Source: a virus. Taken from it: a stretch of DNA of 26,066 bases. The notes under the pieces are model-generated. The model was not told the origin of the DNA. It was given only the letters and a program-made list of their open reading frames with translations, and made no database searches. The translations under genes and the position numbers were made by a program. The stretch lies in IMG/VR virus record IMGVR_UViG_3300014838_000072, positions 1 through 26,066 of that record, one strand, 5' to 3'. Below are positions 1-26,066 of this stretch, in pieces; the first letter of the stretch is position 1, and each line of letters begins with the position of its first letter.

Positions 1-357
1 ACTTTCGAGAATTTCTCGCTGGACCAATGGCAGGAGTGGGCTTCGCCAGTCTGGATGACTATTAACCAGTCCAATACATTGAACAAGGATGGCGCGAAAG
101 AGGAAAACGACGAGCGACATATCACTCCACTCCAGCTTGATTTAATCGAGCGGTGCGTAATACTTTGGAGTAATCCGGGAGAAGTTGTGTTAAGCCCATT
201 TGCCGGCATCGGATCAGAAGGGTATATCAGCTTGCAGCAAGGTCGACGCTTTGTTGGCGTTGAGCTGAAACCAACATACTTCCAACAAGCCGCGAAGAAC
301 CTGCAAAGCGTCGGCAGAATCAATACCGCGGGTTTCTTCGGGCAAAGCGTTATATAA
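1..357 (+). CDS. DNA methyltransferase, C-terminal part (5' end outside window)
   Basis: The reading frame is open from base 1, so the in-frame ATG at 55 is internal and the gene begins upstream of the window. About 118 residues are visible. They match the end of the phage N6-adenine/N4-cytosine DNA methyltransferases: a W-x-SPVWM segment, then ERHITPLQLDLIERC, then SPFAGIGSEG, which is the S-adenosylmethionine-binding motif (FxGxG type), followed by GRRFVGVELKPTYF. The catalytic (D/S/N)PPY motif would lie upstream and cannot be seen, so activity and target base are undetermined. It probably methylates phage DNA to evade host restriction. It is followed 22 bases later by queD, which places two kinds of DNA/nucleobase modification genes side by side. 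Confidence 0.85.
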   Translation, partial: TFENFSLDQWQEWASPVWMTINQSNTLNKDGAKEENDERHITPLQLDLIERCVILWSNPGEVVLSPFAGIGSEGYISLQQGRRFVGVELKPTYFQQAAKNLQSVGRINTAGFFGQSVI

Positions 358-379
358 ACAGCGAAAGCAGGCGGATCAA

Positions 380-811
380 ATGATTACAATAGAACGCTAC
401 CATGACTTTTCTTATGGCCACCGTGTGGTCGGCCACGAAGGGAAGTGCGCCGGGCTTCATGGGCACAACGGACGCGTGACGTTCACCTGCGTCGCCGAGA
501 AGCTGGACGAGCTTGGGCGGATCGTCGATTTCAGCGTTCTAAAGTCCAAGCTCTGCCAGTGGATAGAGGACAACTGGGACCACAAGATGCTGCTGTGGAG
601 GAAGGACCCGGTGCACGCTATTCTCGGACGTACCGATAACGACAGCATCGTGAACAGTATCCAGCCGGTGTCCTTTAACCCGACCGCCGAGAACCTGGCG
701 CACTATCTTCTCACTACTGTTGCGCCACTGCGGATGCAGGGCACCGGTATCACTGTTATCGCTGTCAAGTTTGAAGAGACGAGGAAATGTTCCGCCGTTG
801 CAACCCTATAA
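380..811 (+). CDS. queD: 6-carboxy-5,6,7,8-tetrahydropterin synthase (QueD)
   Basis: 143 residues, close to the usual size of QueD. The family converts 7,8-dihydroneopterin triphosphate to 6-carboxytetrahydropterin, the second step toward preQ0. Visible active-site elements are H14 in FSYGH, C23 in GKC and the LHGHN motif with H27 and H29; the three histidines are the expected zinc ligands and C23 the expected catalytic cysteine. D67-H68 (WDHKML), the conserved TAENLA stretch near 103 and the glutamates of FEETRK near 131 are also present. The ATG at 380 has a purine-rich RBS (aggcgga) just upstream. It sits with queE 12 bases downstream. In phages these genes usually supply 7-deazaguanines for DNA modification, sometimes for tRNA queuosine; the partners needed to choose (FolE, QueC, DpdA) are not in the window. 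Confidence 0.9.
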   Translation: MITIERYHDFSYGHRVVGHEGKCAGLHGHNGRVTFTCVAEKLDELGRIVDFSVLKSKLCQWIEDNWDHKMLLWRKDPVHAILGRTDNDSIVNSIQPVSFNPTAENLAHYLLTTVAPLRMQGTGITVIAVKFEETRKCSAVATL

Positions 812-823
812 GGAATTGACCCT

Positions 824-1531
824 ATGCTCGGAATGAATCCAATCGACGGCCCCCACACGTTGTCGGAGGATTTTAAGGTCAATTCGATCTGGCGGACGAT
901 ACAAGGCGAGGGACCTTGGTCGGGACTGCCGGCAATTTTCGTGAGATTCAGCGGCTGTTGTTTGCGCTGTACCTGGTGCGATACTTCGTTCGAGACAGGA
1001 ACCTGGCGCAACCTGCCAATGCTCGCTGATGAAATCCATTCGCTGGTTCGATCTACTGGGCACAGGCGGGTCGTGTTCACCGGCGGCGAGCCGATGCTGT
1101 GGCCGCTTGGTGAGCTGATTACGATGCTGCACGACTCCGTCGAAGCGCAGATCGAAACTGCTGGTACCGTTTGGCCCGAGGGACTGGATCGGGTGTTCGA
1201 GCGGGCCAACGTGAGCATCGTCTGCTCGCCAAAAACGCCCAAGGTGCATCCCAAGATCATCCATTACGCAGACGCTTGGAAATACATCATCAGGGTGGGC
1301 TGCGTCGATCCGCAAGACGGCCTGCCGATCGGCAGCACTCAGCGCGGCGTCGACAATCCGACGCAGAAGCTCTACCGGGCGGATACGAGCCCGAACAAGA
1401 TATTCGTGCAGCCCTGCGACGAGGACGATCCGCGCAAGAACGCGGCCAACTTGCAGGAAGCTGTCCTGTCATCGCTACGTTTCGGGTATCGCCTCAGCCT
1501 TCAAATCCATAAGATCGCCGGCGTGCCTTGA
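824..1531 (+). CDS. queE: 7-carboxy-7-deazaguanine synthase (QueE), radical SAM
   Basis: 235 residues. QueE is a radical-SAM enzyme that contracts 6-carboxytetrahydropterin to 7-carboxy-7-deazaguanine (CDG). The N-terminal IWRTIQGEGPWSG segment is typical of QueE, and the CxxxCxxC cluster motif is present as C45, C49 and C52 (GCCLRCTWCD), ligating the 4Fe-4S cluster. The GGEP motif that contacts SAM is at 87-90 (FTGGEP). The C-terminal region contains KIFVQPCDE, like the substrate-pocket region of QueE, and the protein ends at the usual place. An AAGGA RBS lies about 9 bases before the ATG. It directly follows queD, so the two products are consecutive steps of one pathway. The downstream helicase gene begins 1 base after the stop, suggesting cotranscription. 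Confidence 0.9.
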   Translation: MLGMNPIDGPHTLSEDFKVNSIWRTIQGEGPWSGLPAIFVRFSGCCLRCTWCDTSFETGTWRNLPMLADEIHSLVRSTGHRRVVFTGGEPMLWPLGELITMLHDSVEAQIETAGTVWPEGLDRVFERANVSIVCSPKTPKVHPKIIHYADAWKYIIRVGCVDPQDGLPIGSTQRGVDNPTQKLYRADTSPNKIFVQPCDEDDPRKNAANLQEAVLSSLRFGYRLSLQIHKIAGVP

Positions 1532-1532
1532 A

Positions 1533-2933
1533 ATGCCGCCGCAGCTTAAGGGGGCGCTTGAAGACAATGTACTGACCGCGCTCTGTTGGAGCGACCAGCA
1601 CGCCGCCAACGTGTCGATGCAAGTGCCGGCCGAGCTGTTCGCGACGCGCGCCTATCGCGAGATTGCTGAGAAGGCGATCGATCATCTACAACGATATAAT
1701 ATCCCGCCCAAAGGCCATTTGCGCGACCTGCTTGAAGACAAACTGCGGCGCGGCGACGAAGGTATCCTGCTCAAGCGCACACTTGATGCAATGGAGGAAC
1801 TACAAGCTAATTTCCAGCCCGAGTTTGTACTTGAGCAACTTCAGCATTTCATCGCCATGCGAAAGCTGTCCATGGCGGTCGAGCAGGCCGCCGATGCGCT
1901 CAATGAGGGCGATGTCGACAAGGCGCGCGAGGCGCTGTTCGAGCAAGACTTAGCGCCAAAACAAACGCCCGGCATCTGGCTCAATGATCCCAAGCGCGCG
2001 CTGTCATTCCTCGACCACCGTGATGAAGACTTCTTCTCCTCTGACATCGACGTGCTCGACGATCTCGGCGTAAGGCCCCGCCGCAAGACGCTCACCCTGA
2101 TGATTGCTGCCGCCAAGCGGGGCAAGTCGACGTGGCTAGTCGGCGTCGGAAAACGCGCAATCCTGCATCACCAGAAGGCGCTCCACATCACGCTTGAGAA
2201 CAGCGAGGAGCTAACTTCCAAGCGGTATACTCAAGCTCTATTCGCGATGGCAGCGGACAGCCGCGACGCGAGCATTCGTGTGCCGGTATTTAAGCGAGAC
2301 TCGCTCGGCCGGTGCCTGTCGATTGAGCATGATGTCCTGACGCCGGAGGTTCTGCGGCCGGAAGCGCGCAAGCAGCTCGGCAAGCGGCTTTCAGCACTGC
2401 GCGGCAAGCTGCTGATCAAGGAGTTCCCGACCTCTACACTGACGATCGCGCAGCTTAACGCCTACTTAGATGTGCTTGAACGCGCAGAGAGCTTCATCCC
2501 TGATCTATTGATAATCGACTACCCCGACCTGATGGCGGTCGGCGATGTGCGCGACATGCGCGTCAACTTGGGTAAGCTCTTCGCGCAGCTTCGTGGCATT
2601 GGCGTAGCGCGCAATATGGCAGTCGTTGCCGTCACGCAAGGCAACCGGTCCTCTGACCATGCGCGCACGGTGACGGCCGGCATGGTTGCGGAGGACTGGA
2701 GTAAGATCGGCACCGCCGACACCGTGCTTACCTACTCACAGACCTCGGAGGAGAAAGAGATTGGCCTGGCGCGGGTGCTGGTCGCTGCCGCCCGCGATGC
2801 CCGAGACAAATATGTTGTGATGATCTCGCAATCCTACGCCACGTGCCAGTTCTGCATCGACTCAGTTTACATGAGTAAATTCGTAGAATCCGAGGTCGAT
2901 CGGATGACCGGCAACGGAAAGAACGAAGACTAA
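1533..2933 (+). CDS. DnaB-like replicative helicase
   Basis: 466 residues, in the normal range for DnaB-type hexameric helicases that unwind the replication fork 5' to 3'. Residues about 5-75 resemble the DnaB N-terminal helical domain (AFATRAYREIAEKA-like segment, LRDLLE). The RecA-like ATPase core begins near 165. A variant Walker A, AAAKRGKST, is at 192-200, where the usual first glycine is alanine. LHITLENS follows at 218-224, Walker B LLIIDYPDL is at 325-333 and a sensor-like TQGNRSS is at 368-374. Phages often carry such divergent DnaB proteins. It begins 1 base after the queE stop with no strong RBS and abuts the next helicase gene with zero spacing, so translational coupling is likely. 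No primase or helicase loader is visible in this window. Confidence 0.85.
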   Translation: MPPQLKGALEDNVLTALCWSDQHAANVSMQVPAELFATRAYREIAEKAIDHLQRYNIPPKGHLRDLLEDKLRRGDEGILLKRTLDAMEELQANFQPEFVLEQLQHFIAMRKLSMAVEQAADALNEGDVDKAREALFEQDLAPKQTPGIWLNDPKRALSFLDHRDEDFFSSDIDVLDDLGVRPRRKTLTLMIAAAKRGKSTWLVGVGKRAILHHQKALHITLENSEELTSKRYTQALFAMAADSRDASIRVPVFKRDSLGRCLSIEHDVLTPEVLRPEARKQLGKRLSALRGKLLIKEFPTSTLTIAQLNAYLDVLERAESFIPDLLIIDYPDLMAVGDVRDMRVNLGKLFAQLRGIGVARNMAVVAVTQGNRSSDHARTVTAGMVAEDWSKIGTADTVLTYSQTSEEKEIGLARVLVAAARDARDKYVVMISQSYATCQFCIDSVYMSKFVESEVDRMTGNGKNED

Positions 2934-4496
2934 ATGTCCATTGAGCCCGAAGCTATTGAGAGGTTTCTGGCCTGGACTCCGCCTGAGCATCCGGAGTTTA
3001 AAGGCAAGTCGGCGAATGAGCTTTGTGATATCATCTACAGACTGACGGGCGCGCCCTACGTTCACTTTGGTCCCGAGCCGCGACAGCATCAGCTCGAGGG
3101 TCTGGCGTTCGCGTTATGGCAGCGGCGCGCGCTCTTGTATTTCTGGATGCAGCTCGGCAAGACCAAGATCGCACTAGACTGGCTGCGCTACTGCAAGGCG
3201 GCGGGCTGGTCGTGGGGCAAGGGGCTGGTAATTGCGCATTCGCCAGTCGGCGTCGACGTTTGGGACGCGCAGGCCGCTATCCATTCCGCGCTAAGCGTGG
3301 CGACCGTTGTATCCGGTCCAGGCTCGCTTGACAGATTCCTGGGAGCGTGCGAGGGCGGGGCCGATATCGTTATCGTTGCCTGGTCGACGCTCCAGCAGTT
3401 ATTCACGCAAAAGCGGAAGAGCCGCAAAGGCGTATCCAAGCTCTGCCCGATGATGGATGCTGCCCAGCTCGCTGGGGAGTATTTTACCTCCGTCGTGATC
3501 GACGAAATCCATCTAGCTGGCAATCACACAACCAACCGCTTCAATATCGCCTCAGCGCTTGTGCAGAACTGTAACTGTCGGCTGGGACTATCCGGCACGC
3601 CGGTCGGCCGCGATGCTTTCAAGCTGTGGGCATCGACATTCCTGATCGACGGTGGCGAGACGCTGGGACGCAATTATTACTTCTTTGAAGCAGCGTTCGG
3701 GAAAACTCGGCGCAATCCCTTCATGAAGCGGCCGGAGGTTATATTCGACAAGACAAAGCTTCAGATGCTCAAGTCACGGCTGGAAGGCCTTGCAATGAGC
3801 TATGAGCTGTCAGAGGTGCGGAAGCTCAACACGCTGCGCGGACAAGTCGATCTCAAAATGCGTGGAGATCAGCGCGCAGCCTATAACGATATGGTCGACA
3901 AAGTCATCAAGATCAAGGACGGCGATACGCAGGAGATCCATAGCGCGTTTGTGCGGCTGCGGCAGATCGCATCCGGATTTCTGCCGTTTGTTGATAACAG
4001 CGGCGCATCGAGGATCGTCAACTTCGAGAGCAGCGCCAAACTCGAATGGATTTCGTCATTCCTTGAGGAATATGACGGCGTCACGCAGTGCGTAATCTTC
4101 CACGAGTTCGTCCACAGCGGACAGATGATCTGTGAGCGGCTCAAGCGCGCCAAAATATCGCACGCCTGGCTACACGGCGGCACCAAGAATCCTAAACTAG
4201 CTATCGAGTCTTTCCAGAAGGGCCGCGCCCGGTTCCTGGTGGCAAACACAGCTAAGGGCGGCACCTCAATCAATCTGCCGATGGCTGACTACCTGCTTTT
4301 TTACGAATGCCCGACTTCTCCGACGGTTAGGCAACAGGCGGAGTCGCGGCCGCTTGCGCGCGGCGACCGGGTGCTGTTGCTCGACGACCTGGTCTGCTCG
4401 CCTGTCGAGCGCAAGATCCTCGGCTATGTGCAGGAGGGGCGGGACATGCTATCGGTGATCCTGCATAGCCGCTCGCTGCTGCGCGATCAAGATTAG
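2934..4496 (+). CDS. SF2 (SNF2/DEAD-like) helicase
   Basis: 520 residues. An ATP-dependent DNA helicase or translocase of superfamily 2. A Q-motif-like RQHQLEGLAFAL is at 50-61, and Walker A WMQLGKTK at 71-78 matches the phage SNF2-type sequence MGLGKT with a local substitution. Motif II is DEIH at 190-193, motif III is LSGTP at 219-223. The C-terminal half carries motif V-like NTAKGGTSINL and motif VI-like QQAESRPLARGD. Its ATG immediately follows the stop of the DnaB-like gene. Phage SNF2-type helicases are common beside replication or recombination genes; the exact role (fork remodelling, recombination, transcription) cannot be read from sequence. The spelling QLGKT instead of GLGKT is unusual but keeps the catalytic lysine and threonine. 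Confidence 0.85.
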   Translation: MSIEPEAIERFLAWTPPEHPEFKGKSANELCDIIYRLTGAPYVHFGPEPRQHQLEGLAFALWQRRALLYFWMQLGKTKIALDWLRYCKAAGWSWGKGLVIAHSPVGVDVWDAQAAIHSALSVATVVSGPGSLDRFLGACEGGADIVIVAWSTLQQLFTQKRKSRKGVSKLCPMMDAAQLAGEYFTSVVIDEIHLAGNHTTNRFNIASALVQNCNCRLGLSGTPVGRDAFKLWASTFLIDGGETLGRNYYFFEAAFGKTRRNPFMKRPEVIFDKTKLQMLKSRLEGLAMSYELSEVRKLNTLRGQVDLKMRGDQRAAYNDMVDKVIKIKDGDTQEIHSAFVRLRQIASGFLPFVDNSGASRIVNFESSAKLEWISSFLEEYDGVTQCVIFHEFVHSGQMICERLKRAKISHAWLHGGTKNPKLAIESFQKGRARFLVANTAKGGTSINLPMADYLLFYECPTSPTVRQQAESRPLARGDRVLLLDDLVCSPVERKILGYVQEGRDMLSVILHSRSLLRDQD

Positions 4497-4505
4497 AAGT
4501 TTAAC

Positions 4506-4534
4506 TTGCCCTGATGACCGATCTGCGGTATATA
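4506..4534 (+). promoter_or_regulatory. Candidate sigma70-type promoter before the small ORF and UvrD-like gene
   Basis: In the 73-base gap after the SF2 helicase gene, TTGCCC (4506-4511) is separated by 17 bases from TATATA (4529-4534). This is a good match to -35/-10 elements at ideal spacing. Transcription would start near 4541, just upstream of the RBS GGGAG and the GTG start at 4570. Identified by eye only. Confidence 0.5.
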
Positions 4535-4569
4535 CGCATTGACTCAACTCGAGCCCAAGGGAGAACCCA

Positions 4570-4752
4570 GTGGCCATGTCTTCAACGGAAACAAAACAGT
4601 GGGCGCGTGAGATGATCCTTCGCGCGCTTGACACAGAGCTTTTTAACGATGACAGTTTTGTAATGTACTCCCTCGATTTCGATGATCGGGAGGCACTTCT
4701 GAAAGAGCGCAATCGAGTAGCGAAGCTCTTCAAGCTCCCCAGCAAGAAGTAG
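4570..4752 (+). CDS. Small hypothetical phage protein
   Basis: 60 residues, acidic N-terminal half and basic C-terminal end (ERNRVAKLFKLPSKK). I do not recognise a family with certainty; short proteins ending in RVAKLF-like helices occur near phage replication genes. No signal peptide, membrane segment or catalytic motif is visible. The start is taken as GTG at 4570, because a GGGAG RBS lies about 6 bases upstream; an in-frame ATG two codons later (4576) is an alternative. It has its own candidate promoter and ends 8 bases before the UvrD-like helicase gene, so the two are probably co-expressed. Confidence 0.7.
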   Translation: MAMSSTETKQWAREMILRALDTELFNDDSFVMYSLDFDDREALLKERNRVAKLFKLPSKK

Positions 4753-4760
4753 AGAGAGCT

Positions 4761-6512
4761 GTGAATATGATCGCCCGCAGGCATATCGATCCCGCGCTGT
4801 TTACAACGGCGCTGACGCCGGTCCCCACCCTCCCGGATATGCAGCGGCCGGAAAGCGCCGCACCCGCTTCTACTGACGAAAAAACCGGCTGTAATGCCGC
4901 ATCCGCAGCTCCGGCCACCTTCGTATATCAGAAGCGCGACAAGGGCTTCGCACCCAGCCCGCAACAGCAGGCATACTTCGACTGGATCGAGAGCGGCAAG
5001 GGCTCTGCGGTCGTGATCGCGGTGGCCGGCAGCGGCAAAACTACCACGCTTGTGCAAGGTCTCGGCTTGATGGAGGGGCGCGGATTCTTCGGAGCCTACA
5101 ACAAAGCTGCCGCACAAGAGATCAGGGATCGCGTTGAGCAGGAGCGCAGCAAGCGCCGCGATCCCGACTTCGGCAAGAAGTTCTACATCGCGACCGTCCA
5201 CGCCGCTTGCTTCTCAGCGTGGCGGCAGATATATCCGAAAGTCGAGGTCGACGATCGTAAGGTCGGCAATCTGATCACGCGATATGCCGAGGAGATCGGC
5301 GACAATGATGGCGCCGTGATCAAGCGGGCGCTTCCATTCATCAGCAAGATGGTCAGCTTCGGCAAACAATACCTGATCGGCGTCCTGGGCAAGTTCGGCT
5401 TCCGCGACCTCGACAAGTGGTTCGAGTTGGTCGAGCACTTCTCGGCAGACGAAGACCTGCCGGAAGGCGTCGACCTACGTGCTGCGCTAGAATGGGTGAT
5501 TACGATTTCGATGCGCAGCAAGGAGCTATGCCGCGAGATCATCGACTTCAACGACATGATCTACGCGCCGCTCGCGTTCAAAGCGCATTTCTTCCAGAAT
5601 GATTGGGTTTTATTGGATGAATGCCAAGACATCAATCCCGCTCGCCGCGAGGCTGCGCGCCGCATGCTTAAGCCGGGCGGGCGCTTCGTGGGCGTGGGCG
5701 ATGATCGGCAGGCTGTGTATGGATTCACAGGCGCCGGGGCAGATAGTATTGACCGCATCGCGGAGGAATTCGGCTGTATCCGCCTACCGCTGACCGTGTC
5801 CTACCGCTGCCCGAAGACGGTCGTCAACTACGCACATCAGTGGGTGCAGCACATCCAGGCGCATGAGTCAGCACCGGAGGGCGTCGTGCGGGAAGTGAAG
5901 ATTGATAAACTGCCTGCCTCGCCTGATCACACGCCCGACCAGCGTCCTTGGTTTTTACAAGATGCTGTCGGCAATGCAGACGCGATCTTGTGCCGATATA
6001 CCGCTCCGCTGATCAAGACTGCTTACAGCATGATCAAGGAGGGCGTTGCTTGCCGCGTCGAAGGGCGTGATATCGGCCAAGGGCTCGCCATCCTTGCCAA
6101 ACGGTGGAAGGTCAAGACGCTAGACAAGCTGGCCGAGCGACTTGAGCAGCATCGTAAGCGTGAGGTCGAGAAGGCGCGCGCGGCGGGCAGCGAGCGCCGA
6201 GAGCAGGAAGTCGAAGACAAGATCGCGACGCTGTTTGTCATCATCGACCGCTGCCATGCGCTGGGCAAACACACCGTGCTCGATATGCTCGACGAGATCG
6301 CTCTGATCTTTGCAGACAACGTGAAAGGAACTGCTGTGCTTTGCACCGGTCACAAAGCTAAGGGCCGCGAATGGTCCAGGGTATATTGGATATTGCCGAA
6401 GACTGGCGGCCGACGCTCACGCAAGGATTGGGAACAGATACAGGAGTCGAACCTATGTTATGTAATCTGCACCAGAGCTAAGTCCGAACTAGTATTGGTG
6501 CCTGAGCCGTGA
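4761..6512 (+). CDS. UvrD/Rep-like SF1 DNA helicase
   Basis: 583 residues. A superfamily 1A ATP-dependent helicase. The first about 60 residues are a low-complexity Pro/Ala-rich extension. After it come the Q-motif region FAPSPQQQAYF (63-73), Walker A AVAGSGKTT (87-95), Walker B/motif II VLLDECQD, motif III-like GVGDDRQAVYGFTGA, motif IV-like LTVSYRCPKTVV, motif V TGHKAKGREW and motif VI NLCYVICTRAK near the C-terminus. The order and spelling are those of UvrD/Rep. It is shorter than cellular UvrD (about 720), as is usual for phage versions with reduced 1B/2B domains. The start is GTG at 4761 after an AGAGAG sequence; ATG at 4767 is a second candidate. The likely role is unwinding during phage replication or recombination, with the other two helicases of this block. 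Confidence 0.88.
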   Translation: MNMIARRHIDPALFTTALTPVPTLPDMQRPESAAPASTDEKTGCNAASAAPATFVYQKRDKGFAPSPQQQAYFDWIESGKGSAVVIAVAGSGKTTTLVQGLGLMEGRGFFGAYNKAAAQEIRDRVEQERSKRRDPDFGKKFYIATVHAACFSAWRQIYPKVEVDDRKVGNLITRYAEEIGDNDGAVIKRALPFISKMVSFGKQYLIGVLGKFGFRDLDKWFELVEHFSADEDLPEGVDLRAALEWVITISMRSKELCREIIDFNDMIYAPLAFKAHFFQNDWVLLDECQDINPARREAARRMLKPGGRFVGVGDDRQAVYGFTGAGADSIDRIAEEFGCIRLPLTVSYRCPKTVVNYAHQWVQHIQAHESAPEGVVREVKIDKLPASPDHTPDQRPWFLQDAVGNADAILCRYTAPLIKTAYSMIKEGVACRVEGRDIGQGLAILAKRWKVKTLDKLAERLEQHRKREVEKARAAGSERREQEVEDKIATLFVIIDRCHALGKHTVLDMLDEIALIFADNVKGTAVLCTGHKAKGREWSRVYWILPKTGGRRSRKDWEQIQESNLCYVICTRAKSELVLVPEP

Positions 6513-6608
6513 ATGAGACTGAATCTAGACCTTGCGCGTAAGCATGCTCAGGACTTCGATCTGGTGATCGACAGGAAGAAAGAGACGATGAAAGGGATAA
6601 AGATATGA
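6513..6608 (+). CDS. 31-codon mini-ORF carrying the LDLARKHAQDF motif
   Basis: An ATG directly follows the UvrD-like stop codon and opens a 31-codon frame ending TGA at 6606-6608, which overlaps the next gene's ATG at 6605. Residues 5-15 read LDLARKHAQDFDL. The same motif occurs in the N-terminal domain of the Ala-rich proteins encoded at 7352 (ALDFARKHAQDF) and 7951 (LTLDLARKHAQDFDF). At the DNA level 6525-6560 matches 8053-8088 in 35 of 36 bases. It could be a detached remnant of that gene family, or a short coupling ORF. No function is assigned. Confidence 0.45.
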   Translation: MRLNLDLARKHAQDFDLVIDRKKETMKGIKI

Positions 6609-6850
6609 TCGCTACATCGCTAGAACTGCGTGCGCTCGCCGGTAACCTAGCGGCGGCGGGACGCGGTCTGTCGGCCCGCGAAGTTGTTAGTCTGGCGCGC
6701 GATCTGACTGACGCCGCGTGCAAATGGCGCAGACAAGAGCGTGCTCTTGACGAGCTGGTGGCCGATGCTATGCAGGATGCGCGGTTGATCGATGCGGCCG
6801 AGGATGATGGCAAGGTTATCGTGCTGCGTCGGCCCCCGCCGACGCCATAA
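6605..6850 (+). CDS. Hypothetical protein, predicted helical
   Basis: 81 residues, Ala/Arg/Asp-rich and apparently mostly alpha-helical (LARDLTDAACKWRRQERALDELVADAMQDA), ending in the Pro-rich tail LRRPPPTP. No known domain recognised; no membrane segment or signal peptide. The ATG at 6605 has a strong RBS region (aaaggga) and overlaps the stop of the preceding mini-ORF by 4 bases. Its last codons lie in the first copy of a 29-bp direct repeat that recurs at the end of the next gene. Confidence 0.65.
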   Translation: MIATSLELRALAGNLAAAGRGLSAREVVSLARDLTDAACKWRRQERALDELVADAMQDARLIDAAEDDGKVIVLRRPPPTP

Positions 6851-6862
6851 AATCCTCTTGAC
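6834..6862 (+). repeat. 29-bp direct repeat, copy 1
   Basis: Positions 6834-6862 match 7275-7303 in 28 of 29 bases (mismatch at 6845/7286). The 441-bp unit between the repeat starts contains exactly one gene, the first Ala-rich ORF with its promoter. The copy spans the stop of the preceding ORF and runs into the TTGAC of the candidate promoter. Confidence 0.75.
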
Positions 6863-6885
6863 TGACTCGCGTCGCGCCTTATACT
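6858..6885 (+). promoter_or_regulatory. Candidate strong sigma70-type promoter for the Ala-rich genes
   Basis: TTGACT at 6858-6863, a 16-base spacer, then TATACT at 6880-6885. Five of six bases match the consensus in each hexamer. The predicted start is near 6892, about 20 bases before the ATG at 6913. Identified by eye. Confidence 0.6.
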
Positions 6886-6912
6886 GAAACCCTGATACCG
6901 GATTACCCGCGT

Positions 6913-7302
6913 ATGACCGACTCGCACGTTCCCCTTAACCGCACCGCATATGAGGCTGCTCGCGTCATATATGATGCCGCCAGGGCCTCCACCGGTGCCA
7001 CCTACCGCGCCGCCGTGGCCCGCGCCGACGACGCATACGCGGCCACCATGGCCTCCATCGACGACGCATACGCGACCGCTGTGGCCTCCGCCGCCACCTG
7101 CGTCGCCCATTCCGACGCCATCTTTGTCTGCGCTGCTGCCCGAGCCGCCGACATCTGCGCCTCCGCCGCCGCCCTCGCCGCTTACGAAGTCACCCTGACC
7201 TCCATCTACGCCGCATACAATGCCGGCATGGCCTCCGCCTATGCCGCCTACGCCGCATACGATGTCGACACGATCCCCGCCGACGTCATAAAATCCTCTT
7301 GA
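6913..7302 (+). CDS. Ala-rich hendecad-repeat protein 1
   Basis: 129 residues, very Ala-rich, with recurrent Tyr. From about residue 12 onward the sequence falls into roughly 11-residue units such as RADDAYAATMA and SIDDAYATAVA, consistent with a long amphipathic or right-handed coiled-coil helix. It lacks the N-terminal LARKHAQDF domain of the two paralogues that follow. Alanine is encoded mostly by GCC. No recognised family and no catalytic motif. It has its own near-consensus promoter but only a weak RBS (GGA about 12 bases upstream). Its last codons lie in the second copy of a 29-bp direct repeat, so it looks like a cassette inserted or duplicated between repeats. Confidence 0.6.
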   Translation: MTDSHVPLNRTAYEAARVIYDAARASTGATYRAAVARADDAYAATMASIDDAYATAVASAATCVAHSDAIFVCAAARAADICASAAALAAYEVTLTSIYAAYNAGMASAYAAYAAYDVDTIPADVIKSS

Positions 7303-7303
7303 C
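7275..7303 (+). repeat. 29-bp direct repeat, copy 2
   Basis: Second copy of the repeat at 6834-6862 (28/29 identical). It covers the last codons and stop of Ala-rich gene 1 and again ends in TTGAC (TTGACC at 7299-7304). A -10 element at suitable distance is poor here (ACATTC at 7322), so promoter activity of this copy is doubtful. Confidence 0.7.
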
Positions 7304-7331
7304 CGGCTCACCCTTTTACGCACATTCAGCG

Positions 7332-7351
7332 CAGCAAGGAGAATCCGTCAC
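7332..7351 (+). promoter_or_regulatory. Duplicated leader with strong RBS, copy 1
   Basis: The 20 bases immediately before the ATG at 7352, containing AAGGAGA, match the 20 bases before the ATG at 7951 (7931-7950) in 19 of 20 positions. Identical leaders on paralogous genes indicate that gene and translation start were duplicated together, and predict strong translation of both. Confidence 0.7.
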
Positions 7352-7885
7352 ATGTCTGCTAGTGAAATCGCTCTCGCCTTGGTCCGCGAAGGCCAAACGG
7401 CTCGTTTCGAGAAATTTTTCGGAGAACCAGTCCCACTGACCGAGGCGCTCGCGCTTGATTTTGCACGTAAGCATGCACAGGACTTTCGCTTTGGCTGGGA
7501 GGTGCAGGACTTTGACTTTGGCTGGGGGGCGCAGCATCTGCTTTCGCCCTCCGCCCGCGCCGCATACCGCGCCACCTTCGCCTCCGCCGACGCTGCATTC
7601 GATGCCGCCGTGGTCTCCGCTAACGCCGAGTACAGTGCCACCTTCGCCTCCGTCGACGCTGCATTCGCTGCCGCCATGGTCTCCGCTAACGCCTCGTACC
7701 GTGCCCCCTTCGCCTCCGCCGACGCTGCATTCGATGCCGCCATGCTTCCCATCCGCGCCGCGTACCGTGCCACCTTCGCCTCCGCCGACGCTGCATTCGC
7801 TGCCGCCATGGTCTCCGCCCACGCCGTGCATGACGCTGCTAAGGTAGTGGCTTTTGCCCGTGCTTATTGCTGGTCTGCCCCATAG
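7352..7885 (+). CDS. Ala-rich hendecad-repeat protein 2
   Basis: 177 residues in two parts. Residues 1-64 form an N-terminal domain with FFGEPVPLTEAL, LDFARKHAQDF and two DFxFGW boxes (44-49 and 53-58, a small internal duplication). Residues 65-164 are perfect 11-residue repeats with an aromatic residue at position 7, alternating two types: ASADAAFDAAM and VSANASYRAPF. The alternation makes a 22-residue, 66-bp super-repeat. The pattern suggests a long amphipathic helix or right-handed coiled coil. No known family recognised; not DNA-binding in character, as Lys/Arg are few. Strong AAGGAGA RBS. It is followed by a paralogue with the same domain order. Function unknown. Confidence 0.7.
   Translation: MSASEIALALVREGQTARFEKFFGEPVPLTEALALDFARKHAQDFRFGWEVQDFDFGWGAQHLLSPSARAAYRATFASADAAFDAAVVSANAEYSATFASVDAAFAAAMVSANASYRAPFASADAAFDAAMLPIRAAYRATFASADAAFAAAMVSAHAVHDAAKVVAFARAYCWSAP
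7571..7834 (+). repeat. Four tandem 66-bp coding repeats
   Basis: Units begin at 7571, 7637, 7703 and 7769, each starting G(C)CACCTTCGCCTCC or a close variant and encoding 22 residues (two hendecads). All are in frame within the Ala-rich protein 2 gene. The units differ by point changes, showing recent expansion of an array capable of slippage. Confidence 0.8.
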
Positions 7886-7930
7886 CGGGCTGTCGCACGA
7901 CTAGACTTTCTGCAGCCCCATAACTCAACA

Positions 7931-7950
7931 CAGCAAGGAGAATTCGTCAC
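7931..7950 (+). promoter_or_regulatory. Duplicated leader with strong RBS, copy 2
   Basis: Identical in 19 of 20 positions to 7332-7351; contains AAGGAG at ideal distance from the ATG at 7951. Confidence 0.7.
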
Positions 7951-8388
7951 ATGCCCTCCCAGATCACTCTGACCCAGCTTCGCAAAGCCGGCGCCGACAA
8001 AAGACAAACGGATCTTTTTAAGGAGCTGTTCGGAGAATCAGTCACACTGACTCTAGACCTTGCGCGCAAGCATGCTCAGGACTTCGATTTCGGCTGGATA
8101 GCGGGGAATCTGCTTGTTTCGCCCTCCGCCCGCGCCGTTTTCGATGCCGCCATAGTCTCTGCCGTCGCCGCATACAAGATAGCTATGGTCTCCGCTAGCG
8201 CCTCATATGATGCCGCCATGAACTTCGCCATCGCTGCATACCGCACCGCCACAATCTCCGCCAACGTCACATACAATACTGCCATGGCCTCCGCTAGCGC
8301 CGCGCACCTGGTCGATGTAGCCTCCGCCCGCGCCGCATACAATGCCGCTGTGGCAGTGGCTTTTGCCTGCGCCTATTTGTCCGAATAA
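7951..8388 (+). CDS. Ala-rich hendecad-repeat protein 3
   Basis: 145 residues, a paralogue of protein 2. The N-terminal domain (1-56) has LFGESVTL, LDLARKHAQDFDFGW and LLVSPSARA. From 58 to 134 it is built of 11-residue units with Tyr or Phe at position 7 in most, for example VSAVAAYKIAM and VSASASYDAAM; the DNA repeat is more degenerate than in protein 2. The C-terminus AVAFACAYLSE resembles the end of protein 2 (VVAFARAYCWS). The start is supported by the duplicated RBS leader. It is the last gene of the + strand block, ending 51 bases before the convergent - strand block. Function unknown. Confidence 0.7.
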   Translation: MPSQITLTQLRKAGADKRQTDLFKELFGESVTLTLDLARKHAQDFDFGWIAGNLLVSPSARAVFDAAIVSAVAAYKIAMVSASASYDAAMNFAIAAYRTATISANVTYNTAMASASAAHLVDVASARAAYNAAVAVAFACAYLSE

Positions 8389-8439
8389 CCACCTCCCGCC
8401 GCGCACTTACCCGGATAGAAACCAAGGATAGCACGCATC

Positions 8440-8751
8440 TCAGTACCTCACTGCCACGAAGGCGTGCCCGGCCGTCGCCGCTACTGCCGATACCGCAGTG
8501 GAGATCGGCCCTGATACCCGGTAGGAGCCGCCCGGCTGGAGCGGAAATGACGTGGCAGAGCCGGCTACCGCAGTGGTCACGATATCGATGTAGAGCGTTT
8601 CCGTGGCCGTTGGCGGGTTGGCGATGTCGGCCACGTTTGCGATGCTGTTGGCGGGAAACACCACCACGGCGGTTCCCCCGGTCACGATGGAGGTAGCGGC
8701 GCCGACAACTGGTGTGCTTCGGACTGCGAAGGGTGGTGAAAGAGCGGACAT
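8440..8751 (-). CDS. Small Ala/Val-rich hypothetical protein, possible virion component
   Basis: 103 residues. Composition and pattern (alternating Val/Thr/Ile, ETLYIDIVTTAV, LQPGGSYRVSGPISTAVSAVA, GHAFVAVRY) suggest a small beta-sandwich like those of minor phage virion or decoration proteins, but I do not recognise a family. No signal peptide or membrane segment. A TAGGAG RBS lies about 9 bases before the ATG. It is the last gene of the late block; the 51-base gap to the convergent Ala-rich gene has no obvious hairpin terminator. Confidence 0.6.
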   Translation of the reverse strand: MSALSPPFAVRSTPVVGAATSIVTGGTAVVVFPANSIANVADIANPPTATETLYIDIVTTAVAGSATSFPLQPGGSYRVSGPISTAVSAVAATAGHAFVAVRY

Positions 8752-8832
8752 GAAGATGGGCTCCTACTTGGTCTTTTTGGCGGGTTTCGCCGGCATCTGC
8801 TGCTGCGCCACCGTCGAGGGACAGGATGCGCG

Positions 8833-9582
8833 TCATGCCGTGATCGCCAGCAACGCGGCGTCAAGACCGACCAGATCGAGCTGCGCGGGCGATACGGCGG
8901 TGGTGTTCAGCCAGTCGCGGTCGAGCAACACGTAGGCTTCTTCGCAATAACGCTTCCAGAACGCCCAGGTCATGCGCTGCACTGTGCCCCAGGTGATGCA
9001 GGCGATCCCGGCATCGTCGTAGTCGGTCACCCACACGGCATGGCCGCCCCAGGTTCCAGGCTCGCTACCAATATCCCATACCGGCTGGTTCTGCGCGCTG
9101 TCGGGCAGCAGCAACCCGACGTAGAGGCCACCGAAATGGTAGATCGCCTCGCGTACTTCGGCATCATTGGCCGGCTGCACGGCTGCCCACCGGGTGACGT
9201 CCTCGCCTTGCCGCCCGATATCCCAGCCGTGCTGCGACCACATGCCGAGCACGTCGGTCTCGACAGCGCCCATGTCCGTCTCGGGCTTGCCCAACTGGTA
9301 GCCGGACACGGCGCTGTAGCGGGCCTCCACGACCGGATCGGACATGCACCAGGGCGCTCCGTTGGCCGCGGTCCAAGTCAGGATGGCATTCGCCGCGGCG
9401 GCAATGGTGCAGTCGCCGATGCTATCGTTAAGGTGCATTCCCCATTCGGAAACGATGTCGCTACGCTTGCACGCCGGCGGTGGAGGCGGCAAGGCGCGCC
9501 GCCGGAAGTCAGCTAGTTTTGGCACAATGAGGTCGGGGTCGGGCGCCCGACGACCGAGCTTCACGAAACGATGATCAATCAC
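8833..9582 (-). CDS. Papain-like (C1/C39-like) cysteine peptidase-fold protein
   Basis: 249 residues. NDSIGDCTIAAAANAI (52-67) resembles the papain active-site helix with C58 as nucleophile. GGHAVWVTDYDD (179-190) supplies H181, and ITWGTVQRMTW (196-206) takes the place of the NSWG motif, with the usual Asn replaced. The order Cys, His, WG, then EAYVLL is that of the C1/C39 peptidase fold. It starts with GTG at 9582 behind a clear GGAGGG RBS. The N-terminal RRRALPPPPPACKRSD looks like a linker. No signal peptide. Its position in a cassette with membrane proteins and a lipoprotein allows a lysis role, but family members are common uncharacterised prophage proteins; a processing or host-takeover role is equally possible. 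The stop is TGA followed by C and the frame stays open for 22 codons beyond it. Confidence 0.65.
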   Translation of the reverse strand: MIDHRFVKLGRRAPDPDLIVPKLADFRRRALPPPPPACKRSDIVSEWGMHLNDSIGDCTIAAAANAILTWTAANGAPWCMSDPVVEARYSAVSGYQLGKPETDMGAVETDVLGMWSQHGWDIGRQGEDVTRWAAVQPANDAEVREAIYHFGGLYVGLLLPDSAQNQPVWDIGSEPGTWGGHAVWVTDYDDAGIACITWGTVQRMTWAFWKRYCEEAYVLLDRDWLNTTAVSPAQLDLVGLDAALLAITA

Positions 9583-9594
9583 AGGGTGCCCTCC

Positions 9595-10020
9595 TTACTC
9601 CACGATCTGCCAGTCGTCGGCGAGTATGTCACTCTGGCTGGCGATCCACGGCACCACCTTGCCGTCCACCGTCTTCATATCGATGTGTGGGCAGTAACTT
9701 ATCTCTGTGCCTTCGGGGTAGATGCCGAGCAACGGAGGTCGGTTCACCCTGAAAATGCTGCCAGGCACCAGGAACAGGAACATCCCCTTCCCGTTCCAGC
9801 CGGCGCGCGCGACGCGACACCCTTCCTTGAGGGCGACGACGGCGTGGCCGAACGACATCGCGTCGAGCGGCTGGTAGGCTGCCTCGAACACATCCTTGGG
9901 TGACCAGGAAATGTAACCATCAGCGTACTTGACCGCGTAGCCTGGTTGCGGATACGGACCGGCCTTACTGCTCCACCATGCGGTGACGCGTTTCGTGCCG
10001 TAATAGTCTTGGGTCATCAT
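9595..10020 (-). CDS. Tad2-like (DUF2829) anti-Thoeris protein with N-terminal fused module
   Basis: 141 residues. Residues about 55-141 match the DUF2829/Tad2 family: MSFGHAVVALKEG, RAGWNGKGMFLFLVPGS, RVNRPPLLG, GTEISYCPHIDMKT, VPWIASQSDILADDW. Tad2 proteins bind and sequester the cyclic ADP-ribose-type signal (gcADPR) made by ThsB and so block Thoeris defence; this is known for other members. Residues 4-52 form a separate module (YGTKRVTAWW, GYAVKYADGYISWSPKDVFEAAYQP) that occurs on its own in many phage proteins. Two ATG codons begin the gene (10020, 10017) behind GGGGGA. It lies between the lipoprotein and papain-like genes in the late block. Whether the host encodes Thoeris is unknown, and DUF2829 members without tested activity are frequent. 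Confidence 0.82.
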   Translation of the reverse strand: MMTQDYYGTKRVTAWWSSKAGPYPQPGYAVKYADGYISWSPKDVFEAAYQPLDAMSFGHAVVALKEGCRVARAGWNGKGMFLFLVPGSIFRVNRPPLLGIYPEGTEISYCPHIDMKTVDGKVVPWIASQSDILADDWQIVE

Positions 10021-10029
10021 GTTCCCCCG

Positions 10030-10590
10030 TCACTTCTCTGCGTATGTAGCCAGAATCGCCTGTGCCTGCGCGACGCTGGTGATCTGCACCGGGGCCGCCG
10101 CGAGCAATCGAGTGCGCGTCTGCACCGTCGCGATCGATGCCGAAACGGCCGACGTGCCAAGGTAGGCAGTAACGAACGTTTCCAGCGTCGGCAGCAGAAA
10201 CGCGATGGCGGCAATGGCGGTGCTGAAGGGAGCCGGGATCAGGCCGGCGATCGGCGCCGAGTCTAGGATGCCGAGTACCGTGTTGATATAGCCCTCAACT
10301 TTCTGAACGATGCTGGCCCCCGAGGTGGCGGAGACGCCGGATACCAGCGCGCTGGCCACGCTGGCGGCATCGGAAAGGGCGGTCGCAATCGTGGATTGCG
10401 ACGCCGCCGGAATCAGACTCGGCGCGGCGGTCTCCACTTGCGCGAGCGCGCCCTTGGCACCAGTGATAATCGAGGACACCACAGCAATGATGCTATCCGG
10501 TGTCACCGTGACGGTGGTGTTGGCACATGCCGCGAGCGCGAGCGGCACCAGCAGCGTGGTGGCGAGCAGAGTGCGACGAGAGGTGTTCAT
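10030..10590 (-). CDS. Putative phage lipoprotein with Tat-like signal
   Basis: 186 residues. The N-terminus MNTSRRTLLATTLLVPLALAAC has a lipobox LAAC with C22 as the lipidated cysteine; Ala at +2 predicts outer-membrane sorting by the Lol rule. SRRTLL resembles a twin-arginine motif, so Tat export is possible. The mature part is Ala/Ser/Thr/Ile-rich with a hydrophobic stretch near 120-145 (APFSTAIAAIAFLLP). No known domain recognised. It is preceded 4 bases upstream by a small ORF, with an AAGGAC RBS. In a lysis-like cassette it could act as an outer-membrane spanin subunit or a superinfection-exclusion lipoprotein; neither can be demonstrated here. Confidence 0.65.
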   Translation of the reverse strand: MNTSRRTLLATTLLVPLALAACANTTVTVTPDSIIAVVSSIITGAKGALAQVETAAPSLIPAASQSTIATALSDAASVASALVSGVSATSGASIVQKVEGYINTVLGILDSAPIAGLIPAPFSTAIAAIAFLLPTLETFVTAYLGTSAVSASIATVQTRTRLLAAAPVQITSVAQAQAILATYAEK

Positions 10591-10593
10591 GGC

Positions 10594-10782
10594 TTAGTCC
10601 TTCATTTCGCGGATGATAATATCGCCCTGGTCCCAAACGTGCTCGGAGAGGCTGGCGCCAGGCGGCAGCTTTGCCAGCGGTACTTCCTTCTCGATGACTA
10701 AAGGCGTTGATCCGTGTAGACGCGCGACCCGCACCCAGTTAGGGCTGTTGGCATCGTTCATGATCGTGATTCTAGTTGTCAT
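10594..10782 (-). CDS. Small conserved-type phage protein
   Basis: 62 residues. ITIMNDANSPNWVRVARL at the start and LPPGASLSEHVWDQGDIIIREMK at the end give a small beta-rich protein. Similar short proteins with the ending S-x-xVWDxxxIxIRE accompany Tad2-like and virion accessory genes in other phages, to my recollection; no function is known to me. No membrane segment. It is 4 bases from each neighbour, so it is part of the same operon. Confidence 0.65.
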   Translation of the reverse strand: MTTRITIMNDANSPNWVRVARLHGSTPLVIEKEVPLAKLPPGASLSEHVWDQGDIIIREMKD

Positions 10783-10786
10783 TATT

Positions 10787-11200
10787 TTACCCCTTGATGG
10801 TTTCAGCGATCTTCGTCTGGCCGACGACGAGTTCAGTATGGTTTGCCGCCATCACCGCGTCGACGTGAGTATCGCGGGCAACCTGAGTCGTCTGCGTATT
10901 CTTGATAGCCTGAACATCGTGCGCAACAGCCGCAATGTCCGCCATTATTGCGGAGGCAGCGGCCCAATTCTTCGCCGCCACGGCGGCAATCATGTCGCTT
11001 GCCAGCTTGTTCACGTCCGCCTGGGTGGTCGGCGCCTCCGGCAGCACCATGGCGAGGGCACCACAGACCCCAGTTGCGATGCCCGCTGCCAACGTAGCGT
11101 TGCCGCTCACCAGATAAGTGACGGCGCCGGCGGCAGTGCCGACGAACAGACCGATACCGAGGATGCTCGATGGCTGCTGCACCCATGTTTTGAAACTCAT
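10787..11200 (-). CDS. Holin-like membrane protein with C-terminal helix
   Basis: 137 residues. After MSFKTWVQQPSS come two hydrophobic segments, about 13-31 (ILGIGLFVGTAAGAVTYLV) and 35-53 (ATLAAGIATGVCGALAMVL), separated by a short SGN turn. A hydrophilic, helical C-terminal half (VNKLASDMIAAVAAKNWAAASAIMAD) follows. Two N-terminal membrane helices with a soluble tail resemble class II holins. The RBS CAGGAG lies about 8 bases before the ATG. The gene is near a one-pass membrane protein and a lipoprotein, supporting a lysis or membrane-associated cassette. No sequence family was recognised, so holin is a topology-based inference. Confidence 0.55.
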   Translation of the reverse strand: MSFKTWVQQPSSILGIGLFVGTAAGAVTYLVSGNATLAAGIATGVCGALAMVLPEAPTTQADVNKLASDMIAAVAAKNWAAASAIMADIAAVAHDVQAIKNTQTTQVARDTHVDAVMAANHTELVVGQTKIAETIKG

Positions 11201-11301
11201 GCGTCATCTCCTGTTATTCCATCCGGTGTCAGGCTCATTTCACACTCCCACTTGTCTGTAGTTGCTGATTCGCGGCAGGGTCGCGTCCACATACATACAG
11301 C

Positions 11302-11637
11302 CTATCCGCCGTGGTTCGCGTCGGATCTCTTGCCCAGCGCCCCGACAAGGTTTTGCAGCGTGTTGTTCACGGCATCCAGCTTCGTGGACAACGCCGCGAT
11401 CTCGGATCGAGTTAGCTGTATATTGTCCGTCATAATTACGCGAATGTCTCCCTGCCGATCTTTAAGGTCCGATATCGCGTTACCCTGTGCCCCAAGCCAA
11501 TACACCCCGCCGACCAGCGAGAGAAGAAGCGTCACAATGACCGGAATCATCATCCTAGCGATATTTATGTCATATCGCTTTTGCTCCTCCCGCGCAGCGT
11601 TTATTTGAGATTTAGTTTCCCCGTTAGTCTCTAGCAT
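11302..11637 (-). CDS. One-pass membrane protein with coiled coil (lysis-cassette candidate)
   Basis: 111 residues. A charged N-terminal stretch (SQINAAREEQKRYDINIAR) is followed by one transmembrane segment at about 29-48 (MMIPVIVTLLLSLVGGVYWL), then a periplasmic or cytoplasmic helical region with heptad-like spacing (IAALSTKLDAVNNTLQNLVGAL). The layout resembles inner-membrane spanins or phage DUF-type accessory membrane proteins. A strong GGAGG RBS lies 7 bases before the ATG. About 100 bases separate it from the next gene (10787-11200), and I see no terminator or further ORF in that gap. Confidence 0.6.
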   Translation of the reverse strand: MLETNGETKSQINAAREEQKRYDINIARMMIPVIVTLLLSLVGGVYWLGAQGNAISDLKDRQGDIRVIMTDNIQLTRSEIAALSTKLDAVNNTLQNLVGALGKRSDANHGG

Positions 11638-11779
11638 CTAGATTCCTCCATGTCAAGTCTAATGTGCGCTCAGGTCATACTTATGTTCCAGCCGGATACC
11701 CAGAATTGTCGGCCACCACGTCGCCTTTCAACGGCGGCTTGCGTTGCCACTATTCCGCGTAACTCATGATAATCGGCGG

Positions 11780-11800
11780 GCACGAGATCGATGCTCGTGC
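11780..11800 (-). terminator. Hairpin directly after the tailspike stop codon
   Basis: GCACGAG (11780-11786) and CTCGTGC (11794-11800) form a 7-bp perfect stem around a 7-base loop. On the coding strand it begins at the base after the TAA stop of the tailspike gene. There is no U-run behind it, so it is at best a weak or rho-assisted terminator or a transcript-stabilising hairpin. The 163-base gap here (11638-11800) contains nothing else convincing. Confidence 0.35.
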
Positions 11801-14095
11801 TTACTTGAACTCCATCTGCCCGGACCCTGCGATCCAGTCGCAGGGGTTGCATCCCGACGCCCCCACAACGCCGATGTAGATGCCACCATGCGTCGTGTCG
11901 GCGCCCACAGTCGGGGTAGCAACACTAGCGAGCGCGCCAATATGTTTCAGTTCTGTAATGGTAGCCGCAACAAGCGGCGTCGTAGAGGCAGCATTGGCCC
12001 CTTGCCCAAGGACTAAACCAGTCACGCTCCATTCCGCAAAATCCGTAATGTTGGCGCGACTTTTCGCCATGATGACAAAAGGAGGAAAGGCCGTTATCTG
12101 TTGGGCTACCATGTTCATTACATTATTAGAGGATGCCGCGGCTCCGGTGCCCGTGAGCTGCGTCATTGTCGTGCCATCTGTCGTCGTGCCTATTAAATAC
12201 ATCGCGAAGCGGTTCATAGCGTCGCCAATGGACACGAATTGATTTCCAGCGTAGCACATCCCGAGAACATTATGATCATAGGCACGGTTGCCCCAACAAG
12301 CATTGTTTCCTGCGCCGACTGATACCTGGTTGCCGAAAGCAAATGAGTTAGTTCCGGATGCCGCTGAACTCGTGCCGCCGGATGCCGAGTTTGACCCGGC
12401 TTGAGTATTGCTGGTGCCCGAGATATTCCCCGAAGAGGATGCTGTAGAAATAGGAATATATGTGGTATCATTTGTCGGCGCCACCGTATAGGGAATTCTT
12501 GTCGTGACGCCAAATGCCGCCGTCGCCCAATATGTTGAACCGCATAGTGTGCCATCATCATAGGCTAAATAGTTTACTTGCCCCTGACCAACGAAGTAGT
12601 CACCGGTAAATCCCTCTCCACAGGTATTTGACAAGTAAATGTTCGGAAACATCCCCGCCTGTATTATGCTGTTATTGGTAAATCTAGCCCCGATAAAAGC
12701 CTGCGGAGACACGACTCCTTGACTCTGGATAAGAATGCCGAATTTTAGGTTGCTATCTATAGACCCCCCGATAAACGAGGATGCGTCCGATCCGGCGGGC
12801 GACATGCTAATGCCGATATAATTGTCAAACACCCTCGTGCTATCGAAGGTGTTTGCTGCTGTCGGCACGTTAACCCCTACCACAATTGCTTGAATAGTGC
12901 CGCCAGAGGTAAATGACCCGGCAAACTGGGAACCTGCCAGATCAATGTTATAGGTATCTACAACCGTGCCTTGCCATACGCCAACCGCATTTGGCACTCC
13001 ACCAGAATTGAGCACCAGAACTTGCGCCGCTGTCCCCGTCACGCCAAAGTTGTGCGCTTGAGTCGTGGTAACGCGGATCAATCCTGAGCCATTGTTGGCA
13101 ACGCCGGATATTCCGAACAGCGGCACCACTTCACCCCCAGACGTATAGGTGCCAGTGAAAGTCGAGCTGTTCTCAGTAAAGTGCGTGCCATCGATGACAG
13201 TAACGGTAGGCATGCCATTCGCTGCGGTTACACCGCCAACCTGCGATACCTCGGCCTGCATGCCCGTCGATAAGCCGTGCGACGTCGCGGTGGTGATCTC
13301 GATCAGGCCACCGCCGCTGGTGACATTCGAAACATTAGCGCCAAGAAGGGTCGAGCCCATGATCTGGCTACTGTTGAAAAACCAGTCACCAGAATTGAGA
13401 GTGACACCATTCCGGAATGGGTGGATCATATTAGATGAATTAAATTGGCCCGCGCTGCAATTTGTTCCGATCCACAGGTTGTCACGCCCTGCATTCTTAA
13501 GAACAACACGAGAAAAATTGAAAGACCCTGCGTATCCGGCCCCGCCATTGTTCGGGCACTGCACAACGTCACTGCCGTGATATTGCCCGTCGAATGTAAT
13601 ATCCTCAAAACTCGGTTCGGCCTGATCGCCGTATCCGGGGCTGCCGAGGATCGTGAGCAGCGGGCCGGTTGCCCCGGACGACAAGAGAAAACGGCTCAAA
13701 CCAGATCCAGCGCCTCGGAAGTGCCCAGCGAACTCAGTAGACTGAACGGTGTAGGTAAGCCCATCTACCTGATAGGTGCCGCTCGGAACAAAGCATGCGT
13801 GAGGCGTCCATGGCGCCAGCCCCTCGCAAGCGTTGATAAAATTCTGAGCCGCAACCTGGCTGTCCGTCGCTCCGGTCGGATCGGCGCCAAAGTCGTCAAT
13901 CAGGTTCAACTCACGGCTAACCCGAGCACCGAGCGAACTGGCCACGCTCGCACCGGTCGCAGTGACAAGCGCGCCAGAAGCCGTGGCGCCGTTGAGCGTC
14001 GTAGCTGGAATAAACGGCGCAGGCGCCAGCTGCGCCCACACAGTGCCAGCCGGCGCCAGAAGCCCAAGAACAAGAACGAGAAAAAGTTTGCGCAT
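11801..14095 (-). CDS. Tailspike 2: pectate-lyase-like beta-helix protein with signal peptide
   Basis: About 764 residues from the ATG at 14095. That start is chosen because GGAG lies 6 bases upstream; in-frame ATGs at 14098 and 14107 are alternatives. MRKLFLVLVLGLLAPAGTVWA is a typical Sec signal peptide. NLIDDFGADPTGATDSQVAAQNFINAC is the entry of the Pectate_lyase_3-type right-handed beta helix. Two tandem copies of a small beta domain (12881-13336; TTATSHGLSTG, NGMPTVTVIDGTHF and a diverged second copy) resemble the E1-FCCH-like domain of phage proteins. Repeats like GTNSFAFGNQVSVGAGNN resemble trimeric adhesin head repeats. The C-terminal module ADTTHGGIYIGVVGASG matches that of tailspike 1. 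Expected role: receptor binding and possibly polysaccharide cleavage; catalytic residues were not identified. Confidence 0.78.
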   Translation of the reverse strand: MRKLFLVLVLGLLAPAGTVWAQLAPAPFIPATTLNGATASGALVTATGASVASSLGARVSRELNLIDDFGADPTGATDSQVAAQNFINACEGLAPWTPHACFVPSGTYQVDGLTYTVQSTEFAGHFRGAGSGLSRFLLSSGATGPLLTILGSPGYGDQAEPSFEDITFDGQYHGSDVVQCPNNGGAGYAGSFNFSRVVLKNAGRDNLWIGTNCSAGQFNSSNMIHPFRNGVTLNSGDWFFNSSQIMGSTLLGANVSNVTSGGGLIEITTATSHGLSTGMQAEVSQVGGVTAANGMPTVTVIDGTHFTENSSTFTGTYTSGGEVVPLFGISGVANNGSGLIRVTTTQAHNFGVTGTAAQVLVLNSGGVPNAVGVWQGTVVDTYNIDLAGSQFAGSFTSGGTIQAIVVGVNVPTAANTFDSTRVFDNYIGISMSPAGSDASSFIGGSIDSNLKFGILIQSQGVVSPQAFIGARFTNNSIIQAGMFPNIYLSNTCGEGFTGDYFVGQGQVNYLAYDDGTLCGSTYWATAAFGVTTRIPYTVAPTNDTTYIPISTASSSGNISGTSNTQAGSNSASGGTSSAASGTNSFAFGNQVSVGAGNNACWGNRAYDHNVLGMCYAGNQFVSIGDAMNRFAMYLIGTTTDGTTMTQLTGTGAAASSNNVMNMVAQQITAFPPFVIMAKSRANITDFAEWSVTGLVLGQGANAASTTPLVAATITELKHIGALASVATPTVGADTTHGGIYIGVVGASGCNPCDWIAGSGQMEFK
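12881..13336 (-). other. Tandem E1-FCCH-like beta domains in tailspike 2
   Basis: Two consecutive domains of about 73-77 residues, each with a G-x-I-x-(I/V)-T-T-x-x-x-H-x-(L/F) start, a middle valine-rich strand and an end F-x-G-(T/S)-(Y/F)-T-S-G-G. The repeated ending TSGG is the clearest marker. They look like the small phage domain annotated as ubiquitin-activating E1 FCCH-like. Confidence 0.6.
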
Positions 14096-14137
14096 CATAA
14101 TCTCCATATTAGTCCATGTCGCGTATTCGCGTCCATT

Positions 14138-16462
14138 CTATTGGCCTTCAGTCGATTGCGGCACCGCTCGCCACGTCAGCGTGTAGCCGGCCACCCCGGT
14201 AACACCGATGTCCACGCCGCCGTTGGTCGTGTCGGCGACCGCCGTAACCGATGTTGCGGCGAGTCCCGCACCGGATAGAGTGGTGTCACACTGCGGCATG
14301 GTAATCGTGGGGCTGCCGATGCGAGCGGTCAGCGATGCGCTCGAACCGCGCTTCATCAGCAAGTTCTCGACGAACCACTCGCAGGCATAGTTGCCAGAGG
14401 AATTGTATGCCAACACAACGATGCGCCCGAACGCATAAGCCCCGTTGTTCGGCAGATTGAGGATGTTGATGGTGTTGGGGGCGCCGCCGTCCGCCGTGAG
14501 CGTCGCCGAAGCCGCGCCTGTCGTGGAGGCACGCAGCGGTTGCCAACAAATCTGGTAATCGCCTGCCGAGGCAATCAATCCGTTCGCGTAGCACAATCTT
14601 CCATAATCCGCGCGATCTGTGGTCTGGCCGCCGAGAGCAGCCGATCTCTCGCCACTGACGGAGACGGAGTTGCCAATCGCCAGAGCCTCGAGACCCGCCG
14701 CGTAGGCGCTGGTGCCGATCGCCACGGCGCCGATGTTCGATGCGGTCGAATCGCATCCGGCGGTAAATGAGTTCTGGCCGGAAGCGACCTGGATCGCATT
14801 CGTCCGGGCGCATGTCTGCACGTCCACCGCGTTGGCGCCGAGCTGGTTGCCGGTCGCCGTGGTGTTCTGGTGCGGGTTCAGCGCGAACGAGCCATTATCT
14901 CCATAATAAGGGCCAAATCCGCGTTCGGGGATGCCGAGCCGCACGACGCCGGCCTGGGTCGGCGCGTCCGCCGTTACCAGCGGTGTGCTGCCAAGATAGC
15001 CGCCCTCATAGGTAAGATTTTGTCCCGATGCGACATAGAGTTGCGCCGAAGACCCGCCATCGGTCTTGTTGCCGACCAGCGCCAGGCCGCCGGCGGTGAC
15101 ACTGACGTGATTCAGGAAATTACCCCATTCCTGACAATTCGATGCTGTATGTGTAATACCGGCCGTATTGACCAGAATGCCGGTGTGCTGCGCCGATGCC
15201 TTGCAATCGGTCAGGCTCGCGTTGGTGGTCGTGCCCTCGAGGTCGATGCCGACGGCCCCCCAGTCGCCCTGGGGCGCGTCATTGTCCGCGCCGATACCGT
15301 GCAGCACATTGTGGTTGGAATTGGTTATCTGAAAACCAGTCTGGTAACCATAGCTGAAATCATCCTCGAAAATACCGTGATCATCGTTCTGAAGAACCTG
15401 GTAGGCGATGCCGTTGCGCAGGTTTGTTGTCGAATTGACCGTGCCCCCTGTTCCGGTTCCGGAGCCAGAGGAGACCGGTATTTGGATTGTCGTGGAGTTG
15501 ATGACGGTGACCGGCCAGTAGCCATTGAGTTGTGTTTGAGAGTTTCCGGCCACGATAACCGCCTGGCCGGTCGTATAGCCGTGCGGCGAGGCGGTGACGA
15601 TCTGCCAATAACCGCCGACAATCGAGGCCGAGCTGATCGCCACCCTGATATCGGAGACCGATCCGCCGACCGTCAGGAACGGCCAGAAGTGAGCACGGGC
15701 GACGTGGCTGATGTCGAACGACTGCTGGATGCGAATGCCGTTGGTGTCGTCGCCGGAAACGTCGATCACCTTGAGCCTGTCGTTGCCGTTGCTGTCGATG
15801 GCGCGGTTGAAGCCAAGAACGAGAAGGTCCTTCAGTGTCACGTCATGCGCGTTGACCGATCCGTTCCCTGGACCGACAGTAATCCCGGTTCCCGCCATGT
15901 TGGCAATCTGGGTATAGGCGTCGCTGTCGGTGACGACGAGGATGATACCCTGGCGGCGCACAATCAGTCCGTCCAGGGTCGAACCCTGATTCATCTGGAT
16001 AGTGTAGCCGGACGCGACGATGAGCGACCCTGGCGCTGACGTGTAATTGTCGCCGACGATGCGCCCTGGCCGTCCCCAGGGACCCTGCACGGTCAGTCCT
16101 GTTGGGACGACCAGATTGGCCGAGCCGATCAGGTACTGGTCGGTTCCGATGACAAATCGCTGCGCCCCGGCCGCCGCTGCGATGTTCATCCAGGACTGCA
16201 ACGCAGCGGTCGCGTCGGTTGTCCCGGTGGGATCGGCGCCGCTGTCCCGAGCATAATATACGTCCGTGGCCCGCGCCGCGAGCGTCCGCGCGGTCGTGCC
16301 GCCCATGGCGGTGACGGTCGCGGCGGAGACATTGGTGCCGCTGAGCGAACCGCCCGTGATCGTTCCGCCCAGTGGACCGCCTGAAATGGGAACGGGGGTC
16401 GGCGCCTGACCGGCTGCAACCAGCGGCCAGAGCATCAACGCAATAACTATGGTCTTGTTCAT
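14138..16462 (-). CDS. Tailspike 1: pectate-lyase-like beta-helix protein with signal peptide
   Basis: 774 residues from the ATG at 16462, which overlaps the upstream stop as ATGA and follows GGCAGG; the longer frame from 16480 is less likely. MNKTIVIALMLWPLVAAGQA is a Sec-type signal peptide. DSGADPTGTTDATAALQSW begins a Pectate_lyase_3-like beta helix. The helix is interrupted at 15431-15634 by an E1-FCCH-like beta domain (SPHGYTTGQAVIVAG, NGYWPVTVINSTTIQI). The distal part has adhesin-head-like repeats (GAVAIGTSAYAAGLEALAIGNS) and ends in ADTTNGGVDIGVTGVAG, homologous to tailspike 2. Likely a trimeric receptor-binding or depolymerase spike at the baseplate periphery. The two spikes share layout but differ in the central region, as expected for host-range determinants. 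Confidence 0.8.
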   Translation of the reverse strand: MNKTIVIALMLWPLVAAGQAPTPVPISGGPLGGTITGGSLSGTNVSAATVTAMGGTTARTLAARATDVYYARDSGADPTGTTDATAALQSWMNIAAAAGAQRFVIGTDQYLIGSANLVVPTGLTVQGPWGRPGRIVGDNYTSAPGSLIVASGYTIQMNQGSTLDGLIVRRQGIILVVTDSDAYTQIANMAGTGITVGPGNGSVNAHDVTLKDLLVLGFNRAIDSNGNDRLKVIDVSGDDTNGIRIQQSFDISHVARAHFWPFLTVGGSVSDIRVAISSASIVGGYWQIVTASPHGYTTGQAVIVAGNSQTQLNGYWPVTVINSTTIQIPVSSGSGTGTGGTVNSTTNLRNGIAYQVLQNDDHGIFEDDFSYGYQTGFQITNSNHNVLHGIGADNDAPQGDWGAVGIDLEGTTTNASLTDCKASAQHTGILVNTAGITHTASNCQEWGNFLNHVSVTAGGLALVGNKTDGGSSAQLYVASGQNLTYEGGYLGSTPLVTADAPTQAGVVRLGIPERGFGPYYGDNGSFALNPHQNTTATGNQLGANAVDVQTCARTNAIQVASGQNSFTAGCDSTASNIGAVAIGTSAYAAGLEALAIGNSVSVSGERSAALGGQTTDRADYGRLCYANGLIASAGDYQICWQPLRASTTGAASATLTADGGAPNTINILNLPNNGAYAFGRIVVLAYNSSGNYACEWFVENLLMKRGSSASLTARIGSPTITMPQCDTTLSGAGLAATSVTAVADTTNGGVDIGVTGVAGYTLTWRAVPQSTEGQ

Positions 16463-17175
16463 CCTGCCCTGGCCCACCACTGTGTAGATGCGGAATTTGT
16501 CGAAAACGCTACACCACCGCCACCTGCGACAATCACGAAAGGCTGATTGACGCCGAGCGCGTTGATCTGTGCCCCGACCGGGGGAAGGATTGGCGCGTTG
16601 TTCACCAGGTCCGCGTCCTGCACAAAGATCGTGCCGACAACTCCAGTTGGAAGGATGGCGCTTGTCCCTGGCGGCGCGCGGGCAATGACGTTGGTCTGCG
16701 CGGCGATTAACAGCGAAGGAGCGGTCAGCACCAGGCCGGTCGCGGGAGGACCGGCGAGTTGTTGCGGGAAGATGTAGGGCAGTTCATTGTTCGTCCATGT
16801 GACCGGAGTGCCGTAACCAGGAACGGGCGCTGGCGGAAGCGGGTAAACGGGCGGGAGCGCGTCAGCACAGCTCACCAGCTGCTTGACAGCGTACTGCCAA
16901 ATACGGCCAGACACGCCAATAATAGTGATCTGGTATCGGTAGACGCGGCCTGGCACGCCTCCTGTAAACTGCGCGGTCAGCACATACCCGTCTACACTGA
17001 GACTGAGCGCTACCCGCTCGCCCATCCCACTCGGCTCAATGGCAAGCAAGGCTGATGCGGCGGCATCACCCCGAGCCTGGACCGCATAGAGGAAATCGGT
17101 GTAGTCTAGATTAGCGCCAGGCAGCGCGGGGGGCCACCACTTGTCGCCGGGAGGGCCAACAGATGCGCACGACAT
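16459..17175 (-). CDS. Tail fibre-associated protein
   Basis: 238 residues. Residues about 25-105 (DYTDFLYAVQARGD, SVDGYVLTAQFTGGVPGRVYRYQI, IIGVSGRIWQYAVKQLVS) look like a small beta domain found in phage fibre or adaptor proteins. A Pro-rich linker (PPVYPLPPAPVPGYGTP) and a C-terminal beta-rich part (PILPPVGAQINALGVNQPFVIVAGGG) follow. No signal peptide. It lies between a glycine-rich fibre gene and tailspike 1 and overlaps the latter by ATGA, so a role in fibre attachment or as a short fibre is inferred. No family assigned with certainty. Confidence 0.6.
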   Translation of the reverse strand: MSCASVGPPGDKWWPPALPGANLDYTDFLYAVQARGDAAASALLAIEPSGMGERVALSLSVDGYVLTAQFTGGVPGRVYRYQITIIGVSGRIWQYAVKQLVSCADALPPVYPLPPAPVPGYGTPVTWTNNELPYIFPQQLAGPPATGLVLTAPSLLIAAQTNVIARAPPGTSAILPTGVVGTIFVQDADLVNNAPILPPVGAQINALGVNQPFVIVAGGGGVAFSTNSASTQWWARAG

Positions 17176-17179
17176 AGGG

Positions 17180-17239
17180 CTATGTCCCGGCCGGGAAAGC
17201 GGGCTTGGTCGGAAGCTTGGTAATTGCCCATGTGCTCAT
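17180..17239 (-). CDS. 19-codon mini-ORF, possible remnant of a tail gene start
   Basis: The ATG at 17239 overlaps the TGA of the glycine-rich fibre gene (ATGA) and encodes MSTWAITKLPTKPAFPAGT before TAG at 17180-17182. The next gene starts 4 bases later. It fills the only gap in this part of the operon. It may be a truncated gene start or serve translational coupling; too short to assign. Confidence 0.3.
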   Translation of the reverse strand: MSTWAITKLPTKPAFPAGT

Positions 17240-18300
17240 GCGGACCTCCACTCGATGATGATGGCGCCGCTCGCGCCGGTGCCCCCCGCCGAAGCGGTAC
17301 TGGAGTAGGTGCCGCCGGCGCCACCACCATACCCTACCGCGTTTGCCGGCACGCCTCCACCGGAGGTTCCCCGGCCACCACCGCCCAGTGGACTGGCGCC
17401 GCCCGCACCGCCGTAAGTGTTCGTGGTTGGCGACCCATCGGTGCCGTAACTTCCGGAACTGTTAAAATCGCCACCTACGCCCGTTCCAGGCGCGCCGCCC
17501 CCTGGCGCCGCACTGAAAACGCTACCCTCGCCGCCAGTGGCGGAGACATAGCTGCCAAACGACGTCGTGCCGCCTTTGACGCCACTGAAGCCGGATGCTC
17601 CTGCGATCCCGCCAGCTCCTACTATGCAAGTAATCAATGCACCTGCCGTGAGCCCAGTGATCAGCGCTTCGGCATACCCTCCCCCGCCGCCGCCCCCGGT
17701 TGCCTGCGTGCTCGTGCCGCCGGCCGAACCCCCGCCGCCGCCGACCAGGCGCACAAACGCGGCCGTGCATCCAACCGGCACAGTCGGCGAAGGGGCACCG
17801 GGTGTGGTGAGGACCGTCCTGGAAGGAGCCGGGAGAAGTGCTCTTAGCGCCTCGGCTGCCTCAGCCCGCGCAGTTTCGACAGCAATGGCTACGGTCATCT
17901 GCGCTAAAGCCACCGCCTCGGACGCTGTCGTTGCATTGGCAACGTTGAAGACCTGCGTGGCCGATCCCGCCAGCAATGCGAAGCGACTCTCGATGTCCTC
18001 AACGATGCCAGCGGTGATCTGGTTGTTAACAAGATCACCCGCGTTCCAGGACAGCGCGGTCGTGCCCTCCTGTGCACGAGTGATCGTGACCACGTCGCCG
18101 CTGCGGGCAGTACAGTAGACGATCTCGGTCGTCGCCGAATTGCTCGCGCTGATCAGCGTCAACGGGAAATACTGACCTGCTCCGGGGCTGGGAAATAGTG
18201 CCCCTGCGCCCGGATACAGCGTTGCTGATGTGCCGCTAGAAGCGAGTGCAAGCGCCAGCACCGTGCCAGCATTATTCGACAGAAGAACGGGGATGGTCAT
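17236..18300 (-). CDS. Tail fibre with C-terminal glycine-rich receptor-binding domain
   Basis: 354 residues. The N-terminal 100 residues (LLSNNAGTVLALALASSGTSATL, FPLTLISASNSATTEIVYCTARSGDVVTITRAQEGT) are a common tail-fibre N-terminal module that anchors to the virion. A helical segment with VAIAVETARAEAAEALRAL follows. The last 180 residues are extremely Gly/Ser-rich (GGGGGGGYAEALITGL, GGAGGASPLGGGGRG), like the polyglycine-sandwich receptor-recognition domains of T-even gp38-type adhesins and many prophage fibres. Without signal peptide. Probably the primary adhesin or one of several. The polyglycine region is a hotspot for recombination and slippage. Confidence 0.72.
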   Translation of the reverse strand: MTIPVLLSNNAGTVLALALASSGTSATLYPGAGALFPSPGAGQYFPLTLISASNSATTEIVYCTARSGDVVTITRAQEGTTALSWNAGDLVNNQITAGIVEDIESRFALLAGSATQVFNVANATTASEAVALAQMTVAIAVETARAEAAEALRALLPAPSRTVLTTPGAPSPTVPVGCTAAFVRLVGGGGGSAGGTSTQATGGGGGGGYAEALITGLTAGALITCIVGAGGIAGASGFSGVKGGTTSFGSYVSATGGEGSVFSAAPGGGAPGTGVGGDFNSSGSYGTDGSPTTNTYGGAGGASPLGGGGRGTSGGGVPANAVGYGGGAGGTYSSTASAGGTGASGAIIIEWRSA

Positions 18301-18303
18301 TGA

Positions 18304-18540
18304 TCAGGGTGCCTTGGGTTCCGGCGCCTTCTGCGCCGCGTTTATCTGCTGCTGGACCAGAGAGGAAAGCTGCTCGACCAACGCGGCGCCCTCAGCATGA
18401 GTACCGCCCGAGGCGAGATAAGTGACGACGTGCTGCATCACCTGCGCCGGAACAGCGAACGTCGGCGGGACGGTCTGCGCCTGAGCAGCGACAGGAAGAG
18501 CCAGGAAAGCGACGAGGATAAGGGAGCGTATCAAGGACAT
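18304..18540 (-). CDS. Small exported protein
   Basis: 78 residues. MSLIRSLILVAFLALPVAAQAQ is a textbook Sec signal peptide with an AQA cleavage site. The mature part (about 57 residues) contains VPAQVMQHVVTYLASGGTHAEGAALVEQLSSLVQQQINAAQ, which looks like a helical hairpin. No family recognised. The start overlaps the end of the preceding fibre gene by 10 bases. A secreted small protein in the middle of a tail-fibre cluster is unusual; it might be a periplasmic chaperone-like or superinfection factor, but there is no direct evidence. Confidence 0.62.
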   Translation of the reverse strand: MSLIRSLILVAFLALPVAAQAQTVPPTFAVPAQVMQHVVTYLASGGTHAEGAALVEQLSSLVQQQINAAQKAPEPKAP

Positions 18541-19691
18541 AGTGTGAGAACTCCTGCGACTGCCGCGACGCTATTGGTTGGGTGGCCAGAACAAGTTGTT
18601 GGAATGCCGGGAAGAGCCAGCGTTGTCGTCACCACTAAAGCCTGTACGGTCGTCAGACCAGTCGAGACGGTGAGCGTTCCTTGAAACACAGCGTTGCCGT
18701 TCGCTTCGAAAGTGCTGCTGGCAACGAACGGGCTTGCAGCATAGACGGCATACGTTCCCTTGGCGGTCAAGTTCAGCTCGACGTTAGTGTCTGCCCCGAT
18801 CGCCGCGACTTGCACGGGCGCACCTGCGATACTCGGCACCAGAGCCACGCCGTTGGCCGCGTTGGCGATCGCCTGGATGCTGGCGTCAAGGCCACCGGTC
18901 TGATTCACAAACGAGACGCCGCCGTCCTGAAACTGCATGCTGATAGAATTCGCGGCCGTTGCCACGGTGCTGGTGATATTGGGTCCGGCCGCGTCGGAAG
19001 CGTCATGCCACTGGATAATGTGCCCCTTTGCGAGCCGCATCGCGTAACCAAAGCCACTGTAGTTGGTGAGCGCGTTGGCACCAAAGATGATGCCGGTCTG
19101 AAACCGCGCCCCGTTGTCTTTGATGCCAATCGCCTCGGTGGAGTCTGTAATACCGGTATGACCACCACCGGACGCCAACCACAGCGCCATCGTTGATCCA
19201 TAGACTTCCGGTGTGCCCGGTGAAGTCGGTGTTGCAGCAGAACCAAAATTTACTGCATCAATCTCACGGCCATAAGTTGTGCCAGACGAGCCAGCAAGGG
19301 TCTGAGCCTCATCATAACCAGCGTAGACCGAGACATGCCGCGCGCTGGTGGCGAACACGTCGTCATTGAACGCGAAGCCGGCGGTGCCGATGGTCGTCTG
19401 AAGCGACCCGTAGCTGTTGCTGAGCTGAGACGCTCGCGAGGCAGTCGTCAGGGCGATTTGCCCGTTGGGCGACAGAATGGCAGCATTCGCACCGGTCACG
19501 GGCCAGGACAGCTGATAAGAAGATCCGCCGGTCAGCCAATCCGCTACGTAGAGATGCGTCGTGCCGCCGATAGTAGCGCTATTGTAGTAAGGAGACGCGC
19601 AATTTGTAATTATACCCCCTGGGCATGGCACCTGCGCAAGTGCAGGAATGGTGAAAAACAAGCCCGCCAGGAAAACTATCATGCGACCCAT
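18531..19691 (-). CDS. Tail fibre/spike-like protein with signal peptide
   Basis: 386 residues. MGRMIVFLAGLFFTIPALA followed by QVPCPGG is a Sec signal peptide; ATG 19691 is preferred over 19682 because it keeps the n-region arginine and follows GGGGGTG. The body is beta-rich, with sequence typical of phage tailspike C-terminal parts (TIGTAGFAFNDDVFATSARHVSVYAGYDEA, FGYAMRLAKGHIIQWHDAS, NVELNLTAKGTYAVY) and ends with ATFEANGNAVFQGTLTVSTGL-like fibre repeats (here SSTFEANGNAVFQG). It follows the gpI-position gene, the usual place of fibres in the tail operon, so a virion fibre is inferred. No intramolecular chaperone domain recognised. Confidence 0.68.
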   Translation of the reverse strand: MGRMIVFLAGLFFTIPALAQVPCPGGIITNCASPYYNSATIGGTTHLYVADWLTGGSSYQLSWPVTGANAAILSPNGQIALTTASRASQLSNSYGSLQTTIGTAGFAFNDDVFATSARHVSVYAGYDEAQTLAGSSGTTYGREIDAVNFGSAATPTSPGTPEVYGSTMALWLASGGGHTGITDSTEAIGIKDNGARFQTGIIFGANALTNYSGFGYAMRLAKGHIIQWHDASDAAGPNITSTVATAANSISMQFQDGGVSFVNQTGGLDASIQAIANAANGVALVPSIAGAPVQVAAIGADTNVELNLTAKGTYAVYAASPFVASSTFEANGNAVFQGTLTVSTGLTTVQALVVTTTLALPGIPTTCSGHPTNSVAAVAGVLTLCP

Positions 19692-20623
19692 ACTTCACCC
19701 CCAAGTGCTCCACCGGGAACCCAAAGTTGCCCGCTCCCGACCGAGGGGGCTGCCCACGGAAGTCCGAGGCCTCCAAGCGCCAGAAGAGCAATAGCCGTTA
19801 TTCCGAAGTAGACAGGCGGTCCCGCAACATGAACCCCGCCGGGCACGACCGATACTACGCCGCCATTACTGTAAATCGATCCGCCGGGAAGCGATCCCGC
19901 GACAGGATAGCCCGTCGCCGGGGAGATACAGAGCACGCCACCATTGTTGTAAAGCCCGGTCGAGATCAGGCCGTTAATAACCGTCACCGAGAACGAATAT
20001 TGGAAAGGCAGCGAAATGGCGCCCGATGCCAAAGCAGCCTGGAAAATCTGAGCTGATAGAAGCGTAATCCCAGCCTCATTAGTCAGCGTGATCGTGATCG
20101 CAATCTCGCCGTTCCCACTGCACACAACACTGATCGGATAGGTTCTGTCGATGTTCGGCGAGACCCCGTTTACGCCGATCAGGAAGCGCATAATGCGGCG
20201 CTTCAGCCAGGTGATCGAGTAGACCTGCCCATCCCCTTTAAAGAAGAACCACGTGATGATGCGCTTGAAAATGTCGTCGGTAGTCGTGAAGAGGCTGATC
20301 CCCCCCGACACGGCATAGGAGTTGACCAGGATCGTGTTGACCTTCCAAGTGTTGATCAGTCCGATGGCATTGGTGCTGCCATAGGGCAGAGCGGGCCGGC
20401 TAATGCCGTATAGCCCCTGAGCCACCCAGTCGAGCAGCGACCCCGATAGCCCTGTGTAGATTGGCAGGTTGATATCGACAAACCAGCTCAAGTAATTCTG
20501 GGCAAGCGTATTGAAGGACGAGTTAAACGCCTGGATATTGTCATCATCCTCGTATTGCTTATAGACGAAGGCGGGTATGATCTGTGTCAGCGCCGTTGGA
20601 CTAGTGGGCGGGAATGTGCTCAT
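19679..20623 (-). CDS. Baseplate/tail protein in the gpI position
   Basis: 314 residues. The N-terminal part has FVYKQYEDDDNIQAFNSSFN, LSWFVDINLPIYTGLSGSLLDWVAQGLYG and DIFKRIITWFFFKGDGQVYSITWLKRR, a conserved-type pattern of phage proteins located directly downstream of baseplate J in phages with simple contractile baseplates. The C-terminal 100 residues are Gly-rich (GVHVAGPPVYFGI, ALLALGGLGLPWA), more fibre-like. It starts 4 bases after the J stop and overlaps the next fibre gene. By position it should link the baseplate to the fibres, as gpI does in P2; sequence similarity to gpI itself was not established. Confidence 0.62.
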   Translation of the reverse strand: MSTFPPTSPTALTQIIPAFVYKQYEDDDNIQAFNSSFNTLAQNYLSWFVDINLPIYTGLSGSLLDWVAQGLYGISRPALPYGSTNAIGLINTWKVNTILVNSYAVSGGISLFTTTDDIFKRIITWFFFKGDGQVYSITWLKRRIMRFLIGVNGVSPNIDRTYPISVVCSGNGEIAITITLTNEAGITLLSAQIFQAALASGAISLPFQYSFSVTVINGLISTGLYNNGGVLCISPATGYPVAGSLPGGSIYSNGGVVSVVPGGVHVAGPPVYFGITAIALLALGGLGLPWAAPSVGSGQLWVPGGALGGEVWVA

Positions 20624-20626
20624 GTG

Positions 20627-22054
20627 CTAGCCCTGCACGACCGTGATCGAGGCGGCGGAGCAGGAGAAGTAGCTCTCCGGATCGCCGAAGATAGTTTCTG
20701 TCCCGACTCCCGGCGCAGTAGTAATGCCGTTGATCGCCACCGAGAAGATCAAGACGGTCAACAAGTTCTGCGGCACCTGACCGGCTACCGCAGCAATGAA
20801 AGTCGAGTTCAACTCCAGCACGTTGATGGGCGCGCCGACCGGAAGGGAGTTGATGTATGCGGCAAGTGCTGGTTGAGCAAGCGCCGCAATGCCTATAGGC
20901 GAGACGAAGTTGGAGGATGATGTCTGCCACGTCACCGTCATCGATACGGTCTGCGCTGGCGGCAGCACGATCGGAATTGTATAGGAGTCAGGATACTGAC
21001 TGATCGTCACGCTGGTGTTACGGAAGTTGGGCGTGACGACGCCGCCGCTCACATATGCGCTAAAGGCGCTGGTATTGACATTGACCTCGAAGGTCGTCTC
21101 GGTCAAGACCGTGATCGTATAGGTGCCGTTGTAGGCAGATGGCGTTGCGCCGGCGATGGCGACAGCCTGACCGGTGGCGTAGCCATGGTTTAGTGTCGTC
21201 GTCACTGCGCCGTTGGCGGCAGCGGTAAAAGTGGAGACACCCAGCGTCGATCCGACCAAAGTTGACACGTCCGGGATCGCCTGAAAAATCGCCGCACCGA
21301 TTGCATAAGGATCACCAGTGCCGCCAACAATGATCTCCCATTTGCCGGCTGCAGGTGTGCGGATAGAGATAAGCTGCGCCTGCACACCCGATATGGCTTG
21401 GAGTAGCGTCCGCAGATAGAATGGCATGCCGGTCGAGGCGACAAGACCTGCCCGGAGAACCTGCGCGCGGAATTGCCCCTCGGTCTGCGCCGCGCCGCCG
21501 GGCGTGCCTGCCAGCGGATTAGTGACGGTGAGCGCGTATGCGCTTGGCACCGAGGTAACAAGCTGCGTCACGGTGTTCGCGGGAACCGCCCAGGAGCCGG
21601 GCTGTGTCGCCACGAAATAGATTGGCGCGCTGCTGTTGCCGGTTTGCGTGATCCCGCCATCCGGCGTTACGTATTGGTTGGTGCCGTCCGACACTGTAAA
21701 CCCCGGCGCGATGATAATACCTGGGGCCGAGCCCGTGAAGACACAATAGACCGCAGTGTTGTTGGCCGGTGCAATAGTAGAACCCTGTCCGAGGTATATC
21801 TGAGCGAGCTGAACCAGAAGCCACGCATTTGCGCCGTAGGGCGTCAGACTGCCGATGGTCTCAGTAACTGCCTGGTCACACAGCACGACCGCGGCAGTAT
21901 CGGTGGACGACACATCGTCGATCAGGCCCGCCGGCAGGACCGTGTACCCAGGCGACAAGGCTGCGGCGCCAGCGATGATCTCAGCGTTGATCGTAGCCGG
22001 CGGCGTATTGGTGCGACCGGCTGCGGTCAGGATAATTGGGATGCTGTCACTCAT
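20627..22054 (-). CDS. Baseplate J-like protein with inserted beta domain
   Basis: 475 residues. Typical J-like features: an N-terminal helical part, FVATQPGSWAVPANTVTQLVT near 147-167, NPLAGTPGGAAQTEGQFRAQVLRAG (179-203) and ISGVQAQLISIRTPAAGKWEIIVGG. J-like proteins form the wedges around the central hub. Residues 272-343 (21026-21241) are an E1-FCCH-like beta domain (HGYATGQAVAIAG, NGTYTITVLTETTFEV) not found in standard J proteins, closely similar to domains in both tailspikes. The C-terminal part (QTSSSNFVSPIGIAALAQPALAAYINSLPVGAPINVLEL) resumes the J fold. The start overlaps the preceding gene as ATGA. Confidence 0.82.
   Translation of the reverse strand: MSDSIPIILTAAGRTNTPPATINAEIIAGAAALSPGYTVLPAGLIDDVSSTDTAAVVLCDQAVTETIGSLTPYGANAWLLVQLAQIYLGQGSTIAPANNTAVYCVFTGSAPGIIIAPGFTVSDGTNQYVTPDGGITQTGNSSAPIYFVATQPGSWAVPANTVTQLVTSVPSAYALTVTNPLAGTPGGAAQTEGQFRAQVLRAGLVASTGMPFYLRTLLQAISGVQAQLISIRTPAAGKWEIIVGGTGDPYAIGAAIFQAIPDVSTLVGSTLGVSTFTAAANGAVTTTLNHGYATGQAVAIAGATPSAYNGTYTITVLTETTFEVNVNTSAFSAYVSGGVVTPNFRNTSVTISQYPDSYTIPIVLPPAQTVSMTVTWQTSSSNFVSPIGIAALAQPALAAYINSLPVGAPINVLELNSTFIAAVAGQVPQNLLTVLIFSVAINGITTAPGVGTETIFGDPESYFSCSAASITVVQG
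21026..21241 (-). other. E1-FCCH-like beta domain inside baseplate J
   Basis: Residues 272-343 of the J-like protein: VTTTLNHGYATGQAVAIAG, YNGTYTITVLTETTFEV, and AYVSGGVVTPN. Flanks match J; the insert matches the tailspike domains. Confidence 0.6.
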
Positions 22055-22413
22055 ACGGGGATCGGTCCTGTCAGCGCATATCCGCTCTTTGTTGTGACGT
22101 TGATAGCATAAGTCGGGGCAGGCTGGTTCGCAATTTGTGCTTGCTTGGCGAGCAGCAGCGCAGCGAAGAAGGGCGCGAACTGTTGCTGGGCGCGGTTGAT
22201 GTAGTAATCGGGCTGGATTTGCTGGATAACCGACTGCTCCGCAGGGATGCCGTAGTTGGCGAAGAAGGGAGACTCGCCCAAGTTGAGCTTGAGCGTCTGG
22301 ATAAGAGTTGTCAGGTAGACGCCATCGTTGAAGCCGTTAGCATCGGTCGAGACCTCAACCCAGGTCCCGCCCTTGCCGTTTGAGTCTTGGTTTATGCGGC
22401 CCCAGGTCCTCAT
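22051..22413 (-). CDS. Baseplate wedge-like protein (gp25/W position)
   Basis: 120 residues. LTTLIQTLKLNLGESPFFANYGIPAEQSVIQQI is typical of small baseplate proteins located just before J, functionally like P2 W / T4 gp25, which trigger sheath assembly. The highly specific sheath-interacting EPR motif of gp25 was not seen, so the assignment rests on size, position and the GESPFFANYG segment. Both ends overlap neighbours by 4 bases (ATGA). Confidence 0.62.
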   Translation of the reverse strand: MRTWGRINQDSNGKGGTWVEVSTDANGFNDGVYLTTLIQTLKLNLGESPFFANYGIPAEQSVIQQIQPDYYINRAQQQFAPFFAALLLAKQAQIANQPAPTYAINVTTKSGYALTGPIPV

Positions 22414-23036
22414 GGGTTTGCCGGCCCGGATGTCGGAACTTCGACATCGCCATTACTATCGGCGCCCTGAGCGTGAACGTGCGTGCCGAAGACGATACCA
22501 TCCATAATGATCCCCGCAGAGGATATGACCAGCTCGTGGCCCCCCGCGCTGAACGTGATCTTGCCGGGGGCCAACTTGAGGAACGTCGTCTGGCCCTGGT
22601 CCATCAGTGTAACGCCGCCAGGGCCATACAGGGTTAGAATGTTCCCATCTACAGCAAACCAGCCGTTATTGCCAATGGGCTGGAACACCAATGCGGTCAG
22701 GTTGCCCGGAGAGGTAAGCGTGGCGACGCCGCCTCCGATGCCGCTCATGCCGCCGAGGTAGGCATCAGCCGCTTGTGCGACGCCCTTACACCCAACTTGT
22801 ATCGGATAACGAATATATTCCGACCCCGCCACTGGAATCGTCACATTTGGCAAAGAAACGGGGGGCCACCCCGGTGGTGAGGTGACTTGAAATGCCACTT
22901 GCACAATCGAGCCTTTGACCGAAACCACCTGACACGGCAACGATTTTCCGGTCTGTGCAATCTGATCCGCAGCCTTGGCCCGTGCGAAACGGTTAAGACT
23001 CAGGCCAGGTGGCGTCTTTTGTGCATTGTCAGCCAT
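22410..23036 (-). CDS. Baseplate spike / puncturing device (gpV/gp138-like)
   Basis: 208 residues. The N-terminal half (QVVSVKGSIVQVAFQV, VSLPNVTIPVAGSEYIRYPIQVGCKGVAQAADAYLGG) looks like the OB-fold domain of gp138/gpV-type spikes. The C-terminal part is a short beta-helix with GVTLMDQGQTTFLKLAPGKITFSAGGHELVISSAGI repeats. FGTHVHAQG (183-191) holds an HxH pair, H186 and H188, as in spike tips that bind a metal ion (Fe in P2 gpV and phi92 gp138). No RBS precedes the ATG at 23036; instead the start lies inside the 3' end of a 24-codon ORF created by a 159-bp repeat, suggesting reinitiation-coupled translation. Confidence 0.8.
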   Translation of the reverse strand: MADNAQKTPPGLSLNRFARAKAADQIAQTGKSLPCQVVSVKGSIVQVAFQVTSPPGWPPVSLPNVTIPVAGSEYIRYPIQVGCKGVAQAADAYLGGMSGIGGGVATLTSPGNLTALVFQPIGNNGWFAVDGNILTLYGPGGVTLMDQGQTTFLKLAPGKITFSAGGHELVISSAGIIMDGIVFGTHVHAQGADSNGDVEVPTSGPANP

Positions 23037-23103
23037 CGGTTAGCGCCGCTTGAAACTGGAAAGGCTCTGTTGCTGTAGGGGAAAATGGTGTGACGGTGCT
23101 CAT
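23029..23103 (-). pseudogene. Truncated 24-codon copy of the baseplate-plug gene
   Basis: From ATG 23103 (overlapping the hub stop as ATGA) the frame encodes the first 24 residues of the plug-like protein (MSTVTPFSPTATEPFQFQAA, LTDG) identically, then ends at TGA 23029-23031. The homologous intact gene starts at 24559 and continues for 95 residues. The copy lies within the 159-bp direct repeat, and its stop overlaps the spike gene start by 8 bases. It is a duplication remnant that may still be translated to couple the hub and spike genes. Confidence 0.8.
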
Positions 23104-23190
23104 GCCAGCCCGAGCGAGTTGCCGCCCCCAAGGTATGGCATCGGCGGCGGAGAGGGGGCTGTATTGGTTCCCGCCGTCGAGCGGCCAGAT
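23032..23190 (-). repeat. 159-bp direct repeat, copy A
   Basis: 158 of 159 bases are identical to 24488-24646; the single mismatch is at 23107 (24563). The offset is 1456 bp. Copy A contains the 3' end of the hub gene, the truncated plug start and the spike gene's start codon. The match ends sharply at both sides. Confidence 0.95.
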
Positions 23191-24275
23191 AGCTCGGGGA
23201 ATATCTGAAGCGTTGTATTCCAGCTCGCTGCGTCGCCCTGTCGAAAGTTCGCGTGATGCTGGCCATTATTCACTCGGTAGTTTCCGCTGAATGAAGACGA
23301 ATTATCTGGTGATTTGTACATCCGTTGAGCAAATGCCGCCGATCCACTGCTGATCGTCCACTGGTCTGGCGGAATCGAGATCACGTCCCCCATTTTGATA
23401 TCAGCCCGCAAGACCAGCTTGAGCGAGATCGTCGCGTCATCTTGCCAGGTTGGCTGGCCGATCATATCCTGGAATGCAATTTGTTTTACACCGCCTGCTG
23501 GCGCAGAAACGGAGCCATCAAAAACACGAATGGTCGAACCATTAACCGCCATCGTCACACCAAGGTAAGAACCCCCTATAATTGACCTGGATAGTTTATT
23601 GATGTGATCGGCAAACTGTCCTAGCGACTGGTAAACTCCAGTAGCATCGAAGTTCTGCACCAGCTTTTCGCTAATCTCTATAACTTGTGCATAACCTGGC
23701 ATCGCTATTGAAAGTGCGTTGCTAATCGCAGAGGAAAGCGGCTGCGATGCTTTCCACGAGAATGAGACGCCGACAGCCCTGGTCGGGGCGCCACTAAGAG
23801 CTGATGTCAGGTTAAGGGCGGGCGCAAGAGTAGACGTTGACGGGGATGAAGCCGGTCGCATTGGGGTCATAGCCGGGAAAAAGTTGATGTCGATGGTCTG
23901 GTCTGTATTTATCCAGTTACCGTATGCTTGGAAGATCGTGCCCTGCATGATCAACCCGGCCTGAGCTGGATTAGCGAGCGGCAGCCCTTTCGACATGCCG
24001 GCTGAGACCGAAATACTTAGACCGTTCAAGTCCGCAGCGTTACCGATATCCTGAAGTCCAAGCCCCCAGATGCGCAGCCACGACGAATTACTGCTCGGAT
24101 CAGTTAAGTTACCGAATGGTATCTCGAACTCGACATTTAGCGCGCCTGGGTTAACGATGCCGGATATTGGATTCTGTGGCCCGGTCCGCAACAGCGACGT
24201 GAGCGGGACGCCCAGCGACTTGAACAAGAACGGAGTGCCGTCCGCCTTGGTAATGTCTATCCTGTAATATCTCAT
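23100..24275 (-). CDS. Baseplate hub-like protein
   Basis: 391 residues. The N-terminus (YYRIDITKADGTPFLFKSLG, IVNPGALNVEFEIPFGN, LRIWGLGLQDIGNAADLNGLSISVSAGM) and the late part (VKQIAFQDMIGQPTWQDDATISLKLVLRADIKMGDVISIPP) follow the pattern of phage baseplate hub proteins in simple contractile tails, which sit between tube and spike. Its last 28 residues (GRSTAGTNTAPSPPP, YLGGGNSLGLA) are the same as the end of the protein encoded at 24556 except for one Leu/Pro change, because of the 159-bp repeat. They follow a distinct domain ending and may replace the original C-terminus. It starts as ATGA overlap with the plug gene. Confidence 0.68.
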   Translation of the reverse strand: MRYYRIDITKADGTPFLFKSLGVPLTSLLRTGPQNPISGIVNPGALNVEFEIPFGNLTDPSSNSSWLRIWGLGLQDIGNAADLNGLSISVSAGMSKGLPLANPAQAGLIMQGTIFQAYGNWINTDQTIDINFFPAMTPMRPASSPSTSTLAPALNLTSALSGAPTRAVGVSFSWKASQPLSSAISNALSIAMPGYAQVIEISEKLVQNFDATGVYQSLGQFADHINKLSRSIIGGSYLGVTMAVNGSTIRVFDGSVSAPAGGVKQIAFQDMIGQPTWQDDATISLKLVLRADIKMGDVISIPPDQWTISSGSAAFAQRMYKSPDNSSSFSGNYRVNNGQHHANFRQGDAASWNTTLQIFPELSGRSTAGTNTAPSPPPMPYLGGGNSLGLA

Positions 24276-24559
24276 GGCGACGCCGTAAAGGTCTGCGTGT
24301 CCTCAGTGAATATCAGCGTCGATCCCGAGAAATAGCCTGCCACTAACGAGATGACGTAGCCGGGTGGCGAGGCAACCATTGGCGCATTGACGATTAAGTT
24401 TCCGCTCTGATCGGCAACCTGGATGTACCAACGCTGACCGAACGTGTTCCACAACACAACACAATTATAGGTTGCTGTCCCGAGAACGCCATCGGTTAGC
24501 GCCGCTTGAAACTGGAAAGGCTCTGTTGCTGTAGGGGAAAATGGTGTGACGGTGCTCAT
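24272..24559 (-). CDS. Baseplate plug-like protein (Pam3 gp18-like)
   Basis: 95 residues. FQFQAALTDGVLGTATYNCVVLWNTFGQRWYIQVADQSGNLIV and APMVASPPGYVISL resemble the small baseplate plug family (DUF6983-type; Pam3 gp18), which closes the central channel of simple myovirus baseplates: a beta protein with a W-N-x-x-G-x-x-WY-x-x-V core followed by a P-L-V turn. Overlaps both neighbours by 4 bases (ATGA). Its first 24 codons are duplicated at 23029-23103. Confidence in the family is moderate; as a real gene it is high. Confidence 0.72.
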   Translation of the reverse strand: MSTVTPFSPTATEPFQFQAALTDGVLGTATYNCVVLWNTFGQRWYIQVADQSGNLIVNAPMVASPPGYVISLVAGYFSGSTLIFTEDTQTFTASP

Positions 24560-24646
24560 GCCGGCCCGAGCGAGTTGCCGCCCCCAAGGTATGGCATCGG
24601 CGGCGGAGAGGGGGCTGTATTGGTTCCCGCCGTCGAGCGGCCAGAT
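24488..24646 (-). repeat. 159-bp direct repeat, copy B
   Basis: Partner of 23032-23190. Copy B contains the first 24 codons of the plug gene and the last codons of the upstream 24556-25317 gene, so the gene junction itself is what was duplicated. Confidence 0.95.
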
Positions 24647-25317
24647 GGAATCGAGCCGCCGGTCAAGCTGGAAGGCTGGCCAACAGAGGCGGGTGCGCCC
24701 GAATAGCTGGGCTGTCCGACGATCTGCGTACCATTGCTCAATTTCGACATCAGTGTATTCTGCGCTGCCTGCGCATCGTGCAGCGTGAGCAACGGCTTGC
24801 GGAAGTCAATCTGGTAGGCATTCTGCGCCTGCTTGCTCTCCGACGATGACACATCGACCATCCGAATACGCACCAAATCTGTGTAGATAAACTTGGGTGT
24901 AACGTAGCTGTAAGTGCCCCCGATCGAATCGTGCCGGTTCATTACAGAGACGAGCGCGGTCATGATCGCGGTCGATGCGGCATACCCCCCTGCATCGCGC
25001 ACCGGACATATCATCAGACAAGACACAACCAGCGGATTGGCAATGACCGCATTGCCCGCTACAGCCTGATTGGCGAAGGGATATTCGCCGATCACGTTCT
25101 CGCCGAGTGTGGCTCCGGGAAGCGGAATGAAGTTAGCGAAGTAGTCAGCCAGGTTGACCGGCCCCCCGCTCGACAGCAGCCCGGAAGGGAAACTGCTCGA
25201 CTCGGTGATTTGCGTAATCACCATCGTGCCGCCGAAGATGTCCTTAGCAATCCCGCCACAGAACACAATCGGGGCCAATTGATAGCTAAGAGCCCATTGA
25301 GCGGTTCCAGAGCTCAT
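24556..25317 (-). CDS. Baseplate/distal-tail protein, Dit-like candidate
   Basis: 253 residues. Pattern VIGEYPFANQAVAGNAVIANPLVVSCLMICPV, then TALVSVMNRHDSIGGTYSYVTPKFIYTDLVRIRMVDVSS and KQAQNAYQIDFRKPLLTL, is like Dit-type or baseplate ring proteins (a beta domain that joins the tail tube to the baseplate), and position after a lytic transglycosylase and before plug/hub genes fits. The last about 50 residues (SYSGAPASVGQPSSLTGGSIPSG, then the shared tail) are low complexity, Pro/Gly/Ser-rich. The C-terminal tail is repeated on the hub protein. The stop overlaps the plug start (ATGA). Confidence 0.58.
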   Translation of the reverse strand: MSSGTAQWALSYQLAPIVFCGGIAKDIFGGTMVITQITESSSFPSGLLSSGGPVNLADYFANFIPLPGATLGENVIGEYPFANQAVAGNAVIANPLVVSCLMICPVRDAGGYAASTAIMTALVSVMNRHDSIGGTYSYVTPKFIYTDLVRIRMVDVSSSESKQAQNAYQIDFRKPLLTLHDAQAAQNTLMSKLSNGTQIVGQPSYSGAPASVGQPSSLTGGSIPSGRSTAGTNTAPSPPPMPYLGGGNSLGPA

Positions 25318-25318
25318 G

Positions 25319-25885
25319 TTACGCTGCTAACTGAGCAGCGGTCACGGTCGCATTGCCGCCGGTATTGTTGCAAATTTCAATTCGAGTGCGGCTGTTGCGG
25401 AATTTCTGCTGGTAGGAGTCCTCGGGATGCGGGCGTCCGCCACTAGGCTGTGAGCGCCCGCCATGGTCCGTATCGCCGCCCGCTCCTAAGATCTTCTTTA
25501 GATAATCGCGCGTTTCTTTTGGCATACGCGGGTCATCAAGCCAGCTACGCCCGTATTTACGCGCATACGCCATTGCCTCATTGACATGACGAGGCCCCCA
25601 ATTGTATGCGGCAAGCATCTTTTGTAAATCAAACCCATACATCTTCATGTAATGGCTGAGTTCGTTCTGCGCAACTTCCCAGGACTGCTTACGATCCAAA
25701 GGATTGGTTTGCCCACCTGTCGCGAAATCATGCCAGGCATCCGGGGTGATCTGCATCCATCCAAGCGCCCCCGCACTATTGGGCCTCCACATGGTCGGGT
25801 CGTGCCCATGCGACGACTCGGCGCCTTCAACAGCATACAGCAGGTCGCCCCAGGACCGGAATGTCCCCCCGGTGGGAAAACTCAT
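25319..25885 (-). CDS. Tail-associated lytic transglycosylase (SLT family)
   Basis: 188 residues. An SLT/lysozyme-like domain spans about 12-110: YAVEGAESSHGHDP with E23 as the expected catalytic acid, NSAGALGWMQITPDAWHDF, and LAAYNWGPRHV, which is the conserved AYNxGP motif. Such proteins cleave the peptidoglycan glycan strand with anhydro-sugar formation during genome injection. The C-terminal tail (DTDHGGRSQPSGGRPHPEDSY) is hydrophilic. The ATG 25885 overlaps the stop of the upstream frame as ATGA, supporting this start. The same frame is also open without a stop through to the window edge, so a longer protein cannot be fully excluded. Confidence 0.8.
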   Translation of the reverse strand: MSFPTGGTFRSWGDLLYAVEGAESSHGHDPTMWRPNSAGALGWMQITPDAWHDFATGGQTNPLDRKQSWEVAQNELSHYMKMYGFDLQKMLAAYNWGPRHVNEAMAYARKYGRSWLDDPRMPKETRDYLKKILGAGGDTDHGGRSQPSGGRPHPEDSYQQKFRNSRTRIEICNNTGGNATVTAAQLAA

Positions 25886-26066
25886 CGGTGGTCCAGGCCG
25901 TCCCGCGCCAGGAAGCTGTCTATTGCCCGCATTCGGATTACCAACCCATCGACGATAGCGGCTGGTTTGCTGTAGATACGATTGGCGTTGAAACCCTGGA
26001 TCGGGCGGAACTGGAATGGGCTGATCAGGGTGAGCTTTGTTCCATTGGCGAATTGCCTCCTCCCGC
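25882..26066 (-). CDS. 3' end of an upstream tail gene (5' end outside window)
   Basis: On the minus strand the frame from the window edge to TGA at 25882-25884 is open and ends with KLTLISPFQFRPIQGFNANR and IRMRAIDSFLARDGL. The stop overlaps the transglycosylase ATG as ATGA, the arrangement used throughout this operon. About 60 residues are visible, with no recognisable domain. Probably another baseplate or tail protein. Confidence 0.55.
   Translation of the reverse strand, partial: GRRQFANGTKLTLISPFQFRPIQGFNANRIYSKPAAIVDGLVIRMRAIDSFLARDGLDHR

Follow-up and report, generated by a model that had tools for sequence, protein, structure and literature searches.

The IMG/VR virus record IMGVR_UViG_3300014838_000072 comprises 26,066 bases, and the whole of this stretch is referred to here as the window. 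Its + strand carries a block of DNA-metabolism genes (a methyltransferase fragment, QueD, QueE and helicases, among them DnaB-like and UvrD-like ones), while the remaining genes lie on the - strand from about position 8,440 onward. Where the two blocks meet, after the DnaB-like and UvrD-like helicases, we observed three tandem + strand genes whose products are built from 11-residue repeats (hendecads), located at 6913-7302 (129 residues), 7352-7885 (177 residues) and 7951-8388 (145 residues). A sequence-only reading had placed three consecutive genes for Ala-rich 11-residue-repeat proteins here, and the open reading frames agree with it. The 6913 protein consists of hendecads only and has no head. 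The 7352 protein has a head (residues ~1-65), about nine hendecads and the C-terminal cap VAFARAY, and the head part of its gene contains a 27-nt internal duplication at 7478-7531. The 7951 protein likewise has a head (residues 4-54), a rod of repeats (58-144) and the cap VAFACAY. The two N-terminal domains are homologous, as had been proposed, with a pN of 0.225 and a pS of 0.544 over 51 codons.

Self-similarity at a lag of 11 residues is 0.29, 0.31 and 0.39 in the three repeat regions, higher than in shuffles of each sequence (p<=5e-5; p<5e-5 for the 6913 gene) and higher than at any other lag between 3 and 21. The 7352 protein gives an even stronger signal (0.54) for a 22-residue double unit. 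The periodicity, which had been called strict, thus holds in all three genes but is loose in 6913.

The surrounding DNA bears several further duplications. A 29-nt leader with an AAGGAG ribosome-binding site precedes the 7352 gene (7326-7354, +) and is 90% identical to that of the 7951 gene (7925-7953, +), as the sequence-only reading had noticed. A 35-nt repeat at 6834-6868 (+), at the 3' end of an 81-residue open reading frame (6605-6850), is 91% identical to a second copy at 7275-7309 (+), at the 3' end of the 6913 gene. Upstream lies a 31-residue open reading frame at 6513-6605 (+), MRLNLDLARKHAQDFDLVIDRKKETMKGIKI, which contains the third occurrence of the motif LDLARKHAQDF and in which 43 nt are 95% identical to 8046-8088. 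It is scored below significance by the head profile described below (E=2) and is probably a truncated remnant of a head gene, so that the window holds two full head copies and one head fragment. A promoter had also been proposed; the sequence TTGACT-16-TATACT at 6858-6885 (+) does match the consensus at 10 of 12 positions with a spacer of 16, but the region contains two such sites where 0.8 are expected by chance, and the site is therefore weak and not evidence by itself.

Other genes in the vicinity deserve mention. The QueD and QueE homologs lie at 380-1531 (+), and a longer copy of the window phage carries a QueC-like open reading frame, recognized by eye (L202, 4073-4768, +); together these genes likely specify 7-deazaguanine DNA modification. 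A protein resembling Thoeris anti-defence 2 (Tad2) is encoded at 9595-10020 (-; Pfam PF11195, E=3e-26), 1.2 kb from the array, and its gene does not occur in the fetched stretch of the relative phage L011. Large - strand proteins at 11801-14107, 14138-16480 and 20627-22054 gave weak matches only (E1_FCCH, phrog_9998).

Relatives of the window proteins

Neither the three proteins nor the family described below matched a Pfam, NCBIfam or PHROGs model above cut-off, in keeping with the earlier statement that no known family could be recognized; the analogy to LEA and type I antifreeze proteins gained nothing, as neither Pfam nor NCBIfam gave a match above cut-off. Where repeat segments gave weak matches to Pfam or PHROGs, these are taken as composition effects. 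Searches with tblastn yielded no match at E<=0.01 among 50,697 phage records and nothing useful among phages and plasmids, and a three-record match at E=3 later turned out to consist of genuine head-only relatives. Direct searches recovered only near-identical phage copies (L004 and L005, 99.95%), and a DNA pattern for ARKHAQDF found only such copies and one chance match in an unrelated gene (L007). An AYDAAMA pattern retrieved mostly unrelated contigs and was discarded as a family finder.

The family was reached with a consensus-like probe modeled on a type of hypothetical phage protein that has a similar layout. It identified 24 IMG/VR loci, of which ~17, on ~15 contigs, have a head of the window type. 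Since such a probe is only a lead, the link to the family rests on a separate profile HMM of the head, built from 13 probe-found viruses with the window sequences left out and searched against 3775 targets (every stop-to-stop frame in the window and its relatives, plus 1,500 shuffles). This external profile finds the 7951 protein with E=3.6e-19 and the 7352 protein with E=1.5e-10, compared with 0.74 for the best shuffle. The family alignment has the same layout throughout: a head, a variable number of 11-mers that begin in register directly after it, and a short C-terminal cap (xAxFAxxY). The head is an alpha/beta domain of ~55 residues with the consensus ITLxxLxxxxACxxQVxLFxxxFGxSVxxTxxLxxxxAxxFDWxWAAxxLL. 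On this profile and alignment evidence, the window proteins belong to an uncharacterized phage-specific family. We found no description of such head and hendecad proteins in the literature.

AlphaFold2, supplied with family alignments, predicts for the 7951 protein (pLDDT 93.7) a compact strand-helix-helix-strand-helix-helix head at residues 4-54 and one unbroken helix at 58-144. For a relative, L020 (pLDDT 92.3), it predicts the same head and a helix at 55-174 that runs on without a break, although most units contain a Pro. AlphaFold2 has a tendency to lengthen helices in repetitive sequence. Sequence and fold searches of the PDB matched nothing, and the best hit in a viral fold library was below significance (E=0.36).

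These predictions support the long helix proposed in the sequence-only reading; its amphipathic character fared less well, since the window rods show little amphipathicity (p = 0.03, 0.07 and 0.89 for the hydrophobic moment). This bears on the idea that the rod is a membrane- or lipid-binding helix that lies on the host envelope in the manner of apolipoproteins, alpha-synuclein and perilipins. The 11-mers and the Pro at position 2 fit such a helix, the hydrophobic moment is significant in five relatives (L020, L022, L023, L024 and L031), and L033 touches Pfam Apolipoprotein at an E of 0.007 that is far below cut-off. However, the moment of the window rods is low (p 0.03-0.89), E6 and R9 are conserved, charge varies among relatives, and no Pfam Apolipoprotein match exists in the window. 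We thus consider this explanation quite improbable, and the host-membrane binding suggested earlier is not favored for the window rods.

A period of 11 residues over three helical turns is that of a right-handed coiled coil. The window proteins combine this period with a continuous helix, predicted for the monomer. Known right-handed hendecad coiled coils, such as the tetrabrachion stalk and the undecads of NadA3 (PMC6191539), share the period and the long helix; they differ in that no sequence match is found and in that the window family has a small head, tandem paralogs and a diversifying stripe.

Distribution and mosaicism of the arrays

The family is seen on ~15 IMG/VR contigs, often as 2-9 tandem copies. 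Nine head copies are present on one 55-kb contig, four on that of L015, three each on those of L022 and L017, and two on several others. The tandem paralogs that had marked these genes as candidates for undescribed phage accessory proteins are thus a hallmark of the family, with 2-9 copies in most relatives. In cell genomes the family is almost absent (2 of 635): the probe gave three loci in the genome collection, in a Rhizorhabdus MAG, Rhodanobacter lindaniclasticus and a Patescibacteria MAG contig, and no further member was found in the other genomes of the 635, which were searched in two groups. Genes near L020 and L040 function in replication and recombination, and neighbors in relatives encode DnaB, a RecE-like exonuclease, a replication initiator and a helicase/primase, which places the family in early DNA-metabolism regions.

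The helicase region of L011 is 90% identical in DNA to that of the window, and homology between the two breaks exactly at the hendecad genes and head fragments (6512/6605 and 6827/8830). The 31-residue open reading frame at 6513-6605 exactly fills the gap between two L011-homologous blocks, of which one ends at 6512 and the other restarts at 6605, and the stop at 6827 lies near the first copy of the 35-nt repeat. At the corresponding site L011 instead encodes a phrog_18326 protein (L011:9540-10211). It possesses a separate hendecad cluster with two head-and-rod genes, four hendecad-only genes similar to 6913 (L186:1-414, 451-804, 2071-2400 and 2994-3296) and one pentapeptide-repeat gene.

Pentapeptide-repeat genes adjoin arrays in four contigs from at least two phage groups (for example, L186 1233-1754 and L017 1744-2454), and one precedes the array in L016-L018. 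The L186 stretch also encodes a Dam-like methylase, recognized by eye (3724-4839, +), with the internal tandem repeat GINRQRPHLSSAGQGIKRKLPHLGDAGRGI..., which is another repeat expansion in the same relative-phage genome as the hendecad arrays.

In L033/L037, L034, L035/L036 and L038 the hendecads are joined to N-terminal domains of other kinds. These domains read MCQGFGCIVT... in L033, L034 and L037 and MDAQAFAKWLND... in L035 and L036, and that of L038 is phrog_18326-like. Because the N-terminal domains differ, the hendecad rod is, as judged from these fusions, a portable module. The phrog_18326 or "Imm-5-like" phage proteins, one of which occupies the site of the window array in L011, share with the family an N-terminal helix with an AC/PC motif and an Ala-rich tail; comparison of their head with the family head by hhalign, with small alignments, gave no significant match (probabilities 1.6 and 10.9, E 0.003-0.03). 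A different arrangement is found in the Planktothrix phage Pag-Yong1, in which three tandem genes annotated as hypothetical (UMO76048-UMO76050; L014 2642-3668) encode the head, with E values of about 2e-5 to 5e-5, and the cap AVFAxLY. These proteins are without hendecads, and a short linker joins head and cap, which suggests that the rod may be an expanded linker between the two.

Substitution patterns in the repeat units

In the relatives, the unit register is A1 P2 A3 W4 A5 E6 Y7 E8 R9 V10 R11, and our codon dataset draws on 19 contigs with 33 arrays in total. Within any one array the units have nearly the same DNA sequence except at positions 2, 4, 8 and 11. At positions 4, 8 and 11, pN is 0.291 against a pS of 0.078 over the unit, a ratio of 3.73 whose bootstrap range of 2.86-5.50 was taken over contigs, unit pairs being non-independent and the L016 and L017 contigs coming from related phages. 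At these positions pN exceeds pS in all 19 contigs. The ratio is 0.35 at positions 3, 5, 6, 9 and 10, where the array finder itself, by demanding partly conserved residues at 5, 6, 7, 9 and 10, lowers pN, as it does not at 2, 4, 8 and 11. With 98.2 degrees per residue, the helical angles of positions 11, 4 and 8 are 262, 295 and 327 degrees, so that the three form a single stripe along the helix; position 2 lies off this stripe, at 98 degrees, and the constant face is made up of A3, A5, E6, Y7, R9 and V10.

Taken over the whole unit, pN/pS reaches 1.72 in the coding frame but only 0.54 and 0.81 when the two remaining + frames are read; the value of 1.72 recurs in one antisense frame, whose middle codon positions coincide with those of the coding frame. 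Codon bias is unlikely to be the cause of the low pS, since the codons for conserved residues differ between genomes and are nearly single within an array. The heads, by comparison, have a dN/dS of 0.14-0.6 in most within-contig pairs, with weaker constraint in L031 (0.68) and one L027 pair (0.90). Heads are thus kept by purifying selection, and the stripe carries a nonsynonymous excess. All four combinations of two variable positions were observed in 84 of 219 testable pairs, in many arrays, as expected from recombination or repeated mutation. Mutagenesis of the DGR type was rejected, as the changes are not limited to A.

The codon data bear on two explanations in which the rod protein matters little. 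In the first, slippage and recombination expand the 33-bp units, the rod amounts to tolerated ballast whose open face drifts, and any function that exists resides in the head. Copy number does vary among closely related phages: those of L016, L017 and L018 are ~96% identical yet have different arrays. Pentapeptide-repeat genes, which are also expanding repeats, lie beside the arrays in four contigs, and Borg extrachromosomal elements are known to contain fast-evolving in-frame tandem repeats (PMC9879509). However, relaxed constraint predicts a pN/pS of ~1, whereas the observed ratio is 3.7, the excess is seen in every one of the 19 contigs and the conserved face gives 0.35. The Borg repeats, moreover, are reported to be disordered (PMC9879509), whereas the rods are predicted to be helical with selection focused on one face. 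Neutral ballast is thus disfavored by the codon data, and we judge it unlikely.

In the second, the genes matter mainly as DNA, with their repeats acting as recombination points for swapping accessory genes and the proteins being secondary. The window and L011 do differ exactly at the hendecad genes and head fragments (6513-6604 and 6828-8829), and the duplicated leaders and 35-nt repeats would provide such points. Yet purifying selection on the head and frame-specific diversification of the rod demand selection at the protein level; already disfavored by the codon data, this explanation seems to us highly improbable.

The diversification signal comes from the relatives, and the window's own rods are old repeats. 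Their units have diverged (pS 0.33-0.41), and within-array pN/pS is about 1 for this reason. The window differs from a near-identical phage by nine SNPs in 16.6 kb, two of which lie in the 7951 rod (+ strand): a T/A change at 8285 (M112K, rod position 11; differs from L004 and L005) and a T/A change at 8343 (N131K, rod position 8; differs from L005). The chance of at least two SNPs falling in codons 4, 8 and 11 of both rods is ~0.003, for a position set taken from other phages and a test conceived after the SNPs had been seen.

A possible binding role for the rod

When repeats are uniform in DNA apart from a few codons on one helix face, that face is usually one on which selection favors change. 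Given that the head is conserved and one face of the rod changes under selection, an interaction surface directed toward a changing partner is suggested. The explanation that we favor, tentatively and at somewhat below even confidence, is an accessory protein of the early region in which a head is carried on a rod, one face of which selection and recombination have diversified for binding to a variable target. The head would have a constant job, such as dimerization or attachment to some conserved component of phage or host. The rod would be one long alpha-helix of 11-residue units, each of three turns, followed by the short cap, and recombination between 33-bp units would lengthen, shorten or reshuffle it, with whole genes duplicating in tandem. 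Amino acid-changing mutations would alter the 4/8/11 stripe and position 2, and another face of the units would stay constant. The rod would thereby be a modular binding surface whose stripe touches a varying or evolving partner, such as a host defence protein, a toxin or a competing phage, and tandem paralogs would widen the binding repertoire. Counting against this view, the arrays of L019-L021 are identical in three samples, which means that change is not rapid at that scale. Given the early-region neighbors and the nearby Tad2-like gene, early expression may be presumed and an anti-defence or inter-phage role is plausible; closeness to a single Tad2-like gene is weak evidence for an anti-defence role.

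TAL effectors, PPR proteins and PUF proteins are likewise strings of almost identical units, which recombination shuffles and whose differences are confined to a few set positions. The rod is predicted to be one straight helix rather than a superhelix of hairpins, and the likeness is an analogy only.

The main rival is a self-assembling structural rod, in which the proteins form right-handed hendecad coiled coils with themselves or with paralogs, variable residues set the register and block mispairing, and the product is an adjustable spacer or filament. The one-sided variation could in this way keep oligomers in register instead of recognizing a target. The 11/3 periodicity, a conserved face with Y7 and V10 and the continuous predicted helix all fit, and tandem paralogs would require orthogonal pairing. 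The stripe, however, freely mixes W, L, R, Q, E, K and T within one array, beyond what register would need, and hendecad-only and head-only relatives occur. Self-assembly is thus possible, but we think it rather doubtful.

Returning to the binding rod, its strongest form is a new class of single-helix modular recognition protein, whose 4/8/11 stripe would owe its diversity to recombination and positive selection and would be directed at variable proteins of the host or of competitors. We put this forward as a speculative possibility that is itself on the unlikely side. Neither the wide spread of the family nor the diversifying rod face was visible from the window sequence alone. With them, what appeared to be an oddity of one phage becomes an uncharacterized phage-specific protein family with a clear, testable signature: repeats homogenized in DNA, with changes at a few fixed codons that are always on the same helix face. 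If that face is a recognition surface, the rod would be an unusually simple and evolvable binding scaffold and would point to an undiscovered phage-host or phage-phage conflict. Should the new class be real, these phages would possess a set of binding rods that is able to evolve and that tandem copies of the genes enlarge further.

Follow-up and report, generated by a model that had tools for sequence, protein, structure and literature searches.

The minimal baseplates of phages Pam3 and XM1 contain a plug (gp18), a hub (gp19), and a spike (gp20) (PMC11633184). Phage T4 undergoes segmental duplication and deletion as well as UvsX-dependent minihomology recombination (PMC8262927, PMC9391042); its UvsX protein joins homologies of 3 to 4 nt, while classical recombination needs about 50 to 150 nt (PMC8262927). 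Repeats in bacterial genomes, such as the rRNA operons of Escherichia coli, are subject to gene conversion and concerted evolution (PMC8022953). All three systems bear on a locus in a 26,066-nucleotide stretch of viral DNA (IMG/VR record IMGVR_UViG_3300014838_000072; here called the window), in which plug, hub, and spike genes are adjacent in the order of the Pam3-like baseplates and two nearly identical 159-bp segments bracket the plug and hub (Table 1). The pair is real: a gene junction was duplicated in a single clade and its copies have undergone concerted evolution, which makes it a small-scale case of known phage genome evolution. In our preferred reading (probability of about 0.83), an ancestral junction would have been copied from the site of copy B to that of copy A and then repeatedly homogenized by homologous recombination.

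Table 1. Features of the baseplate region, given as window positions in order of transcription
Feature	Position	Strand	Remarks
Baseplate-operon protein (gene 24556), 253 aa, phrog_7750 (no assigned function)	24556..25317	-	Residues 196-253 predicted disordered
Copy B of 159-bp repeat (donor)	24488..24646	-	Last 29 codons and stop of gene 24556, first 24 plug codons
Baseplate plug, 95 aa, phrog_8737	24272..24559	-	Subthreshold match to Pam3_gp18
Baseplate hub, 391 aa, phrog_196	23100..24275	-	gp27/Mu gp44-like fold
Copy A of 159-bp repeat (recipient site, hub/spike junction)	23032..23190	-	Last 29 codons and stop of hub gene, then 24-codon plug stub
24-codon plug stub ORF	23029..23103	-	ATG overlaps hub stop (ATGA); TGA inside spike start (ATGGCTGA)
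Central spike/puncturing protein, 208 aa	22410..23036	-	Start codon directly after copy A; PdC23 orthologue

An earlier note on this DNA had described the repeat, and remeasuring it returned the same values: 158 of the 159 bases are identical at a spacing of 1,456 bp. This identity is far above chance, no other pair within the window reaches it, and the lone mismatch is an A/G difference on the plus strand. The description of the repeated piece as a gene junction also held, with the 3' end of gene 24556 and the first plug codons found at copy B. As noted earlier, hub and gene-24556 protein end alike apart from one Leu/Pro difference; the shared C terminus, SGRSTAGTNTAPSPPPMPYLGGGNSLG(L/P)A, is 29 residues long, however, not 28 (28 are identical). 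The truncated plug gene reported for copy A is present as an ORF with the translation MSTVTPFSPTATEPFQFQAALTDG*, and its length and stop are conserved in a second species, L004 (7176-7250). Both stop/start overlaps are intact around the insert. Since the insert brings its own ATGA overlap and ends in a second one, the hub-to-spike translation relay is formally preserved, and it would then work across the stub. Inspection also bore out the remark that flanking frames would stay open if the copies recombined.

The order of upstream protein, plug, hub, and spike is that of Pam3, XM1, and Certevirus-type phages (e.g., PdC23), and the hub resembles the Pam3 baseplate chains and gp27/Mu gp44 in fold. 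The hub model (mean pLDDT of 82) matched gp27-type hubs, including those of phages E217, PhiTE, Mu, and Pam3. The predicted fold stops at residue 360; residues 361 to 391, which include the grafted disordered tail (363 to 391), have low pLDDT and no secondary structure. The model of the phrog_7750 protein, weak overall and of low confidence, is disordered in its last 58 residues as well, and a fold search with it gave weak matches only, to baseplate chains of phages E217 and Pa193. In these models the tail is thus a flexible appendage in both proteins. Unlike the window, the minimal-baseplate relatives have neither hub tail nor plug stub, and PdC23 and Chronis each have a hub gene whose stop codon overlaps the start of the spike gene. 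In Pantoea phage PdC23, the orthologue of the spike carries the annotation "puncturing protein." The upstream gene, which encodes a transglycosylase SLT domain, contains about 50 bp of spike-gene sequence in inverted orientation (window positions 25924 to 25977 versus 22647 to 22696; about 82% identical), which may be a further short ectopic copy in this genome; L004 differs in this region by indels.

Both copies were present in other contigs. L003, an IMG/VR contig from another sample, is 99.96% identical to the window over 4,861 bp, and L018 (GenBank accession no. PLUE01000003.1; a 44,109-bp contig of a metagenome-assembled genome [MAG]) is 99.97% identical over 8,890 bp; the few single nucleotide polymorphisms (SNPs) among the three are our grounds for assuming that they are independent. 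L018 covers nearly all of the window and a further ~18 kb, making it a near-complete version of the phage. L004 represents a second species and has both copies at the same two places as the window. Its copies are 88.8% alike over 143 bp, and its copy A, unlike that of the window, lacks 15 bp at the upstream boundary. Among annotated phages we found no relatives at the DNA level, only protein-level relatives with up to ~45% identity. A genome scan for hosts and prophages gave one match, a phage-like contig of 44 kb that had been assigned to a Gammaproteobacteria MAG, and among 296 scanned genomes from the order of that MAG, the MAG itself was the sole match.

To see how widely the duplication is distributed, we tested 120 junction pairs for direct repeats between the donor and hub/spike sites. 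A repeat of this kind occurred only at the loci of this clade (the window species and L004), and the remaining matches were few, short (16 to 35 bp), and unrelated. The copy A insert is absent from all surveyed relatives except L003, L018, and L004. The gap between hub and spike is 63 bp in the window versus mostly about -11 to +13 bp in other relatives, whose hubs end near the last beta-strand. The alignment of hub and gene-24556 homologues proposed in the earlier note likewise showed hubs outside the clade to be without the shared tail. In L005 the hub (55% identical in its best segment) has the C terminus ...NSWNTTIQATPAQAS, and hub stop and spike start overlap there (TGATGGC); the L005 homologue of gene 24556 ends ...TNTAPIIPVQSTPLPPLT. 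In L035 the gene-24556 homologue is 87% identical to that of the window and has the TNTAP tail, and the last hub residues are ...TVFQLRAEIG, the spike gene starting seven bases later. The TNTAP tail is thus found in the gene-24556 homologues of both relatives and in neither hub; both have a related C terminus and plug start at the copy B site and nothing similar after the hub. Because the tail is confined to gene 24556 in L005 and L035, the copy B site is the donor and the hub/spike junction the recipient. As read from these alignments, copying ran from B to A, and the duplication is restricted to this clade.

L035 differs from the window in a further respect: its flanking genes are 82 to 95% identical at the amino acid level, and the hub is only 50% identical. 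We considered the insert as a scar of a hub swap. The discordant tract (window positions about 24250 to 22750) covers the hub and the first half of the spike and so extends beyond the insert, which places the insert inside the exchanged block and makes a link with the swap tentative. Adjoining this tract, in the gap between spike and next gene (L035 positions 6923 to 7252; near window position 22410), L035 has a homing-endonuclease-like gene (HNH_3 plus AP2) that the window lacks. A homing-driven exchange of the hub in L035 is possible.

The near-identity of the copies does not mean that the duplication is young. The earlier note had taken it to imply a recent event or gene conversion: gene conversion accounts for it, but the duplication itself is not recent, since L004 has it too and is about 11% diverged from the window in nucleotide sequence (10.9% across flanking coding regions, with a dS of about 0.32 to 0.43). 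The orthologous positions and identical 3' junction place the duplication before the split of the two species. On the premise that it is older than this split, unhomogenized copies would be expected to differ at ~17 of 159 sites, and only 1 difference was observed (Poisson P of about 6e-7). At ten sites the two window copies agree with each other, the two L004 copies agree with each other, and the species differ. Polarized by the outgroup L035, five of these states arose in the window lineage and the other five in that of L004, each in both copies. Both window copies have lost 9 bp that L035 and the two L004 copies retain, and within the repeat there is no site at which the A copies of the two species agree against their B copies.

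The copies therefore cluster by genome and not by position. Two nonallelic copies in one genome, a duplication older than the split, and derived states common to both copies together make up the pattern of concerted evolution, and the ten sites, the 9-bp loss, and the lack of any A-A/B-B site place homogenization in both lineages. Judged by these site patterns, concerted evolution in the two lineages is established, and it is most simply explained by homologous recombination (gene conversion). Homogenization, not duplication, is the recent part. At the single mismatch, the outgroups agree with copy B and L018 has the copy A base in both copies (24563), which suggests an A-to-B transfer. The copies in L018 are identical at 159 of 159 positions; short-read assembly is an alternative source of this pattern, since the reads may not span 159 bp. 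In the rRNA operons of E. coli, too, copies within a genome are more alike than orthologues between genomes; here, in contrast, a phage carries the repeat, which is a protein-coding gene junction of 159 bp present in only two copies and under no obvious selection for identity.

In the ancestor of the window phage and L004, about 130 to 160 bp of the junction between gene 24556 and the plug would have been copied into the hub/spike junction. We infer that the downstream join formed at GATGGC, a microhomology found in plug codons 23 and 24 and in the hub-stop/spike-start overlap of L005; the motif is read from this more distant relative as a stand-in for the ancestral hub/spike junction of the window hub type. 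The route may have been a single template switch, or plug and hub may have been duplicated in tandem and then cut back by microhomology deletion; both predict the same two joins. The insert would have kept all frames: the hub acquired a disordered tail, and the plug stub came to bridge hub and spike, with a stop/start overlap at each end in place of the single one. Since then, the copies would have been homogenized repeatedly by gene conversion, most plausibly through the phage's own T4-like recombination proteins. These enzymes are candidates because of the gene content of L018, the contig on which they were located (the window itself is a fragment): it encodes UvsX-, SbcC-, SbcD-, and gp32-like proteins, phage-type helicases, and DNA polymerase A. 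The UvsX/SbcCD/gp32-like set is similar to that of T4, in which short homologies suffice for joins, and the T4 homology lengths make both the origin and the maintenance of a 159-bp repeat compatible with known chemistry. Phage genomes also gain and trim segments as proposed here. The T4 events were laboratory selected, whereas the event proposed here is deduced from sequences and has left a scar that is fixed in both species.

The clustering of copies by genome would also arise if the window and L004 lineages had each copied their own gene-24556/plug junction, the window lineage very recently, so that no gene conversion is needed. The upstream boundary does differ between the two, and the 6-bp microhomology could have steered repeated events to the same 3' end. 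Yet the 3' junction and the stub are identical and the hub breakpoint nearly so in both lineages, and no other junction pair tested shows such an event; independent duplication is improbable, keeping some weight because only two species carry the repeat. In favor of an assembly artefact, suspected in the earlier note, 159 bp is close to short-read length, but the two copies occur in three contigs that differ by few SNPs, and the second species has copies ~11% different from each other, which effectively rules the artefact out. The other suggestion in that note, an origin by duplication or insertion, is borne out by copies at orthologous sites in the window species and L004 and their absence from the other relatives surveyed. 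The same note had proposed a removable baseplate cassette; plug and hub would be cut out by recombination between the direct repeats, much as happens at attachment or phase-variation sites. The repeat is long enough for homologous recombination and a deletion would leave flanking frames open, but this reading is highly improbable: plug and hub are core genes in essentially all relatives surveyed, in fixed order, the block has no recombinase, every contig with the repeat pattern has two copies, and none of the contigs found has the 1,456-bp deletion. By analogy with their role in Pam3-like baseplates, loss of plug and hub is expected to be lethal.

A pair of nearly identical copies separated by about 1.4 kb, one of them at a gene 3' end, with a single A/G mismatch on the plus strand, also recalls the template and variable repeats of a diversity-generating retroelement. 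We give this reading almost no credence, as there is one mismatch only, the repeat crosses a gene start, and no RVT_1 reverse transcriptase was found in the window or the 44-kb sister contig C54 (matches in the MAG lie on other contigs). Less remote, though still unlikely, is that the tail, the stub, or both are functional and selected, with homogenization maintaining them; the tail could be a common binding motif on two baseplate proteins, and the stub could tune hub-to-spike translation. Frames and both overlaps are intact in two species despite a flanking dS of about 0.3 to 0.4. Against this, the tail is of low complexity, is predicted to be disordered, and is not conserved across the phrog_7750 family, and the stub of L004 copy A has nonsynonymous changes (few, and confounded by conversion). 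Nor does the repeat appear to be an RNA element: it had no Rfam match and folded no better than shuffled sequences (z = +1.3). Tail and stub are probably functionally neutral. A broader version, in which the junction is kept for the shared tail, the translation-relaying stub, and a portable homologous linker flanking plug and hub that eases hub-allele exchange, seems doubtful.

The locus offers a polarized example, in a virus of bacteria, of a structural protein gaining a new C terminus without a break in a tightly overlapped operon; the route is to copy a complete stop/start junction to another gene boundary. A second lesson is that a phage duplicate as short as ~150 bp undergoes concerted evolution, so the near-identity of such repeats cannot be read as recency. 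No new class of mechanism and no new system is revealed.

Several features lie outside the baseplate region. Genes for PTPS (QueD-like), radical SAM, QueF-like, and GTP cyclohydrolase I proteins (window positions 380 to 811 and 824 to 1531; L027 positions 12293 to 12745; L028 positions 997 to 1659) likely form a phage 7-deazaguanine DNA modification pathway. L027 also has, at 15347 to 17860, an ORF in which a uracil-DNA-glycosylase superfamily domain forms the N-terminal part of a family A DNA polymerase. Between window positions 6518 and 8354, direct repeats of 33 bp form arrays in and around short unidentified ORFs, together with several repeated pieces of 35 to 43 bp, and the MAG contig differs from the window there by a rearrangement or indels and has two Ns.
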